Part shown: positions 1-64,000 of the stretch, one piece after another
Layout of the letters: every line of letters begins with the position of its first letter
How positions within the stretch are numbered: position 1 is the stretch's first letter
The notes under the pieces: generated by a model
Told to the model about the DNA's origin: nothing
What the model saw: only the letters and a program-made list of their open reading frames with translations
The model's database searches: none
Position numbers and translations under genes: made by a program
Source of the DNA: Mangrovimonas xylaniphaga
GTDB taxonomy: Bacteria; Bacteroidota; Bacteroidia; Flavobacteriales; Flavobacteriaceae
Length of the DNA: 64,000 bases
Direction of reading: 5' to 3'
Assembly (NCBI RefSeq): GCF_001280435.1
Contig: NZ_LBIP01000018.1
Span: 496,001 to 560,000, forward strand

Positions 1-2226
1 GTAAAATATCAAGACGAGATCCTTAGAATTGAAGATGCCCTTCAAAAAGGATTGACTTCGGATATTGTTTTGGTTGTGGATCGCGTTATTGTAAGGCATG
101 AAGAGGACTTCTTTAACCGATTGGCTGATGCCATTGAAACTGCCTTCTTTGAAGGGAAAGGTGCCTGTACAGTAGAATACCTTTCCAACGGAGAGCAACG
201 TTCCTACAATAACAAATTTGAACTGGACGACATGACCTTTTTGGAGCCTAACGTCCATTTGTTCAGCTTTAACAATCCTTATGGTGCGTGTCCTAAATGC
301 GAAGGCTATGGAGATGTTATTGGTCTTGATGAAGATTTGGTCATCCCAAATACAGGCTTATCAATCTATGAAAATGCCATTTTCCCATGGAGAGGTGAAA
401 GCATGAGTTGGTATAGAGATCAATTGGTGAACAACTCACATAAATTCGATTTTCCTATTCATAAACCTTATTACCAATTATCTGACGCGCAAAAACAATT
501 GGTTTGGGAAGGCAATAGCTATTTTGAAGGCTTGAATTCCTTTTTTGAAGAACTGGAAGCCAAAGCTTATAAAATCCAAAACAGGGTCATGTTATCCCGT
601 TATCGAGGCAAAACCAAATGCAGTACTTGTCACGGAAAACGCTTAAGACCTGAAGCTAATTACGTAAAAATTGGAGGGGCAACCATCACGGATTTAGTAG
701 AATTGCCATTAAATCAATTAGCTGATTTTTTTGATACTCTTGAACTAAACGAATACGACACAAAAATTGCCGAACGATTGCTGAAGGAAATCACTAATCG
801 CTTATCCTTCCTAAAAAATGTAGGACTTGAGTATCTAACCTTAAATAGACGTTCCAACACCTTGTCTGGAGGAGAAAGCCAACGTATTAACCTTGCTACA
901 TCTCTTGGAAGCAGTTTGGTAGGCTCTATGTATATCCTGGACGAGCCTAGTATAGGACTCCACCCAAAAGACACCCAAAAACTTATAAAGGTATTGGAGG
1001 CCCTTCGTGATTTGGGCAATACGGTAATTGTGGTAGAACATGATGAAGATATCATGAATGCTGCAGATGAAATTATCGATATAGGCCCCGAAGCGGGAAC
1101 TTTTGGAGGTGAAGTTGTGGCCACAGGTACTTACAAGGATATCCTAGCGTCCAATTCGTTAACGGCCCAATACCTCAATGGACAATTGGAAATTGAAATC
1201 CCACAAAAAAGACGCACGTCAAAATACCATATCGATATTCTTGGAGCTAGAGAAAATAACCTTCAAAATATCGACGTAAGATTTCCTTTGGAAATGCTCA
1301 CGGTAATTACTGGTGTTTCTGGTAGTGGAAAAAGTACCTTGATCAAAAAGATTCTCTATCCCGCCATTCAAAAGAAACTAACCGATTTTAGTGAGAAACC
1401 AGGTCAATTTACTGAGCTTCAGGGCAACTTTAAAAATATCAAACATGTGGAGTTTGTTGATCAAAACCCAATTGGAAGGTCTTCGCGCTCCAACCCTGTT
1501 ACCTATATTAAGGCATATGATGATATCAGGGCGTTGTTTGCTTCACAAAAGCTGAGCAAGATTCGTAACTATCAAGCTAAACACTTTAGTTTCAATGTGG
1601 ATGGTGGTCGTTGTGAAACTTGTAAAGGTGAAGGTGAAGTGACTATTGAAATGCAGTTTATGGCCGATGTGCACCTAACCTGTGAAACCTGTAACGGAAA
1701 GCGCTTTAAAAAGGACATCTTGGAAGTGACGTTTGAAGGCAAAAGTATCGACGACATTTTGAATCTTACTATTGATGAGGCCATTGCATTTTTCACCCAA
1801 ACTAAAGAAACCAGAATCCAATCGAAGCTGCAACCACTTCAGGATGTTGGTTTGGGCTACGTAACCTTGGGACAAAGCTCATCTACGCTATCTGGTGGAG
1901 AAGCTCAACGTATTAAGTTGGCTTCTTTCTTGGGAAAAGGTAGTAAAAGTGATAACGCCCTGTTTATTTTTGACGAACCCACCACAGGACTACATTTCCA
2001 CGATATTCAAAAACTACTCAAGTCATTTCAGGCACTTATTGCCAAAGGCCATTCCATAATTGTTATTGAACACAATTTGGATCTTATAAAATGTGCCGAT
2101 TTTATTATTGACTTAGGTCCTGAAGGCGGAAAGCAAGGCGGACAACTAGTAGCTGTTGGGACTCCTGAAGAAATTGTAAGAAACGAAAACTCGATTACAG
2201 GTAAATTCCTCAAAGAAAAACTTTAA
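1..2226 (+). CDS. uvrA: Excinuclease ABC subunit UvrA, 5'-truncated by window edge
   Basis: UvrA is the damage-recognition ATPase of nucleotide excision repair; it loads UvrB on lesions. The frame is open from base 1, so this is about the last 741 residues of a protein usually near 940. Visible in order: a CPKC zinc half-site (about 285-300), a CSTCHGKR zinc pair (about 619-640), the first ABC signature LSGGESQR and Walker B ILDEPSIGLH (about 860-960), a second Walker A GVSGSGKST (about 1312-1335), a zinc module built from CETCKGEGE and CETCNGKR (about 1615-1700), a second signature LSGGEAQR, and Walker B IFDEPTTGLH. The first CxxC normally found just before the LEP..FSFNNP..CP segment is absent, so one zinc module looks incomplete. 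This suggests a divergent Bacteroidota UvrA or second paralogue. A rho-independent terminator follows about 120 bases downstream. Confidence 0.95.
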   Translation, partial: VKYQDEILRIEDALQKGLTSDIVLVVDRVIVRHEEDFFNRLADAIETAFFEGKGACTVEYLSNGEQRSYNNKFELDDMTFLEPNVHLFSFNNPYGACPKCEGYGDVIGLDEDLVIPNTGLSIYENAIFPWRGESMSWYRDQLVNNSHKFDFPIHKPYYQLSDAQKQLVWEGNSYFEGLNSFFEELEAKAYKIQNRVMLSRYRGKTKCSTCHGKRLRPEANYVKIGGATITDLVELPLNQLADFFDTLELNEYDTKIAERLLKEITNRLSFLKNVGLEYLTLNRRSNTLSGGESQRINLATSLGSSLVGSMYILDEPSIGLHPKDTQKLIKVLEALRDLGNTVIVVEHDEDIMNAADEIIDIGPEAGTFGGEVVATGTYKDILASNSLTAQYLNGQLEIEIPQKRRTSKYHIDILGARENNLQNIDVRFPLEMLTVITGVSGSGKSTLIKKILYPAIQKKLTDFSEKPGQFTELQGNFKNIKHVEFVDQNPIGRSSRSNPVTYIKAYDDIRALFASQKLSKIRNYQAKHFSFNVDGGRCETCKGEGEVTIEMQFMADVHLTCETCNGKRFKKDILEVTFEGKSIDDILNLTIDEAIAFFTQTKETRIQSKLQPLQDVGLGYVTLGQSSSTLSGGEAQRIKLASFLGKGSKSDNALFIFDEPTTGLHFHDIQKLLKSFQALIAKGHSIIVIEHNLDLIKCADFIIDLGPEGGKQGGQLVAVGTPEEIVRNENSITGKFLKEKL

Positions 2227-2346
2227 TCGATTTTAACAATTATTAGACTTTTTATTCCTCTAAAATACAGTATCTTGCAGCCCTCTTTAAAAGAAAAGAG
2301 CAACGTTATTGAAACCCCTTTAATTTATTAATCTACATATAGCAGG

Positions 2347-2380
2347 AAGCTTGTCTCATTAGTTTGAGGCAAGCTTTTTC
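2347..2380 (+). terminator. Rho-independent terminator after uvrA
   Basis: A 12-bp stem (2347-2358 with 2365-2376, one G-U) with a 6-base loop is followed by a T run on the + strand. It lies beside the stop codon of the convergent minus-strand gene and may affect both, but only the + strand has the T tract. Confidence 0.8.
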
Positions 2381-3446
2381 AGTAAAATAGAAATGCTGTA
2401 AGTCCCATTACTATCACAGCCAACGGAATTACAAACAATAAGAAAGCAAAAGAAATGGTGCTGCTCTTTAAAAAACATACAAACCATCCTTGCCCATAAA
2501 ATCGTTTAATGGCTATCCACAGATAAAAGAATGTAGAAAACATGATGACACTGTTGATCCAACCAGGAAATCCCTTCCAAATTAGATTGCAGATTACCAA
2601 AATGCTAAACACCATAAATAAGAACGAAAAGAAATAAAAGGTAAACACCAAATGGTGCGCATACTTCCCTTTTCTGTAGAAAAACACTTTTAGAATCAAG
2701 GCGAAAATTGGAAGCAAAATGAACATGGAAATGGGGATACTATCATAGAAAGCCTGAAGGATAGACCCTCCGCTTCTATTCTTATAAAACTTTAATGCTT
2801 GATGGTACAGCCGTCTCGAAAAAGCACTGTTATCGTCGTCCATGCCCATTTCTTTGTAAATCTCCTCATCTGAAGCTCCCGAAGCAATTAATGAGTCTAT
2901 GGCTTCCTGATTAAAATTAAATCCTGTTTTTACAACCTTTTTGTCTTCGGAAGATTTAATGGAATCCAACACTTTAAATCCAGATTCATCCAGTTGAAAG
3001 CCCACCTTGGAATCCTTTAACTTCTGATTCACCTCCGCCACTTTCACCGAATCTGAAACAGCTTGCTTGATGGAATCAATATATTCTTGTTTATGTTCAA
3101 ATTCCGTTTTTAAAGCGGTATCCAATTTTTGAGTTTGTTCGCGAGTCACAAATGAGAACACAAAGAAAAAAATCACGGAAATAAACAGATACATCTGTGC
3201 TGGATGTAAATACAACAGGCGCTTCCCTCCTATAAATTTACTCGCCAAATATCCAGGTCTTGTCATTAAGGGAATGAAACTCTTGAAAAACCGAGCATCG
3301 AAAGAAAAATAATTACTAATGGTATTGTAGAACAAGACTCCTAAAGTTAACTGCTCATCTACCTTTTGACCGCAAAACGGACAAAACTCAAAATTGGCAT
3401 CAAATTCGTTTTCGCAATTTTTACAAGTAATCTCAGATTCACTCAT
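2379..3446 (-). CDS. DUF3667-type membrane protein with N-terminal zinc ribbon
   Basis: 355 residues. The N-terminus carries a zinc-ribbon-like pair, CKNCENEF and CPFCGQK (residues 9-26). Next comes a segment typical of DUF3667 (FFKSFIPLMTRPGYLASKFI, with KRLLYLHPAQMYLF just after it) and a first membrane helix near residues 87-104. A long charged, helical stretch follows (about 105-225), then four hydrophobic helices to the C-terminus. The family is common in Bacteroidota and its function is unknown. The polar middle probably sits on one side of the membrane between helix 1 and the C-terminal helix bundle. The gene stands alone, convergent with uvrA. The family assignment is from recognised sequence style, not a search. 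Confidence 0.75.
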   Translation of the reverse strand: MSESEITCKNCENEFDANFEFCPFCGQKVDEQLTLGVLFYNTISNYFSFDARFFKSFIPLMTRPGYLASKFIGGKRLLYLHPAQMYLFISVIFFFVFSFVTREQTQKLDTALKTEFEHKQEYIDSIKQAVSDSVKVAEVNQKLKDSKVGFQLDESGFKVLDSIKSSEDKKVVKTGFNFNQEAIDSLIASGASDEEIYKEMGMDDDNSAFSRRLYHQALKFYKNRSGGSILQAFYDSIPISMFILLPIFALILKVFFYRKGKYAHHLVFTFYFFSFLFMVFSILVICNLIWKGFPGWINSVIMFSTFFYLWIAIKRFYGQGWFVCFLKSSTISFAFLLFVIPLAVIVMGLTAFLFY

Positions 3447-3550
3447 CTGCTATAATTTGGCGGTTAATAAGTTAAAAGTAATAAAAAAGAATTTTACTAC
3501 ATATTTAAACGCATGGATTAAAATGACTAAACCACAAATTAAATTAACCG

Positions 3551-3578
3551 CATAAAAAAGACCTTAAATAAGGTCTTT
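3551..3578 (-). terminator. Terminator for the lipoprotein gene at 3603-4457
   Basis: A 9-bp perfect stem (3557-3565 with 3570-3578) with a 4-base loop, followed on the minus strand by a T run. It lies 25 bases past the stop codon of the upstream minus-strand gene. Confidence 0.85.
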
Positions 3579-3602
3579 CCAAATTCATATTTTCATTGAA
3601 TC

Positions 3603-4457
3603 TTACCTAGCCACAAAATCACTTAAGAAAATAAAGATATGCCCAGTTTTACTATCTATTTCCATATTGTATTTTGTAGGGTAATTGCTTCCTGGGTTTT
3701 CAAACTGCAAGGGCTGGGTAAAATCTGAAGTAAACTCTGTAGCGGTTTGTAAAAAGTCCAAAGCAAACTTAGTTTCTACAAACACATGTTTTTGATTATA
3801 AGATCCATGGATGATTCCTGTGTCAAAGTCATTGTTTACTGCTAAGAAATCAAAAGGCAACCAATGCTTTCCAGCATAAGGGTAATACCCCAATTGTCCT
3901 GGTAATTTTAAAAAGCCCACAGGCATTTTATTCACATCGGGGAACACATTTACAGCATCTACAATGGCTTGATTATTGTCATCATACGGAAGGATTTGCA
4001 AGCGTTCTTCTTCAGTAATCTCAAAAAAATGAACATCAAAATGAGGAATCCAATAGGCCGGTGCATGCCCCATTGGTTCCCAGTTAAGGGTAATATGCTC
4101 ATAGGCCGTCAATTGTTTGGCCTTTAAATGAAGAGGAATTGAAGTAATTGCATCATCTTCTGGCAAACTTTCTAAATCTCCCAATGCTTCAGGGGTAATT
4201 TCAATGCCGAAGGCCACAGGAAAATCATTGTCATCCACACTTACCCAAGATCTTACCTTCCCAATTCCAAAAGCAACCTGAGGGCCTTTAAATATTAATA
4301 ATTTATCAGCCTCTCGCTTGGCTGAAGGTACATTTTCCGTTGGGATTGATTCAACGGATTCTTCAATTAAATCTGTTTCCTGAGTAGAACAGGAATACAT
4401 CAAAAAAGCCACAAATATCCACAGATATACAGTAGCATAACTGCAACGTTTTTTCAT
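3603..4457 (-). CDS. Putative lipoprotein, DUF5602/TTHB210-like
   Basis: 284 residues from the ATG at 4457. An upstream in-frame ATG at 4496 exists, but the later start gives a clean signal peptide (MKKRCSYATVYLW, then FLMYSC), with Cys as the likely lipidated residue, so I prefer it. After an acidic linker comes a beta-rich domain containing the motif PHFDVHFFEI (about residues 135-145), glycine/proline turns, and HKHVFVETKF later. The HFD.HF motif recalls TTHB210-like (DUF5602) proteins, whose role is not known. It is probably anchored to a membrane facing the periplasm or outside. An 8-bp inverted repeat lies just upstream. Confidence 0.65.
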   Translation of the reverse strand: MKKRCSYATVYLWIFVAFLMYSCSTQETDLIEESVESIPTENVPSAKREADKLLIFKGPQVAFGIGKVRSWVSVDDNDFPVAFGIEITPEALGDLESLPEDDAITSIPLHLKAKQLTAYEHITLNWEPMGHAPAYWIPHFDVHFFEITEEERLQILPYDDNNQAIVDAVNVFPDVNKMPVGFLKLPGQLGYYPYAGKHWLPFDFLAVNNDFDTGIIHGSYNQKHVFVETKFALDFLQTATEFTSDFTQPLQFENPGSNYPTKYNMEIDSKTGHIFIFLSDFVAR

Positions 4458-4491
4458 GATTATTGGTATTAGAATTATACAAGCAAAACAA

Positions 4492-4519
4492 ATCATGAGC
4501 TATATCAACGACTCATGAT
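4492..4519. promoter_or_regulatory. Inverted repeat upstream of the lipoprotein gene
   Basis: Perfect 8-base arms ATCATGAG (4492-4499) and CTCATGAT (4512-4519), with centres 20 bases apart (about two helical turns). It sits 35-62 bases before the start at 4457, where an operator would be expected. The binding protein is unknown; the LytTR regulator encoded next to it is a neighbour but not shown to bind here. Confidence 0.4.
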
Positions 4520-4683
4520 ATTACTTACCATTATTAGAACACCTTAGGAAGAGAGTTTTGTAAAAGAATAGTAACTCCATTACTACATAAAAATAGGTAA
4601 TTTAAAAAGTGGAAATTGTTCTGATAGATAAAGGAAATGGTTTGGTTGACAGAAACATGTTTTTAAAAGACGAAATGAAAAAA

Positions 4684-5388
4684 CTATAACCTTCCTTCAT
4701 ACAATTGATCTATAACGTGGGCATAACTACTTCCCACGGGAATGGACACCTTCCCTATTTCAATATCGTAATTGGTGAACGCAGTAATTTTTTTAATCGC
4801 CAAAATATACGAGCGATGTGTGCGGATAAATAAGTGTTTTGGCAAAATGGCTTCGGTGACGCTTATGGACTGCTTTACTTTGAGCTCAGGATGATCTTCA
4901 CGATGGATGATAATATAGTCCTTGAAACTTTCTATGTAAAGAATGCTTTTCAAAATTACCTTAACCGTTTTTCGTTGTGCCCTGAAATACAAAAATTCCT
5001 TGTTTAAAGCTCCTTCTGCTGAAAGGTCAAAATAATAACCATTGGTGTACTTTTTTACGGCCTGCAGAAACCTATCGTAAGAAATGGGTTTGGACAAATA
5101 ATCCAATGCCTCCAACTGAAAAGCCTCTATTGGTTTGTTTTTATGGGAAGACATGTAAATAACCTTAGGTGTATTTTTATGGATTTTCATAAATTCCATA
5201 ACGGGTAAACCTAAACAGCCCACATCCAAGAACAGCAAATCTACCTGTTCTCCTTCCAATGTATCAAAAGAATGTTGGGCACAACTAAATACACCCACTA
5301 CTTCCATTTGTTCAATAGATGCAATATGGTCCTTCAAAATTTTAATTGAAGGAGGTTCATCATCTATTATCAAACATCTACAAATCAT
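4684..5388 (-). CDS. LytTR-family response regulator
   Basis: 234 residues. The N-terminal receiver has the acidic pocket DDEP (residues 9-12), the phospho-acceptor Asp in LLFLDV (about residue 55), a Ser in MSSH and the conserved Lys of LSKPIS. The C-terminal half (about 130-234) is a LytTR DNA-binding domain with the typical YIESFKDYIIIH and FIRTHRSYIL segments. Such regulators usually pair with a LytS/YehU-type membrane histidine kinase, but none is encoded nearby, so it is an orphan within this window. It is separated from the lipoprotein gene by about 230 bases and reads the same way. Cytoplasmic transcription factor; targets unknown. Confidence 0.9.
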   Translation of the reverse strand: MICRCLIIDDEPPSIKILKDHIASIEQMEVVGVFSCAQHSFDTLEGEQVDLLFLDVGCLGLPVMEFMKIHKNTPKVIYMSSHKNKPIEAFQLEALDYLSKPISYDRFLQAVKKYTNGYYFDLSAEGALNKEFLYFRAQRKTVKVILKSILYIESFKDYIIIHREDHPELKVKQSISVTEAILPKHLFIRTHRSYILAIKKITAFTNYDIEIGKVSIPVGSSYAHVIDQLYEGRL

Positions 5389-5424
5389 GATTGGTTAGAA
5401 AGCACAGAAGTGCAGTTAGCTATT

Positions 5425-5450
5425 CTAAAGTTACATAATTATAAATTATG
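5425..5450 (-). promoter_or_regulatory. Possible promoter and palindrome upstream of the LytTR gene
   Basis: On the minus strand TAACTTTA (5432-5425) is one base off the TAnnTTTG -7 element. Immediately upstream lies an AT-rich palindrome, CATAATT-ATA-AATTATG (5434-5450), between the -7 and the expected -33 position. It could be an autoregulatory site. In DNA this AT-rich it may also be chance. Confidence 0.3.
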
Positions 5451-5598
5451 CGATACTTTTTTTTAATTATATGGATTTTAACTGGTATCACTCAGTATAT
5501 AATTCAACAAATATCCATCTAATAAACAAAGCTCTAGCTGAATAAAATCAAATGTTTTAAAATAATTTTCTCTATTTCATTTAATTATCAAATCATAT

Positions 5599-5615
5599 TT
5601 GGCACGCTGTTTGTT
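5599..5615 (+). promoter_or_regulatory. Sigma-54 (RpoN)-type promoter for the secreted protein at 5648
   Basis: TTGGCACGCTGTTTGTT matches the sigma-54 consensus TGGCACG-N4-TTGC except for the last C. The GG (5601-5602) and G (5613) have the invariant -24/-12 spacing. A start site near 5625 would leave a leader of about 20 bases before the ATG at 5648. No TAnnTTTG element is seen in this interval. Confidence 0.65.
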
Positions 5616-5647
5616 TTGTATAAACCGAACCCTTAAAATCTTCTAAT

Positions 5648-6715
5648 ATGAAAAAGATTATTTTATTATTTACGAGTTTACTTCTAGCAGGGGTATCTGT
5701 AAACGCAACATCAACTTTTAACAATACAACAGTTTCCCATACGTATGTGGGAGGTTATGGCAACTCTTTTATCTTTATGGAGGACGGCATTGAATTTTCG
5801 GTATTTCCAGATGGACAGTTTGATTTTTATGTTCCAAAATATGGCCCCGATGTAAATGTGGCTTTCACTTCTCCAAACTTCTCCATTAGTTTCAATTCTG
5901 GATACAACTACAGCCCATATATTCAGTATGACGATTTTGGAGCCATCATTCAAATTGAACATGTGCCAATTTTCTATGATTACTATGGAAGAATTGTACG
6001 TGCAGGAAACGTAAACATATTTTACAACAATTTTGGTCGCATTGCGAGAATAGGCGGTTTATATGTTCACTACAACAATTACAGAACTTATACCCACTGT
6101 ACTGGTTACATTAACGTGTACAATAGAGCCTATGTATACCGTCCTTGGCATAGATATTATGTAGTTCCAACCTACAATTATTGCATGGTAAGTCCGCAAC
6201 CTTACAGAAGATATTATACACCGGTAAGACATACCTATTACAGACCTTACCATAATAATGTAAGACATGTGAATGTAAATGGACACAGAAGTGCTGTTGC
6301 CAACAATTCTAGACGAACCAATGCGCAACAAACCCGAACTCACGAGCGATATAGACAAGAAGCTGTTCCGCAAAGACAGGTAACTAGGAACAATAACAGC
6401 AATAATAGAAGTACAAACCGCTCTCAAGTGAATACCAACGAGCGAAGAACTGCAAATTTTTCAAATAACAACAATAGAAGTCAAAATTCTAGAACACAAA
6501 CAACTAGAACGACCAATTCTAGACAAACCGTTAGTACTTCTACAGAAAGGAGAAAAAAATTAGAATCGAAACAACCAAATCGATCTAATGAACGTACATA
6601 TACTAGCAGACAAACTAACAATAGATCTGCTCAAGTAACACAAAGTAGAAACACTACTTCTTCAAAGAAAAGAGCAAGCAGCAATGCTTCTCAAAGAAGT
6701 TCTGGAAGAAGATAA
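5648..6715 (+). CDS. Secreted Tyr/Asn-rich protein with basic low-complexity tail
   Basis: 355 residues. A clear signal peptide (MKKIILLFTSLLLAGVSVNA) is followed by a beta-prone domain rich in Tyr, Phe, Asn and Gly. Residues about 105-140 contain two or three short units of the form [VN]xIFYxxxGRIxRxG, like small beta-strand repeats. A Tyr/Arg/Pro-rich segment follows (about 150-200). The last 150 residues are a disordered Asn/Arg/Thr/Ser/Gln-rich tail. The predicted product is exported and very basic. I recognise the style from other flavobacterial genomes but know of no function; binding of polyanions such as polysaccharide or DNA is only a guess. It is monocistronic, with a sigma-54-like promoter upstream and a terminator after it. 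Confidence 0.8.
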   Translation: MKKIILLFTSLLLAGVSVNATSTFNNTTVSHTYVGGYGNSFIFMEDGIEFSVFPDGQFDFYVPKYGPDVNVAFTSPNFSISFNSGYNYSPYIQYDDFGAIIQIEHVPIFYDYYGRIVRAGNVNIFYNNFGRIARIGGLYVHYNNYRTYTHCTGYINVYNRAYVYRPWHRYYVVPTYNYCMVSPQPYRRYYTPVRHTYYRPYHNNVRHVNVNGHRSAVANNSRRTNAQQTRTHERYRQEAVPQRQVTRNNNSNNRSTNRSQVNTNERRTANFSNNNNRSQNSRTQTTRTTNSRQTVSTSTERRKKLESKQPNRSNERTYTSRQTNNRSAQVTQSRNTTSSKKRASSNASQRSSGRR

Positions 6716-6748
6716 CATATAGACGACTTTTTGGTTGGTTAGTTAGAA

Positions 6749-6793
6749 ATCCCCTGTGAGAAGTATGCCTCAAAGCACCTCACGGGGTTTTCT
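6749..6793. terminator. Bidirectional terminator
   Basis: CCCCTGTGAG (6751-6760) pairs with CTCACGGGG (6779-6787), with one bulge, followed by TTTTCTTATT. It lies between convergent genes ending at 6715 and 6808. Confidence 0.7.
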
Positions 6794-6807
6794 TATTATA
6801 CACTTAT

Positions 6808-8268
6808 TTAGATTTTGGTAAGAAACTTTTTTACGACACTGTTGATATCCTCCGAAATGCGAAGCTTGAAAATTAGTAGGCCATAGCCTAACACAATCAA
6901 CAAAGACTTTAAGGTCATATTAATTAAGGGATGAAATGGAAAGTCCCAAAAATAGAAGACTACAAACCCAACGAGAATTACCAAACTTAACACCAGACTC
7001 TCTTTGGTGAAGGGCCACATCCCAAATTTCAATTTTACAAAGTAGATTTTTATAGAGTTATAAATAAATATTGCAATAAAAGTGGCTATGGCAGCTCCGT
7101 TCATTCCATACTTAGGAATAAAGGCTAAATTCAACAATACAATTAAAATGGTCAACAAAACTCCAAAAAACAAGACCATTCTATAATAATCACTATTGAA
7201 TAAAATGGCGTTATTATTTCCCATTACATTATCATATAATTTCGCAGCACTAATCAAAAACACCACCAACAAGCCTTCTCTAAATTCCTTTGGAATAATT
7301 AAATAAAGCTCATTAATATTCAAAACAATCAACAAAAAAATCAAGCCACTTACTACGAAGAGGTTTAGTGAGGACCTTTGGTAAAGTCCCTTTAGCTCCA
7401 CCGTGTTTTTTTCATTTAACAACTTTGCGGTTAAAGGCATCATAATTTGGTGCATCGCTCTTTGAGGCACCGCAATAACGGTTGCAATAAAAATGGCCAC
7501 ACTGTAATAGGCCACTTCTTCAATATCGGGGCGTAATTTCCCCAGCATGAACTTATCGATATCCAAAATAAGCGTAGCTATAGAACCTGCTATGATGATA
7601 AGTGACGAATACTTTAAAATAGCGCTCAGATTTTCAATTTTATTAAATCGAATCACCGGCCAACGCACATTGTAAGCATATAGTTTCATCACCACCATCC
7701 TTAACACATATACACCCACCAAAGCATTTATAAACTGTTCTACGGTAAGCCAATTCAAATAAACGGCAAATAGGAGGATTATAATCGCTATTCGGTGGAA
7801 GACTTCCTTCATGAAATTTCCAAAAACCGTTTGCATCTGTACTTTGGCCCAAGCAAAAAACACTTCAAAATAGGCCATGGCAACAGCTGTGATAAAAATA
7901 TGCCATACATAACCTTTCACAATCGCATTTTCGGCACCTAGCCAATTGGAAATTATATCATGGGCAAAAAATCCTATAATCCCTATTGGAATGGCCATTG
8001 CCAAAGGCAAAAACAACATTAAGGTTAAAAAACTATTGATGCTATTTTTAGTTTTATAGGTAGAATAAAACTTAATCATAGTGTTCTGTACCCCAAAAGC
8101 CATTAAAGGCATCATGATATTGGCAGCAGACAATATAAAACCAACCAATCCGTAATATTCATCAGAAATGAAATTGGTATACAAAAACAAAGTATTGATG
8201 GCACCAATACCAAATCCTAGATATGTACTGACTGTGTTTTTAAAGGATTGTTTAATGACAATTCCCAT
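6808..8268 (-). CDS. Polysaccharide flippase (Wzx/MOP superfamily)
   Basis: 486 residues, almost entirely hydrophobic with about 12-14 predicted membrane helices. It starts with SFKNTVSTYLGFGIGAINTL, the N-terminal pattern of oligosaccharide flippases (polysaccharide biosynthesis protein family). Such proteins move lipid-linked oligosaccharides across the inner membrane. It is the last gene of a minus-strand operon (DUF4834, YfhO-like, glycosyltransferase, flippase), 16 bases after the glycosyltransferase, which supports a role in surface glycan export. The substrate cannot be told from sequence. Confidence 0.85.
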   Translation of the reverse strand: MGIVIKQSFKNTVSTYLGFGIGAINTLFLYTNFISDEYYGLVGFILSAANIMMPLMAFGVQNTMIKFYSTYKTKNSINSFLTLMLFLPLAMAIPIGIIGFFAHDIISNWLGAENAIVKGYVWHIFITAVAMAYFEVFFAWAKVQMQTVFGNFMKEVFHRIAIIILLFAVYLNWLTVEQFINALVGVYVLRMVVMKLYAYNVRWPVIRFNKIENLSAILKYSSLIIIAGSIATLILDIDKFMLGKLRPDIEEVAYYSVAIFIATVIAVPQRAMHQIMMPLTAKLLNEKNTVELKGLYQRSSLNLFVVSGLIFLLIVLNINELYLIIPKEFREGLLVVFLISAAKLYDNVMGNNNAILFNSDYYRMVLFFGVLLTILIVLLNLAFIPKYGMNGAAIATFIAIFIYNSIKIYFVKLKFGMWPFTKESLVLSLVILVGFVVFYFWDFPFHPLINMTLKSLLIVLGYGLLIFKLRISEDINSVVKKFLTKI

Positions 8269-8284
8269 AGAAGTTCAGGTTGGT

Positions 8285-9568
8285 TTAAATTAGTTTGGAC
8301 AGTTTTTCAGTCAATGATTTTCTACTGTATTGTTGTAAGCCAATAGGCTGAGTCACTAATGAATTTGTTTTGTAAGCTTCAAAATACAATAATATTTGCG
8401 ACTTTATCCGTTGCTTTTCATCGTAATAAAAATAGTGTCCTGTGTTGGTTTCCTTAATGATGCGCTCCACATCGGATTGCATAGGCCCAATTGCAATGAT
8501 TGGTGTGTTGGAAATCATATACTCAAACAATTTCCCTGGAATGATCACTTTGGTATCTTCTGAATCTATTTCAATTAGCAACAACACTTGCGATTGCATT
8601 TGAGCTTTTATAGCTTCGGTATGCGGTACATAGCCTTCCAAATGAACATACTCCTTTAAATTATGAATATAAATGGACTGCAATACGTCGTCACTAACCA
8701 CCCCTGTCAAATTCAGTTGAAATGCTTTCCGGAAGTCTTCATATTCATCAATCACCTCAGAAATAGCTTGCCACAATTCAACAGGATTACGTTCAGACAA
8801 TAAAGACCCAATATGGGACATCGTAAACTTTTTATCCTTCTCTGGTCTAGCGACCTTATGAGTATCGTATCCGTTGGTGATCACAGTAATGGGCTGGCTT
8901 GTTTTGGTTTCAAACTCCAATTTGGTGTTATTACTAGTTACCAAAATATGGTCGGCAGTTTGCAACACTTGCTGCTCCAATTTCAAGTGCTTTTCTTTGG
9001 CAGATTTCGACAGCCTAAGTTGCTTGTGATAACCAATTGTAGTCCAAGGATCCCTAAAATCTGCAATCCAGGTAGCTCCTAACCTAGCCTTTAATTGCAT
9101 TCCTATTAAATGCAAACTATGCGGAGGCCCTGTGGTTATAATCGTTTCAATATTATTCTTTGCAATATATTCTGAAAGAAATTCAACCGAAGGGCTTACC
9201 CAACTTTTACGGGCATCCGGAATAAAAAAGTTTCCACGTACATACAGCAAGAGCTTTTGAATAAAGGATTGTTTCTTAGCTTTTGGAATCACACCAGAGC
9301 TAATCTCACTGGCTTTGTTCTTGGAAATGAAATTGGCAAAACGATACGGTTCTTTAATAGGAAGTTTTAAAACCGTGGTGCCTTCTGGCACCTCGTTCAA
9401 CATATTTTGGTCCACAATGGGATAATTGGGGTTCTCCGGACAAAACACGATAGGTTCCACACCAAACTGTGGCAAATACTTTACGAATTTCAACCAGCGT
9501 TGCACCCCAGGTCCGCCAGCTGGAGGCCAATAATATGTTATAATGAGTGCTTTTTTAGGCACCTTCAT
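8285..9568 (-). CDS. Glycosyltransferase (GT4-like)
   Basis: 427 residues, cytoplasmic or membrane-associated. The N-terminus has the GT-B donor/acceptor loop pattern YYWPPAGGPGVQRW. A middle ITTGPPHS.H segment and DFRDPW are typical of bacterial group 1/GT4-like enzymes, and the C-terminal domain carries GKLFEYMISNTPIIAIGP, with the E-x7-E-like nucleotide-sugar region. It overlaps the end of the YfhO-like gene by 14 bases and precedes the flippase, so it is co-transcribed with them. Probably adds a sugar to a surface polysaccharide or glycolipid; specificity unknown. Confidence 0.88.
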   Translation of the reverse strand: MKVPKKALIITYYWPPAGGPGVQRWLKFVKYLPQFGVEPIVFCPENPNYPIVDQNMLNEVPEGTTVLKLPIKEPYRFANFISKNKASEISSGVIPKAKKQSFIQKLLLYVRGNFFIPDARKSWVSPSVEFLSEYIAKNNIETIITTGPPHSLHLIGMQLKARLGATWIADFRDPWTTIGYHKQLRLSKSAKEKHLKLEQQVLQTADHILVTSNNTKLEFETKTSQPITVITNGYDTHKVARPEKDKKFTMSHIGSLLSERNPVELWQAISEVIDEYEDFRKAFQLNLTGVVSDDVLQSIYIHNLKEYVHLEGYVPHTEAIKAQMQSQVLLLIEIDSEDTKVIIPGKLFEYMISNTPIIAIGPMQSDVERIIKETNTGHYFYYDEKQRIKSQILLYFEAYKTNSLVTQPIGLQQYSRKSLTEKLSKLI

Positions 9569-11978
9569 TCATTTTTTTATATCCAAAAAATACGCCTCCA
9601 ATAAGTAACAATACCAACACAATGGAACTCGCTAAAGAAATCTTGCTCCCTGTAGCGATTACTTTTGGTTCAAACTTAAACTCTATGGTGTGCGTACCTG
9701 ATGGCACGTTCATTCCTCGCAAGACATAATCTACTCTCGTATGTTCTGCAGCAATCCCATCTACATAGGCCTGCCAACCATGACCGTAGTAAATTTCAGA
9801 AAACACTACAAAACCGTCATTTGAATTATTAGAAGTATATTTTAAGTAATTCGGTTTAAAATCAGTTAAAGTGATGGTCGCCAAAGAATCTACCGAAAAC
9901 TTTTTCGATTCAATTGGCAAAGAAGAAATCGCCGTAGTTTTGGTATTCAAACTATCCAATAACAACATTTCCTCATTGGCCGTTTCCACAGCTTTCAACT
10001 CCGAAATAAACCAAGCATTACCATTAGCTTCTTCATTGGTATAAGGAAACACAGTTCCCTTTTCATCTTGTGCTATGATATACTTTGCATTTAGCATATT
10101 AAGCACTTCCATATTGTTCTTGGACACATGGAATTCATACAATTCATTATAACGTCCCAATTTCGCCGCATGATACCCACTTAAAGAGTTATGGAAATAA
10201 GAAGCTCTAGCCCCTCCCGAAGTTAAGTCAAACACTCTATAATGTGATTGATCCTTCATGATTTCCTGATCTACTGCAGAAGCTTGGTACGGATTGTTTA
10301 CTTTTAAAGAAGACACAAAATTGTCGTTGTTCACATAACGTCTATCCACCCCTACCAAGTCAAAAGCAATCAATAAAGCCATTATCAAAATGACTTTCCC
10401 TTGAGATAATTTCTCGCGAAGAAATAAGAAAATAGTCCCAGAAGCCAATAGTACCAAAACCAAAGTTCTGATGGTATCTGCGGTAAACATAGACTTTCTA
10501 TCTTCTCTTAAAGCATCTACAAAACTTTGCCCATACTCGCCATAAGCCTGACGGAAATAACCATCATTTACTCCCACAAAATCTAAAAAAGAAGATTTAA
10601 ACAATAAAAAAACTAAAGCCAAACCACCCGTAATCATCGCCGAATACTTTAAGGCCTTTTCCTTGGTTTCCTTGTTGTCTTCATTTTTAAATAATTGGGT
10701 AAGTCCCAAAATAGCCAATACAGGAATACATAATTCCAAAATTACTTGGATGGAACTAACTGCTCTAAACTTGTTATATAATGGGACATAGTCTATAAAT
10801 AGATCTGTTAGGAACCCTAAATTCTTTCCATAGGACAATAATAAGGATAGTATAGAGCCTCCCACAAGCCACCATTTCAAGCGACCTTTCACCAAAAACA
10901 AGGCCAAAACAAACAGGAACAACACTACAGCTCCTATATAGGCAGGTGCTTCCACAATGCTTTGGTCTCCCCAATACGTTGGTGTGGCCTGCACTTCTCT
11001 CGCAGCCTCAACCGGAGATGCCCCAATATTGGTATAAAATTTATACATGGCCGAATCTGGCCCCACATCTTCGTGACTTCCACCTCCCATAAATCTTGGG
11101 ATATACAAGTTGAAAGTTTCCAACAATCCATAACTGTACTCCGTGATGTAATCTTTACTTAAGCCACTGGTTACTTCTTTTGGAGAACCATCAGCATTAA
11201 TGGTCAATTCACTTTTACCACGGGTACTTTCTTTAACATATTCCTGAGTCGCCATGATGTTCGTGGCATTCAGCCCAACAGCCAAAATAGCAGCTACAGC
11301 CATTATCGCAACCGATTTAAAGAAATGAGGCAATTCCTTATTTCTATAAGCATCCACCAAATAAGCCACACCCAAAACCAATACCAACAACAGTAAATAA
11401 TAGGTCATTTGAAAGTGGTTGGCACAGATTTCCAAGGCCAAAGCAACGGCGGTTAATAGAAAACCTCCGATATATTTTTTTCTAAAAGTTAGCAAAATTC
11501 CACTCAAAACCAATGGCATATAAGCAATGGCATGTGCCTTGGCATTATGACCAACTCCCAGAATAATAATAAGATAGGTTGAAAAACCAAAGGCTAAAGC
11601 ACCTAAACCTGCCAGCTTAAAGTCCACCTTTAGTACCAATAGTAGAATATAAAACCCTATAAAATATAGAAATAGATAATCGGCTGGTCTTGGTAAAAAC
11701 CGAAGTGCCAAATCTAATTTCTTGATGTAGTTATGTGGGTAATGGGCCCCTAATTGATATGTTGGCATGCCCCCAAAGGCACTGTTAGTCCAATAGGTTT
11801 CTGTTCCCGTTTCCTCTCTAAAATCGTTTTGTTGTTTGGCCATCCCCTTATAGTGCATAATATCACTTTGGAAGATTTCCTTTCCTTTTAAAACCGGGCT
11901 AAAATATGCTAATGAAACAACAATAAAACCTACTAAAACCAGTAAGTGTGGAAGAATTCTTTTAATTGGAAAATGCAT
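9555..11978 (-). CDS. YfhO-family integral membrane protein
   Basis: 807 residues. Roughly 12 membrane helices in the first 550 residues resemble the GT-C fold of YfhO-type proteins. A periplasmic beta-rich domain occupies about 560-780 and a last helix is near 785-803. Early acidic residues (FQSDIMHYKGM, around residue 40) sit in the first extracytoplasmic loop, where GT-C enzymes keep catalytic Asp/Glu. Family members are proposed to glycosylate lipoteichoic acid or other cell-surface acceptors in Firmicutes; the flavobacterial role is unknown. It is the second gene of a glycan operon and overlaps the glycosyltransferase by 14 bases. Confidence 0.85.
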   Translation of the reverse strand: MHFPIKRILPHLLVLVGFIVVSLAYFSPVLKGKEIFQSDIMHYKGMAKQQNDFREETGTETYWTNSAFGGMPTYQLGAHYPHNYIKKLDLALRFLPRPADYLFLYFIGFYILLLVLKVDFKLAGLGALAFGFSTYLIIILGVGHNAKAHAIAYMPLVLSGILLTFRKKYIGGFLLTAVALALEICANHFQMTYYLLLLVLVLGVAYLVDAYRNKELPHFFKSVAIMAVAAILAVGLNATNIMATQEYVKESTRGKSELTINADGSPKEVTSGLSKDYITEYSYGLLETFNLYIPRFMGGGSHEDVGPDSAMYKFYTNIGASPVEAAREVQATPTYWGDQSIVEAPAYIGAVVLFLFVLALFLVKGRLKWWLVGGSILSLLLSYGKNLGFLTDLFIDYVPLYNKFRAVSSIQVILELCIPVLAILGLTQLFKNEDNKETKEKALKYSAMITGGLALVFLLFKSSFLDFVGVNDGYFRQAYGEYGQSFVDALREDRKSMFTADTIRTLVLVLLASGTIFLFLREKLSQGKVILIMALLIAFDLVGVDRRYVNNDNFVSSLKVNNPYQASAVDQEIMKDQSHYRVFDLTSGGARASYFHNSLSGYHAAKLGRYNELYEFHVSKNNMEVLNMLNAKYIIAQDEKGTVFPYTNEEANGNAWFISELKAVETANEEMLLLDSLNTKTTAISSLPIESKKFSVDSLATITLTDFKPNYLKYTSNNSNDGFVVFSEIYYGHGWQAYVDGIAAEHTRVDYVLRGMNVPSGTHTIEFKFEPKVIATGSKISLASSIVLVLLLIGGVFFGYKKMNEGA

Positions 11979-12007
11979 GAATATATATTATCGAATGATT
12001 GCGAAAA

Positions 12008-12292
12008 TTAATCAATTTCTTCGTAATCTATATATTCTCCTACGGTTTTATTTGAAGTGTTATCGGTTTTGGGCATCTTGTCAATGACCGTTTCCCCTAC
12101 CTTTTCTTTTTCTTCTTTTCTATTTGGTTGTTGCTGTTGAAATTGTCCTCCAAAACGTTCCTGCATTTTTTTGGACATATAACGCACCAAAAGCGGCGCA
12201 AAAATCCTGGAAAGGATTTTCAATCCGTAATAAATCAGCAGTATTATTAATATTGTTCTTAAAAGGCCCACCGCAGATGCTGTTTGCAACAT
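12008..12292 (-). CDS. DUF4834 family small membrane protein
   Basis: 94 residues. One N-terminal membrane helix (about 8-30) is followed by a basic Q-rich stretch (QERFGGQFQQQQPNRKEEKEK) and an acidic C-terminus ending GEYIDYEEID. This layout is characteristic of the Bacteroidota-specific DUF4834. Function unknown. It lies 29 bases upstream of the YfhO-like gene and probably shares its promoter, making it the first gene of the glycan operon. Confidence 0.82.
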   Translation of the reverse strand: MLQTASAVGLLRTILIILLIYYGLKILSRIFAPLLVRYMSKKMQERFGGQFQQQQPNRKEEKEKVGETVIDKMPKTDNTSNKTVGEYIDYEEID

Positions 12293-12306
12293 GAATTATT
12301 TTTTGT

Positions 12307-12314
12307 CAAAAATA
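12307..12314 (-). promoter_or_regulatory. -7 promoter element for the glycan operon
   Basis: The minus strand reads TATTTTTG, an exact TAnnTTTG match, 15 bases before the DUF4834 start codon. No clear -33 TTG is seen at the expected distance. Confidence 0.5.
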
Positions 12315-12419
12315 CAATTCTCTTTCCTTAAACACCCGCATAAAACCTTAAAAAAAATATAAAATAGAATTGACATTCCATCGTTTTAAGGGTATCCTAT
12401 TAGAATGAAAAAATTTATG

Positions 12420-12427
12420 TAGTTTTG
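12420..12427 (+). promoter_or_regulatory. -7 promoter element for the gene at 12470
   Basis: TAGTTTTG matches TAnnTTTG exactly and lies about 43 bases before the first possible ATG, which is room for a short leader. Confidence 0.5.
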
Positions 12428-12469
12428 AAATCAAACAGTACACTAACAAAGCCCAACCTCTAAAACGCT

Positions 12470-13438
12470 ATGTACCAAATGAAACCCATGAAAACCTATT
12501 TATTATTACTGGCCTTTTTGGCGTCTTCCACATCCTTTGCTCAATATACCGATGTTATCAACTCCAACCGCCCAGGGGTTTCTAGCAGTGCTTTTTCCGT
12601 TGGAACCAATGTGCTGCAATTCGAGATGGGACCATATTATGTAAAGGAAAAGCACACCCCTCTTCAATACGAAGTATCTGGTTTTGGAGTAGATTTTATG
12701 GCGCGTTACGGACTGTTTTTTGAGCAATTGGAAATCAATTTAGAAGGGGTTTATCAAAACGACAAGTTCACCGATAACCGCTCTGCCATTTCTGAGAAAA
12801 CCAAGCGCTCCAACTTTAAAAACTTTACCCTTGGTGCCAAATATTTAATTTATGATCCTTATAAAAACCAAGAGGACAAACCTAATATTTATAGCTACCA
12901 TGCTAACAGAAAATTTCAATGGAAATCATTAATTCCAGCTGTTTCGGCCTATGTTGGTGCCAATTTCGATTCTAAAGACAATCCCTATACTGCACCGGAT
13001 GTAGAAGGCTTTAGCCCAAAAATTATGATTGCCACCCAAAACAATTTTTCCAACGGTTGGGTATTGGTCTTGAATTTTATAAAAGACAGAATAGGCTCTG
13101 AGTATTCGGATTTTCAATATATCATCACCTTAACCAAATCCTTAAACGAACAATGGGTACTGTTTGGTGAAACCCAAGGTATCAAAAGCGACTTTTACGC
13201 CGATAATTTGTTTAGATTTGGGGGTGCTTATCTTTGGAACAAAAATTTCCAGTTAGATACAGCCGTTACTTTGAATACCAAGGACACACCATCAGTATTC
13301 AATTTTAATATTGGAGCGTCTTACAGATTTGATTTCCACAAGGACAAAGAGCCAGATAACAACAATTCGGCCAAAGACGAAATGAAGCGTAAGCAACGCG
13401 CCAATAAAAACAAAAAGAAAATAGACACAGATTTTTAA
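12470..13438 (+). CDS. Outer-membrane protein, transporter/Phenol_MetA_deg-like
   Basis: 322 residues from the first ATG. Two further in-frame ATGs (12479, 12488) follow at once, and the third gives the neatest signal peptide (MKTYLLLLAFLASSTSFAQ), so it may be the true start. The mature part begins INSNRPGVSSSAFSVG, then alternating amphipathic strands with aromatic ends, as in a beta-barrel. The opening NRPG plus later GGAYLWNKNFQLD style fits the 'transporter' (PF13557-like) outer-membrane family. A Lys/Asn-rich tail closes the protein. Probably an outer-membrane porin-like barrel of unknown substrate. The next gene starts 39 bases later and may be co-transcribed. Confidence 0.65.
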   Translation: MYQMKPMKTYLLLLAFLASSTSFAQYTDVINSNRPGVSSSAFSVGTNVLQFEMGPYYVKEKHTPLQYEVSGFGVDFMARYGLFFEQLEINLEGVYQNDKFTDNRSAISEKTKRSNFKNFTLGAKYLIYDPYKNQEDKPNIYSYHANRKFQWKSLIPAVSAYVGANFDSKDNPYTAPDVEGFSPKIMIATQNNFSNGWVLVLNFIKDRIGSEYSDFQYIITLTKSLNEQWVLFGETQGIKSDFYADNLFRFGGAYLWNKNFQLDTAVTLNTKDTPSVFNFNIGASYRFDFHKDKEPDNNNSAKDEMKRKQRANKNKKKIDTDF

Positions 13439-13477
13439 TGACAGTGGCAAATCCAATTATTTTGCCCGAGGAGACAC

Positions 13478-14593
13478 ATGATTACAGTAAAAGAAATACA
13501 TTCCAAAAAAGACCTAACAGCATTCGTTAAATTTCCCTTCAAGCTTTATAAGAACAATAAATATTGGGTACCTCCCATGATCAAAGATGAAGTGGAAAGC
13601 TTCGATCCGGAATTAAACCCAGTTTTTAAGCATGCCCAGGCCTCTTATTTTTTAGCTTACAAAAACAATGAAATTGTTGGAAGAATTGCAGCCATTATCA
13701 ACTGGACCGAAGTAAAATCCCAAGACAAAAAAGTACGGTTTGGTTGGTTTGATGTGATTGATGATATAGAAGTGACCAAGGCACTTTTGGATAAGGTTAT
13801 TGAATACGGAAAAGCCCATAAATTAGAATTTATTGAAGGTCCTATGGGATTCTCCAATTTAGATAAGGTTGGTGTGTTAACCGAAGGCTACGACCAATTG
13901 AGTACTATGGTTACTTGGTATAATCATCCTTACTACGTCACCCATCTCGAAAAACTTGGTTACGTTAAACAGAAAGAATATATCGAAGGTTATTTTGATG
14001 TTGACAAGGTAAAAACTGAACAATTTGAGAGAATGGTTCCGCTTATTTCCAGAAGGTATGGTGTACGTTCCCTTAATTTTACAAAAATTGATGAGCTGTT
14101 GCCTTATGTAGACAAAATGTTTGACCTGTTCAATGAAACCTACTCCAAACTAGCTTCTTTTGTAGCTATTTCAGAAGAACAAAAGGATTATTTTAAAAAG
14201 AAGTATATCCCTTTGATCAACCCTAACTATATCAAATTCATTTTGGATAAAGACGATAATATCATTGCGTTTGCCATAGTATTACCTTCCTTTTCAAAAG
14301 CCATACAAAAGGCTAAAGGAAAAATGTTCCCATTTGGATTTTACCACTTATTGAAGGCTAAAAAACATAGCGAAGAAGCCGTCTTTTATTTAATAGGCGT
14401 GCATCCTGAATACCAAAACAAGGGGGTTACTGCTCTAATTTTTAAAGAATTCTACGACTCCTTCAGAAAAGATGGTGTAAAGCGATGTATAAGAACCCCT
14501 GAACTGGAAGAAAACATAGCCATTCACCAATTGTGGAAAAACTTTGAATCTCCAATAACAAAACGACGCAGAACCTACAGAAAAGATTTCTAG
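13478..14593 (+). CDS. GNAT-fold protein (YghO-like)
   Basis: 371 residues, soluble. The N-terminal half has FVKFPFKLYKNNKYWVPP and EIVGRIAAIIN (about residues 15-70), then EGPMGFSNLD (about 120-130). The C-terminal half has the GNAT acetyl-CoA motif region YLIGVHPEYQNKGVTALIF (about 305-325). This two-part layout matches long GNAT proteins of the YghO type, common in Bacteroidota, with unknown acceptors. A GAGGAG sequence precedes the ATG, an unusually strong Shine-Dalgarno for this lineage. A shared terminator separates it from the convergent aminotransferase-fold gene. Confidence 0.75.
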   Translation: MITVKEIHSKKDLTAFVKFPFKLYKNNKYWVPPMIKDEVESFDPELNPVFKHAQASYFLAYKNNEIVGRIAAIINWTEVKSQDKKVRFGWFDVIDDIEVTKALLDKVIEYGKAHKLEFIEGPMGFSNLDKVGVLTEGYDQLSTMVTWYNHPYYVTHLEKLGYVKQKEYIEGYFDVDKVKTEQFERMVPLISRRYGVRSLNFTKIDELLPYVDKMFDLFNETYSKLASFVAISEEQKDYFKKKYIPLINPNYIKFILDKDDNIIAFAIVLPSFSKAIQKAKGKMFPFGFYHLLKAKKHSEEAVFYLIGVHPEYQNKGVTALIFKEFYDSFRKDGVKRCIRTPELEENIAIHQLWKNFESPITKRRRTYRKDF

Positions 14594-14599
14594 CATAAA

Positions 14600-14626
14600 A
14601 AAAGCCACTTTAAAAAGTGGCTTTTC
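14600..14626. terminator. Bidirectional terminator
   Basis: An 11-bp perfect stem (14600-14610 with 14615-14625), with A and T runs on both sides, lies between convergent genes ending at 14593 and 14646. Confidence 0.9.
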
Positions 14627-14645
14627 TATTTTGTCTATTTTCCCA

Positions 14646-15905
14646 TTACTGCTCCATTGCAGCGGCAACAGCAGCAGAAAGTCTTTTATAAGTTCCATTC
14701 TCCAAACGCTCACGGATTGATGAGAAAGCTTCTAAAGTTTCTTGGATATCTTCCATGGTATGAGTAGCCGTTGGAATCATTCTTAAAAGAATCAATCCTT
14801 TTGGAATTACAGGATAAACTACGATAGAACAGAAAATTCCATAGTTCTCACGTAAATCCTTAACCAAAGCCATAGCCTCAGGAATACTTCCTTTAAGGTA
14901 CACCGGAGTTACACAACTTTGTGTAGTTCCCAAATCGAAACCACGGTCTCTTAAACCAGATTGCAATGCGTTTACATTCTCCCAAAGCTTGTTTTTAAGC
15001 TCAGGCATAGTTTTCAACATATCCAAACGTTTCAAAGCACCAACCACCAATTGCATTTGCAATGACTTGGCAAACATTTGAGAACGTAAGTTGTATTTTA
15101 AATAATCTATGATTTCTTGATCTGCAGCAATAAAAGCTCCTGTACTGGCCAATGACTTTGCAAACGTTGCAAAGTATACATCGATACCATCTTGAACTCC
15201 TTGCTCCTCACCTGCTCCAGCTCCAGTTTTCCCTAGAGTACCAAAACCGTGGGCATCATCCACCAAAAAGCGGAAGTTGAATTTTTCTTTAAGGGCTACA
15301 ATTTCCTTCAATTTTCCTTGCTCTCCACGCATACCGAACACCCCTTCAGAAATTACAAGAATTCCTCCTCCGGTTTGCTCAGCCATTTTAGTAGCTCTTT
15401 CTAAGTTTTTCTCTAAACTTTCAATATCATTGTGCTTATAGGTAAAACGTTTCCCCATATGCAAACGAACACCGTCAATAATACAGGCGTGTGCATCTAC
15501 ATCATAAACGATGATATCATCTTTAGAAACCAAAGCATCAATGGTAGATACCATTCCTTGGTAACCAAAATTTAAAAGGTAAGCAGCTTCCTTATTTACA
15601 AAATCAGCCAACTCACTCTGCAATTTTTCATGCAAATCTGTGTGACCAGACATCATACGAGCACCCATTGGGTACGCTGAACCATAAGCGATACCAGCTT
15701 CGGCATCTACTTTACGAACTTCTGGGTGGTTAGCTAATCCTAAATAATCATTAATACTCCAAGTGATAACTTCCTTTCCTTGGAATTTCATCCTGTTGGA
15801 AATTTGTCCTTCCAATTTTGGAAATACAAAATAGCCTTCAGCCTGAGAGGCCCATTTTCCTAAAGGTCCCTTATCCTTGTATATTTTATCAAATAAATCT
15901 TTCAT
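14646..15905 (-). CDS. capB: Alpha-oxoamine synthase, probable cysteate fatty acyltransferase
   Basis: 419 residues, PLP enzyme of the serine palmitoyltransferase/KBL/BioF family, which condenses an amino acid with an acyl thioester. Visible: the GSAYPMGARMMSGHTDLHEKL segment near residue 75 that shapes the acyl site, DDAHGFGTLG (PLP Asp and His, about 220), and the Schiff-base Lys in FATFAKSLAS (about 250). In flavobacteria this family makes either 3-ketosphinganine (from serine) or 3-ketocapnine (from cysteate). The adjacent cysteine-synthase-like gene favours the sulfonolipid route, so I call it CapB-like; serine palmitoyltransferase remains possible. It has its own promoter element and a terminator lies between it and the upstream gene, so the two may be separately transcribed. 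Confidence 0.75.
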   Translation of the reverse strand: MKDLFDKIYKDKGPLGKWASQAEGYFVFPKLEGQISNRMKFQGKEVITWSINDYLGLANHPEVRKVDAEAGIAYGSAYPMGARMMSGHTDLHEKLQSELADFVNKEAAYLLNFGYQGMVSTIDALVSKDDIIVYDVDAHACIIDGVRLHMGKRFTYKHNDIESLEKNLERATKMAEQTGGGILVISEGVFGMRGEQGKLKEIVALKEKFNFRFLVDDAHGFGTLGKTGAGAGEEQGVQDGIDVYFATFAKSLASTGAFIAADQEIIDYLKYNLRSQMFAKSLQMQLVVGALKRLDMLKTMPELKNKLWENVNALQSGLRDRGFDLGTTQSCVTPVYLKGSIPEAMALVKDLRENYGIFCSIVVYPVIPKGLILLRMIPTATHTMEDIQETLEAFSSIRERLENGTYKRLSAAVAAAMEQ

Positions 15906-15934
15906 TAAAGCTAAAATTTGTCTAGTTATAGCGG

Positions 15935-15942
15935 CAAAATTA
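15935..15942 (-). promoter_or_regulatory. -7 promoter element for the oxoamine synthase
   Basis: The minus strand reads TAATTTTG, an exact TAnnTTTG match, 30 bases before the ATG at 15905. Confidence 0.5.
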
Positions 15943-16008
15943 GTTAATTCTATCCGCTTTGCATAATTAATTTATAAACTTGTGTTCATAATTTTAATGC
16001 ACAAAAAA

Positions 16009-16038
16009 ACCTATCATCTAAACGGTTATATGATAGGC
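16009..16038 (-). terminator. Terminator after the cysteine-synthase-like gene
   Basis: A 9-bp stem (16009-16017 with 16030-16038, one G-U in the minus-strand RNA) with a 12-base loop, then seven T on the minus strand, 22 bases past the stop codon. Confidence 0.75.
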
Positions 16039-16059
16039 TTTCTTACTGAATTATGAATC

Positions 16060-17094
16060 TTATTTTACGTATTGAATCGCTTCGATTTCAGTTTTGCTAT
16101 CAAAGAAACCTTGTTCTTCCATCCACTTATCACTGTACACTTTACTCATATAACGTGATCCATGGTCTGGGAAAATCACAACAACTTTATCGCCTTTTTT
16201 AAACTCACCTTCAGCACTTAGTTGCTTAATGGCTTGCATGGCAGCACCACTGGTGTAGCCCACAAAAAGACCTTCCGTTCTTGATATTTCTCTAGCAGTA
16301 TGGGCACTTTCCTCGTCTGTTACCTTGATAAATTTATCGATAACATCAAAGTCTGTAGCCGAAGGAATCAGGTTTTTACCTAAACCTTCTATTCTGTATG
16401 GATAGATTTCCTTTTCGTCAAACTCTTTGGTTTCGTGGTACTTTTTCAATACCGAACCATAAGCGTCTACTCCTATCACCTTTACATTTGGATTTTGCTC
16501 TTTCAGGTACTTAGCGGTTCCTGAAATAGTTCCTCCTGTACCACTACAAGCAATCAAATGCGTGATTTGACCTTCGGTTTGTTCCCAAATTTCAGGACCC
16601 GTGCTATTGTAGTGAGAATCTGTATTTAATTGATTGAAATACTGGTTAATGTAGACAGAGCCTTTAATTTCTTCGTGTAAACGCTTAGCTACTTGATAGT
16701 ACGAACGAGGATCATCTGCTTTCACATGGGCTGGGCAAACATAAACTTTTGCTCCCATTGATTTCAGCATGTCAATTTTATCTGCTGAAGATTTTGAGCT
16801 CACCGCAAGGATACATTCGTAGCCTTTAATGATGCTCACCATTGCCACACTAAATCCAGTATTTCCAGAAGTAGTTTCGATAATGGTATCTCCCGGTGCC
16901 AAAATTCCTTTTTTCTCGGCTTCTTCAATGATGTGCAGTGCAATTCTGTCTTTAGAAGAATGTCCTGGGTTGAAAGCTTCTACTTTAGCATAGAAGTCAC
17001 CATCGAAGTTTGAAGTCATCTTGTTTAATTTGATAAGTGGTGTTTTCCCTATGAGTTCCAACACATTATCAAATACTTGTAAGTTTTCTTTCAT
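16060..17094 (-). CDS. capA: PLP-dependent cysteine-synthase-family enzyme, probable cysteate synthase
   Basis: 344 residues, fold-type II PLP enzyme. The Schiff-base Lys is in HSSKDRIA (about residue 48). The substrate loop is TTSGNTGFS (about 80), the phosphate-binding loop is [11 protein letters not shown] (about 190), and VGYTSGAAM is near 285. The GHSSKDR loop differs from the NPGGSVKDR of housekeeping CysK, and the protein is longer than CysK (about 310). Next to an alpha-oxoamine synthase, the natural reading is cysteate synthase (O-phosphoserine plus sulfite to cysteate) for capnine-type sulfonolipids. Cysteine or cystathionine synthesis is the alternative. A TAnnTTTG element precedes it and a terminator follows. 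Confidence 0.7.
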
Positions 17095-17143
17095 AAATGC
17101 TATTTATCAGTCACAAATTAAAAAAATGTCACCTAAAACCTCG

Positions 17144-17151
17144 CAAAAATA
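17144..17151 (-). promoter_or_regulatory. -7 promoter element for the cysteine-synthase-like gene
   Basis: The minus strand reads TATTTTTG, an exact TAnnTTTG match, 50 bases before the ATG at 17094 and just past the oligopeptidase stop codon. Confidence 0.5.
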
Positions 17152-17166
17152 ACGTTTTTTTTTTAA

Positions 17167-19230
17167 CTAGTTATTAATATTCTCCAGGTCCAGCAAAAAT
17201 GCGTACTCTTCGGCATCTTCCTTTAAGGCTTCAAAACGTCCTGAAGCCCCGCCATGACCTGCAGTCATATTGGTTTTAAGCAGTAATTTGTTACTGTCGG
17301 TTTTCAATAATCTTAGTTTAGCTACCCACTTAGCTGGCTCCCAATATTGCACTTGAGAATCGTGCAAACCAGTGGTCACCAAAATATTGGGGTAATCTTG
17401 GGCTTTGACATTGTCATAAGGTGAATAGGATTTCATGTAGTTGTAATATTCCTCTTCATTGGGGTTCCCCCATTCGTCATATTCTCCCGTAGTTAAAGGG
17501 ATGCTGTCATCCAACATGGTGGTAACCACATCCACAAAAGGAACGGCGGCAATTACCCCATTGTAAAGTTGAGGCGCTAAATTTATAACAGCTCCAATAA
17601 GCAAACCACCTGCACTGCCTCCCAAGGCATATAAATGCTCTTTAGAAGTATACTTCTCAGATATCAAATGCTTTGAGCAGGCAATAAAGTCTGTAAACGT
17701 GTTTGTTTTGGTCAATAATTTTCCATCCTCATACCATTGGCGTCCCAAATATTCACCTCCACGAACATGTGAAATCACATAAATGAATCCACGATCCAAC
17801 AAACTCAAGCGAATGGTTGAAAAATATGGGTCAATGGTTGAACCATAAGAACCATAGGCATATTGCAACAATGGATTACTGCCATCCTTTTTGATTCCCT
17901 TGCGATACACCATAGACATCGGAATTTTGGTGCCATCATCGGCAGTGGCCCAAATGCGCTCGGAAACATAATTTTCCTTGTCGAATTTACCACCCAAAAC
18001 TTCCTGTTCTTTCTTTACCGTTTTTGTTTTGGCAACCATGTTAAAATCGATGGTAGATGATGGCGTTGTCAATGAATTATAGCCATATCTTAAAATATCC
18101 GTATCAAAATCTACGTTGGTTCCTGTATAAGCTGTATAGGTTTCGTTATCAAAAGGAAGGTAATAATCTTCTGTACCATCCCAACGGATGATTCTAATTT
18201 CATTCAATCCATTGCTACGTTCACTAACCACCAAGAAATCCTTAAAAATGTCAATATCTTCAATCAGCACATCCTCACGATGCCCTATGACCTCTTGCCA
18301 ATTTTCAATTCCGGTAGCTGTTTCAGATGTTTTCATCAACTTAAAGTTGATGGCGTTATCAGAATTGGTTACCACATAAAAGTTATCACCGTAATGCGAA
18401 ATACTGTATTCCACTCCCCTAATACGTTCTTGGAACAATTTGAAACTTTCGTCAGGTGTATCGGCATTCAAAATATGGTATTCGTTCGTTAAAGTACTGT
18501 AACAAGCTATCACCAAATATTTTCTGGATTTGGATTTGTATACGGTCACCCCAAATGTATCATCCGCTTCATGGAACACAAGCGTATCATTGGCTTCATC
18601 ATCCCCTAACTTGTGTTTGTAAATCTTGTCAGATCTTAAGGTTTCCGTGTCCTTTTTAGTGTAGAACAATGTAATATTATCATTGGCCCAAGAAGCAGAA
18701 CCTGTCGTGTTTTCAATACTATCCGGCAATATTTCATTGGTTACCAAATTTTTCACTTTCAAGGTGTAATTCCTACGTCCAACAGTATCCAACCCAAAGG
18801 ATATAAGTGTATTATCCGGACTCACATTTAGTCCCACCAATCGAAAATAATCGTGACCTTCTGCCATTTCATTACAATCAAAAAGCAGTTCATCCTCAGC
18901 TTCTAGAGTTTCCTTTTTCCTTATGTAAATAGGGTAATCTTTTCCTGTTTCGTATTTTACAATGTACCAATAACCATTGTATTTATAAGGCACCGATTGA
19001 TCGTCTTCCTTGATTCTAGACTTCATCTCCTCAAACAATTGCTCTTGAAATTCCTTGGTATGACCCGTCAGTTCATCACAATAGGCATTTTCGGCATTCA
19101 AATAATCAAGAACCTCTTGATCCTCACGTTGATTCAACCAAAAATAGTCGTCTACTCTAACATCACCGTGAATCTTTAACTCTTTAGGAATACGTTTAGC
19201 AATAGGGGGCTGTACCTTTACTTGTGTCAT
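17167..19230 (-). CDS. ptrB: Oligopeptidase B (prolyl oligopeptidase family S9)
   Basis: 687 residues, the normal length for oligopeptidase B, which cleaves short peptides after Arg or Lys. The first 420 residues form the beta-propeller (DDYFWLNQRED near residue 27 is the family start). The C-terminal alpha/beta-hydrolase has the nucleophile Ser in ALGGSAGG (about residue 540), an Asp in GLHDSQVQYWEP (about 625) and the catalytic His in TAGHGGASGR (about 660). There is no signal peptide, so it is cytoplasmic. A TAnnTTTG element lies 23 bases before the ATG; the next minus-strand gene has its own promoter. Confidence 0.93.
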   Translation of the reverse strand: MTQVKVQPPIAKRIPKELKIHGDVRVDDYFWLNQREDQEVLDYLNAENAYCDELTGHTKEFQEQLFEEMKSRIKEDDQSVPYKYNGYWYIVKYETGKDYPIYIRKKETLEAEDELLFDCNEMAEGHDYFRLVGLNVSPDNTLISFGLDTVGRRNYTLKVKNLVTNEILPDSIENTTGSASWANDNITLFYTKKDTETLRSDKIYKHKLGDDEANDTLVFHEADDTFGVTVYKSKSRKYLVIACYSTLTNEYHILNADTPDESFKLFQERIRGVEYSISHYGDNFYVVTNSDNAINFKLMKTSETATGIENWQEVIGHREDVLIEDIDIFKDFLVVSERSNGLNEIRIIRWDGTEDYYLPFDNETYTAYTGTNVDFDTDILRYGYNSLTTPSSTIDFNMVAKTKTVKKEQEVLGGKFDKENYVSERIWATADDGTKIPMSMVYRKGIKKDGSNPLLQYAYGSYGSTIDPYFSTIRLSLLDRGFIYVISHVRGGEYLGRQWYEDGKLLTKTNTFTDFIACSKHLISEKYTSKEHLYALGGSAGGLLIGAVINLAPQLYNGVIAAVPFVDVVTTMLDDSIPLTTGEYDEWGNPNEEEYYNYMKSYSPYDNVKAQDYPNILVTTGLHDSQVQYWEPAKWVAKLRLLKTDSNKLLLKTNMTAGHGGASGRFEALKEDAEEYAFLLDLENINN

Positions 19231-19252
19231 TAAGTTTAATTTTTGAAGAGTG

Positions 19253-19260
19253 CAAAAATA
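19253..19260 (-). promoter_or_regulatory. -7 promoter element for oligopeptidase B
   Basis: The minus strand reads TATTTTTG, an exact TAnnTTTG match, 23 bases before the ATG. It is back-to-back with the + strand element at 19321. Confidence 0.55.
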
Positions 19261-19320
19261 GGGTTTTAATTACAATTTGGGTGTTAACTTAATATTAATG
19301 CTTTTTTTGGAGAGAATTGG

Positions 19321-19328
19321 TAATTTTG
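19321..19328 (+). promoter_or_regulatory. -7 promoter element for the YbaB gene
   Basis: TAATTTTG matches TAnnTTTG exactly, 25 bases before the ATG at 19353. It overlaps the longer open frame that could start at 19317, so the promoter argues for the later start. Confidence 0.6.
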
Positions 19329-19352
19329 CAGGAAACCATAAAATTGAATATT

Positions 19353-19676
19353 ATGTTTGGAGATATGATGGGCATGATGAACAAATTACAGGAAGCCCAA
19401 AAGAAAGTTGAAGCTACTAAAGAGCGCCTAAATACGGTATTAATTGACGAAACCAGTAACGACAATAAATTGAAAGTTACCATCACCGCCAACAGAACCA
19501 TAAAATCCATTTCCATTGACGATGAATTGCTTGAAGACAAGGAAATGTTGGAGGATTATTTACTGCTAACCCTTAACAAGGCCATTGAGCGCGCCACAAC
19601 GGTTAATGAAACCGAAATTGCTGCTGTAGCTAAAGAAGGAATGCCAAACATTCCAGGAATGGACATGTTCAAATAA
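19353..19676 (+). CDS. YbaB/EbfC family nucleoid-associated protein
   Basis: 107 residues from ATG 19353. The start [20 protein letters not shown] is the conserved beginning of the family; a possible upstream start at 19317 would lie on the promoter -7 element. Family proteins are small dimers with a helix-sheet-helix fold that bind DNA and are often encoded beside recR/dnaX. Here the gene stands between oligopeptidase B (divergent) and threonine aldolase (convergent, 1 base apart), so it is monocistronic. Confidence 0.9.
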
Positions 19677-19677
19677 A

Positions 19678-20700
19678 CTAAAATTTCAAGGTTTTTAAAC
19701 TTGATAAAAAATAGTCATGCATTTGCGATGTATAATCCAAATGTGTGACTATTCTTAGTTTTCCCCCTCCCATTCCAATAATATGGATGTTTTTTTCTTT
19801 TAGAGCATTAACAAAAACCTCCTCTTCAACGCCCGAATTCAACTCAAAAATGACGATGTTGGTTTCTATAGGCTCAATGCTTTTAATAACAGAAAGTTCC
19901 TTTAAAACCATTCCTATTTCTTTGGCTTTGTCATGATCTTCTTGAAGCCTTTCAATATGATGATCTAAGGCATACAATCCAGCTGCTGCAAAAAAACCCA
20001 CCTGACGCATATTGCCTCCGAAAAGTTTTCTGTAACGAATAGCGTGCTCCATGATATCCGCATCACCAACCAACACAGAACCTACTGGACAGCCTAAACC
20101 TTTACTCAAACACACCGAAATGGTATCGAACAGCCCGCCGTATTGTTGGGTACCTTCCTCTTTTGCCACCAAAGCATTCCACAATCTGGCACCATCCAAA
20201 TGGTATCCTAATTGATTCTCATTACAGACTTCCTTTATACGTTCCAATTCCTTAAAATCCCAACACGCACCACCGCCTTTGTTGGTCGTATTTTCAATTT
20301 CTACCAATGAGGTATGGCTGTAATAATATTGCGGAGGATTGATAGCTTCCTTAACCTGATTGGCCGTAAACATACCTCTGTGCCCGTCAATTAACTTACA
20401 AGAGACTCCACTATGAAACGAAGCTCCCCCAGCCTCATAATTGTAGATATGGGCATATTTATCGCAGATAACCTGTTCACTTGGGTTGGTATGCAATTTT
20501 ATGGCCACTTGATTGGCCATGCTTCCAGAAGGGAAAAACAAAGCACTTGCTTTTCCAAACATACTCGCAATACGTTCCTCCAATTCAAGGACCGTTGGGT
20601 CTTCCCTAAACACATCATCACCCACTTTAGCAGCCATCATAGCCTCCATCATCTCTGGAGTAGGTTTTGTTACGGTATCACTTCTTAAATCTACTATCAT
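19678..20700 (-). CDS. ltaE: Low-specificity L-threonine aldolase
   Basis: 340 residues, fold-type I PLP enzyme that splits threonine or allo-threonine to glycine and acetaldehyde. It begins MIVDLRSDTVTKPTPEM, the family hallmark. GSMANQ (about residue 58) binds the PLP phosphate, HLDGARLWNA (about 166) supplies the PLP Asp, and the Schiff-base Lys is in VCLSKGLGCPVGSVLVG (about 197). It starts 1 base after the stop of the upstream metalloprotease gene, so translation is probably coupled. Cytoplasmic. Confidence 0.93.
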   Translation of the reverse strand: MIVDLRSDTVTKPTPEMMEAMMAAKVGDDVFREDPTVLELEERIASMFGKASALFFPSGSMANQVAIKLHTNPSEQVICDKYAHIYNYEAGGASFHSGVSCKLIDGHRGMFTANQVKEAINPPQYYYSHTSLVEIENTTNKGGGACWDFKELERIKEVCNENQLGYHLDGARLWNALVAKEEGTQQYGGLFDTISVCLSKGLGCPVGSVLVGDADIMEHAIRYRKLFGGNMRQVGFFAAAGLYALDHHIERLQEDHDKAKEIGMVLKELSVIKSIEPIETNIVIFELNSGVEEEVFVNALKEKNIHIIGMGGGKLRIVTHLDYTSQMHDYFLSSLKTLKF

Positions 20701-20701
20701 A

Positions 20702-23107
20702 TCAATCTAAAACATAATTACACATATCGGTTCCAATAGGTGAACCATCTGGAATTTTAGGGGCTTCTTCAAGCTCAAATTCCTTAGGTTCTTCATTGAA
20801 TTCAGCTATCAATCTATTGTAATGCGAAGCATAGTTGTTTTTGCTTTGTTTTAGCACTGCGGAAATAGTTTCCAAAGCATTACTAGCGATGGCATTCACT
20901 TGAAAATAGGCTTTTTCGGTAACGGCCAAATTCATTACATATTTTAAAACAATCACATTAACCATCTGCTGTACTTCATTTAAATAAGCATCTTTATATG
21001 ATTGATGAAACGACTTTTCAATCAATTCATTTAAAACGTCTTCCAGACCTATTTGATTTTTATCCAAACTCTTTTGCGTCACTAATCTATTGGCTCTTTC
21101 TGGATGTAATAACAATTTTAAAGTCATCTCACTTGAGGTGGACGCTGCGCTTAAAGGGTCGAAAGCTACGCCCGCCTTTCCTGAAAAGGATTCGCGCCCT
21201 CTATTATATTGAAAAGCCCGTGGCGGAAATAATTCCAATTTATCCTTCGGAATTGCCAATTGTTCCGCAGATAGTGTTCCTAAAACAGCTTCCAAAGCCT
21301 CTTTTTGAACTTTTGCATCCACTATTTTTCTAGTTAATTGTCCATCGCCTTTTACAGCATAATTATAATCCAAACCACCCACTACTTTTGTCGCAGCCTC
21401 TGTTTGATATCGATGAAAGAAATACAGTGGCACAAACACATCTTCCAAAACCGAATAAGGCTCATAAGTCCTGATATTATCAACTGAAAAATTAGCTATG
21501 GCTTGTTCCCTAACCTTCATCACTCGATTTAATTCTTCCGAGGCACTATTTCCATTATCCCATAAATGGGCCAACAAATGGGCACCGCCCTGTGCTCTAG
21601 CATCAGAATCAGTGATAAAACGAAGACCTTCTTTTTGAGCAGCATCTAAAATAGCATTTAAAGCTTCTCCTTCATTTGTAGTATCCGAAAATTCAGAATA
21701 ACTATAGGCTACTGTAACCTTATCCCAGCTTCCTATTCCCGTTGCATAGGCATTGCTTAAGTCTATATTCTTCCCCTGAAGTTCTATCAATGGATGGGGA
21801 TAATCCATTACCGAAGCCCTGTCATTGGCGCTAGCTGCAAAATTATGGGCAAAACCCAAGGTATGCCCTACTTCATGTGCGCTCAACTGCCTAATTCTTG
21901 CTAATGCCATTTTCAACATTGGTTGGTAATTATCATCACTCTTAGCAAATGGTTGATTCAATAAAGCTTGAGCAATCATAAAATCCTGACGAATCCTTAA
22001 ACTCCCTAAACTCACATGACCTTTGATGATTTCGCCTGTTCTGGGATCTATTACGCTACTACCATAACTCCAACCGCGAGTTGAGCGATGCACCCATTGA
22101 ATAACATTGTATCTGCAGTCCATAGGATCTGCATCCTCCGGCAACATTTTTACTTGAAATGCATTTTTAAAACCGGCATCTTCAAACGCTTCATTCCACC
22201 AACTTGCCCCTTCCAATAAAGCAGATCGCACAGGTTCTGGAGTACCAGGATCCAAATAATAAATAATAGGCTCTTTGGCCTCACTTATTTTTTCATTCGG
22301 AAACTGCTTTTCCAATCGATGTCTAATGATGAAATGTTTTTTTATAGGCTCTTGAATTGGGGTAGCATAATCCAAATAGGAAATGGAAATTGCCCCACTT
22401 CTAGGATCAAAAACCCTTGGTTGATAGCTATCATCTGGCAATTCAACGAAGGAATGATGTTGAATCACACTCACTAAAGATGGTGTTGGTGTCACGGATT
22501 TAAGTTTGGTTCCTGAAGGTTCTCCCGAAAAAGTCAACAAGGCCTCAAATTCTACATTTTCAGGAAATGCTTTGGTTCGTTTCAAAGACAAAGCGCTTTT
22601 ACTTAAATCTACCTTGTAGTTTCCTTCTTTTGAGCGTTTCAGTGTATTGGCTACCTCGTGTCTGTCCTCTAATAAAAAAGGGGTCAAATCAATGATGTAA
22701 GCTCCATTACTTTCCTTCTCTATCTTAAACCCAAAAAGAACTGATTTTGCAAAAGCCTGCTCAATGCTTTTTCTCTCCAATTCATTGTCTGTATTAGCCC
22801 TGTAATCAATATTTCTTTGCACCAACAACAGTTTGTTTCCTGCTTTGGTAAAGCTTACAACACGGTTATCCCCTAGCTGCCCCCTATCCAAACCAATATC
22901 ATTAGAACCAACTCCTGTGGCTAAAGAATTCACATACAGAAATTCAGTATCCAATTTATTTACTTCCAAATAAATCTTGTCTTGTGCTTCTTCATAGTAA
23001 AAATTAAAGAATCCCTTATAGGATTCTAATTGCTTCCCTTCAAGAACTTGTGAAAATACTGAAGATATGTAGAGAAAGGATACAATTGCTAATAGCTTGT
23101 TTTTCAT
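20702..23107 (-). CDS. Secreted zinc metalloprotease (DUF5117/DUF5118 type)
   Basis: 801 residues. A signal peptide (about 1-19, ending VFSQ) is followed by the VLEGKQLESYKGFFNFYYEE and LEVNKLDTEFLYVNSL segments typical of DUF5118/DUF5117 proteins. The metzincin-like zinc motif SAHEVGHTLGFAHN (HExxHxxGxxH, about residue 400) has a downstream Met in SVMDYPHP that could be the Met-turn. Family members are exported peptidases of Bacteroidota and relatives; substrates are unknown. The gene is followed at 1 base by ltaE. A 7-bp inverted repeat (23116-23122 with 23130-23136) in the leader could fold over the translation start. Confidence 0.87.
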   Translation of the reverse strand: MKNKLLAIVSFLYISSVFSQVLEGKQLESYKGFFNFYYEEAQDKIYLEVNKLDTEFLYVNSLATGVGSNDIGLDRGQLGDNRVVSFTKAGNKLLLVQRNIDYRANTDNELERKSIEQAFAKSVLFGFKIEKESNGAYIIDLTPFLLEDRHEVANTLKRSKEGNYKVDLSKSALSLKRTKAFPENVEFEALLTFSGEPSGTKLKSVTPTPSLVSVIQHHSFVELPDDSYQPRVFDPRSGAISISYLDYATPIQEPIKKHFIIRHRLEKQFPNEKISEAKEPIIYYLDPGTPEPVRSALLEGASWWNEAFEDAGFKNAFQVKMLPEDADPMDCRYNVIQWVHRSTRGWSYGSSVIDPRTGEIIKGHVSLGSLRIRQDFMIAQALLNQPFAKSDDNYQPMLKMALARIRQLSAHEVGHTLGFAHNFAASANDRASVMDYPHPLIELQGKNIDLSNAYATGIGSWDKVTVAYSYSEFSDTTNEGEALNAILDAAQKEGLRFITDSDARAQGGAHLLAHLWDNGNSASEELNRVMKVREQAIANFSVDNIRTYEPYSVLEDVFVPLYFFHRYQTEAATKVVGGLDYNYAVKGDGQLTRKIVDAKVQKEALEAVLGTLSAEQLAIPKDKLELFPPRAFQYNRGRESFSGKAGVAFDPLSAASTSSEMTLKLLLHPERANRLVTQKSLDKNQIGLEDVLNELIEKSFHQSYKDAYLNEVQQMVNVIVLKYVMNLAVTEKAYFQVNAIASNALETISAVLKQSKNNYASHYNRLIAEFNEEPKEFELEEAPKIPDGSPIGTDMCNYVLD

Positions 23108-23334
23108 AGAAAATAAATTAGTCTATAAAACTAATTATTTAAATGGCGTATTCAAATTATTACCAAAAATTGTGAAGTGTCCAAGATGAGCTTTTTTGAA
23201 TTCCAACTCCTTTTTAGTATTTTATTAATTAATCATTAAATAATTACAAAAACCTCATTTTTACATACCTATTATTATATTTTTCAACCAACTTAAGTTA
23301 AAACTTATCTTTATTTTAGAGAAAATTAGCACAA

Positions 23335-24801
23335 ATGAAATCGAAATTTACAAATCCATTATTTTCCTCGTACATCAAAAATGAAGGCCTTTTCGATGAA
23401 ATATTTGATGACAACAAAAAAGTTCGTAAAACCTACAAGAAAATCTTTGAACTATATAGAGACCATTCCAATTCCGATTATGCTGCTTTGAATGAGAAGG
23501 CCAAAGCCGCCTTTTTCAATCAAGGAATTACCTTTCAAGTCTACAGAGATTCACAAACTCAGGAAAAGATTTTCCCTTTCGATTTATTTCCTAGAATCAT
23601 CGAAGCCAAAGAATGGAAAACCATTGAAAAAGGAGCTTTGCAGCGCAGCAAGGCCTTGAATGCCTTCCTTTGGGATTTATACCACGACAAACAAATTATC
23701 AAAGCTGGAATAGTTCCTATGGAGCTTATCAGTTCCTCGGCCAACTACTTGAGACAAATGCAGGATTTGGATCCTCCAGGTGGTATTTATAACCATATTT
23801 CAGGAACCGATCTCATAAAACATTCCGATGGCAATTACTACGTTCTTGAAGACAATATCAGATGTCCTTCGGGGGTTAGCTACGTCATCTGTAACCGAAA
23901 CGCTTTGAAGCGCGCTTTGTTTGGGGTGTTTAACCATTACCAGATCCATAATGTCACCAATTATGCCGAAAATTTGTTGGAAATCATGGAATCGGTAAAA
24001 CCACATGGCGTTGACATTCCAACCTGTGCAGTGATTACGCCGGGCATTTACAACTCGGCCTATTATGAGCACTCCTACCTAGCCAAAACCATGGGAATAG
24101 AATTGGTGGAAGGTCGTGATTTGTTCGTGGAAAATGATTTCGTCTATATGAAAACCATTACTGGTCCTAAAAAAGTAGATGTCATCTACCGCCGTATTGA
24201 CGATGGCTTTATAGATCCTTTGGAATTTAGGCAAGACTCAGCCATTGGGGTGCCAGGACTGTTTGCAGCCTACAAAAAAGGGAATGTCAGTTTGGTGAAT
24301 GCTCCAGGAACAGGGGTTGCCGACGACAAAGCCATTTACACCTATATGCCAGAAATCATTAAGTTTTACCTTGGCGAAAAACCTATTCTTAACAATGTTC
24401 ACACCTACCACTGTAGTCGCCCAGACGATTTAAAGTATGTCTTGGAAAATGTAGACAAATTGGTGGTAAAACCTGTAGATGAAGCTGGTGGTTATGGTAT
24501 TTCCATTGGAAACAAACTCACCAAAGAGGAAATTGAAAACGTAAAAACAGTCGTTAAGGAAAACCCTCGAAAATACATCGCACAGCCCATCATGTCGCTT
24601 TCTGTACATGCCACTTATATTGAAGATTCCAATTCCTTTGAGCAACGCCATATCGACCTAAGAACCTTTACGCTTTTGGGTAACAATAAGGAATTTGTAC
24701 TTAAAGGCGGACTAACACGTGTAGCACTGCAGAAAGGAAATTTAATTGTAAATTCTTCGCAAGGAGGAGGCTCCAAGGATACCTGGGTTTTAAAAAAATA
24801 A
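23335..24801 (+). CDS. Circularly permuted ATP-grasp type 2 protein
   Basis: 488 residues, cytoplasmic. Visible: FPFDLFPRII, NAFLWDLYHD, LDPPGGIYNHISGTDLI (about residues 140-160), the ENIRCPSGVSY segment (about 175), and the ATP-grasp core near VVKPVDEAGGYGISIG (about 375-390), ending QGGGSKDTWVLKK. This is the family made of a permuted ATP-grasp that is always found with an alpha-E protein and a transglutaminase-like protein, as here. ATP-grasp enzymes join carboxylates to amines, so a peptide-ligase step is predicted, but no substrate is established. The alpha-E gene begins 6 bases later. A near-consensus -7 TATCTTTA lies at 23306-23313. Confidence 0.9.
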   Translation: MKSKFTNPLFSSYIKNEGLFDEIFDDNKKVRKTYKKIFELYRDHSNSDYAALNEKAKAAFFNQGITFQVYRDSQTQEKIFPFDLFPRIIEAKEWKTIEKGALQRSKALNAFLWDLYHDKQIIKAGIVPMELISSSANYLRQMQDLDPPGGIYNHISGTDLIKHSDGNYYVLEDNIRCPSGVSYVICNRNALKRALFGVFNHYQIHNVTNYAENLLEIMESVKPHGVDIPTCAVITPGIYNSAYYEHSYLAKTMGIELVEGRDLFVENDFVYMKTITGPKKVDVIYRRIDDGFIDPLEFRQDSAIGVPGLFAAYKKGNVSLVNAPGTGVADDKAIYTYMPEIIKFYLGEKPILNNVHTYHCSRPDDLKYVLENVDKLVVKPVDEAGGYGISIGNKLTKEEIENVKTVVKENPRKYIAQPIMSLSVHATYIEDSNSFEQRHIDLRTFTLLGNNKEFVLKGGLTRVALQKGNLIVNSSQGGGSKDTWVLKK

Positions 24802-24807
24802 CACAAT

Positions 24808-25752
24808 ATGCTAGCAAGAGTAGCCAATAATCTTTTTTGGATGGGACGTTATATTGAACGTGCTGAACACACAGCCCGTTTTATGAACGTGAATTATTTT
24901 TCGTCGCTGGATGCACCGAATAAACTATCGCAGTCCCGAAAATTTGTACTACAATCCATAGCCACAATGGTTGGAGATGTTCCGAAAAAAGAAAAAGATC
25001 TCAGTGAAGAAGATATCATTTATAATGTAGGCTTAAACCCAGAAAAGCCCTATTCTATTTTTAACTGTATAAAATATGCACGGGAAAATGCCAATACTTC
25101 CAGAGATTCCATGTCTACGGAATTTTACGAATCCATTAATAAGTTTTACCACTATGTCAATGATTTCCCTAAGGAACTTTTAATTAAAAGTGGACTTCAC
25201 GATTTTACTACACATGTTATAGAGCAGACCTCAATTTTAAGGGGAAGAATACGCAGCACATTGTTGCACGACGAAATTTATGCCTTGGTGCTCCTAGGAA
25301 TCAACATTGAACGCGCCACACAAATCATCCGCATCATCAAAACCAAACACGAGGACGCCCAAAAGGCCTTGGGAGGATATTCCAAGCCTATTGAAAACAG
25401 TTTTGAATGGACCACGCTTTTAAAGTGTTGCGAATCATACGATATGAACAGACGGTTTTATAAAAAAACGCCTAATCAAAACACTACGCTGGAATTTTTG
25501 TTACTCAACCCAAATTGCCCCAGATCTGTGATGAATTCCTTAAATCAAATACAAAACCATATGGCAACCATAGATTCCTTAAAGGAACGAGACAAAACAT
25601 CGGCAGCGTTTCTTGTTGGAAAAATGCGGGCAGAATACGAATTTAAAACCGTGGAAGAAATTGAAACAGATGTTTCCAAATTTATAGATTACACTTTGCA
25701 GGGTTTAGCGAACATTTGCACAAAATTAGATTATGAATACTTCAATTATTAA
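24808..25752 (+). CDS. Alpha-E domain protein
   Basis: 314 residues, mostly alpha-helical. It begins MLARVANNLFWMGRYIERAEHTARF, the signature of the alpha-E family; later helices include LGINIERATQIIRIIKTKHED. No catalytic motif is visible, and the family is known only from its constant association with circularly permuted ATP-grasp and transglutaminase-like proteins. Separated by 6 bases from the ATP-grasp gene, it is clearly co-transcribed and probably a partner subunit. Confidence 0.9.
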   Translation: MLARVANNLFWMGRYIERAEHTARFMNVNYFSSLDAPNKLSQSRKFVLQSIATMVGDVPKKEKDLSEEDIIYNVGLNPEKPYSIFNCIKYARENANTSRDSMSTEFYESINKFYHYVNDFPKELLIKSGLHDFTTHVIEQTSILRGRIRSTLLHDEIYALVLLGINIERATQIIRIIKTKHEDAQKALGGYSKPIENSFEWTTLLKCCESYDMNRRFYKKTPNQNTTLEFLLLNPNCPRSVMNSLNQIQNHMATIDSLKERDKTSAAFLVGKMRAEYEFKTVEEIETDVSKFIDYTLQGLANICTKLDYEYFNY

Positions 25753-25786
25753 CTTTTTTTAACTCAAACTGTTCCTCTCAATAGGT

Positions 25787-25794
25787 TATTTTTG
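25787..25794 (+). promoter_or_regulatory. -7 promoter element before the transglutaminase-like gene
   Basis: TATTTTTG matches TAnnTTTG exactly, 22 bases before the ATG at 25816. It overlaps a possible upstream TTG start at 25792, so it argues for the ATG. It implies an internal promoter within the three-gene set. Confidence 0.55.
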
Positions 25795-25815
25795 CATCCC
25801 TATTTTATTGAAGAC

Positions 25816-26667
25816 ATGGCATTTGACTACACTATTAAATATAAGTCCAATAACACCTACGAAAACCCAGTTTTTGAGGCATATTGGCAATTTATGATCA
25901 TTCCTGAAAACAATGTTTCCCAAAAGTTGGTATTCAGTGATTTTAAAACTTCCGTTAATGCCCGAATCGAAAAATCCATCAACGGTTACAACTTTCAAAC
26001 GGCCAGGATTCATTGCAAGCAACCTTTCGCGGATATTCAATTTGAAGCGGAATTTAAATTGACCAAAGAGGAAATCAATCCGTTTCAGTTCACCTCTAAA
26101 TTGGAGCCTTCACAAGAATTTGAAGCTATCAACAGTTTAAACTTCAAAGTTGAACACGAAAGCTACCTTACCCCTACAGAACTTACCAAACTTCCATCTA
26201 AACATATTGACCTCTATAAATTTGATCCGTCAATTTCAATTTTAGACAACCTTGTTGCCCTTAACAAATGGACTTATCTATATATCTACTTTAAAGCTGG
26301 CGTGACCCATATTGGTTCTTTATTGAATGAAATCATTGAACATCGTCATGGAGTTTGCCAAGATTTTTCACATCTGTTTATTGCCATTGCCCGTCAAAAC
26401 AACATTCCTGCCAGATATGTTTCGGGCTACCTACATCAAGGAGATGGCTTTTTTGGAGATTCACAAATGCATGCTTGGGCAGAAGCCTACATTCCAGAAG
26501 TGGGATGGGTTGGTTTTGATCCTGCCAACGATATTTTGGCCGACCACAACCACATAAAGGTTTCTCACGGAAAAGATTACAACGATTGTTCCCCAATTAA
26601 AGGTGTCATTTATTCTACAGGAAAAAATGAAACCCAACATTCCGTAGAAGTCACCTACGAACAATAA
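25816..26667 (+). CDS. Transglutaminase-like protease-fold protein
   Basis: 283 residues from ATG 25816; a TTG at 25792 would fall inside a promoter element. The N-terminal beta domain (about 1-140) leads to a transglutaminase core with Cys in EHRHGVCQDFSHLF (about residue 185), His in QMHAWAEAYIP (about 222) and Asp in VGFDPANDIL (about 240), the full triad. Family members act as papain-like amidases or peptidases. Together with the ATP-grasp and alpha-E proteins this suggests a ligation/cleavage pair acting on one peptide. No signal peptide, so cytoplasmic. Confidence 0.9.
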   Translation: MAFDYTIKYKSNNTYENPVFEAYWQFMIIPENNVSQKLVFSDFKTSVNARIEKSINGYNFQTARIHCKQPFADIQFEAEFKLTKEEINPFQFTSKLEPSQEFEAINSLNFKVEHESYLTPTELTKLPSKHIDLYKFDPSISILDNLVALNKWTYLYIYFKAGVTHIGSLLNEIIEHRHGVCQDFSHLFIAIARQNNIPARYVSGYLHQGDGFFGDSQMHAWAEAYIPEVGWVGFDPANDILADHNHIKVSHGKDYNDCSPIKGVIYSTGKNETQHSVEVTYEQ

Positions 26668-26680
26668 AAGCCACCAAAGG

Positions 26681-26712
26681 TTTAGTCATTTCAAAAATGT
26701 GTGTTATTTTTG
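26681..26712 (+). promoter_or_regulatory. Promoter of prfB
   Basis: The -7 element TATTTTTG (26705-26712) is an exact TAnnTTTG match. TTTAG (26681-26685) lies about 20 bases before it, at the -33 position. The ATG at 26730 follows. Confidence 0.6.
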
Positions 26713-26729
26713 AAAAAAAATTAATCTTT

Positions 26730-27837
26730 ATGACTACATCCGATCAAATAAAAGATCTTGTAGAACGCCTGGGAGCGTTGAGGAGGTATCTTTGACATTG
26801 ATGCCAAACTAATCGAAATTTCTAACGAAGAAGAAAAAACATTCGACCCTAATTTTTGGAACGACTCTAAGCAAGCCGAACTGATCATGAAATCCCTCCG
26901 GGAGAAGAAAAAATGGGTTGAAGACTACAACACTTCAAAAACACTTGTTGAAGATTTAGAAGTCCTTTACGAATTCTATAAAGCCGATGATGTTTCTGCT
27001 GAAGAAGTCGATGCGCAATATGCTAGCGCTTTAGAGCTTATTGAACGCTTGGAATTCAAAAACATGTTGTCTGATGAAGGTGACAGTTTAAGTGCTGTAT
27101 TGCAAATTACTGCCGGTGCTGGAGGGACAGAATCCTGCGATTGGGCAAGCATGCTCATGCGTATGTATTTGATGTATGCCGAAAAAAACGGATTCAAAGT
27201 AAAGGAGCTCAACTTTCAAGAAGGTGACGTAGCCGGTATTAAAACCGTAACCTTGGAAATTGAAGGCGATTTTGCCTTTGGTTGGCTAAAAGGAGAAAAC
27301 GGTGTACATCGTTTGGTGCGTATTTCTCCTTTCGATAGTAATGCCAAAAGACACACCAGCTTCGTATCGGTGTATGTGTATCCTTTAGTGGACGATACTA
27401 TTGAAATTGAGATCAACCCTGCCGATATTGAAATTACAACAGCAAGATCCAGTGGTGCGGGAGGACAAAATGTAAACAAAGTGGAAACCAAAGTACAACT
27501 TGTTCACAAACCTACAGGGATTCAGATTTCCTGTTCCGAAACACGTTCGCAACACGACAACCGTGCCAGAGCCTTACAAATGTTGAAGTCGCAGTTATAT
27601 GAAATTGAGCTTCAAAAACAGATGGAACAACGCGAAGACATTGAAGCCGGTAAAATGAAAATTGAGTGGGGAAGCCAAATTAGAAACTACGTAATGCATC
27701 CCTATAAATTGGTAAAAGATGTCCGTACGGGTCATGAAACCGGTAATGTAGATGCCGTAATGGATGGCGATATCGAACCATTTTTAAAAGCATATTTAAT
27801 GATGATGGGACAACAGGAAGCTCCCGAAAATTTATAA
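26730..27837 (+). CDS. prfB: Peptide chain release factor 2, with programmed +1 frameshift
   Basis: RF2 ends translation at UGA and UAA. Translation starts at ATG 26730, reads 21 codons to CTT 26790-26792, then meets an in-frame TGA (26793-26795). Slipping +1 gives GAC and a continuous frame to 27837, for 368 residues, the normal RF2 length. The second frame carries the stop-codon reader SPF (in [11 protein letters not shown]), specific to RF2, and the catalytic GGQ ([11 protein letters not shown]). An ATG at 26887 could start a shorter open frame, but it would drop the conserved N-terminal domain. The arsC-like gene starts 5 bases later. Confidence 0.96.
26781..26796 (+). other. RF2 autoregulatory +1 frameshift site
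   Basis: AGG AGG TAT CTT TGA C: a Shine-Dalgarno-like AGGAGG just before the slippery CTT and the in-frame UGA. Low RF2 slows termination at UGA and favours the shift that makes RF2. This is the classical arrangement, with AGGAGG in place of the E. coli AGGGGG. Confidence 0.93.
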
Positions 27838-27842
27838 ACAAC

Positions 27843-28184
27843 ATGATTGAGATTTATCACAACCCAAGATGTAGCAAATCCCGAGAAGGCATTGAAATCC
27901 TAGAAACTTACGGAGCGCCATTTAAGGTGATTAAATATCTTGAAGACACTCCTGACAAAGCACAAGTGGCCAACTTGGTGAAACTCTTGGGAATTTCACC
28001 TATTGAATTGGTTAGAAAAAATGAAGCTATTTGGAAAACGGAATTTAAAGGGAAAGACCTTAGTGATGACGACATCATTACGGCTATGGCAAACAACCCA
28101 AAACTTATTGAACGTCCAATAGTTATTAAAGGAAATAAGGCCGTTATTGGAAGGCCTGCATCCAAAATCCTTACCATTCTATAG
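27843..28184 (+). CDS. arsC: ArsC-family reductase (arsenate reductase, glutaredoxin type)
   Basis: 113 residues with a thioredoxin-like fold. The active-site Cys is in HNPRCSKSREG (residue 10), and the conserved RPIVIKGNKAVIGRP segment (about 90-105) holds the basic residues used by glutaredoxin-coupled ArsC. Some family members (YffB-like) are not arsenate reductases, and no ars genes lie nearby, so a general thiol-redox role is possible. It begins 5 bases after prfB and is probably co-transcribed. Confidence 0.85.
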   Translation: MIEIYHNPRCSKSREGIEILETYGAPFKVIKYLEDTPDKAQVANLVKLLGISPIELVRKNEAIWKTEFKGKDLSDDDIITAMANNPKLIERPIVIKGNKAVIGRPASKILTIL

Positions 28185-28241
28185 CCCTTTCTTTAGGGTT
28201 TCTTTAACATAACTTTAACCTATGCTGGCTAAACCTTAAGC

Positions 28242-28249
28242 TATTTTTG
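28242..28249 (+). promoter_or_regulatory. -7 promoter element before the 139-aa gene
   Basis: TATTTTTG matches TAnnTTTG exactly and lies 28 bases before the ATG at 28277, which begins the two-gene unit with the receptor. Confidence 0.55.
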
Positions 28250-28276
28250 CGGTCAAACACGTAAAAATAGAGGTTT

Positions 28277-28696
28277 ATGCATAGGTTAATTTTGTTTTTT
28301 ATACTCTTCACATTAGGAACAACTGCAGTAGTTTCCCAAACTAGCGACAGCCAAAAAAGGGAAATGGAACGCTACAAGGAAAAACTAGAAGAGGAAAAAG
28401 AAAATTTCATTCAAGAATTAGTGGATAGTTTGGAAGTGGACGACTTCCAAAAACACATTATCAAACAAAAACTCTACTCTTATTTTGATGCCAAGCAAGA
28501 GCTTTATGAGGCTCGTTTGGAAAGTTATGTCCTACAAGAACAACTTGCCGAGCTTGACAGAACCCATTTTGCAGATTTAAAAGACATTTGTTCGGAAGAA
28601 ACCATCAAGAAAGTTCAAGACGCTGTCCAACATCCACAAGAGCAAATTAAGAAGAATAAAAAAAACAAACGAAAGAGAAAAAAAGCTGACAACTAG
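28277..28696 (+). CDS. Small secreted helical protein, partner of the receptor gene
   Basis: 139 residues. A signal peptide (about 1-20, ending VVSQ) is followed by a highly charged Glu/Lys-rich helical region, likely coiled coil, with one Cys (DLKDICSEE). A strongly basic tail (KKNKKNKRKRKK) closes it. I do not recognise the family. It ends 2 bases before the start of the TonB-dependent receptor gene, so the two are translated from one message; it may be a periplasmic accessory. Not a known lipoprotein: no lipobox Cys. Confidence 0.75.
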   Translation: MHRLILFFILFTLGTTAVVSQTSDSQKREMERYKEKLEEEKENFIQELVDSLEVDDFQKHIIKQKLYSYFDAKQELYEARLESYVLQEQLAELDRTHFADLKDICSEETIKKVQDAVQHPQEQIKKNKKNKRKRKKADN

Positions 28697-28698
28697 AA

Positions 28699-31221
28699 AT
28701 GAAGTATTTATTAACGACCCTTATTGCTTTAATTTGCTTAAGCAACAGTATTTACGCCCAAAAACACAAGGAAATTGTAGTTACAGGAAAGGTTATGGAC
28801 GCCGATGTGAACCTTCCATTGGAATATGCCACGGTTTCCTTTTTTAATACAAAAGAAAACAAAATAACCACTGGAGGTGTTACCGATACGGAAGGTAATT
28901 TTTCCATAAAAGTGCCTACAGGAACTTATAACATTTCTATTGAATATATTTCATACAAGAAAAAAACACTAGAAAATAGAACTTTAGACCACAACACTAA
29001 TTTAGGAACCATCAACCTATCACTGGACGTGGAATCCTTAAATGAAGTGGAAGTAATTGCCGAACGTACTTCTGTGGAAATCAAACTGGATAAAAAAATC
29101 TATAATATAGGAAAAGACATCACCACGGCTGGTGGAACAGTAAGCGACGCTTTAAATAATGTGCCCTCCGTTTCTGTAGATACCGAAGGAGCTATTAGCC
29201 TACGTGGTAACGAGAACGTGCGTATTTTAATTAACGGAAAACCTTCCGCCATGGCAGGTTTTGGTGACTCCAACATTTTAAGTCAGTTGCCTGCTGAAGC
29301 CATTGAACGCGTAGAAGTAATCACCTCTCCTTCTGCTCGCTACGATGCCGAAGGTACTGCTGGGATATTGAACATCATCTTACGTCAAAAAGAGACCCTT
29401 GGTTTTAATGGTTCGGTGAACTTTAACCTTGGTACACCCGATAATGTTGGGTTAACTGCCAACCTTAATTATAGAACCGAAAAGTTCAATTTGTTCTCAA
29501 ATATTGGGTGGCGTTATTTTGATGCGCCTGGATATTTTTTCAGAGATGTGAACTATTTTGACAAGGAAGAAGATGGTGTGATTGAAGAGCCTGAATTCCG
29601 TCGTATTCGTGAAAAGCAAGAAATGGAGCGCTTAAACAGGAACTACAACGGAAACATTGGGATTGAATATTTCCTAACAGAAAACTCTTCGCTTACTGGT
29701 AGTGTATTCTATAGATATGGGGAAGATGCCGACCTTTCCACAAACAATAGCCAGCGCTATGATAATGATGGTACTGAGGTTGAAAAAACGCTTCGTCGTG
29801 AAAAACAAACTGAAGATGACAACAATTACCAATTCTCTTTGAATTACATCAACCATTTCAACAAAGAAGGACATCAAATCACGGCCGATTTTCAATATGA
29901 AAACGACCATGAAAACCAATACACTTTTATTAAGGAAGACTATGTTTTTACAAATGAAGATGATCCAGAACTTATAGTACCTGAACAAATCTTTTCAATA
30001 GAAGATAAAAATGAATTCCTTATCCAAACAGATTATGTATTACCATTAGGAAAAGATGGTCGTTTTGAAGCTGGTTATCGAGGGAATTTTAATAATGTAG
30101 TTACTGATTATATACTTGAACAGGATAATGATTATAATGGTGTATATGAGTTAAACGATACCTATTCCAATATTTTTGACTACACACAAAATGTTAATGC
30201 TGTGTATTCGCAATACGGAAACAAGTTTGGAAAGTTTTCGTTCCTTTTAGGATTGCGTTTGGAACAGACACAATTAAAGGGAAAAATTGATTCCAGATTA
30301 TCTGAAGAAGATTTGAACACTGCCTTTGGATTTCCCATCCAAACCAACTTTAAGAAGGACTATTTAGGATTGTTCCCAACGGTGAATGTGATTTACAACC
30401 TTTCAGGAAACTCATCAGATTCAGAAGAGAACATTTCTTTTGGATACAACCGAAGAATCAACAGACCTAGAAGCTGGTTTATCAACCCCTTCCCTACCAG
30501 ATCCAGTAGTGCCAATGTATTTCAAGGTAATCCTAACCTAGAACCAGCCTTTGCGAGTGCCTTTGATTTGGGCTATTTAAAACGTTGGGATAAATTGACC
30601 TTTACGGCTTCGGTATATTATCAACATGAAACCAATTCGTTTCAACGAGTTCAAGAAATTGCAAATCAAGAGAATAATCAAAGCATACAAGTAATCAGAA
30701 CCATTCCAATAAACCTTTCTACAAATACAAGAACTGGTGGAGAATTTGGAATCCTATACAATCCAAAAAAATGGTTGCGATTAAATACAAGCTTTAACTT
30801 TTTCCAGTTTAATACAGATGGAGACTTTAATGGTGTAGACTATAGTGCCAAGAACAACAGCTGGTTTGCAAGATTTAGCTCTAAAGTTACTCTACCTTAC
30901 AAAATAGATTGGCAAACCAATGCCCATTATAGAGGTGCTGTACAGGATGCTCAAAGTGATACCGATGGGATTTTCTCTATGGATTTGGCCTTTAGTAAAG
31001 AGATAATTAAAGACAATGCCACTATTTCGTTAAACGTAAGAGACGTATTTAATTCCCGTAAACGAACTTCGTTAACAACAACCGAGTTCTTTACAAGATA
31101 CAGTGAAAGCCAATGGCGTCAACGCTCTATAAACTTATCGTTTATATACCGTTTCAACCAACAAAAGCAACGTCAAAGACGTGAAAACAATGGTGGTGAC
31201 GACATGGATTTTGAAGGATAA
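28699..31221 (+). CDS. TonB-dependent receptor-like outer-membrane protein
   Basis: 840 residues. Signal peptide 1-20 (ending IYAQ); a CarboxypepD_reg-like beta-sandwich (about 25-110, with VTGKVMDADVNLPLEYATV and TDTEGNFSIKVPTGTY); a plug domain (about 125-225, with VSDALNNVPSVSVD, SLRGNENVRILINGKPS and SPSARYDAEGTAGILNIIL); then a long beta-barrel (about 235-820). The barrel style, with YDAEGTAGIINI and late NPNLEPAFASAFDLGY, fits the OMP_b-brl_3 type of Bacteroidota receptors. It likely imports an unidentified ligand using TonB energy. No SusD partner is nearby; the 139-aa secreted protein just upstream is the only companion. A terminator follows. Confidence 0.9.
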   Translation: MKYLLTTLIALICLSNSIYAQKHKEIVVTGKVMDADVNLPLEYATVSFFNTKENKITTGGVTDTEGNFSIKVPTGTYNISIEYISYKKKTLENRTLDHNTNLGTINLSLDVESLNEVEVIAERTSVEIKLDKKIYNIGKDITTAGGTVSDALNNVPSVSVDTEGAISLRGNENVRILINGKPSAMAGFGDSNILSQLPAEAIERVEVITSPSARYDAEGTAGILNIILRQKETLGFNGSVNFNLGTPDNVGLTANLNYRTEKFNLFSNIGWRYFDAPGYFFRDVNYFDKEEDGVIEEPEFRRIREKQEMERLNRNYNGNIGIEYFLTENSSLTGSVFYRYGEDADLSTNNSQRYDNDGTEVEKTLRREKQTEDDNNYQFSLNYINHFNKEGHQITADFQYENDHENQYTFIKEDYVFTNEDDPELIVPEQIFSIEDKNEFLIQTDYVLPLGKDGRFEAGYRGNFNNVVTDYILEQDNDYNGVYELNDTYSNIFDYTQNVNAVYSQYGNKFGKFSFLLGLRLEQTQLKGKIDSRLSEEDLNTAFGFPIQTNFKKDYLGLFPTVNVIYNLSGNSSDSEENISFGYNRRINRPRSWFINPFPTRSSSANVFQGNPNLEPAFASAFDLGYLKRWDKLTFTASVYYQHETNSFQRVQEIANQENNQSIQVIRTIPINLSTNTRTGGEFGILYNPKKWLRLNTSFNFFQFNTDGDFNGVDYSAKNNSWFARFSSKVTLPYKIDWQTNAHYRGAVQDAQSDTDGIFSMDLAFSKEIIKDNATISLNVRDVFNSRKRTSLTTTEFFTRYSESQWRQRSINLSFIYRFNQQKQRQRRENNGGDDMDFEG

Positions 31222-31242
31222 CTTCAAAATCACTACAAAAAG

Positions 31243-31271
31243 AAAAGGAAGCCAAATGGCTTCCTTTTTTT
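31243..31271 (+). terminator. Terminator after the receptor gene
   Basis: An 11-bp perfect stem (31243-31253 with 31258-31268) with a 4-base loop, then a T run on the + strand, 21 bases past the stop codon. Confidence 0.92.
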
Positions 31272-31295
31272 ATATTGTAAAAAAACAATCGAATA

Positions 31296-31472
31296 TTAAC
31301 TGTTAATACGACTTGCCTTTTTTTCTTCTCTCATTTCTTTAAGACGTTCCATTAAAGCTCCTCCAATCCAATAAGGAATTACAAACGTCAATAAAAATAT
31401 CATTAACCAGAATCCAATAGTCAATATGGTTAAAAATGCTAAAAATCCTAAATACTGATCAAACTCAAACAT
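31296..31472 (-). CDS. 58-residue single-helix membrane protein
   Basis: ATG at 31472, TAA at 31296. The product begins MFEFDQYLGF, has a hydrophobic stretch of about 30 residues with two aromatic clusters (one long or two short helices), a YWIGGAL turn, and a charged tail (MERLKEMREEKKASR). It is convergent with the receptor gene. A near-perfect promoter, with -33 TTG 20 bases from TATCTTTG, lies 25-55 bases upstream, which makes this a likely real small gene. The family is not recognised. Confidence 0.7.
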   Translation of the reverse strand: MFEFDQYLGFLAFLTILTIGFWLMIFLLTFVIPYWIGGALMERLKEMREEKKASRINS

Positions 31473-31496
31473 GTGGTGTCTTTTTTATAACTCCCG

Positions 31497-31527
31497 CAAA
31501 GATAACACAAAGTGTTTTGTTTTACAA
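31497..31527 (-). promoter_or_regulatory. Promoter of the 58-residue protein gene
   Basis: On the minus strand TTG (31527-31525), a 20-base spacer, then TATCTTTG (31504-31497): both elements match the Bacteroidota consensus. Confidence 0.7.
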
Positions 31528-31687
31528 TAAGAGAATGAATTTTATTAACATAATATTAGGAATGCTCATATAAAGCCAAAACCATAGCAAAACAAAGGCA
31601 TTTTAATATCTTGTGAATAAATATTTTACGTAAAACCTCTCGTGCTTAAATGACTAAAAGTTCTCAAATCGTAATTCTTGATAACAT

Positions 31688-32128
31688 TTAGTTTTCGGAT
31701 AATGCCTTTACCTTTTTTAACGCTTTCGGAAATGTCTCATTAAAATAACCATCAAAACCAGGCACCGTATCCAACTTGACTTCCAACAACGTTTTTCCTT
31801 CATTTTCAATCAATACATAAATCTCTTTAGAACCTGTCCAAGACTTTGTTTGTTCATCAAGTGGTTGCTCTTTACCTTCCTTAAACATTCCCAAGTGTTG
31901 AAAAGCCATTAATTCATTAGTGACCATTTTATCTATTTTACTATACATCCCCTCACCTTTTCCGTCCAGAAACAAAATCTTGCCGCCTTCTTTCCAATCG
32001 GTTTCAAAATGGGAACCTTCCGTAAATACACTTGTCCAGTTTCTGTAATTCTCATCTTCCCAAAGGGCCTTCCAAACTTTTTCTTTTGGCGCTTCAATAG
32101 TAGTAGAAAACGCAATTGTCTGTAACAT
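31688..32128 (-). CDS. SRPBCC (AHSA1-like) domain protein
   Basis: 146 residues. It begins with FSTTIEAPKEKVWKALWEDENYRNW, the N-terminal strand and helix of the START/Bet v1 fold found in AHSA1-type proteins; the C-terminal helix follows GYFNETFPKALKKVK. Such proteins bind hydrophobic ligands; the ligand is unknown. It lies 11 bases after the VOC gene and is the third gene of a peroxiredoxin-VOC-SRPBCC unit. Cytoplasmic. Confidence 0.85.
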   Translation of the reverse strand: MLQTIAFSTTIEAPKEKVWKALWEDENYRNWTSVFTEGSHFETDWKEGGKILFLDGKGEGMYSKIDKMVTNELMAFQHLGMFKEGKEQPLDEQTKSWTGSKEIYVLIENEGKTLLEVKLDTVPGFDGYFNETFPKALKKVKALSEN

Positions 32129-32139
32129 AATTTAAATTA

Positions 32140-32571
32140 TTAAGCATTTTTATTAAAACTCACCATCCACATCACACCAAATTGGTCTATTACCATTCCA
32201 AAATAGTCACCCCAAAATACATCTGCCATCGGCATGGTAATTTGACCTTTTTCCGAAAGGCCGATAAACAGTTTATCAGCTTCTTCTTTGGTTTCCGCTG
32301 AAATTAAAATATTAATGTTCTGTCCAAAACTTACCTCTCCATAAGCAGGATGATTGTCACTTCCCATCAATATGTCATGCTTCCCAATAGGGAGAGAAAT
32401 ATGCATGATCTTGTCTTGATACGCTTCGGGAATTCCCGGTTCGCTTTCCCCTGGAGGAATTTCGTTAAACCTTCCCAAATACACAAACTCTCCTCCAAAA
32501 ACCGATTTGTAAAAGTTAAATGCCTCTTCGCAATTGCCGTTGAAGGTCAAATAAGGATTTATAGCTGCCAT
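32140..32571 (-). CDS. VOC family protein, PhnB-like
   Basis: 143 residues. NPYLTFNGNCEEAFNFYKSVFGGEF at the start and WMVSFNKN at the end are typical of PhnB-type glyoxalase-fold proteins; MHISLPIGKHDILMGSD lies in the middle. The biochemical role of this subgroup is generally unassigned. Gaps of 20 and 11 bases link it to the peroxiredoxin and SRPBCC genes. Confidence 0.88.
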   Translation of the reverse strand: MAAINPYLTFNGNCEEAFNFYKSVFGGEFVYLGRFNEIPPGESEPGIPEAYQDKIMHISLPIGKHDILMGSDNHPAYGEVSFGQNINILISAETKEEADKLFIGLSEKGQITMPMADVFWGDYFGMVIDQFGVMWMVSFNKNA

Positions 32572-32591
32572 AATTTCAAAACTATTTCACC

Positions 32592-33233
32592 TTAATTAAG
32601 GTTTGGATGTGGTGTGATACGTAAATAGGGCTTCACTTCGGTATAACCCTTTGGGAACAATTCGGCGATTTCTTCTGTAGTTACCGATGGTGAGATTACA
32701 CAATCATCGCCTGCTTGCCAATTAGCTGGCGTTGCCAATTTATGATAAGCCGTAAGCTGCAAAGAATCTATCACGCGCAATAGTTCATCAAAATTTCTAC
32801 CTGTAGACGCTGGATATGTAATAATCAATTTTACTTTTTTATCCGGATCAATCACAAACACCGATCTTACCGTAAACTTTTCACTGGCATTAGGGTGTAT
32901 CATATCATACAATTCTGACACTTTCCTATCTTCGTCTGCAATGATTGGAAAATTCACAGTTGTATTCTGTGTTTCGTTAATATCGTCAATCCACCCCTTG
33001 TGGGATTCCAGTCCATCTACACTCAAAGCTACCACTTTAACGTTGCGTTTGTCAAATTCCTTCTTGTACTTAGCCACCGTCCCTAATTCGGTGGTACACA
33101 CTGGTGTATAATCGGCTGGATGGGAAAATAAAATCCCCCAACTATCCCCCAGCCATTCATGAAAATTGATATCTCCTTCGGATGATTGCGCCGTAAAGTT
33201 GGGCGCTTCATCTCCTAATCGTAATGCTGCCAT
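32592..33233 (-). CDS. Peroxiredoxin, Prx6 (1-Cys) type
   Basis: 213 residues from ATG 33233 (MAALRLGDEAPNF), the natural family start; a longer open frame back to 33308 adds an unsupported N-terminus. The peroxidatic Cys is in HPADYTPVCTTELG (about residue 46), with the upstream Thr and the conserved Arg further on (KFTVRSVFVID). The C-terminal extension with DDCVISPS and GYTEVKPYLR is typical of Prx6. It reduces hydrogen and alkyl peroxides using a thiol donor. First gene of a three-gene unit. Confidence 0.92.
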   Translation of the reverse strand: MAALRLGDEAPNFTAQSSEGDINFHEWLGDSWGILFSHPADYTPVCTTELGTVAKYKKEFDKRNVKVVALSVDGLESHKGWIDDINETQNTTVNFPIIADEDRKVSELYDMIHPNASEKFTVRSVFVIDPDKKVKLIITYPASTGRNFDELLRVIDSLQLTAYHKLATPANWQAGDDCVISPSVTTEEIAELFPKGYTEVKPYLRITPHPNLN

Positions 33234-33479
33234 AATAATTGTTTTTTGATTCCTCTTTAAAGGTAACAATAAAGCAACTGAAAACGAAACAGTTAACATA
33301 AACATCACTTTTTATTCATCTTAATTTCAACACCTTAAAAACACCTATCAACTACCTTTTCCATCTCCAAACTTTCATCATAAATACAAGGAATTTTTAT
33401 CTCAAACACTATTCAAATTTGATATAGAAAACCACTGTCAATAATTGCTGATTCGTTATTAATTCACCTTCAAATAACT

Positions 33480-33487
33480 TAAATTTG
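33480..33487 (+). promoter_or_regulatory. -7 promoter element for fumC
   Basis: TAAATTTG matches TAnnTTTG exactly, 28 bases before the ATG at 33515. Confidence 0.5.
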
Positions 33488-33514
33488 TGTTTTTAAATAA
33501 AAATCCTAATCATC

Positions 33515-34912
33515 ATGAATTATAGAATAGAAAAAGACACCATGGGTGAGGTACAAGTGCCTGCAGACAAACTATGGGGTGCACAAACCGAGCGTTCAAG
33601 AAACAACTTTAAAATTGGAGCTCCAGCTTCGATGCCATTGGAAATCGTTTATGGATTTGCCTACTTGAAAAAAGCGGCGGCTTATACCAATTGTGATCTT
33701 GAGGTACTTTCTGAAGAAAAAAGGGACTTAATTGCTCAAGTATGTGATGAAATTCTAGAAGGAAAACATGATGACCAATTTCCATTGGTAATCTGGCAAA
33801 CTGGTTCTGGTACCCAAAGTAACATGAACGTTAACGAGGTAATTGCCAATAGAGCCCACCAAATTGCTGGAAAAGTGATTGGAGAGGGAGAAAAAACCAT
33901 TCAACCTAACGATGACGTAAACAAATCGCAATCTTCCAACGATACGTTCCCCACAGGAATGCATATTGCTATCTACAAGAAAATTGTAGAAAACGCCATT
34001 CACGGGGTAATTAAACTGCGTAATACACTTCATGAAAAATCTTTGGCTTTTAAAGATGTGGTAAAAATTGGTAGAACCCACCTTATGGATGCAACTCCTC
34101 TTACTTTAGGTCAAGAGTTTTCTGGTTATGTATCGCAATTGGATCACGGTTTACGTGCTTTAGAAAATACCTTACCTCACTTAGCTGAATTGGCTCTAGG
34201 AGGAACCGCTGTTGGTACTGGTCTTAACACACCTAAAGGATATTCGGAATTGGTAGCTGAATACATTGCAAAATTCACTAACCAGCCTTTCGTGTCTGCC
34301 CACAACAAATTTGAAGCTTTGGCGGCCCACGATGCCTTGGTAGAAACCCACGGAGCATTGAAACAATTGGCTGTTTCCTTGAATAAAATTGCGAACGACA
34401 TTAGAATGATGGCTTCTGGACCACGTTCAGGAATTGGAGAAATCATCATCCCAGCAAACGAACCAGGAAGTTCTATCATGCCAGGAAAAGTAAATCCTAC
34501 CCAATGTGAAGCTTTAACTATGGTTTGTGCGCAAGTAATGGGTAATGACGTTGCTGTAACTGTTGGTGGTACACAAGGACACTACGAATTGAATGTATTT
34601 AAACCAATGATGGCTGCCAACGTATTGCACTCTGCACAACTTTTGGGTGATGCCTGCGTAAGCTTTGAAGAGCACTGTGCTTCTGGTATTGAACCAAACC
34701 ACGCCGTAATTAAGCAATTATTGAACAACTCCTTGATGTTGGTAACTGCCTTGAATACCAAGATTGGTTACTACAAAGCTGCTGAAATTGCCAATACTGC
34801 CCATAAAAATGGAACTACTTTAAAAGAAGAAGCCATCAATTTAGGGTATGTAACCGCGGAAGACTACGATGCTTGGGTGAAACCAGAAGATATGATTGGA
34901 AGTATCAAATAA
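33515..34912 (+). CDS. fumC: Class II fumarate hydratase
   Basis: 465 residues, the usual length. It interconverts fumarate and malate in the citric acid cycle. Visible: [15 protein letters not shown] (about residues 22-36), the substrate loop [11 protein letters not shown] (about 94-104), [16 protein letters not shown] (about 187, catalytic His), and the superfamily signature [16 protein letters not shown] (about 317-332). Cytoplasmic tetramer expected. Monocistronic, with a promoter element and its own strong terminator. Confidence 0.97.
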
Positions 34913-34960
34913 TTGGCTCCAATATTCAAAAACTGATAAATATCATAATATCAGATGAAA

Positions 34961-34992
34961 ACGCCGACAATTGATGTCGGCGCTTTTTTTTT
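34961..34992 (+). terminator. Terminator after fumC
   Basis: An 8-bp GC-rich stem (34962-34969 with 34975-34982), loop ATTGA, then a long T run. Confidence 0.93.
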
Positions 34993-35030
34993 AACAAAAA
35001 ATTGAAGAAATTTGAAAAAAATACTACGTT

Positions 35031-36269
35031 TTGTCAATACTTATCAAAAACATTAAGGAATTGGTACAGGTTCGAGAAACCAATGTAACCATTGTAAAAG
35101 GTAAGGATATGAAAGTCTTACCAACCCTAAAAAACGCCTATTTACTTATTGAACATGACACGATTGTGGAGTTTGGCCCCATGGAAGATTGTGAAGACAT
35201 CTACGCCGAAGAGGTTATTGATGCTACAGGCAAAACAGTGCTCCCTTCTTGGTGCGACTCACATACCCATATTGTGTATGCGGGCAATCGTTCCAAAGAA
35301 TTTGTAGACCGTATCAATGGGCTTAGCTATGAAGAAATTGCTAGCCGAGGTGGCGGCATTTTAAATTCTGCTGAAAAACTACAAAACACAAGCGAAGAGG
35401 AACTTTACAAGCAATCTTTGGAGCGTTTGAACAAGGTTATCAAACTTGGAACAGGTGCAGTTGAAATAAAATCTGGTTATGGATTGACAGTTCCTGCCGA
35501 ACTTAAAATGTTACGTGTCATCAGACGTTTAAAGAAGGAATCCCTAGCCTTCATCAAACCCACTCTTTTGGCTGCTCATGCAGTCCCAACAGAATATAAA
35601 AATGATAAGCAAGGCTTTGTGGATTTGGTTGTTGATGAAATGATTCCGAAAGCTGCCGAAGATCGATTGGCTGATTATATAGATGTGTTTTGCGAACAAG
35701 GATATTTTTCCTTGGAAGATACAGAACGCATCCTAAAAGCAGGAATAGAACATGATCTCATTCCCAAAATTCATGTGAATCAATTTAATGCCTTTGGAGG
35801 CGTTGAATTAGGTGTAAAATACAATGCGTTGTCCGTAGACCATTTGGAGGAAATGGCCCCCGAAGATATTGAAGCCCTCAAAGATAGTAATACCATGCCG
35901 GTGGCGCTGCCCTCCTGCTCTTACTTCTTAAGCATTCCTTACACACCTGCCAGACAAATTATTGATGCTGGATTGCCTTTGGCCTTGGCGTCCGATTATA
36001 ACCCTGGTTCTACCCCAAGTGGCAATATGAACTTTGTAGTAAGTACAGCTTGTATTAAAATGAAAATGACTCCAGAGGAAGCGATTAATGCAGCAACTAT
36101 TAACGGAGCCTATGCTATGGGAATTAGTAATATGTATGGTAGTATTTGTAGAGGTAAAAAAGCAAATGTTATTATTACGAAACCTATTTCAGGCTACGAA
36201 TACCTACCTTATGCCTTTGGTGATAATTTGATAGATCAAGTCATCATTAATGGCCAACTTCTAAAATAA
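35031..36269 (+). CDS. hutI: Imidazolonepropionase, TTG start
   Basis: 412 residues. It opens the imidazolone ring to N-formimino-glutamate in histidine breakdown. Metal ligands of the amidohydrolase fold: DSHTHIVYAGNR (about residue 78), AAHAVPTEY (about 183), HVNQFNAFGG (about 247), and Asp in ALASDYNPGS (about 321). The start is TTG at 35031: a TGA lies in frame at 35013-35015 with no ATG after it, and the next ATG (35109) would delete the conserved first strand. A TACGTTTTG resembling a promoter -7 overlaps the start, probably by chance. The arginase-family gene downstream reads the same way after an opposing gene. Confidence 0.93.
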   Translation: MSILIKNIKELVQVRETNVTIVKGKDMKVLPTLKNAYLLIEHDTIVEFGPMEDCEDIYAEEVIDATGKTVLPSWCDSHTHIVYAGNRSKEFVDRINGLSYEEIASRGGGILNSAEKLQNTSEEELYKQSLERLNKVIKLGTGAVEIKSGYGLTVPAELKMLRVIRRLKKESLAFIKPTLLAAHAVPTEYKNDKQGFVDLVVDEMIPKAAEDRLADYIDVFCEQGYFSLEDTERILKAGIEHDLIPKIHVNQFNAFGGVELGVKYNALSVDHLEEMAPEDIEALKDSNTMPVALPSCSYFLSIPYTPARQIIDAGLPLALASDYNPGSTPSGNMNFVVSTACIKMKMTPEEAINAATINGAYAMGISNMYGSICRGKKANVIITKPISGYEYLPYAFGDNLIDQVIINGQLLK

Positions 36270-36277
36270 TTGTATAA

Positions 36278-36307
36278 AAAAAGCCGAAAGTTTAACTTTC
36301 GGCTTTT
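36278..36307. terminator. Bidirectional terminator after hutI
   Basis: A 10-bp perfect stem (36282-36291 with 36295-36304) flanked by A and T runs, between convergent genes ending at 36269 and 36335. Confidence 0.92.
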
Positions 36308-36334
36308 TGCTATCAATCAATCAAAATCTGTTGT

Positions 36335-37219
36335 TTACTGAAGGGTAAACTCTGTAGTAGATATTAATTCTTTTTCATTGAAAACGTTTACTACATAACG
36401 TCCTTCTTCAAAGTTCTCATCAGCTGGAGCAACAAACTCACAAATATTCAAACTTCTGTTCTCGTAGTTAAACTTGCTTATCAAACTATAGTTTAACACT
36501 TTATCTTCAAATTGAATTTGCTCATTGGCACCCAATACATTGTCATGTGGATCCAAAACCTGAACATACAATTCTTTGTCGCCCGCTCCTACCAAAGTGT
36601 TTTTGGCAACGGTAAAACAAACTCTAATTTTATCACTTCTACGAGCTCTTTCTGTAGGGATCAATTTTCCTGAGCTTCTTTCAATAACTCCAAAACCTTT
36701 CAAACCTACTGTTTGTAAAGTAGAAGCATTAGCCATTACGGTTGCCAATTCTGTATTCTCAACCAAAAGAGAATCCGTAAACATGGTACGTTCTGCCAAT
36801 TCTACTTGTGTACTGTCCAAAGACGCTGCCAAAAGCAATTTTTCAGCTTTCAATTGGTCGTTTTCAACCAAAAGTTGATCAAACTCTTCCTGAAGGGCTA
36901 AAAACTTCTTTTTGTATCTCCAAAGACTGTTTACACTGTTTTGAGATATTTTTAATGAATCCATCAAGCCTTGGATACGCTCTCTAGCTTCTACCAAGTT
37001 CTCATTGGCTACTTGATTTTCATTAATAGCAATGTCATACTGCTTTGCCATGTTGGTTAAATCGGCCATCACCTGATCTTTTTCCTTGATTAGTGTAGCT
37101 TCAGTTTGCTTTTTGTCAGTGTACAGTTTAGAAGTATAAAATCCAGTCCCGATAAACAGAACCAATAAAATACCAATGGCTACCTTTAATCCCGTACTCT
37201 TACTGTTTGTATTCTCCAT
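36335..37219 (-). CDS. Membrane-anchored coiled-coil protein
   Basis: 294 residues. A short cytoplasmic start is followed by one membrane helix (about 10-30), a long coiled coil (about 35-165) rich in Glu, Lys, Gln and Leu, and a C-terminal beta-rich domain (about 170-294) with KIRVCFTVAKNTLVGAGDKELYVQ and ending VFNEKELISTTEFTLQ. I do not know the function; the architecture suggests a periplasmic structural or sensor protein anchored in the inner membrane. It is flanked by hutI (convergent) and the arginase-family gene (divergent), with 106 bases of shared upstream region. Confidence 0.75.
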   Translation of the reverse strand: MENTNSKSTGLKVAIGILLVLFIGTGFYTSKLYTDKKQTEATLIKEKDQVMADLTNMAKQYDIAINENQVANENLVEARERIQGLMDSLKISQNSVNSLWRYKKKFLALQEEFDQLLVENDQLKAEKLLLAASLDSTQVELAERTMFTDSLLVENTELATVMANASTLQTVGLKGFGVIERSSGKLIPTERARRSDKIRVCFTVAKNTLVGAGDKELYVQVLDPHDNVLGANEQIQFEDKVLNYSLISKFNYENRSLNICEFVAPADENFEEGRYVVNVFNEKELISTTEFTLQ

Positions 37220-37325
37220 AATTGTTCTTTTTTTAGTGAGTGTAACGTTAATTCTTAATTGTTTTGTGAGTCGAAAGTAAATAAATAAAACTGTATTTTT
37301 ACGTTTTTAAAACTAAAAATCCTAC

Positions 37326-38324
37326 ATGGATCAACTTATACTTTTTAAAGAGCAAGATTTAAAAAACCTAACTAAAAAAGGTTCAGCCGATTCCAAGTTT
37401 GGGGCACAGGTCAAATTACTTTCGGGCCTCACAAATATATACGACGATATTGTTAATTTGGACGTTGACTATGTTCTTTTTGGTATTCCTGAAGATTTAG
37501 GAATCTTCGCCAACATTAGTAAAATAGGGACTTCCAAGACATGGGAAGTGGTTCTAAAAAATTTAACAAATAGAAACCGTAATACTATTACTACACCCGA
37601 AAAAGTACTCATTCTAGGGTCTTTAGACCTTAAAAAAATCCAAAAAAAGCTCCTTTCCTACGACCCAAATAGCAAAAAAGATATTGCCAAAGCGAGACGT
37701 AAAATGGAGTTGATAGATCAAAAAGTATCCTATGTTGTCCATCAAATCATCAAAGCCGGGAAAAAGCCGATAATTATAGGAGGTGGACAGAACAATGCCT
37801 ACGGAATTCTTAAAGGAGCGTCCCTTGCTCTGAACACTAGATTGAACGCCATTAACTTATCTTCGCAAACTGGTTTTGTAAAAAAAGAAGGAAGACACAG
37901 CGGAAACGGTTTTAGTTACGCATACGCCGAAGGATTTCTAAAGAATTATTTTGTGCTTGGCATTCATGACGAAGCAACTGCTGAAACTACCCTAAGAACC
38001 TTGGATAAACTAAAAGCTGTTAAATATGGTAAGTTTGCCGCTTTACAGCAGAAATACGATAAGCAACTACGTCGTGCCACCAAACATATAACTACGGCCT
38101 CATTTGGCTTGGATATAGATTACGGCATTGTCCATGACATTGAACCAACGCCTACCTCCATTCCTATTGAAAAGGCTCAGGAGTTTATAACACATTTTAG
38201 TACCATGCCAGAGGTTTTGTATCTCCATATAAGCAACGCCGTTGTAAATGCTGAAACGAACAAAACGGTGGCATTCAACGTGGCCAACATGATTGTGGAT
38301 TTTATAAATGGAAACTCGCGTTAA
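37326..38324 (+). CDS. Arginase/formimidoylglutamase-family protein lacking metal ligands
   Basis: 332 residues with the formimidoylglutamase (HutG)-type layout: FGIPEDLGI near residue 52, KPIIIGGGQNNAYG near 148-160, GRHSGNGFSYAYAEGF near 189-204, and SFGLDIDYGIV near 259-269. Arginase-fold enzymes bind two Mn through GG[DG]H, DxHxD and SxDxD. Here the first His is Gln155, the DxHxD triad reads Ser179-Ser180-Gln181-Thr182-Gly183, and the last Asp of SxDxD appears to be Gly267. Five of six ligands seem lost while the fold segments remain. I infer a non-catalytic or repurposed paralogue; calling it an active HutG would be unsafe. Confidence 0.8.
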   Translation: MDQLILFKEQDLKNLTKKGSADSKFGAQVKLLSGLTNIYDDIVNLDVDYVLFGIPEDLGIFANISKIGTSKTWEVVLKNLTNRNRNTITTPEKVLILGSLDLKKIQKKLLSYDPNSKKDIAKARRKMELIDQKVSYVVHQIIKAGKKPIIIGGGQNNAYGILKGASLALNTRLNAINLSSQTGFVKKEGRHSGNGFSYAYAEGFLKNYFVLGIHDEATAETTLRTLDKLKAVKYGKFAALQQKYDKQLRRATKHITTASFGLDIDYGIVHDIEPTPTSIPIEKAQEFITHFSTMPEVLYLHISNAVVNAETNKTVAFNVANMIVDFINGNSR

Positions 38325-38340
38325 TACAAATCAACGCATT

Positions 38341-40035
38341 TTAGTTTTGTACACTTTTTAATGAATCCAATTGACGCTCCAAACGTTCTATTTCTGCCTT
38401 ATTAGGATCAACTTTTGGAATGACTTTTAAAGAATCTTCTACCTGTTCTTGTAGGACATCAATATTTTTCGATTGTTCTACATAGTACTCCCCTATCCCT
38501 TCACTGGAACGCCAAGCTTCATTCAGTTGGTCGTACACAGCCTTGTCCCAAGTACTAGGTCGCTTTACGTCAATCCAAACCACATCTCGATACTCGCTGT
38601 CTACCAAAGCCAAATCTGGAGTTGCCGCGCCATCAAAATTTTCAGAATCCTCACGTACCGCAGAAATAGTTCCTAAAAAGAACATCCGTTTTTTACCCGC
38701 AATATTTTTAATATAAGGGCGAAACTCTACAGGTTTGTTCACACTCCAATCAAATTCCTTCCTAGATTCAATTACTTTTAAAGGCATGGCGGAAACCCCG
38801 GCATACCCTTGTTTCTTAGCTGCATGGTCGTAATAATACAAGGCATCGGTTCCGTCTGCAGGTATAAATACGCTAAACGTTAAACTGGTACGCTCATCGC
38901 CAACCGGCTCCAACCCGAACCAATGGTACAAACCACTATATGCTCCTGTTTTCGTGTCCGAAAAATCACAATCGGTTACGAAAGGTTGCTGATTTTGGTC
39001 ATCAGGGAGATTTGGAATTTTTACCGCTGTTTTCATGTTCCATGGCAACGGATCTGAAAAGCCACCCAAAAATTTTAAGGATTCAGCTTGGATTCGTGAG
39101 ACTTTTTCTGAAAGAATGTTTTGTCTCAAAAGAAAATCATGGCCTTGCATATTATCTGGACTTACAAAGGTTCCCTTTCCAATAAAAATACGTTCTAAAT
39201 AATCCTTGAAATCATGTTCGCCATTTTCAATAATCATCACACCACCAAAGGTTGGATAAGGAAAGAAAAATCCATTCCACTTTATAAGACTTACTACTTC
39301 TACCCATTTATCGGAATCATCCTTCATATAAAACACATCCCCCGGTTCATAATTCAACAACATCCACGGATTGAATTTCTGTACTACCGCATTGTAGGTG
39401 TTTCTACTGAATTTTAAAGACTCGCCTATGGAAAAGGTTACCGGAATTCTATTGTCACTTGAAAATCGAGGAAATGGCGTGGTACTGGAAACCGCAAAGA
39501 CTTCTTCAGTATTGTCATTGATACGTTGCCACACATATTTCTCGGTTGGCTGAATAGCCATGGTCCATTTGTTTTCGCCATCTACCCTAACCAAATGTGG
39601 CAACGACACATCCTTGGTTTCGCCAACACTTTCGTTGGCCATAGAGAAAATATTCTGAAGCGGTTGAATACGCTCATTTTGCGTAAGCGGTAAATCGTCT
39701 ATCTCTACTCTATTTAAATGGTTAAAAACGTTATACGTTTTCATATAATCGTACATTTTGAAATGCCAACCCAAGACATATAGAAATCCAAAAAACACTA
39801 ATAAGATTCCTAAAATTAGAATCCGTTTTCCTGTATGGGCTTGATTACGGAATTTATACAACCCAAAGGCCAATACAATTCCCGACAACAAAATGAAAAA
39901 GATATATTTTCTAATGAACAACAGCGCAGGTTGGTAATCGTCTCTTAAAATAAATAATGCGAGCAATATCACAATACCCAAAATAATAGTGATTTGTTTT
40001 TGACGCTTTCCTTTGTTCCAGTAATTTTTTATCAT
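38341..40035 (-). CDS. Membrane protein with large C-terminal domain, unknown
   Basis: 564 residues. Three N-terminal membrane helices (about 15-32, 38-60, 70-90), then a large globular domain (about 110-520) with many Trp/Tyr/Pro residues (DPLPWNMKTAVKIP, YHWFGLEP, YYYDHAAKKQGYAGVSAMP), and a coiled-coil tail (about 520-562). No family recognised. It is the last gene of the minus-strand cluster, 18 bases after the 176-aa membrane protein gene. The opposing gene on its 3' side ends 16 bases away, and no terminator hairpin is obvious between them. Confidence 0.8.
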   Translation of the reverse strand: MIKNYWNKGKRQKQITIILGIVILLALFILRDDYQPALLFIRKYIFFILLSGIVLAFGLYKFRNQAHTGKRILILGILLVFFGFLYVLGWHFKMYDYMKTYNVFNHLNRVEIDDLPLTQNERIQPLQNIFSMANESVGETKDVSLPHLVRVDGENKWTMAIQPTEKYVWQRINDNTEEVFAVSSTTPFPRFSSDNRIPVTFSIGESLKFSRNTYNAVVQKFNPWMLLNYEPGDVFYMKDDSDKWVEVVSLIKWNGFFFPYPTFGGVMIIENGEHDFKDYLERIFIGKGTFVSPDNMQGHDFLLRQNILSEKVSRIQAESLKFLGGFSDPLPWNMKTAVKIPNLPDDQNQQPFVTDCDFSDTKTGAYSGLYHWFGLEPVGDERTSLTFSVFIPADGTDALYYYDHAAKKQGYAGVSAMPLKVIESRKEFDWSVNKPVEFRPYIKNIAGKKRMFFLGTISAVREDSENFDGAATPDLALVDSEYRDVVWIDVKRPSTWDKAVYDQLNEAWRSSEGIGEYYVEQSKNIDVLQEQVEDSLKVIPKVDPNKAEIERLERQLDSLKSVQN

Positions 40036-40053
40036 GGTAGATGTTAGTTCAAT

Positions 40054-40584
40054 TTATAATAGCCCCTTGTCCTTTAAGCGCTCACGAGCACTTTTTTGTT
40101 CCTTATCGGTTGGAGGAGCTTCTTTCGGCAATGCTTCCTTTGGAGCTTCCTTATTCAAGTTTTTTTGCTTAAAATCGTCTATAAAATCCTTTCCTTTTTC
40201 TAGGGTTTCCTGAACCATGCCCTCTAGGGATTCACTTTGTTCATCAATGACCTCATTCGACTTGAATATCAATTGTGCCAAATAGGTTCCTAAAATAGTC
40301 CCTACAATCATAGAAGCAAACAGGGAAATAGCGGCTAGGTCAATGGGTAATAAAAATTGAGCAATGACTATACCGATCAAAAACAAAAATGTAATAGATA
40401 CCAACCGGATTAAAAACGATTGCTGATATACAAAACCCGTTTTGTCTTCAGGCTTCATCTGCAGTTTTTTGGAATTGATTATTTTGTTAAAAGTACGATA
40501 CATTCCATTTCCATTGGACTCACGCCAATAGATAAGAAGTCCAAACAGAATTGAAGCAATAAATACAATGAGTTCGAGTGTCAT
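40054..40584 (-). CDS. Membrane protein, unknown
   Basis: 176 residues. One helix at the N-terminus (about 3-20) and two close helices (about 57-78, 82-108), then an amphipathic charged region and a Pro/Lys/Glu-rich cytoplasmic tail (about 115-176; KEAPPTDKEQKSARERLKDKG). Not recognised. Its position between the soluble 411-aa protein and the 564-aa membrane protein, with short gaps (47 and 18 bases), suggests a membrane scaffold for that cluster. Confidence 0.75.
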   Translation of the reverse strand: MTLELIVFIASILFGLLIYWRESNGNGMYRTFNKIINSKKLQMKPEDKTGFVYQQSFLIRLVSITFLFLIGIVIAQFLLPIDLAAISLFASMIVGTILGTYLAQLIFKSNEVIDEQSESLEGMVQETLEKGKDFIDDFKQKNLNKEAPKEALPKEAPPTDKEQKSARERLKDKGLL

Positions 40585-40631
40585 GACAATGCTTTAAAGG
40601 TTTTGATACTTACTAAATTAGTCTAAAAAAC

Positions 40632-41867
40632 TTAGATATTGTTACGTATGGTTTGGATCACCCAATCCTGAAGGGAATCCTCCCAATTATTAAATTCTTG
40701 GTAAAACGCTTCCTTGTCGTACCAGTATAAAAACAGCACATCTTTTGGTGAAATATTCACCAATAACTGCCAAATCAAATCTTGGTGTTTCGCTTTCAAG
40801 GAAGAATGCGGATTATGGAGCGCTTCGTACATTTTTGAGTCTACGATATCTGAAATTTTGTATTGATTACTCACTTCCATTTTCTCCAAATAACGCTCTA
40901 CACTCATCACACGCTTACGGCTTTCAATATCCAGTTTGTTCAAATAACTTTTAAATAGGACACTGTCGTTAAGTATATCGCAAATAGGATGATTGGGTTC
41001 CGTTAGGCTTTCCGCCAATTCCATTTTTTTAACACGGTCATACCTGTCCGTTTTCACAACCTTTTCCAAATCGCATTCAATCAATACATGGTCTCGCAAT
41101 TTTTCCATCAATTCAGGTTGGGACACATGGTAAATCAACACTTCATAAACCGTATCTTTAATAGCCTCCTTGTACCAATGCAAATCTTCAAATATCACGA
41201 TAGGCATAATGAAATCACGCAACACATAAACCCCTCCAAATGCTCTGGTATAGAAAGACTCGGTAGTAAATTGTAAATCGGGCAATTCTAGATCACGATT
41301 GCGTAAATCCCCATATTTCTTGGCCGATTCCAGCAATTTTGAATGAAGCCCTTCATCTATAAAGTTTTGATTTTTTTTGAACTTTTCAATAAGTTGCAAT
41401 TGTTTTTTCTGCGCTTTATCAAGGTCATTGATTAAATGAAACCGTATCTGAACATCCTTATACTTGAGCAAATCCAAGGGTTCGTAAAACACATCTATTT
41501 TTTGATCAAAATCCAAGCAAATGGCACAATCCCTTGTGATATCGGTGATTTTTTGACCATGTACCCTAAATACAAATTGCATGATTTCCCTATCAAAAGT
41601 ATGAAAAGGCACATACACAGGCTTCCCTTTTTGTAAAGGCGAAATCAAAATGCCATGTGGATTGGCTTCCCCATTATTGAGGTAGTGCATTTCGCTTTTT
41701 TCTTCGGCAATTTCTGGGCTCCAACCTATGCCATCAATCGAAAACTGCGTTAATTTTGTAGGCATAAACCCTAACTTTACCAAGCATTGGTTATACCTTT
41801 CCACAAGTTTTCCACTTACGGGAAGCAGTTCACTTCTAAATAAATTTGCCGCTTTTAGCTTTTCCAT
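40632..41867 (-). CDS. Unknown soluble protein of the AAA/Nudix cluster
   Basis: 411 residues from ATG 41867; a GTG three bases earlier is possible. The Nudix stop TGA and this ATG overlap as TGATG, so translation is coupled. The sequence has no signal peptide or membrane helix. Segments include HGILISPLQKGKPVYVPFH (about 72-90) and EYLRDFIMPIVIFEDLHW-like stretches in the middle, with a helical C-terminal half. No catalytic motif is evident. From memory it may belong to a Bacteroidota DUF family (DUF6638 or similar), which I could not check. Confidence 0.75.
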   Translation of the reverse strand: MEKLKAANLFRSELLPVSGKLVERYNQCLVKLGFMPTKLTQFSIDGIGWSPEIAEEKSEMHYLNNGEANPHGILISPLQKGKPVYVPFHTFDREIMQFVFRVHGQKITDITRDCAICLDFDQKIDVFYEPLDLLKYKDVQIRFHLINDLDKAQKKQLQLIEKFKKNQNFIDEGLHSKLLESAKKYGDLRNRDLELPDLQFTTESFYTRAFGGVYVLRDFIMPIVIFEDLHWYKEAIKDTVYEVLIYHVSQPELMEKLRDHVLIECDLEKVVKTDRYDRVKKMELAESLTEPNHPICDILNDSVLFKSYLNKLDIESRKRVMSVERYLEKMEVSNQYKISDIVDSKMYEALHNPHSSLKAKHQDLIWQLLVNISPKDVLFLYWYDKEAFYQEFNNWEDSLQDWVIQTIRNNI

Positions 41868-42454
41868 CACAATAACTTATGAATTTGGGCATATTGCACT
41901 AAAATAATCGTTTTGGCATCTTGGATTTGGCCATTGCCCACCATTTCAATAACTTTTGAAAACGGCAATTCCTTGACTTCTATATCTTCCAATTCAATCT
42001 CAAGACCACCACCTTCGCTAACTTTCATGTCTTCGGAATATTCTCCAATAAAATAGTGCATTTTCTCGGTGACTGCTCCAGGAGAAGAATAGGCTTCCAC
42101 AACTTTTTTTACTGTCTTAATTCTGTAGCCTGTTTCCTCTTCTACCTCCTTAATGATACAATCTTCCGGGTGGTCCTTATCCAACATACCGGCACAGGCT
42201 TCAACTAAAAAACCATCGGTATTGTCATTCAAATAGGTAGGCATTCGAAACTGTTTTGTCAAAACCACCGTACCTTTTTCCGGATTGTATAGTAAAATAG
42301 CAGCGCCATCTCCTCTATTATACGATTCCCTATTTTGACGCACCCACTCTCCAGATTTCAATTGGTAATCATAATTGACTTTTTCCAACAAAGCCCATCG
42401 GTCCGACAGTATTTCCCTATTTATATTTTTTACACGATTAGTGCCCATTGTCAA
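41867..42454 (-). CDS. nudK: Nudix hydrolase, NudK-like
   Basis: 195 residues. The order of segments follows E. coli NudK closely: REVYxRGDGAAILLYN-like start (residues about 43-56), VVLTKQFRMPTYLNDN, and the Nudix box GMLDKDHPEDCIIKEVEEETGY (KEVEEE holds the metal-binding Glu). The AYSSPGAVTEKMHYFIGEY segment follows. NudK hydrolyses GDP-mannose and similar nucleotide sugars. It overlaps the AAA gene by 17 bases on one side and the 411-aa gene by 1 base on the other, so it is part of this cluster and may act on a cluster-specific nucleotide. Confidence 0.85.
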   Translation of the reverse strand: MTMGTNRVKNINREILSDRWALLEKVNYDYQLKSGEWVRQNRESYNRGDGAAILLYNPEKGTVVLTKQFRMPTYLNDNTDGFLVEACAGMLDKDHPEDCIIKEVEEETGYRIKTVKKVVEAYSSPGAVTEKMHYFIGEYSEDMKVSEGGGLEIELEDIEVKELPFSKVIEMVGNGQIQDAKTIILVQYAQIHKLL

Positions 42455-44402
42455 ACATTTTTCTTGCTTCTAAATCTATATTCAATTGTGCTACACGCTC
42501 ATCAACTTTACGTTTGAAGTCGGTATCAGCAATAGTTGCTACATTGTCCAAATAGCGAACCACCTCCTGTCTTCTAATTTCCGAAAAGTTCAAACCATTC
42601 ATATTCTCACGCATCAATTCTTTCAACATCCCAAATTTGGTTTCATAATCCTTTTTGAAATAGATTTCTGGATTGTCAAACCAATTCTGGTCAAGGTCAA
42701 AATCGGTTAAACGCAATGAAATGGCCGATTGGATATTACGAACATCTCTAGACGAGAAGAAGGGAAAAGAAGTTTGAATTTCCTTATACAAATTGGCATA
42801 AAACAAATGTGAATCGGAAGGATATGAAGCTTCCACTCTATCATAAATGTCATGTACCCTTGCTTCTGTTGGTTTATCAACAATTTGAAGAATCTCTCCC
42901 ATATTTTTAGCCAATCCTTGATGCTGTAAATAGGTGTAATCCTTTGGATTTTCCATATTCACAAAATCCGGCATGGTATCTTCAAATTTGCGCCACCATA
43001 AATAATCCTGATCCAAGAAGTCATGCTCTGTCTGGGCTCCATCAATTTTAAATCGCCCCTGCACACGTGAAATCACAGCCTTATCCAACATTTCCGGGAG
43101 GTTGGTAAACAAACCGATGGAACTATTCCCATAATTCACAGCATAAGCCCCTTCGGTATAACGTAAAAAGACACCAATAACCTCCTTAACTCCTGCCGAG
43201 ACCCCTTGAGAGGTTCTCTCCTGAAGATTATTTTCTGCATCGTCAATAGGCGCAAAAATCAATTTTGAAGGATCTTGCAAAGGCTTCATCCATTCCACCA
43301 TTTTCTCTGCAGAACCTCCCTGAAACGTACTAATCAACGTATCTGGCATTGGGTGAAACAAAAACGGAATGTCCAAATTGTCACAATGCTCTTTGAGTCT
43401 TGTGGCAATAGCGGCAATCAGCATACTTTTCCCTGTACCAGGGATTCCATACCCCATAAAAACGGGCATAAAACCTCCCAATTCCTGAAAAGGATTCTTC
43501 TTCTCTACAAAATCATAACTCAACAAACGTTCTGTTAAACGTCGAGCAAAGTGTTTAGCATCACGGTTTCCAACGATTTGTTCAAATTGAACTTTATTGA
43601 ACTCCACACTTTTAGCCGCCCCCATAAACACATTTTCCCATCCTGAAATGGCAAAATCCGAATGCTCCAGTTTATAGGTACGATCTAATATGGTTTCCTG
43701 ATATTCCAAAGTGCTTTTGCGCATTTGGATTTCAGCAATCATCGCTTCAAAATACACTACGCTAAAGTCTACCACATCTTTATCTGACTTGATAATGTCT
43801 GGATGTGACAAATATTTGTCATAGTAAAACAGCATACAGGAAATTCCTTTTAAAGGAGACAATAATGACACTTCCGGTATACCTGCAAACTTTTGCTTCA
43901 TCACACTTAAATCGTCTGAAGCCACAGGTTTTAAACGAAATAAAATATTATAAGCCGTGGCATACAACATAAAAGCCGTTGCCGTTTGCATTTTGCTTTC
44001 GTACTCGCGCTTCCCTGAAGTATCCAAAGCCGATTTACGTTCATTCAAACTGGAAAGTCCCGAGGCATCGTAATAACTATCCTTAATCCAAATACCTAGA
44101 GTAATCCCTTCCTGAACAGCATAAAGCGTCTCATTTAAATACAATGGAATGGCCACAGATTCTGGCAATAAACGCTTCTTTAAACCTAAAATAGTTTTGG
44201 AAATAGACGTGATTTCAGTTGCGCCACCACCGTTATTTGCTCTGGAGAGATACAACAAAATAGAATCGTCCTTACTGTCCTTATCTCTGTTTTTGGCACG
44301 CTGCCCCTGTTCCCACTGGATACTTTTTAAATACGAGGTTGCTTCGTCACGAAGCATATCCAATTCATTTTGCTTTATAGGAAAAGTGGAATTATGTTCC
44401 AT
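42438..44402 (-). CDS. AAA-family ATPase of the unknown cluster
   Basis: 654 residues, no membrane helix. A large N-terminal part without known motifs (about 1-300) precedes one AAA module: Walker A GIPGTGKS (319-326), Walker B LIFAPIDDAEN (about 381-391, with Asp-Asp in place of the usual Asp-Glu), and a sensor-1 region SSIGLFTNLPEMLDKAVISR (about 427-446) with nearby Arg residues that could act as an arginine finger (Arg446, Arg450). A helical region follows to 654. The FTNLPEMLDKA.ISR run is typical of AAA proteins that act on other proteins. It is translationally linked to NudK; role unknown. Confidence 0.85.
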   Translation of the reverse strand: MEHNSTFPIKQNELDMLRDEATSYLKSIQWEQGQRAKNRDKDSKDDSILLYLSRANNGGGATEITSISKTILGLKKRLLPESVAIPLYLNETLYAVQEGITLGIWIKDSYYDASGLSSLNERKSALDTSGKREYESKMQTATAFMLYATAYNILFRLKPVASDDLSVMKQKFAGIPEVSLLSPLKGISCMLFYYDKYLSHPDIIKSDKDVVDFSVVYFEAMIAEIQMRKSTLEYQETILDRTYKLEHSDFAISGWENVFMGAAKSVEFNKVQFEQIVGNRDAKHFARRLTERLLSYDFVEKKNPFQELGGFMPVFMGYGIPGTGKSMLIAAIATRLKEHCDNLDIPFLFHPMPDTLISTFQGGSAEKMVEWMKPLQDPSKLIFAPIDDAENNLQERTSQGVSAGVKEVIGVFLRYTEGAYAVNYGNSSIGLFTNLPEMLDKAVISRVQGRFKIDGAQTEHDFLDQDYLWWRKFEDTMPDFVNMENPKDYTYLQHQGLAKNMGEILQIVDKPTEARVHDIYDRVEASYPSDSHLFYANLYKEIQTSFPFFSSRDVRNIQSAISLRLTDFDLDQNWFDNPEIYFKKDYETKFGMLKELMRENMNGLNFSEIRRQEVVRYLDNVATIADTDFKRKVDERVAQLNIDLEARKMFDNGH

Positions 44403-44424
44403 ATATTTTCATTCAATATTTTGA

Positions 44425-44460
44425 AGGTCATTTGTTCTTCTTCTTTTCTCTAAATGACCT
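44425..44460 (-). other. Hairpin between two cluster genes
   Basis: A 9-bp perfect stem (44425-44433 with 44452-44460) with an 18-base purine-rich loop on the minus strand, lying in the 79-base gap before the AAA gene. No T run follows, so it is more likely an mRNA processing or translation-control element than a terminator. Confidence 0.4.
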
Positions 44461-44481
44461 AGGTTGATTACACTTCAATTT

Positions 44482-45540
44482 TTAGTTGGTTGGCAAACTG
44501 CTAATTTCAATAGGCGGTTTTGCCAGTTGATTCATCACTTCTGGAGTCTTGCTGTATAACATTTGGATGATTCTGTGAGGTGCGAACACATACTTTTCCT
44601 TTGTTGGTTCACTCCATTTTTGAAAGGTTTGCTTTGAAAAATAACCACCTTCACTAAAATCACCTCTGGAACGCACTTCGTCAATTTCCAAAGACATGGC
44701 ATAAGATTCCAACGGAATTTCCTTTTTCCCTATGCCCTGTAAAATGGCATGGGTAATTTTGTTTTCATCCTTGGCAAATACATTATGAAGCGGTCCTAAA
44801 TCAATTCTTTTGATAAGTTTCGGATGGATATTCGGCAATTTTTTATCAATACCATAGGCCATGGTGTCCATAGCCATTTTTCTATCCCCAACCGTTTTAA
44901 GCGCTTCATAAATATCATTTTTAATGTCTTCAATACGATTGCTTCCTTTTAAGTCGAAATACATAAAACATATAAAAGGGCGATTGAGTACCACATCAAA
45001 GAAGCTCCAACTGGTCATTAATTCGGTTGAAGCTGTTTCAGGTGCTGCGATAATTTTCCCCTGAACAAAACGATTAAAAATGTAATTTTTGTTCACCGAT
45101 TGATAATAAGAAATCGAAGCTGCCTGAAACAGCCTGCTTCGCTTAACTGGTTGCTTTTTTCTTAACAACGTATCCAGAAATTCCTCTTGCAACACAGGGA
45201 TTGGCGTCAACTTTTCCAAATATTGGTCACGAAGTTCAAGATCGTTGAACAAGTACCTGAATTCCAAATAATTTGGAAATCCAGATTCTGTTAAATCCAC
45301 CTTCATGTTATCCTCGTCATCATACATATATTTAATACGCATGGCCTCGATGGAATACATCAACAAATCGCAATATTGCTTAAAAAAGACAATTTCCTGT
45401 TTGGTACACAATGCATTGCGCTGTACACTAACAATCAATTCCTTCAAAGCAAAATCTACCATATTGTGGTAGAAATTATAATGCTCCTTTGAATCGAGAA
45501 AGGCAGAATCCAAGGGGGTTACAATATGCTCTACAGACAT
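44482..45540 (-). CDS. Unknown protein of the AAA/Nudix cluster
   Basis: 352 residues, soluble, largely helical in the first half (DFALKELIVSVQRNALCTKQEIVFFKQYC) and mixed later (FICFMYFDLKGSNRIEDIKNDIYEAL near 200-230). No recognised motif. Located 79 bases before the AAA gene on the same strand, after a terminator that ends the coiled-coil gene, so it may start its own message continuing into the AAA operon. Confidence 0.75.
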   Translation of the reverse strand: MSVEHIVTPLDSAFLDSKEHYNFYHNMVDFALKELIVSVQRNALCTKQEIVFFKQYCDLLMYSIEAMRIKYMYDDEDNMKVDLTESGFPNYLEFRYLFNDLELRDQYLEKLTPIPVLQEEFLDTLLRKKQPVKRSRLFQAASISYYQSVNKNYIFNRFVQGKIIAAPETASTELMTSWSFFDVVLNRPFICFMYFDLKGSNRIEDIKNDIYEALKTVGDRKMAMDTMAYGIDKKLPNIHPKLIKRIDLGPLHNVFAKDENKITHAILQGIGKKEIPLESYAMSLEIDEVRSRGDFSEGGYFSKQTFQKWSEPTKEKYVFAPHRIIQMLYSKTPEVMNQLAKPPIEISSLPTN

Positions 45541-45633
45541 ATAAAAATTACTTTAAACTTTTATTTGATTAGATAGACAGTCATGAAGTTTCCAAGTATC
45601 TAACCTAAGATCAATTCACCTAAGCGGTGTTTT

Positions 45634-45662
45634 AAAAAAGAGATTCCCTCTTTCGAGGGAAT
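45634..45662 (-). terminator. Terminator after the coiled-coil gene
   Basis: An 8-bp perfect stem (45643-45650 with 45655-45662) with a TTTC loop, then six T on the minus strand, only 9 bases past the stop of the 446-aa gene. It may allow read-through into the following genes. Confidence 0.8.
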
Positions 45663-45670
45663 GCTTCTAT

Positions 45671-47011
45671 TTAACTTAACAAATCGTCGTTACCTTCGTT
45701 TGTTTTTTTTGCAGGTTTTGTAGTTTCAACTTCAACCGATTCTTTGGCATCTGCTTTATAGTAATCTTCAAAAATTTCTTTCATATCGATACCATAACGC
45801 TCCGCGAAATTCTTTTGAATATCCATATCCTTCTCTCTGATTTCCTGCAAAGCTTCAGCATAACTACTATACACACCTTGCATAACTTTTTCATGAACAG
45901 GAATGTTATCCATCATTTCCTGACGAGCTTTAGCACTAGCAGTATGCATTGCTGCTAAAGTCTCACCAATGTGCTCATCTGTTTTAACTCCCAGATGTTC
46001 CAAAATAGCAGCAAATTCTTGATCGGTGCGTGCTTTTAATGCCACTACATAGCCATCATAGTATTTTAAACGCTCTTCAGTATCACTCTTCAATTTCGCT
46101 CTATGTGTTTGCAGATTGCTTCTTAAAGATGTCAATACCTTAATGGTTAAATTGTGCTTGTGCACAAAGCTGTCCTTGGAAGCCGCCAAAGTAGTGTAGG
46201 CATTTTTAAGACCTTCCAACTCTTCCACCTTTTGCTCAAGTTCGGTAACTTTTCCAACGGCTTGCGCATATTCAGCAGATTGTTTATCGGCAATCTCCTC
46301 CAATTCCTGGCGAGCTTGTTTCAACAAAGCATATTGCTCTTCAAGTTTTGCTTCAACTTCTTTTTTCTTTTCAAGCGCTTTCGTATGGTTTTTGGTCGCT
46401 TCCACAATGGCATCCTGAAGCTTATCTTCAACTTCCTTGATTTCCATTTCACGGTTCTTTAATCGAGATACCGCAGCCTGACTCTTGAAAGACAATTCGC
46501 TTAATAAGGTTTGCACATCTGCAGATTCTATACGTTGTTGAAACAACGCTTTGGCTTTATTATCGGCTGCATCTCTATCTTTTTGCGCATTTTGCAATTC
46601 TTGCTCAGCTTCCTTGATTTTACTTTTACGCCCCCAAAGATTATTCCACCATGTGTCTGGTTTCCCCTCGGCATCTTCAAGTTCAACCCTGGCACGCTCC
46701 AAACGTTTTATAGCGTCATCAATAACTTTTTGCTCTTCAGCATTTAAATGAGAAAAGTCCTCAAATATGATTCCCACTTCGTCCTGATAATCTGTTAAAT
46801 CCTTTATGGCATCCAACAATGTAGAACGGTCCTTTTCGGCCATATGGACAACGTCATCCAAAGTGGCATTCAAAATCTTTTGACGCACTTCAGGATCGTC
46901 CTCTTGAGCTAATTTGGACTTCATGGTGTCAATGGCTTTTCCCCAATTGACATCTACTTTTTCTTGGCTTTGATTGGAGTTGGTTTCCAATAAATCGAAA
47001 TCATCAGACAT
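45671..47011 (-). CDS. Large coiled-coil protein of the unknown cluster
   Basis: 446 residues, no signal peptide or membrane helix. Long coiled coil from about residue 85 to 290 (KKKEVEAKLEEQYALLKQARQELEE and similar), interrupted by a Trp-rich turn PDTWWNNLWGRKSK (about 118-131). A conserved-looking segment NLTIKVLTSLRSNLQTHRAKL (about 287-307) follows, then a helical tail and an acidic end. It recalls filament-like or scaffold proteins; automated names such as 'microtubule-binding protein' would rest only on the coiled coil. It is the first gene of the minus-strand cluster and ends in its own terminator. Confidence 0.8.
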   Translation of the reverse strand: MSDDFDLLETNSNQSQEKVDVNWGKAIDTMKSKLAQEDDPEVRQKILNATLDDVVHMAEKDRSTLLDAIKDLTDYQDEVGIIFEDFSHLNAEEQKVIDDAIKRLERARVELEDAEGKPDTWWNNLWGRKSKIKEAEQELQNAQKDRDAADNKAKALFQQRIESADVQTLLSELSFKSQAAVSRLKNREMEIKEVEDKLQDAIVEATKNHTKALEKKKEVEAKLEEQYALLKQARQELEEIADKQSAEYAQAVGKVTELEQKVEELEGLKNAYTTLAASKDSFVHKHNLTIKVLTSLRSNLQTHRAKLKSDTEERLKYYDGYVVALKARTDQEFAAILEHLGVKTDEHIGETLAAMHTASAKARQEMMDNIPVHEKVMQGVYSSYAEALQEIREKDMDIQKNFAERYGIDMKEIFEDYYKADAKESVEVETTKPAKKTNEGNDDLLS

Positions 47012-47184
47012 ATTTAGTTGTAATTTTTAGTTGAACGTTAATTTTTCGGAAAGGCAATTTCGTTAAAAAAATACCATTTATAAAATTAAATCTCTCTAAA
47101 AATATAAGTAGTTTAACAATTTAATTTGTTACATGATATTTATTTAAAATTTCTTATTCTATATTTAACTAAAACTAAAATCTT

Positions 47185-48120
47185 ATGAACAATAAATTCT
47201 ACCTTACAATAAGTTTAGCCGCGACCTTACTATTATTTAATTGTAAAAGCGATAAAAAGGAACCAACTGAAACGCCTCCAACGGTTGAAAGTCCAACGGC
47301 AACTCCTCCTGAAGATATTGAAGAGGTAGAAAAGGACTCTTCGGTAACTAATGAAGTGCCCACTAAGAAAGAAACTCCTGCACCCACTGAAAAAAAATCT
47401 GATGTTAAAAAGAACATCGCAAGTAATGTTTCTGTAGAAGGAGCCATCAAAATTACGGCCATAGAGCATGCTTCGATGGTTTTAGAAACTAATGGGACAA
47501 CTATCTATATTGACCCTGTTGGAGGTTCAGGACTTTATAAAGGGATTAACCCTCCTAATTTCATTTTAATAACAGACATCCATGGCGATCATTTGGATGT
47601 ACCTACATTGGAAGCTATAACCTCTCCTAATACCATCATCATCGGCCCGCGAGCCGTAAAAGAAAAATTAAGCCCATCTTTACTTAAAAACTATGAGCTA
47701 ATGTTTAATGGCTTGAGCAAAGGGTTTAAAACTTCTAAAGTTGAATTGAATATCGACGCAATCCCTATGTATAATCTTAGAGAAGAAGCTTTGCAATTCC
47801 ACACTAAAGATCGTGGCAATGGTTACGTATTAAGTATTAACGGTACCAGGGTGTATGTGTCTGGAGATACCGAAGACATTCCAGAAATGAGAAGCCTTAA
47901 AAATATAGACATTGCTTTTGTATGCATGAACCTTCCTTATACTATGACCGTTGAAAGTGCTGCGAGTGCCGTCCTTGATTTCAAACCTAAAAAAGTATAT
48001 CCCTACCATTATAGAGGAACCGAGGGTTACAGCGATGTGAAAAAATTCAAGAATTTAGTAAATGCCGGTAATAAAACCGTAAAAGTTGTACAGTTGGAAT
48101 GGTACGACCAAAATATGTAA
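47185..48120 (+). CDS. Metallo-beta-lactamase-fold lipoprotein
   Basis: 311 residues. Lipoprotein signal MNNKFYLTISLAATLLLFNC (Cys20 lipidated), then a Pro/Thr/Glu-rich linker (about 25-80). The UlaG-like metallo-beta-lactamase domain follows, with IEHASMVLETNGTTIYIDPV (about 92-112), ITDIHGDHLD (about 131, the HxHxDH motif with Asp in place of the first His), SGDTEDIP (about 230) and YPYHYRG (about 271). The Asp replacement may weaken one metal site, or be usual for this periplasmic group. The substrate is unknown. The predicted place is a membrane surface outside the cytoplasm. Confidence 0.85.
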   Translation: MNNKFYLTISLAATLLLFNCKSDKKEPTETPPTVESPTATPPEDIEEVEKDSSVTNEVPTKKETPAPTEKKSDVKKNIASNVSVEGAIKITAIEHASMVLETNGTTIYIDPVGGSGLYKGINPPNFILITDIHGDHLDVPTLEAITSPNTIIIGPRAVKEKLSPSLLKNYELMFNGLSKGFKTSKVELNIDAIPMYNLREEALQFHTKDRGNGYVLSINGTRVYVSGDTEDIPEMRSLKNIDIAFVCMNLPYTMTVESAASAVLDFKPKKVYPYHYRGTEGYSDVKKFKNLVNAGNKTVKVVQLEWYDQNM

Positions 48121-48172
48121 TTCAATTTATTAACAAATTTAGAACGAATAGTTTATGTTAAAATTTATATTG

Positions 48173-48180
48173 TATATTTG
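48173..48180 (+). promoter_or_regulatory. -7 promoter element for the 75-aa gene
   Basis: TATATTTG matches TAnnTTTG exactly; TTTATG 20 bases upstream could be the -33. The ATG at 48210 follows after 29 bases. Confidence 0.5.
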
Positions 48181-48209
48181 GTAAGCAAACCCTATCTATC
48201 TGTATAATT

Positions 48210-48437
48210 ATGACAACCTTAGCCTATACTTCTCATTTTTTGGTCAGTACCACAGAGCTTACGTTAATTCTAATTCTAACTGCTGCTGTGTTTATTTTTT
48301 TTATAGTCATTGCTATAATAAAAATGTATAAACTAAAAGCAGAAAACAAACGGCTAACAGAACTAGAATCCTTCAAAGCTTCGGTAGACGAAAGCTACAA
48401 AGACTTTACCGAAGGACATTTATACGATAACAATTAA
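48210..48437 (+). CDS. Small single-helix membrane protein
   Basis: 75 residues. One strong membrane helix (about 17-40, TLILILTAAVFIFFIVIAI), then a charged cytoplasmic helix (KMYKLKAENKRLTELESFK) and acidic tail. It has its own promoter element and a terminator overlapping the stop codon, so it is transcribed alone. Function unknown. Confidence 0.75.
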   Translation: MTTLAYTSHFLVSTTELTLILILTAAVFIFFIVIAIIKMYKLKAENKRLTELESFKASVDESYKDFTEGHLYDNN

Positions 48438-48461
48438 GAACCTTATTAAGGTTCTTTTTTT
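48436..48461 (+). terminator. Terminator of the 75-aa gene
   Basis: A 9-bp stem (48436-48444 with 48448-48456) with a 3-base loop and a T run; the stem begins inside the stop codon. Confidence 0.85.
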
Positions 48462-48618
48462 ATACGTAAAAGTGTCATGAAATTAATTGATTTCACACAT
48501 TCTTATAAAAATCTTAAAATTAATGAGTAATATTTTCTATTATCACTGTTAAAAAAAATTAACAAGAAAAATCTAATTAATTTTAACAGATTTTATTAGA
48601 TTTTTAAGCATATAAGTA

Positions 48619-48626
48619 TATCTTTG
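48619..48626 (+). promoter_or_regulatory. -7 promoter element for the lipoprotein at 48658
   Basis: TATCTTTG matches TAnnTTTG exactly, 31 bases before the ATG. Confidence 0.6.
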
Positions 48627-48657
48627 GCGACGAAATTTTAATTTTAAAACAACAACT

Positions 48658-49515
48658 ATGAAAAAACTTTTATTATTATGTTCTTTGTTTGTAGGAACAT
48701 CTGCCCTAGTTTCTTGTAGCAGCAGTGATGACGATTCTTCAGGAGGTGATCCAGTTGCTAATTCCATTACCTTAACTGCTGATGTTACAAGTATCGAAAT
48801 GGGAAGTTCAGTAAATCTTACTGTAATGAACGATCTTGACGAAAATGTAACTGGAACTTCAACTTATTATGCAAACGGTGCAGTAATTTCTCAAGTATTT
48901 ACTCCTACCGCTGCAGGTTCTTATACTATCCATGCTGAAAACGGTAGCTTAGTAAGTAATACCGTTACAGTAACAGTTATTGCTGTACAACAAGATAATG
49001 CTATATTCTATAATGAAATGAACTATGAATTAGCAAACTCTGTATTAGTATATTATGGAGCAGTTGATGCTTCAGATGACGGAATTGATGAAAACACTCA
49101 TGGGCTTTGGGCTTTAGTGGCAGGAAATGGTGATTTTCAAACTACAGATTCAACCAATTACATTCAATTCATTTTATTGACAGACCTCGATACTGAAGGT
49201 CTTCCACTTTTCCCTAGCAGTGAAGCTTCAACTTATTACTACTCTTTAGCTTATTTAGCATTAGACGGAGTTGATATTGTTACCGAATTTGGTCATGAAG
49301 CTGACCCAGCTTTTGCTATCAATGCTGACTTCTCGGAAACAGCTGATTTTTCATATAGTGCTTCTGTAGATGGTACTCCAATTGCCCTTGATTATGCAAC
49401 AACCTATTTAGGCTATATTGATCAATCTACAAGCGGACGCCCTGCTGCTGTTACTCCAATTTCTGAAGTAAACACAAAAATTGATCCTATTTTATTGAAC
49501 GCTTTACTTAAGTAA
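48658..49515 (+). CDS. Putative lipoprotein with Ig-like repeat region
   Basis: 285 residues. Signal MKKLLLLCSLFVGTSALVSC then SSSDDDSSGGD, a common flavobacterial lipoprotein opening whose Ser/Asp run after Cys may signal surface export. Residues about 35-105 resemble a bacterial Ig-like domain (SVNLTVMNDLDENVTGTSTYYANG, PTAAGSYTIHAENG). The rest is a beta-rich domain (about 110-285) with many Asp/Thr/Tyr. Function unknown. Single gene with promoter and terminator. Confidence 0.8.
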   Translation: MKKLLLLCSLFVGTSALVSCSSSDDDSSGGDPVANSITLTADVTSIEMGSSVNLTVMNDLDENVTGTSTYYANGAVISQVFTPTAAGSYTIHAENGSLVSNTVTVTVIAVQQDNAIFYNEMNYELANSVLVYYGAVDASDDGIDENTHGLWALVAGNGDFQTTDSTNYIQFILLTDLDTEGLPLFPSSEASTYYYSLAYLALDGVDIVTEFGHEADPAFAINADFSETADFSYSASVDGTPIALDYATTYLGYIDQSTSGRPAAVTPISEVNTKIDPILLNALLK

Positions 49516-49536
49516 TTCGCGAAATACTTTAAATAA

Positions 49537-49569
49537 AAAAAAAGCCTGCAAATTGCAGGCTTTTTTTTA
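49537..49569. terminator. Bidirectional terminator
   Basis: A 10-bp stem (49541-49550 with 49554-49563) with a 3-base loop and long A and T flanks, between genes ending at 49515 (+) and 49583 (-). Confidence 0.93.
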
Positions 49570-49582
49570 TTTAAATTCAACA

Positions 49583-52096
49583 CTACCAATTACACAATGA
49601 TTTATCAATGCAACCTAACATTGTTTGTCCATCCAATTCTAAACCAATAAAAGAAATAATTTCTGGCAAAATCTCTTCTGGATGTTCCATTAAATCCTTA
49701 TAATTCACATACAAAAGTTCCACGCCTGGTTCCTTATCTTTCCAAATTTCAACTTCCTTTAAATGTTTTCGGTAAGCATTCAACAAATCCACTGGTAAAT
49801 TATCAGTATCCCTACCAATCATTTTTTGCTGAGATTTCACTACATCTGTCAAATCTCGATTCATAAAAATAACTTTATAGCGGTATTGCGGATCTAAAAA
49901 TTTCAACAACGGAGCTACCACCTTTACAGATTTACCTCTAGCCAAATGTAACCAAGAATTATCCTTATGTATTGACATCACAGGGTTATACTCAAAATAC
50001 CCTTTGGGATTTGATTCATCTGGTTTCCTTGAAAAATCCGTTAAGACCTCGATACCTCCATTGTGTAACATTTGCATCATTAAAGAAGTCCCTGAACGAG
50101 GCAAACCAGACACAACTACTATTTGATTCTTTCTATAGATTGAAGACACTTTATCGTTAGGCTCATTTTGATTGAGTAGTTTTTCTTCTACATTCTCAAG
50201 AGCCATGTCCATTCTAGAATTCTTTTTAACTACAAATCTTGAGGCAGTTTCATAAGCAATCTTTGCATTTTGCAAATCACCCAACTTCTCCAAAGCCTCA
50301 CCCAATGTGTAGTGTGCAGCAGGATAATATTTTATAAAGTTAATACTAGATAGAGCATGATGTGCGGCCCGTTCAAAATCCCCTGTCCGGATGAGAGTTT
50401 CAGCCAGTGCCTGGTGATATTTAGCCGAATCACTTTCCATCTTAATAGCTTCTTCAAAAGCCGCCTTGGCACCATCAAATTTCTGAAGTTGCCTATATAT
50501 GATCCCTATTTGATACCAAACTTCGGAATTTGGTTGTCGTTCTTTTGCAGCGAGAAGTAATCTTAAAGCTTGATCTAACTTTCCTTTTCCTATAAGAATT
50601 TTGGCTTCCGAAAAATAAGTGTTTATCTGAAACATTTTGTTCATTGTACGCAATTTCCCCAAATACTTTTCAGCCACATCAAAATCTTGTTCAGATAAAC
50701 TGATGGATAATAAATCCATATAATAAGGAATGACATCTATGGGCTTTTCATGCTTTATGAGCTCCAAAAGCAATGGCTTTGCTGATTCAAAATCATGCTT
50801 TCCTATAAACACCCTTGCCAAATTATGTTTTAAATCGCATTGGGTCTTCAAAATGGCTACTTCAAGTTTTTCATCTGGTTTCTCCACATATCCCAAATCA
50901 ATGAGTTGCTGCATCGTTTCTGTATCAGATAGTGCTTCCTCTAATTCATAGGAATCATGTTCTCCAAAATCACCTTCCACTTGTTCCCAACTATCAATAA
51001 ACCTAGGGGTTTCAGGATTTTCAAATATATCCAGTGCAACATTGCCATCCATATCTTTACCAATGGGTAAACCATACATGTGCAAAATGGTAGGAGCAAT
51101 ATCAATAAGTTTTAAACCGAATACCTTTTCATTCTTTTTTATATTGGGGCCTGCGGCTACAAAAATGCCAAATTGCCGATGCTCCAGAGCTGGTGCTGCT
51201 GGATATTTTGGCATTTTCAAAATACGTTTGGCACCCGATTCAAAACCGTGGTCGGACATTACAATTATGGTGGTTTCCTCATCCACCAATTCCATCACTC
51301 GTTCCAACATCATATCTTGAAAACGATAGGCTCCAATGACCGTCTTATTATAAATATCGTATTGCTCTTGGGAAACACCATTCAGCTTAGGAGGGTAATA
51401 CTTCATAAAGGAATGGCAAAAATGGTCTATCATGTCATAATAAACCGCCATAAAATCCCATGCTGTCTCTCGCATAAGATAAGTTGCCACAGCATGTACC
51501 GAAGTATTTTGAGCAATTAAATTTGCCAACGACTGTAATCCAAAATCCTTTTCTTGATCAATCTGTGCCGCTTTGGGAATAAAAGGCAAAATATGAGCTT
51601 CCGTAACTTCATAGGGGAACATTCGCAAATCCTTGATATCATGAGTCAATTCTTCAGGATGAATCGTGCCGATTTTTATTGGAGTTGTTTTTTGTGGGTT
51701 TGGATCTACTTTTTGAAATTTATCTGACACTACAACCCCGTTAATTGGTTCAGCTGGAAAACTTGGCCACCATCCTACCATATTACTTTTTAATCCCTCA
51801 TGATGCAATATATTCCAAATAGCTCTCGACTTTCTGGAAGTAACCGTAACAGGTCTGATTCCATTCATATTTGGAGTCACTTCCATAAAACCCAACACTC
51901 CGTGTTTGTCTGGGGTTTTTCCTGTTGCAACGGACGACCATAACATTGGTGAAAAAGGAGGATTCATAGTTCCCATATTCCCTGAAACCCCATTATCCAT
52001 CAAACGCTTCAATGCTGGCATTTGATCTTTCTCCAAAAGCGGTCTTATAATATTCCAATCAGCCGCATCCCAACCAATTAAAAGTACCTTAGTCAT
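49583..52096 (-). CDS. Type I phosphodiesterase-TPR-sulfotransferase fusion
   Basis: 837 residues in three parts. About 1-370: alkaline-phosphatase-fold phosphodiesterase, with metal-site motifs LLIGWDAADW, MIDHFCHSF and MSDHGFESG; no signal peptide is present, unlike most secreted members. About 420-630: TPR helices (VWYQIGIIYRQLQKFDGAKA, AHYTLGEALEKLGDLQNAKI). About 645-837: sulfotransferase with the PAPS loop VVSGLPRSGTSLMMQ and a later FMNRDLTDVVKSQ. One chain could add sulfate and remove a phospho- or nucleotide group from a glycan or lipid. A 51-residue gene upstream overlaps its start by 8 bases. Confidence 0.85.
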   Translation of the reverse strand: MTKVLLIGWDAADWNIIRPLLEKDQMPALKRLMDNGVSGNMGTMNPPFSPMLWSSVATGKTPDKHGVLGFMEVTPNMNGIRPVTVTSRKSRAIWNILHHEGLKSNMVGWWPSFPAEPINGVVVSDKFQKVDPNPQKTTPIKIGTIHPEELTHDIKDLRMFPYEVTEAHILPFIPKAAQIDQEKDFGLQSLANLIAQNTSVHAVATYLMRETAWDFMAVYYDMIDHFCHSFMKYYPPKLNGVSQEQYDIYNKTVIGAYRFQDMMLERVMELVDEETTIIVMSDHGFESGAKRILKMPKYPAAPALEHRQFGIFVAAGPNIKKNEKVFGLKLIDIAPTILHMYGLPIGKDMDGNVALDIFENPETPRFIDSWEQVEGDFGEHDSYELEEALSDTETMQQLIDLGYVEKPDEKLEVAILKTQCDLKHNLARVFIGKHDFESAKPLLLELIKHEKPIDVIPYYMDLLSISLSEQDFDVAEKYLGKLRTMNKMFQINTYFSEAKILIGKGKLDQALRLLLAAKERQPNSEVWYQIGIIYRQLQKFDGAKAAFEEAIKMESDSAKYHQALAETLIRTGDFERAAHHALSSINFIKYYPAAHYTLGEALEKLGDLQNAKIAYETASRFVVKKNSRMDMALENVEEKLLNQNEPNDKVSSIYRKNQIVVVSGLPRSGTSLMMQMLHNGGIEVLTDFSRKPDESNPKGYFEYNPVMSIHKDNSWLHLARGKSVKVVAPLLKFLDPQYRYKVIFMNRDLTDVVKSQQKMIGRDTDNLPVDLLNAYRKHLKEVEIWKDKEPGVELLYVNYKDLMEHPEEILPEIISFIGLELDGQTMLGCIDKSLCNW

Positions 52097-52244
52097 TGGG
52101 GAAATTTTGTTGGTGTACCTGTCTCTCCTTGACTTCTCTCCAAGCTCTCAATCCAATATCCCCTAAAGCCAATAATCCCAAAGATCCTTCTGGTGTAATT
52201 GTATACTTGTCTTGTTTAATAGAATGGTTGGTTTGCGATTTCAT
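52089..52244 (-). CDS. 51-residue protein overlapping the fusion-enzyme gene
   Basis: ATG at 52244, TAA at 52089. The TAA shares ATGACTAA with the start of the fusion gene (8-base overlap), so the two are translationally coupled. The product has a hydrophilic start (MKSQTNHSIKQDKYTI), a Gly/Leu-rich middle SLGLLALGDIGLRAWRE that could be a short amphipathic helix, and a polar end. It resembles neither a signal peptide nor a known domain. The overlap and matching reading direction support a real small gene; its role might be targeting or being a substrate of the enzyme next door. Confidence 0.6.
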   Translation of the reverse strand: MKSQTNHSIKQDKYTITPEGSLGLLALGDIGLRAWREVKERQVHQQNFPND

Positions 52245-52626
52245 ACAACTAAAATTAAAGTATATGAAATTAATAAAATTCCACTACTAAAACAATTTAA
52301 AAACCTAATTTACAATACATTAAACAAATTCACTTCAACTGATGATACATCTTATATTTCATCCATCGACAAAACATATTTGTTTGTCTACAAAACCCCT
52401 ACTTTCGTCTTCAAATGCTTTTATTACTGGTATATTCAGTAACTTAGTTAATAATACAGTTTCTCTATTTCCCCTGTATTACATTATTCTCTCTATTCCT
52501 TGGAAATTAATTTTTAGTTGAAGTTTGACATGTTTAAGTCTGTTTTGAATCTCGCTTTAGCTTTCAACCAGACTAGTGTACCAATGAGGTTTATTCGAAA
52601 TAACATTTTTCACCAAAACAATTGCC
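52245..52626. other. Intergenic, no gene recognised
   Basis: About 380 AT-rich bases between divergent genes. I see no convincing protein, RNA or strong promoter. There is a 6-bp inverted repeat TTACTG/CAGTAA (52424-52442) and a partial -7-like TAAGTCTG before the sorting-domain gene. It must hold promoters for both directions. Confidence 0.6.
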
Positions 52627-53403
52627 ATGGATACTCCCAACAATAAAAATTTTATTCTGAATTTAGCACAATATAGTACACTAGCCATGGCTTTAGCTAG
52701 TGCCACAGATACCAATGGACAAATTATCTACACTGATGTTGATCCAGATATAACCACAGCATACTACAACTTGGATTTAAACAACGATAGTACCGATGAT
52801 TTTCAATTTGACATAACTAATTCTTTCGGTACATGGTTTAATTTACAACCTCAAAATTCCAATGCTGCTTTGGGAGAATATGGGTTTTGGTATAACTCCC
52901 TAAATGTCTTAAACAATGACCAAGTTATCAGTTTCGGCCTATCAGAATGGGTAAGTGGATGGTTATTTATGTGCAACGGGGCATGGGGAGGTTGGTGTGG
53001 CAAAACCGACAAATATATCGGTTTACGATTAAAGATAGGATTAAACATACACTATGGTTGGGTAAGGCTAGATGTAAACATGAAGACTTTTACCATTAAA
53101 GACTATGCATATAATATAACACCTGGAGAATCTATCAATGCTGGTCAAACTGTTTTAAGTATAGATGATCTTGATCCAAAAGAAATAAAGGTGATTTCAT
53201 TAGCAAACAGAATTAATCTTTACAATTTACCACAACCATTGGAATATAAAATATTTTCGTTAACAGGGCAATTAGTCCTTGACGGAAAAACGAAAGAAAC
53301 CACGTATACGATCCATACCAATGCACTTACAAAGGGTGTATATGTTATCGAACTGTTTGACAAACAATGGAAATCAACATTAAAAAAGAAGATTGTCATT
53401 TAA
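52627..53403 (+). CDS. Type IX-secreted protein, tandem paralogue 1
   Basis: 258 residues. N-terminal export region (about 1-31: LNLAQYSTLAMALASATDTNGQ), then IIYTDVDPDITTAYYNLDLN, a Trp/Cys-containing beta domain (FMCNGAWGGWCGKTDKY, about 116-132), GWVRLDVN and PGESINAGQ. A type A type IX sorting domain (about 185-258) ends LKKKIVI. The product should cross the outer membrane by T9SS and be attached or released. It is nearly the same length as the next two genes and clearly a tandem duplicate. Function unknown. Confidence 0.85.
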   Translation: MDTPNNKNFILNLAQYSTLAMALASATDTNGQIIYTDVDPDITTAYYNLDLNNDSTDDFQFDITNSFGTWFNLQPQNSNAALGEYGFWYNSLNVLNNDQVISFGLSEWVSGWLFMCNGAWGGWCGKTDKYIGLRLKIGLNIHYGWVRLDVNMKTFTIKDYAYNITPGESINAGQTVLSIDDLDPKEIKVISLANRINLYNLPQPLEYKIFSLTGQLVLDGKTKETTYTIHTNALTKGVYVIELFDKQWKSTLKKKIVI

Positions 53404-53416
53404 TCAAAAATAAGTT

Positions 53417-54193
53417 ATGAAAACTCCTACCTCTTCGAATTTACCCAAAAGAATAGTACAATATAGCGCAATGGCAATGACTTTAATGAGCTCGACAAAT
53501 GTATTGGGACAAATTGTTTATACTGATATAGATCCAGATATAACCACACCAAACTACAACTTGGATCTCAACAATGATAGTACTGATGATTTTCAATTTG
53601 ACATATCTGATTCTTTGGAAACTTGGGTTAATATACAACCTCAAAATTCTAATGCTGTTTTGGGAGGATATGGACCTTGGTATGGTTCACCAAATGTCTT
53701 AAACAATGGCCAAGTCATCAGTTCTGGCCAATCTGCATGGATAACGGCAGGGATATTTATGTGTAACGGATCATGGGGATACTGGTGTGGCAAAACCGAC
53801 AAATATGTTGGTTTGCGATTCAAGATAGGGTTAAACACACACTATGGCTGGGTAAGGCTCGATGTAAACATGAATACTTTTACCATTAAGGATTACGCCT
53901 ATAATGGAACTCCTAACGAACCTATTAATGCAGGGCAGACCACGTTAAATGTTAAAGATTTCGATTTAAAAGGAATTAAGTTGGTTTCCCTAACCAACCA
54001 AATTCAGCTTTACAACTTACCTGAACCACTGGATTACAGAGTATTTTCTATAACCGGACAAATTATCCTTGAAGGCAAAACCGAAGAAAACACATTTATA
54101 ATTAACACCAATACATTTGCAAAAGGTGTATATATCATCGAACTGTTGGATAAACAATCTAATTCTACATTAAAAAAGAAAATTGTCATTTAA
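53417..54193 (+). CDS. Type IX-secreted protein, tandem paralogue 2
   Basis: 258 residues, the closest relative of paralogue 1 by eye: same DPDITT, DSTDDFQFDI, FMCNGSWGYWCGKTDKY and LKKKIVI segments. The two Cys residues near 119 and 128 are kept and could form a disulfide. It starts 13 bases after paralogue 1 and probably shares its message. Secreted by T9SS; function unknown. Confidence 0.85.
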   Translation: MKTPTSSNLPKRIVQYSAMAMTLMSSTNVLGQIVYTDIDPDITTPNYNLDLNNDSTDDFQFDISDSLETWVNIQPQNSNAVLGGYGPWYGSPNVLNNGQVISSGQSAWITAGIFMCNGSWGYWCGKTDKYVGLRFKIGLNTHYGWVRLDVNMNTFTIKDYAYNGTPNEPINAGQTTLNVKDFDLKGIKLVSLTNQIQLYNLPEPLDYRVFSITGQIILEGKTEENTFIINTNTFAKGVYIIELLDKQSNSTLKKKIVI

Positions 54194-54236
54194 TCAAAAA
54201 TAAATTAACCTGATATTTTTAAACACTTTAAAAGCT

Positions 54237-55010
54237 ATGAAAACTCCAACCTCTTCAAATTTATCCAAAAGCATTGCCCAATATAGCGCTATGGCATTGG
54301 CTTTAAACGGCTCCACAAATGTATTGGGACAAATTGTTTATACCGATGTTGATCCTGATATTACCGGTACTTTTTATAATTTAAACACGAATAATGACAA
54401 TACCAATGATTTCCAAATTCAAATGGTATTCCCATGGGGTAATATTGTATATCTCCAAACTTTAAACACCAATTCCTTTATGGGAACCGAGAATGGATAC
54501 AATTGGATTTTAACAACCCCTCTAGATATTGGACAAGCCATTAGTTCTGGACAAAACTGGTTTCAGGGCAATGGATTTATTGCTGGGGGCTATTCAACTT
54601 CTATTGCTACATCCAATAAATATGTGGGCCTTCGCTTTAAATTAGGTTCAAATACCCATTATGGTTGGGTACGTTTAGATGTAAACGCCAATAACATTAC
54701 CATTAAAGACTACGCCTATAATGCAACCCCAGGAGAATCCATTAATGCTGGACAGAGCACATTAAGTGTTGAAGATTTTAATTTAAAAGACGTAAAAGTG
54801 GTTTCCAAAAACAATAAAATTGAGCTATATAACCTATCAGAACAATTGGATTACAGATTGTTTTCCATAACCGGACAAATTGTGCTAGAGGGCAAAACCG
54901 AAGAAAACACATATACAATTGGCACCAATACACTTGTAAAAGGTGTATATATTATAGAATTATTTGACAAAAAATCGAAATCTGTATTAAGAAAGAAGAT
55001 TGTGATTTGA
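54237..55010 (+). CDS. Type IX-secreted protein, tandem paralogue 3
   Basis: 257 residues, with the same frame as paralogues 1-2 (N-terminal QYSAMALALNGSTNVLGQIV, YTDVDPDIT, HYGWVRLDVN, sorting domain ending RKKIVI). The middle differs: the CNGxWGxWCG segment is replaced by FIAGGYSTSIATSNKY and lacks both Cys. This is the most divergent copy. It sits 43 bases after copy 2, before a terminator. Confidence 0.85.
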   Translation: MKTPTSSNLSKSIAQYSAMALALNGSTNVLGQIVYTDVDPDITGTFYNLNTNNDNTNDFQIQMVFPWGNIVYLQTLNTNSFMGTENGYNWILTTPLDIGQAISSGQNWFQGNGFIAGGYSTSIATSNKYVGLRFKLGSNTHYGWVRLDVNANNITIKDYAYNATPGESINAGQSTLSVEDFNLKDVKVVSKNNKIELYNLSEQLDYRLFSITGQIVLEGKTEENTYTIGTNTLVKGVYIIELFDKKSKSVLRKKIVI

Positions 55011-55031
55011 TAAGAAACATATCAAACCAAA

Positions 55032-55063
55032 AACAGCCTGTAATTTGCAGGCTGTTCTATTTT
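55032..55063. terminator. Bidirectional terminator
   Basis: A 9-bp stem (55032-55040 with 55048-55056) with a 7-base loop, then TTCTATTTT, between genes ending at 55010 (+) and 55080 (-). Confidence 0.8.
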
Positions 55064-55079
55064 ATGTAGTTGAAAAGTA

Positions 55080-56771
55080 TTATCTCACCAACTTCTTGTA
55101 CTTGATACGTTTTGGCATTAGATCACCTCCCAAACGTTTCTTTTTATTTTCTTCATACTCTGTAAAGCTACCTTCAAAGAAATACACTTGGCTATCGCCT
55201 TCAAAGGCCAAAATATGCGTACAAATACGATCTAAAAACCATCTGTCGTGACTGATGACTACCGCACATCCCGCGAAGTTTTCTAAACCTTCTTCCAAAG
55301 CTCTAAGCGTATTTACATCCAAATCGTTTGTAGGCTCATCCAAAAGCAATACGTTTCCTTCTTCCTTCAGCGTCATCGCTAAATGCAAACGGTTACGTTC
55401 ACCACCAGAAAGTAAGCTCACCTTTTTGTTCTGCTCACTTCCTGAAAAGTTAAATCGGCTTAAATAGGCTCGAGAATTTACTTGACGCCCTCCCATCATG
55501 ATCAACTCCTGTTCATCACTGAAGTTTTGCCAAATCGATTTTTCAGGATCAATGTTAGAGTGACTCTGATCGACATAGGCAATCTTAGCAGTTTCACCCA
55601 CCACAAATTCACCTTTGTCTGGAGTTTCTTCCCCCATAATCATTCTAAAAATAGTAGTTTTACCAGCACCATTAGGACCAATCACCCCTACAATTCCTGC
55701 TTGTGGTAAGTTAAAATTCAAATCTTCATAAAGCAATTTGTCTCCATAAGCCTTGCTCACACCCACTGCCTCAATAACATTGGTACCCAAACGAGGTCCA
55801 TTTGGAATGTAGATTTCCAATTTTTCATCCAATTGCTTTTGGTCTTGGCTCATCAACTTATCATAATTCTTCAAACGTGCCTTTTGCTTGGTTTGACGTC
55901 CTTTAGCACCTTGACGTACCCATTCCAACTCGCGCTCTAACGTTTTTTGACGTTTAGAGGCCGATTTGCTTTCCTGAGCCAAGCGCTTGGACTTTTGATC
56001 CAACCAAGAAGAATAGTTCCCTTTCCAAGGAATACCTTCCCCTCTATCCAACTCCAAAATCCAACCAGCTACATTATCCAAGAAATATCTATCGTGGGTT
56101 ACAGCAATAACAGTTCCCTTATATTGTGCTAAGTGATGTTCCAACCAATGCACCGATTCGGCATCCAAGTGGTTGGTAGGCTCATCCAATAACAGAACGT
56201 CCGGCTCCTGTAGTAACAAACGACACAAAGCAACCCTACGACGTTCCCCTCCTGATAGCACTCCAATTTTTTTGTCGCCTTCTGGTGTACGAAGCGCATC
56301 CATGGCAATTTCCAATTTGGTATCCAATTCCCATGCATTAGTCGCGTCTATTTGGTCTTGAAGTTCCGCTTGGCGATTCATCAACTTTTCCATTTTATCT
56401 GGATCGCTGTAAACCTCCTCCAAACCAAACATATCGTTGATTTTGTTGTATTCTTCCAAGATGGCCACTGTTTCGGCGGCTCCTTCCCTTACAACTTCCA
56501 TCACCGTTTTATTGTCATCCAATTTTGGCTCTTGTTCCAAATACCCAACAGTATATCCTGGAGAAAACACTACATCTCCTTGGTAATTTTTATCTACGCC
56601 AGCTATAATTTTTAGCAAGGTAGATTTACCAGAACCGTTAAGTCCCAAGATTCCTATTTTAGCCCCATAGAAAAAGCTTAAATAGATATTTTTAAGCACC
56701 GGAGTATTGGCACTTTGAAATGTCTTGGTAACACCAGACATTGAAAAAATCACTTTTTTATCGTCACTCAT
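55080..56771 (-). CDS. ettA: Energy-dependent translational throttle protein EttA (ABC-F)
   Basis: 563 residues with two ABC domains and no membrane helix. Walker A GLNGSGKST (about 40) and GPNGAGKTT (about 350); signatures LSGGERRRVAL (about 170) and LSGGERNRLHL (about 460); Walker B LLLDEPTNHLD and LLLDEPTNDLD. The linker between domains carries the basic PtIM arm region (about 245-320, KGRQTKQKARLKNYDKL), and the length matches EttA rather than Uup or YheS. EttA gates the first peptide bond in response to ADP/ATP ratio on the ribosome. Confidence 0.93.
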   Translation of the reverse strand: MSDDKKVIFSMSGVTKTFQSANTPVLKNIYLSFFYGAKIGILGLNGSGKSTLLKIIAGVDKNYQGDVVFSPGYTVGYLEQEPKLDDNKTVMEVVREGAAETVAILEEYNKINDMFGLEEVYSDPDKMEKLMNRQAELQDQIDATNAWELDTKLEIAMDALRTPEGDKKIGVLSGGERRRVALCRLLLQEPDVLLLDEPTNHLDAESVHWLEHHLAQYKGTVIAVTHDRYFLDNVAGWILELDRGEGIPWKGNYSSWLDQKSKRLAQESKSASKRQKTLERELEWVRQGAKGRQTKQKARLKNYDKLMSQDQKQLDEKLEIYIPNGPRLGTNVIEAVGVSKAYGDKLLYEDLNFNLPQAGIVGVIGPNGAGKTTIFRMIMGEETPDKGEFVVGETAKIAYVDQSHSNIDPEKSIWQNFSDEQELIMMGGRQVNSRAYLSRFNFSGSEQNKKVSLLSGGERNRLHLAMTLKEEGNVLLLDEPTNDLDVNTLRALEEGLENFAGCAVVISHDRWFLDRICTHILAFEGDSQVYFFEGSFTEYEENKKKRLGGDLMPKRIKYKKLVR

Positions 56772-56826
56772 GTGTTTTGAAATATTATTCCATTAAACTA
56801 AAAAGACTCTTAATACTGTAGACTGG

Positions 56827-57009
56827 TTATACCCTTCCTTTAAGTGCATTGAACACCCAAGCTATTGCAAAAAAGCCAACACCAACGGCAGCAAAGCCCC
56901 ATCCCGCTACTTCATTGTACCTAAAAGCACCCAATGCAATTAAACCTATTCCTACAAATATCATAATAGTAGTGGCCCAAGCCAAAACCGTATTTTTGTT
57001 CATCGCCAT
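56827..57009 (-). CDS. CAL67264-family small membrane protein
   Basis: 60 residues from ATG 57009 (or 58 from 57003). A longer open frame back to 57090 has an unconvincing N-terminus. Two membrane helices (about 10-28 and 36-53) with GWGFAAVGVGFFAIAWVFNALKGRV, as in a Flavobacteriaceae-specific family I recall as CAL67264. Function unknown. It lies between the ettA and pirin genes on the same strand. Confidence 0.7.
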   Translation of the reverse strand: MAMNKNTVLAWATTIMIFVGIGLIALGAFRYNEVAGWGFAAVGVGFFAIAWVFNALKGRV

Positions 57010-57117
57010 AATCTCTATTAAATTTAGATCGTTAGTCGAGTACAAATATCGTGTTTTTAAACTAAAAAATGCGCCACTTTCATGACGCATTTATATTTAA
57101 TATATTCTGAAAAAGCC

Positions 57118-57837
57118 CTATATCATTGGTACTTCAATAAATAAAATCTCAGAATTTTCATTGGCTGCTATTTCAAAAGTCTCTGTCTCCCAAATACCAA
57201 TGGCATCTCTAGTATTCAAAACTTGGTCTCCAATTTTAAGTTCCCCATGAATATTCATCACGTAAACTCCGTGGTTAGATGATTTTAATTGATACTCGAA
57301 ACTTTTTCCCTCATCTAGATCAATTCTTGACAAGACGGCATCCTGGTGGATTTTCAAACTTCCTTCAAAATCTTCATCAATAGAAGACACTAAAGTCTGT
57401 AATTTGTTTTTACGCTCGGAAGCATCAAATCCCTTTTGGTCGTAGCGAGGTGCTACATTCTGTTTGTTTGGAAACACCCAAATCTGGAACAAACTTAAAT
57501 GTTTTTCATCCGAACCATTAATCTCGGAATGCTGAACCCCAGTACCTGCCGACATCACCTGCACTTCCCCTGGCAATACAGATTGCCATTCGTTATGCAT
57601 CGAATCTCTATGTTTTAAAACACCTCCCAACGGAATGGTAATAATTTCCATATTATCATGTGGATGTGTCCCAAATCCCATTTTGGGGGCAATAACATCA
57701 TCGTTAAGTACCCTTAAAGCTCCAAAGTGGATCTTTTCTGGATTATAAAATCCTGCAAAACTGAAGGAGTGATTTGCCTGTAACCAACCATGGTTGGCAA
57801 AACCTCTACTATTTGCTTTATGAACTACTGTTTTCAT
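57118..57837 (-). CDS. Pirin family protein
   Basis: 239 residues, bicupin. The N-terminal cupin has metal ligands in FGTHPHDNMEIIT (two His and Glu, about 56-66) and SAGTGVQHSEIN (about 96-107). Bacterial pirins (YhhW type) can act as quercetin 2,3-dioxygenases or redox sensors. It is the last of three minus-strand genes: flavin reductase-like, MarR, pirin, with gaps of 15 and 68 bases; the set is likely controlled by the MarR protein. Confidence 0.92.
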   Translation of the reverse strand: MKTVVHKANSRGFANHGWLQANHSFSFAGFYNPEKIHFGALRVLNDDVIAPKMGFGTHPHDNMEIITIPLGGVLKHRDSMHNEWQSVLPGEVQVMSAGTGVQHSEINGSDEKHLSLFQIWVFPNKQNVAPRYDQKGFDASERKNKLQTLVSSIDEDFEGSLKIHQDAVLSRIDLDEGKSFEYQLKSSNHGVYVMNIHGELKIGDQVLNTRDAIGIWETETFEIAANENSEILFIEVPMI

Positions 57838-57905
57838 TGTAATTTCCTTTCTTTTTTCTTCCGTTTGGAAGATTTATTCAACTTAAATAGTTACTCTAAT
57901 TCTCT

Positions 57906-58343
57906 TTAACGCATTTTATCCAAAAGGTCACTCAATTGACCCGCTTCTTCTTCTGTAAGATTCTTTACCAATTGCACATCAAAATCATCTGCAATTGACT
58001 CTAAAAGCTCCAAACCTTGTTTGGTAATCTCTACAAATACCACCCTTCTGTCGCTCTCGCATGGAATACGTTCAATCAAACCCTTTGCGCATAATTTATC
58101 CATGAGTCTTGTGGCATTGGGTGCACGATCTATCATGCGTTCCTTAATGGTCTGAACCTTTAAAGAGGACTTTGCTCCTTTTAATATTCGCAATATGTTG
58201 TACTGCTGAGGAGAAATGCCAAAAGGCTTGAAAAAATTGTTTTGATGATTTGTTATCCAATTTGATGTATACATCACATTTATCAAAGCCTTTAATTTAT
58301 TGTTGGCAAAACTTGAATTGATGTCTTTTGAAATATCTCCCAT
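57906..58343 (-). CDS. MarR-family transcriptional regulator
   Basis: 145 residues. A winged helix-turn-helix core lies near residues 40-115: ISPQQYNILRILKGAK, LKVQTIKERMIDRAPNATRLMDKLCAKGLIERI, then the wing SDRRVVFVEITKQG. Family members sense aromatic acids, oxidants or quinones and repress nearby genes. The double operator over the promoter of the adjacent reductase gene is its probable target. Middle gene of the three-gene unit. Confidence 0.92.
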   Translation of the reverse strand: MGDISKDINSSFANNKLKALINVMYTSNWITNHQNNFFKPFGISPQQYNILRILKGAKSSLKVQTIKERMIDRAPNATRLMDKLCAKGLIERIPCESDRRVVFVEITKQGLELLESIADDFDVQLVKNLTEEEAGQLSDLLDKMR

Positions 58344-58358
58344 GACTGCAATAGTTTT

Positions 58359-58892
58359 CTATTTTAAAGCTTCCTTTAATTTGGCAACTTCAACCTTTAA
58401 TTGTTCATCTAAATCTTTATTTACTATACTTCCTTCGGAAAAATTATCATTGAAGGATGGTAAGGAAAATTTAGCAACAATATTCGCTCCATGCCTTGGA
58501 AACCTCTCGGAAGCCATACCTAAAACCGAAGCACCTCCTCTTCCTCCAGGCGAAGTAGCCATCAATAACATATGCTTCTCATTGAACACATTTCTATCAA
58601 TCCTGGACATCCAATCAAATAGATTCTTAAAGGCAGCCGTATAAGCGGCATTATGTTCAGCCAATGATATTACTAAACCATCCGCCGATTGCATTTTTTC
58701 CAAAAACAATTTTGCCTTATCAGGATATCCCTGTTCTTTTTCCAAGTCTACCCCAAATAGTGGTACTGTGAAATCATTCAGATCAAGCAATTCAGCTGTA
58801 ACATCTTCCATTTGCTCCAAAGTATACTTTACCAATTGTTTATTGATAGAAGTCTTACTATTACTGCCCGCAAAACCTACAATATGTTTCAT
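58359..58892 (-). CDS. NAD(P)H-dependent FMN reductase-type flavoprotein
   Basis: 177 residues from ATG 58892 (MKHIVGFAGSNSKTSIN), with the phosphate-binding loop of flavodoxin-like FMN reductases. A longer open frame back to 58946 would overlap the operators and promoter, so the shorter start is chosen. Further motifs: LISLAEHNAAYTAAFKNLFDW (about 73-94) and ATSPGGRGGASVLG. Probably reduces quinones or FMN; the partners are the MarR regulator and pirin. First gene of the unit. Confidence 0.88.
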   Translation of the reverse strand: MKHIVGFAGSNSKTSINKQLVKYTLEQMEDVTAELLDLNDFTVPLFGVDLEKEQGYPDKAKLFLEKMQSADGLVISLAEHNAAYTAAFKNLFDWMSRIDRNVFNEKHMLLMATSPGGRGGASVLGMASERFPRHGANIVAKFSLPSFNDNFSEGSIVNKDLDEQLKVEVAKLKEALK

Positions 58893-58903
58893 GATTTTGA
58901 AAT

Positions 58904-58954
58904 TAGTTTCCATGGCAAATATACGACAAAATAAATTATTTTCCAAGGAAACTA
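58904..58954 (-). promoter_or_regulatory. Promoter with twin inverted operator sites, likely MarR-bound
   Basis: The minus-strand promoter has TTG (58946-58944), 20 bases, then TATATTTG (58923-58916), a perfect Bacteroidota promoter. It is covered by two inverted copies of an 18-bp site, TAGTTTCCATGGCAAATA (58904-58921) and TAGTTTCCTTGGAAAATA read on the minus strand (58954-58937), 16 of 18 identical. Centres lie about 33 bases apart, three helical turns. One site spans the -7 and one the -33, so bound repressor would block RNA polymerase. Confidence 0.8.
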
Positions 58955-59052
58955 TTTACATGTAATTTAATATTTCTTATTTATTCTAATCAAAATTTAT
59001 ACTTTCAGCAAAAAACTTATTTTTTTACTTTAGCGAAAATTAAAATTCAGCT

Positions 59053-60681
59053 ATGGACATCAACTTCAACAAAAACGAAGACCACAATAAATTACTACTC
59101 TCCGACTTAAAAAGACGTTTAGCTACTGTGAAATTAGGTGGCGGTAAGAAACGAATAGAAAAACTTCATGAAAAAGGAAAATTATCGGCCCGCGAACGCA
59201 TTGATTACCTTTTGGACAAAAATTCCAAAAGCATTGAAATAGGCGCTTTTGCAGGTGAAGACATGTATAAAGAACATGGCGGCTGCCCTTCCGGAGGTGT
59301 TGTTGTGAAGATAGGTTATATAAAAGGAAAACAATGTATCGTTGTAGCCAATGACCCTACAGTTAAAGCTGGGGCTTGGTTTCCAATCACAGGTAAAAAG
59401 AATTTACGTGCCCAGGAAATAGCCATTGAAAACAAACTTCCTATCATTTATTTAGTAGACAGTGCCGGTGTGTATTTGCCAATGCAGGATGAAATTTTCC
59501 CGGATAAGGAGCATTTTGGAAGAATTTTTAGAAACAATGCCGTGATGAGCAGTATGGGAATAACCCAAATTGCAGCCGTAATGGGAAGCTGTGTTGCTGG
59601 TGGAGCCTATTTGCCAATTATGAGTGATGAAGCATTAATTGTAGATAAAACAGGTAGCATCTTTTTGGCAGGAAGCTATTTGGTAAAAGCTGCCATTGGT
59701 GAAACTATTGACAACGAAACCTTGGGTGGTGCTACAACGCATTGCGAAATTTCAGGTGTTACAGACTATAAAGCCAAAGATGATAAAGATGCTTTGGACA
59801 CTATTAAGAACATCGTAGATAAAATTGGTGATTTTGATAAAGCAGGTTACAATAGAGCTGCAAGCGCAAAGCCTAAAGAATCTCCAGAAGACATCTATGG
59901 AATCCTTCCTAAAAGTCGAGCCGAACAATATGATATGTACGAAATCATTAACCGTTTGGTGGACAATTCAGAATTTGAAGAGTATAAAGCTGGTTATGGA
60001 CAAACCATTATTACTGGCTATGCACGTATAGATGGTTGGGCCGTTGGAATTGTGGCCAATCAACGCAAATTGGTAAAAACCAAAAAAGGTGAAATGCAAT
60101 TTGGAGGCGTCATATATAACGACTCAGCCGACAAGGCCACAAGATTCATTGCCAACTGTAATCAAAAGAAAATCCCATTGGTGTTCCTTCAGGACGTTAC
60201 AGGGTTTATGGTAGGTAGCAAAAGTGAACATTCTGGAATCATCAAAGACGGTGCAAAAATGGTTAATGCCGTGAGCAACTCTGTAGTTCCAAAATTCACC
60301 ATCGTTATTGGAAACAGTTACGGTGCTGGTAATTATGCGATGTGTGGAAAAGCTTACGACCCTAGACTTATTGTGGCTTGGCCCAGTGCGGAACTTGCAG
60401 TGATGAGCGGTAATTCGGCTGCAAAAGTATTGTTACAAATTGAAACAGCTGCTTTAAAGAAACAAGGTGAAACGATCACTAAAGAAAAGGAAGAAGAACT
60501 GTATAAAAAGATCAAAGACCGTTACGATAATCAAGTATCTCCATACTATGCTGCTGCACGTTTATGGACCGATGCCATTATCGATCCTTTGGATACTCGA
60601 ACTTGGATAAGTATGGGCATTGAAGCTGCAAATCATGCCCCTATTGAAAAGCCTTTCAACTTGGGAGTGCTACAGGTATAA
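59053..60681 (+). CDS. Acyl-CoA carboxylase beta subunit (carboxyltransferase)
   Basis: 542 residues, cytoplasmic. Carboxyltransferase N- and C-domains of the propionyl-/methylcrotonyl-CoA carboxylase type: KGKLSARERIDYLLD (about 40-55), GSCVAGGAYLPIMSDEALIV (about 180-200), FLQDVTGFMVGSKSEH (about 380-395) and GNSYGAGNYAMCGKAY (about 417-432) line the CoA sites. It likely transfers CO2 from a biotinyl-alpha subunit to a branched or short acyl-CoA. No alpha subunit is next to it here. Length and motifs fit MCC-beta best, but the substrate cannot be fixed from sequence. Confidence 0.88.
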   Translation: MDINFNKNEDHNKLLLSDLKRRLATVKLGGGKKRIEKLHEKGKLSARERIDYLLDKNSKSIEIGAFAGEDMYKEHGGCPSGGVVVKIGYIKGKQCIVVANDPTVKAGAWFPITGKKNLRAQEIAIENKLPIIYLVDSAGVYLPMQDEIFPDKEHFGRIFRNNAVMSSMGITQIAAVMGSCVAGGAYLPIMSDEALIVDKTGSIFLAGSYLVKAAIGETIDNETLGGATTHCEISGVTDYKAKDDKDALDTIKNIVDKIGDFDKAGYNRAASAKPKESPEDIYGILPKSRAEQYDMYEIINRLVDNSEFEEYKAGYGQTIITGYARIDGWAVGIVANQRKLVKTKKGEMQFGGVIYNDSADKATRFIANCNQKKIPLVFLQDVTGFMVGSKSEHSGIIKDGAKMVNAVSNSVVPKFTIVIGNSYGAGNYAMCGKAYDPRLIVAWPSAELAVMSGNSAAKVLLQIETAALKKQGETITKEKEEELYKKIKDRYDNQVSPYYAAARLWTDAIIDPLDTRTWISMGIEAANHAPIEKPFNLGVLQV

Positions 60682-60740
60682 TTTCCTTATCTCGCTTATT
60701 TTTTGTAATTTAAAGGCTAATAATCAACACTTTATTAGTC

Positions 60741-61163
60741 ATGGGTACCATAAAAACATTGAACAAATGGGCCAATGCACATACCTATTATCCACTGGAT
60801 TTATTACGTATTGTGCTGGGAGTCTTTTTGTTTACAAAGGGCATTAGTTTTATGGCCAATAGCCAAATTTTAATGGACCTCTTCTCTCCTATCCAAAATA
60901 TGGCCGGGGGGATGATAACGGTTCATTATGTTGCACCTGCCCATTTTATCGGCGGTGCTTTAATAGCTTTTGGTCTCCTTACCAGATGGGCCATTATCGC
61001 TCAGCTTCCAATATTAATTGGGGCCATTCTGATTAATTTTGTAGGAGAAATGAATACCACCAATTTGGTGGTGGCCACTATTACACTTTTGGTGTGCATT
61101 TTCTTCTTGTTCTATGGATCAGGAAAACATTCTGCAGATTATTATTTTAAAATGCAGCAATGA
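60741..61163 (+). CDS. DoxX-family membrane protein
   Basis: 140 residues with four membrane helices (about 18-36, 58-80, 85-103, 107-125). The LLRIVLGVFLFTKGISF and GGALIAFGLLTRWAIIAQ segments are typical of DoxX proteins. Roles in the family vary (thiosulfate:quinone oxidoreductase subunits, redox membrane proteins). Alone between the carboxylase and a terminator. Confidence 0.85.
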   Translation: MGTIKTLNKWANAHTYYPLDLLRIVLGVFLFTKGISFMANSQILMDLFSPIQNMAGGMITVHYVAPAHFIGGALIAFGLLTRWAIIAQLPILIGAILINFVGEMNTTNLVVATITLLVCIFFLFYGSGKHSADYYFKMQQ

Positions 61164-61171
61164 GAAGGCAT

Positions 61172-61207
61172 AAAAAAAGCCACTCTTTTAAGAGTGGCTT
61201 TTTTTTA
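61172..61207. terminator. Bidirectional terminator
   Basis: A 10-bp perfect stem (61177-61186 with 61191-61200) with A and T flanks, between genes ending at 61163 (+) and 61220 (-). Confidence 0.93.
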
Positions 61208-61219
61208 CTTATTAAAATT

Positions 61220-61804
61220 CTAAAGTTTATTCAATACTATAACAGATTCCACTGTACTAGTAACTTGAACTCCTTGTTGGCTTTGACTTAAATCTTGAGA
61301 TTGTGTTATTGTTAAGGTTTGTCCATTATTAGTCAAGGTATATTGACCAGTTTGAGCCTCTCCAAGTGCAGAAGTATCTAGACCGTCCACTTCCAATTCA
61401 AATAGAGAACCATCAAATGTAATTGTGTTACCACTTGTTGAATAATTTCCATTCCCATCAACATCTGTAAGTGATGATGTGGTTGTGCCATTATCAACTC
61501 CATTTACAGTCAAATCAGTTTCAATATCATAACTTCCGGCTGAAGTAAACGAATTTTCTGTAAATGTTACTAAATAATCCATATTCACGGCTTCCATAAC
61601 AGCCTCTACATCCATATTCATCCCTCCCATTCCTGTAGAAGTATTCATGGTAGCATTGAAAGAAACTGTATTCCAATCTCCTGACAATTGAGAATTAGCA
61701 ACACCTTCTTCTATATTAGCAAGCTCAGTATCTATAGGTTCATTTTCACAAGTAAATGCCGAAAGAAGCACAAATAATGACAAAAGCATTCCTAATTTTT
61801 TCAT
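61220..61804 (-). CDS. Putative lipoprotein with lipocalin-like domain
   Basis: 194 residues. Signal MKKLGMLLSLFVLLSAFTC; the lipobox (AFTC) is loose, so lipidation is probable but not sure. Beta-rich mature part with a Met/Gly-rich stretch (STGMGGMNMDVEAVMEAVNM) and Thr/Ser/Asn/Asp-rich strands (ITFDGSLFELEV, GQYTLTNNGQTLTI). The pattern matches small flavobacterial lipocalin-like proteins. Function unknown. Confidence 0.75.
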   Translation of the reverse strand: MKKLGMLLSLFVLLSAFTCENEPIDTELANIEEGVANSQLSGDWNTVSFNATMNTSTGMGGMNMDVEAVMEAVNMDYLVTFTENSFTSAGSYDIETDLTVNGVDNGTTTSSLTDVDGNGNYSTSGNTITFDGSLFELEVDGLDTSALGEAQTGQYTLTNNGQTLTITQSQDLSQSQQGVQVTSTVESVIVLNKL

Positions 61805-61863
61805 AACAAAGTAGTTTTTTAGTTAATCAATAGTTTTGAGTTGATTCCACAAACATAAACATT

Positions 61864-63255
61864 TTAATCAGTTTGCAAAACTTGTTTTGGGACACGTAGC
61901 AACAAAATGATACCAATCAAAAAGAAAATAAATAAAAATAGAATAGAGTTTCGCATGCTTCCTGTTATTTGATCAATTGTTCCATAAATCACCATCCCGA
62001 TGACAATCCCTATTTTTTCAGAAACATCAAAAAAGCTAAAATAGGAAGTGGTGTCCTTGGTTTCCGGCAAAAACTTAGAATAGGTAGAACGCGACAATGC
62101 CTGTATGCCTCCCATCACCAAACCTACAAAAGCAGCTGTAATGTAAAACTGAATCGGGGTCTCTACAAAATAGCCATAAAAACAGAGTGCCATCCAAATA
62201 AAATTGATGACAATCAATGTTGGAATATTACCAAATCTCTCAGAAGCTCTTGAGGTTAGAAATGCTCCTAGGATAGCCACTACCTGAATTACCAAAATAC
62301 TTACAATTAAACCCAGCGTCTTTTCACTTTCTCCTCCCCAATTAATTTCCTGCTCTCCAAAATAAGTAGCTACCAACATAATGGTTTGAACCGCCATACT
62401 ATACACAAAAAACGCATATAAATAGCGCTTTAATCTTAGATTATGTGTTAAACCGTCCCATACCTTTTTAAGCTCCTTAAAACCATTAAAAAGTACTTGT
62501 TTATTCACTTTTCCATTGCTTTTAGAAAGTCCTTTCGGCAACACTCTAAAGGTATATTGACTGAACAACACCCACCACACACCTACGGTAATAAACGAAT
62601 AACGCATAGCTTCAATAGAGGCATCATCTTTTGCTTTTTGAAGTGCCTCTGCAATTTCAAGCTCAGAGCCTGTTTCTCTTACGGTTTCTGATATACTAAT
62701 ATCAAACCCAAAGACATTTGGGAACATTACCATGGCCAAATTCAAAAGCAACAACAAAACACTTCCTATATACCCCAAACTAAACCCTTTGGCACTGATT
62801 TTGTCCTGCTGTTCTTCAAAAGCTATATCTGGTAAATAGGAATTGTAAAACACCAAACTACCCCAATACCCAATCAATCCAAAAAAATAAAAGAGTAAGC
62901 TTAAATAAATATGATCTAGACTGAATCTATAAAGTCCTAGGCAACCCACAGCTCCCAAATAGCAAAAGAACTGCATGAAGACTTTTTTATTTCCAATATA
63001 ATCGGCCACCCCTGATAAGATTGGAGAAATAAAGGCTACAACCAAAAACGTAAAAGCTGTTATAAAAGTGATTAAAGCTGTGTTTTTAAATTCATAACCA
63101 AAAGCGTGAACTTTATTGTCATCAACAAAATTTAAGGTCCCATAAAAAATGGGGAAAATGGTTGAAGCAATGGTTAAAGTATAAACGGAATTGGCCCAAT
63201 CGTAGAAGGCCCAGGCATTCAGAAGTTTTTTACTTCCCTTGGGGTATGTTGTCAT
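61864..63255 (-). CDS. MFS transporter, UMF1/Atg22-like
   Basis: 463 residues, about 12 membrane helices. Start with LLNAWAFYDWANSVYTLTIASTIFPIFYG and the later FYNSYLPDIAFEEQQDKISAKGFSLGYIGSV are hallmarks of the UMF1 subgroup of the major facilitator superfamily (Atg22-like), implied in amino-acid or other solute efflux. Substrate unknown. A + strand gene lies beyond its 3' end and the M48 gene upstream ends in a terminator. Confidence 0.9.
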   Translation of the reverse strand: MTTYPKGSKKLLNAWAFYDWANSVYTLTIASTIFPIFYGTLNFVDDNKVHAFGYEFKNTALITFITAFTFLVVAFISPILSGVADYIGNKKVFMQFFCYLGAVGCLGLYRFSLDHIYLSLLFYFFGLIGYWGSLVFYNSYLPDIAFEEQQDKISAKGFSLGYIGSVLLLLLNLAMVMFPNVFGFDISISETVRETGSELEIAEALQKAKDDASIEAMRYSFITVGVWWVLFSQYTFRVLPKGLSKSNGKVNKQVLFNGFKELKKVWDGLTHNLRLKRYLYAFFVYSMAVQTIMLVATYFGEQEINWGGESEKTLGLIVSILVIQVVAILGAFLTSRASERFGNIPTLIVINFIWMALCFYGYFVETPIQFYITAAFVGLVMGGIQALSRSTYSKFLPETKDTTSYFSFFDVSEKIGIVIGMVIYGTIDQITGSMRNSILFLFIFFLIGIILLLRVPKQVLQTD

Positions 63256-63267
63256 AAAAAGTGGTTA

Positions 63268-63299
63268 TAAAAAAAAAAGCTACACCTAAGGCGTAGCTT
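63268..63299 (-). terminator. Terminator after the M48 peptidase gene
   Basis: A 10-bp stem (63277-63286 with 63290-63299, one G-U in the minus-strand RNA) then a T run on the minus strand. It sits between the peptidase stop codon (63331) and the transporter start. Confidence 0.85.
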
Positions 63300-63330
63300 C
63301 GAAAGTAAACAAATTTTTAAAATTATAACT

Positions 63331-64000
63331 TTATTTGATGAAGGATGTCACTCCAAACTTTTTGGCCTCTGCCCTCGCAGTTGGCACCAAAGCCTTCAAA
63401 TTATTGATTCTTGTTTGATTGGAAGGGTGTGTACTCAACAATTCTGGTGGAGCCTGTCCTCCACTGTCAGCCGCCATACGTTCCCATAAACCAACCGCTT
63501 CCGCAGGATCGTACCCCGCAATAGCCATTAGGGTCAGCCCTATTTTATCAGCTTCGCTTTCATGACTACGGCTAAATGGCAACATTCCCAACACATTGGA
63601 ACCTACCCCATAATAAGAGTTGAAAGCATCCCTATCACTCTCATTGTTGATGGCCATATTACCTGCCAAGGCTATTCCCTGTTGCACATATGCTGCGCTC
63701 ATTCGCTGTTGGCCGTGATTGGCCAAGGCGTGCGATACCTCATGTCCCATAATGGTTGCTACTCCAGCTTCTCCATTGGCAATAGGTAAAATACCTGTAT
63801 AGAACACAATTTTCCCTCCAGGCATACACCAAGCATTCTTTTGGTCATCCTTGATAAGATTGTACTCCCACTTGTAATCCTTTAGATAGCCTTGATATCC
63901 ATTGGCATCCAACCATAGTTTTGCAGCAGCTGCAATTTTTTCTCCTACATGTTTAATCATTTCAGCATCTTTAGTGCCCTTGATTATTTCGTGTTCATTT
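63331..64000 (-). CDS. M48-family metallopeptidase, 5'-truncated by window edge
   Basis: The frame is open past the first ATG (63960) to the window end (NEHEIIKGTKDAEM), so the N-terminus is missing; 223 residues are visible. It contains the zinc motif IMGHEVSHALANHG (HExxH) and the third-ligand segment HESEADKIGLTLMAIAGYD, then THPSNQTRINNL near the C-terminus. This is the M48 (BepA/LoiP-like) pattern of periplasmic peptidases in outer-membrane quality control; a signal or lipoprotein signal is expected upstream but not in view. Confidence 0.9.
   Translation of the reverse strand, partial: NEHEIIKGTKDAEMIKHVGEKIAAAAKLWLDANGYQGYLKDYKWEYNLIKDDQKNAWCMPGGKIVFYTGILPIANGEAGVATIMGHEVSHALANHGQQRMSAAYVQQGIALAGNMAINNESDRDAFNSYYGVGSNVLGMLPFSRSHESEADKIGLTLMAIAGYDPAEAVGLWERMAADSGGQAPPELLSTHPSNQTRINNLKALVPTARAEAKKFGVTSFIK

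Follow-up and report, generated by a model that had tools for sequence, protein, structure and literature searches.

A conserved MarR-linked palindrome at a flavin reductase-MarR-pirin promoter of Flavobacteriaceae, very probably the operator of the operon's own repressor

Gene content of the locus

The window analysed in this study (the whole 64-kb stretch of Mangrovimonas xylaniphaga DNA) carries on its minus strand, in this order, genes encoding a flavin reductase (58359..58892, 177 aa; Pfam FMN_red PF03358, E 2.4e-33), a MarR-family regulator (57906..58343, 145 aa; Pfam MarR PF01047, E 6.5e-11) and a pirin, i.e. a quercetinase-type cupin (57118..57837, 239 aa; Pirin PF02678, E 5.7e-29 and Pirin_C_2 PF17954, E 3.9e-25). 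The start of the reductase gene is the ATG at 58892, since homologues align from MKHIVGF; the list of open reading frames opens it at a TTG further upstream. The nearest named relative of the MarR protein comes from Mangrovimonas (95%), followed by proteins of other Flavobacteriaceae. This product of the second gene is the proposed repressor, and autorepressor, of the operon.

The divergent plus strand encodes a carboxylase with a carboxyltransferase domain and, beyond it, a DoxX-family protein (60741-61163); in many relatives, unlike in the window, a DoxX_2-type gene itself heads the MarR operon. Downstream of the pirin gene lies one whose product is a small membrane protein (CAL67264 family, NF040514; 56827-57009, minus strand), followed in many relatives by that of a 563-aa ATPase, which resembles ABC-F proteins. 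Across relatives, the gene content of the locus (as identified from representatives) includes flavin reductase, pirin, DoxX_2, OsmC, glutaredoxin-like, Fer4_19/CDGSH and GNAT proteins, and points to redox or electrophile stress.

Promoter and candidate operators in the window

Two 18-bp putative operators precede the reductase gene. The main one, site B (TAGTTTCCTTGGAAAATA, 58937..58954, minus strand), is the local form of the family operator TATWTTCCWWGGAAWATA and spans the -33 region (about -26 to -43). The second one, site A (TAGTTTCCATGGCAAATA, 58904..58921, plus strand), covers most of the -7 box together with the predicted start (about -10 to +8). A sequence check agreed with the preliminary description of this DNA in that the two sites are 16/18 identical, lie on opposed strands with centres 33 bp apart and cover both promoter elements, site B taking in the TTG of the -33 element. 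The same description had called the promoter perfect, which is slightly generous: the -7 box (TATATTTG, 58916..58923, minus strand) is indeed a perfect TAnnTTTG, but the -33 element, assigned from a reading of the sequence to the TTG (58944..58946, minus strand) within the CCTTGG core of site B, reads TTGG rather than TTTG. The spacing between this TTG and the -7 box is 20 nt. According to the mapped transcriptome of Flavobacterium psychrophilum, the TAnnTTTG box is located at -12 to -5 (PMC9723704), and the same placement predicts a start near 58911 in the window; an ATG inside site A would then sit just before the predicted transcription start.

A third, weaker operator-like palindrome (TAAATTACATGTAAATAG, 58952..58969, minus strand; 12/18 by hand count) lies immediately upstream, overlapping site B by 3 bp, with its centre 15 bp upstream of the site B centre.

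Since sites A and B are each nearly palindromic, an unprompted repeat search recovered the pair both as a 24-nt inverted repeat (83%) and as a 23-nt direct repeat (83%). The earlier consensus, at up to 3 mismatches, gave five matches in the 64 kb as compared with a mean of 0.47 expected (the maximum of 100 shuffles being 3), four of the five being sites A and B read on both strands; as this comparison is post hoc, the cross-species tests described below weigh more.

Conservation of the main palindrome across orthologous loci

The set of loci used for comparison (n=81) consisted of the window copy and the best 80 of 226 confirmed MarR loci in public genomes, all of these at least 67% identical. 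When scanned within 2.7 kb upstream of marR with a threshold of at least 15/18, the palindrome TATWTTCCWWGGAAWATA was found in 79 of the 81 loci, which are related and counted here without phylogenetic correction. The first operon gene extends past the retrieved sequence in both remaining loci (L055 and L100). The motif first recognised in the window is therefore also present before the homologous genes of relatives. Automatic operon calls place the operon head at marR in several loci with long gaps, and the count of 79 is independent of such calls. The two C never vary among the 79 aligned sites, the two G are present in 79 and 78 of them, and the flanks are AT-rich, the core being TTCCWWGGAA. 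A TAnnTTTG-like box follows the main palindrome after 13 or 14 bp in 75/79 loci (hand count), after 15 bp in L048 and L106 and after 12 bp in L122, with no box in L059 by the pattern used. The conserved palindrome thus overlaps promoter elements of the very operon that encodes the regulator. The density of sites in the public loci (126 in 496 kb, or 0.25/kb; L056 was left out at the ORF step, so that 79 of the 80 were covered) compares with 0.026/kb in first-order Markov shuffles.

These data bear on whether the repeats are protein sites at all. Either site could fold into a short hairpin, and the region is AT-rich, so that a leader RNA hairpin or chance AT-rich palindromes might be considered; we give this explanation next to no credence, as the palindrome recurs in nearly every locus with CC and GG almost invariant inside the AT-rich flanks. 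In addition, site B and the palindrome upstream of it precede the predicted start and hence should not be in the transcript, which argues against a hairpin. A chance origin of the palindrome is rejected on the strength of its conservation and its co-occurrence with MarR (see below).

Regulation of the divergent carboxylase was also considered as a cause of the conservation and is unlikely, because an upstream palindrome stays in 11 loci that have no carboxylase in the retrieved DNA. It is found in all 11 of the carboxylase-less loci with a visible operon head or an internal site (L092 having the internal one only). The sites may nonetheless have a side effect on the carboxylase where it is present.

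On the protein side, the stretch PNxTRLMDKL of the recognition helix shows at least 95% conservation among the 81 orthologues, as does the CC..GG core of the operator. A comparison of variants at operator position 5/12 with the residues of MarR pointed to no column in the recognition helix, so that co-variation lends no support.

Co-occurrence of the site with MarR and size of the regulon

The site precedes whichever gene opens the operon, be it the reductase or another. In operons headed by a DoxX_2-type gene (a type assigned to a cluster of 22 from one representative), the site typically ends 43-46 bp before the head gene (39 in L101), and no site scoring at least 13 was found within 300 bp before the reductase. 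In two loci with no reductase in the retrieved DNA (L105 and L119), the site lies 90 bp upstream of marR. Within the gene cluster of L078, L080, L090 and L092 there is one more site, about 300-360 bp upstream of marR; it accompanies the head site in the first three, the head of L092 being outside the retrieved sequence. Thirty reductase loci were retrieved of the 48 reductase matches in 60 genomes, including 12 without an orthologous MarR. None of these 12 has a site of at least 15 within 1.5 kb upstream; one (L175) has a site of 15 at +536, and in three (L170, L174 and L177) a distant MarR adjoins.

The same association is seen at the genome level. Among 60 relatives, an exact TAKWTTCCWWGGAAWMTA occurs in 14 genomes, all of them among the 18 that carry an orthologous MarR (at least 57% identity) and all at its locus; it occurs in none of the 42 genomes without one (hand count). 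In a second set of 149 family genomes (36 of them shared with the first set; MarR cut-off E 1e-40), the exact site is present in 46 and this MarR in 62, with 45 of the 46 carrying both (Fisher p 9e-23), and the reversed-pattern control matched only one of the 149. Of the 57 exact sites, 55 lie within 1.5 kb of this marR (43 upstream, 12 just downstream); the exact pattern was picked after some loci had been seen, which may flatter its sensitivity but not its restriction to the MarR locus. The two exceptions are a site in G104 (C1:1842124), where this MarR is absent, and a second exact site in G155 (C1:1297392), 1.25 Mb away; these are possibly second targets, relics or chance matches. No exact match was found in 17 of the 62 MarR-positive genomes. 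Their sites were read in the four that also belong to the 60-genome set, which have one-mismatch sites at the locus (G015 and G031) or diverged TACC..GGTA sites (G004 and G027).

Sites away from the locus were no commoner than expected. A scan of the window genome for the 18-bp site, as the preliminary description had proposed, did return sites (15 at up to 3 mismatches) but no excess over the reversed control (19), and the best match outside the operon promoter (L002) lies within a coding frame; together these observations favour a regulon of one operon. Likewise, at up to 1 mismatch in the 60 genomes, 31 off-locus sites (57 minus 26 at the locus, the latter counted by hand) compare with 37 for the reversed control.

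In principle, the palindrome could be bound by another regulator encoded elsewhere, the linked MarR merely belonging to the controlled operon. The MarR Pfam model matches 8 times in the window genome, 7 times over the cut-off, and the G104 site exists without this MarR. On the other hand, a global regulator, or one not linked to the operon, should have sites in other places as well; the near-restriction of exact sites to the vicinity of this marR, and to genomes carrying it, therefore counts against such a regulator, as does the lack of an off-locus excess, and we consider this alternative highly unlikely. Since the site goes with the MarR operon rather than with the reductase, the strongest candidate for the binder is the encoded MarR, as had been suggested for the window copy and is now supported by both the comparative loci and the 149 genomes.

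Secondary sites

The preliminary description had also proposed a dual-site repressor. The twin sites are present in the window, but only 7 of the 79 loci, the window copy being one, have a second site with a CCATGG core; the 33-bp pairing is restricted to a few lineages, so that "dual-site" is not a general rule. Nine of the 79 loci, again counting the window copy, have a site A-like sequence scoring at least 13 at +33, and L046 has one at +32, the CCATGG core being intact in 7 of these 10; L046 has lost one base of the -7 box and kept the site A core. Two loci beyond the 79-locus count (L025 and L030) also have a site A-like sequence. As judged from the aligned loci, the conserved member of the pair is site B, at -33, and site A, at -7, is lineage-specific.

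By the same comparison, site B has its widely conserved partner in the overlapping palindrome 15 bp upstream, which is absent from the preliminary description. Its consensus is TATATTACATGGAAATAT, and 74 of the 79 loci have both the C and the G of its CATG core (information content 2.33 and 2.17 bits). The mean score at this offset is 12.14/18, as compared with 10.24 and 9.86 at offsets -14 and -16, and 32/79 loci score at least 13; three of the 18 bases are common to site B, an overlap that raises the score without affecting the core.

Some activators bind in the region of about -26 to -58, where the main site and the upstream one are located, and the MarR protein might accordingly bind and activate, or both activate and repress. 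MarR activators are a minority, however, and both the inclusion of the -33 element in the main palindrome and the presence, in some lineages, of a site over the -7 box and the start favour occlusion. We see only a very slim chance for activation and prefer repression.

In 33 of the 81 loci (e.g. L076, 3454-3471), a further palindrome, often TAGTTTCCATGGAAACTA, follows closely on the marR stop, about 450-506 bases after the marR start (loci L046-L125). It occurs in 27 of 36 loci where the next gene encodes a ~290-aa (pirin-like) protein versus 2 of 35 with a ~240-aa pirin, these classes being set by length only. By eye, no clear TAnnTTTG box follows it. It is possibly an internal operator, a roadblock or an RNA hairpin. 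In the window, no residual internal operator was found after marR.

A broader reading of these arrangements would take the two overlapping palindromes, 15 bp (~1.5 turns) apart, as the conserved unit, bound by two dimers on opposite faces of the DNA, with optional sites over the start (window lineage) or after the marR stop (other lineages), the latter setting expression of the pirin-like gene apart from that of the repressor. We regard this reading as rather doubtful; if true, such a modular design with several operators would be unusual for a small MarR that controls a single operon.

Distantly related MarR loci

Twelve loci with a distant MarR (L034-L045; same taxonomic order, 38-47% identical) provide an outer comparison. 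They are similar to the main group in having palindromes near the -7 box in several cases, and in L034, L040 and L043 they adjoin pirin-like or reductase genes. They differ in that the palindromes are other ones (TTTTACATGTAAAA in L034), and in that the recognition helix is different in the eight distant proteins that were aligned (P replaced by S, and M by V or I). The main site is missing upstream of marR in 11 of the 12, the exception being L034, where a site matches the main consensus at 16/18 with a different core.

In L034 we observed a perfect 20-bp palindrome, TTATTTTACATGTAAAATAA, at the promoter, about 20-40 bases before marR and with a pirin-like gene adjoining; it is a possible intermediate between operator types. 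In L039, L043 and L045, palindromes of the TGTAnnTACA type lie at the TTTG of a promoter-like box upstream of marR, and in these three of 12 loci the type beats shuffles (p below 0.02). Perhaps they represent the operator of a sister MarR group. One uniform alternative palindrome for all distant MarRs was rejected, the TGTA..TACA form being clear in only 3 of 12.

Relation to known MarR systems

The regulator is assigned to the MarR family by profile (PF01047, 42.4 bits over a cut-off of 24.6), and its AlphaFold2 model (pLDDT 88.3) matches MarR structures at Z scores up to 15.7. All NCBIfam equivalogs stay below their cut-offs (the best being HpaR with 52.1 of 121.2 bits and MarR with 49.1 of 240), and there is no MhqR model among the NCBIfam hits, a library that may contain none. 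E. coli MarR, likewise a small regulator of the winged-helix type, is 26% identical in the fold alignment (which includes the C80S-operator complex 5h3r) and autorepresses through two operator sites. The present case is distinguished from it by a single local operon, a Bacteroidetes-type promoter and a different operator. Obligate cysteine-switch MarRs of the OhrR/QsrR kind have an invariant sensing cysteine. In the present family C85, presumably near but not at the position of C80 of E. coli MarR, is found in 70 of 81 orthologues and C95 in 67 of 81; as neither cysteine is invariant, a thiol switch would not be obligatory.

Judged by analogy, the best functional counterpart would be MhqR of Staphylococcus aureus, described (together with its Bacillus subtilis counterpart) as a quinone-sensing MarR repressor of mhqRED with an 18-bp 9-9 palindromic operator, TATCTCGAA-ATCGAAATA (PMC12893000). 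Repression of the own operon (putative here), an 18-bp palindrome with TAT..ATA ends and the fold (Z 14.8) are features in common, although many other MarR structures match the model comparably well. In contrast, the reported MhqR operator core is TCTCGAA-ATCGAAA (PMC12893000) and that of the present family TTCCWWGGAA, the identity in the structural alignment is only 18%, and the operon genes here are those of flavin reductase, pirin and DoxX_2. The urate-responsive regulators PecS, MftR and HucR are among the highest fold matches (Z 14.9-15.7), the HucR structure being listed with urate and PecS being called uric-acid-sensing (PMC12893000); however, their Z scores are tied or nearly tied with those of many other MarR structures, and nothing at this locus points to urate.

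Proposed mechanism and implications

Taken at the level of sequence, the conserved palindrome is very probably the binding site by which the operon's own MarR switches the operon off. Our preferred model, in which we have good confidence, is that the sites are operators of the second-gene MarR, acting by dimer occlusion with autorepression and relief by an electrophile; we infer binding itself, repression by occlusion, the joint use of several sites and a quinone-type ligand. A MarR dimer would bind the 18-bp palindrome over the -33 region. Additional dimers could be accommodated 33 bp away, at the -7 box and start (this genus and a few other lineages), and 15 bp away, at the overlapping upstream palindrome (many lineages). 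Bound MarR would block RNA polymerase, so that the reductase, marR and pirin genes would be kept low and MarR would limit its own level. An electrophile would free MarR from the DNA, and the flavin reductase and pirin would help to detoxify it. Gene content makes a quinone or related aromatic the most likely electrophile, a tentative choice that we hold at slightly less than even confidence.

A search of the open-access literature found no study of this MarR subfamily, and its matches to the 12-base operator core were unrelated by title. By computation, the present analysis assigns an operator, a regulon and the layout of the promoter to this subfamily, which 62 of the 149 sampled family genomes carry. 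The sites are a clean instance of a well-known type of gene switch in bacteria, common to many related marine species, and the lineage-by-lineage gain of extra sites round one conserved core makes them a tractable case of operator evolution.
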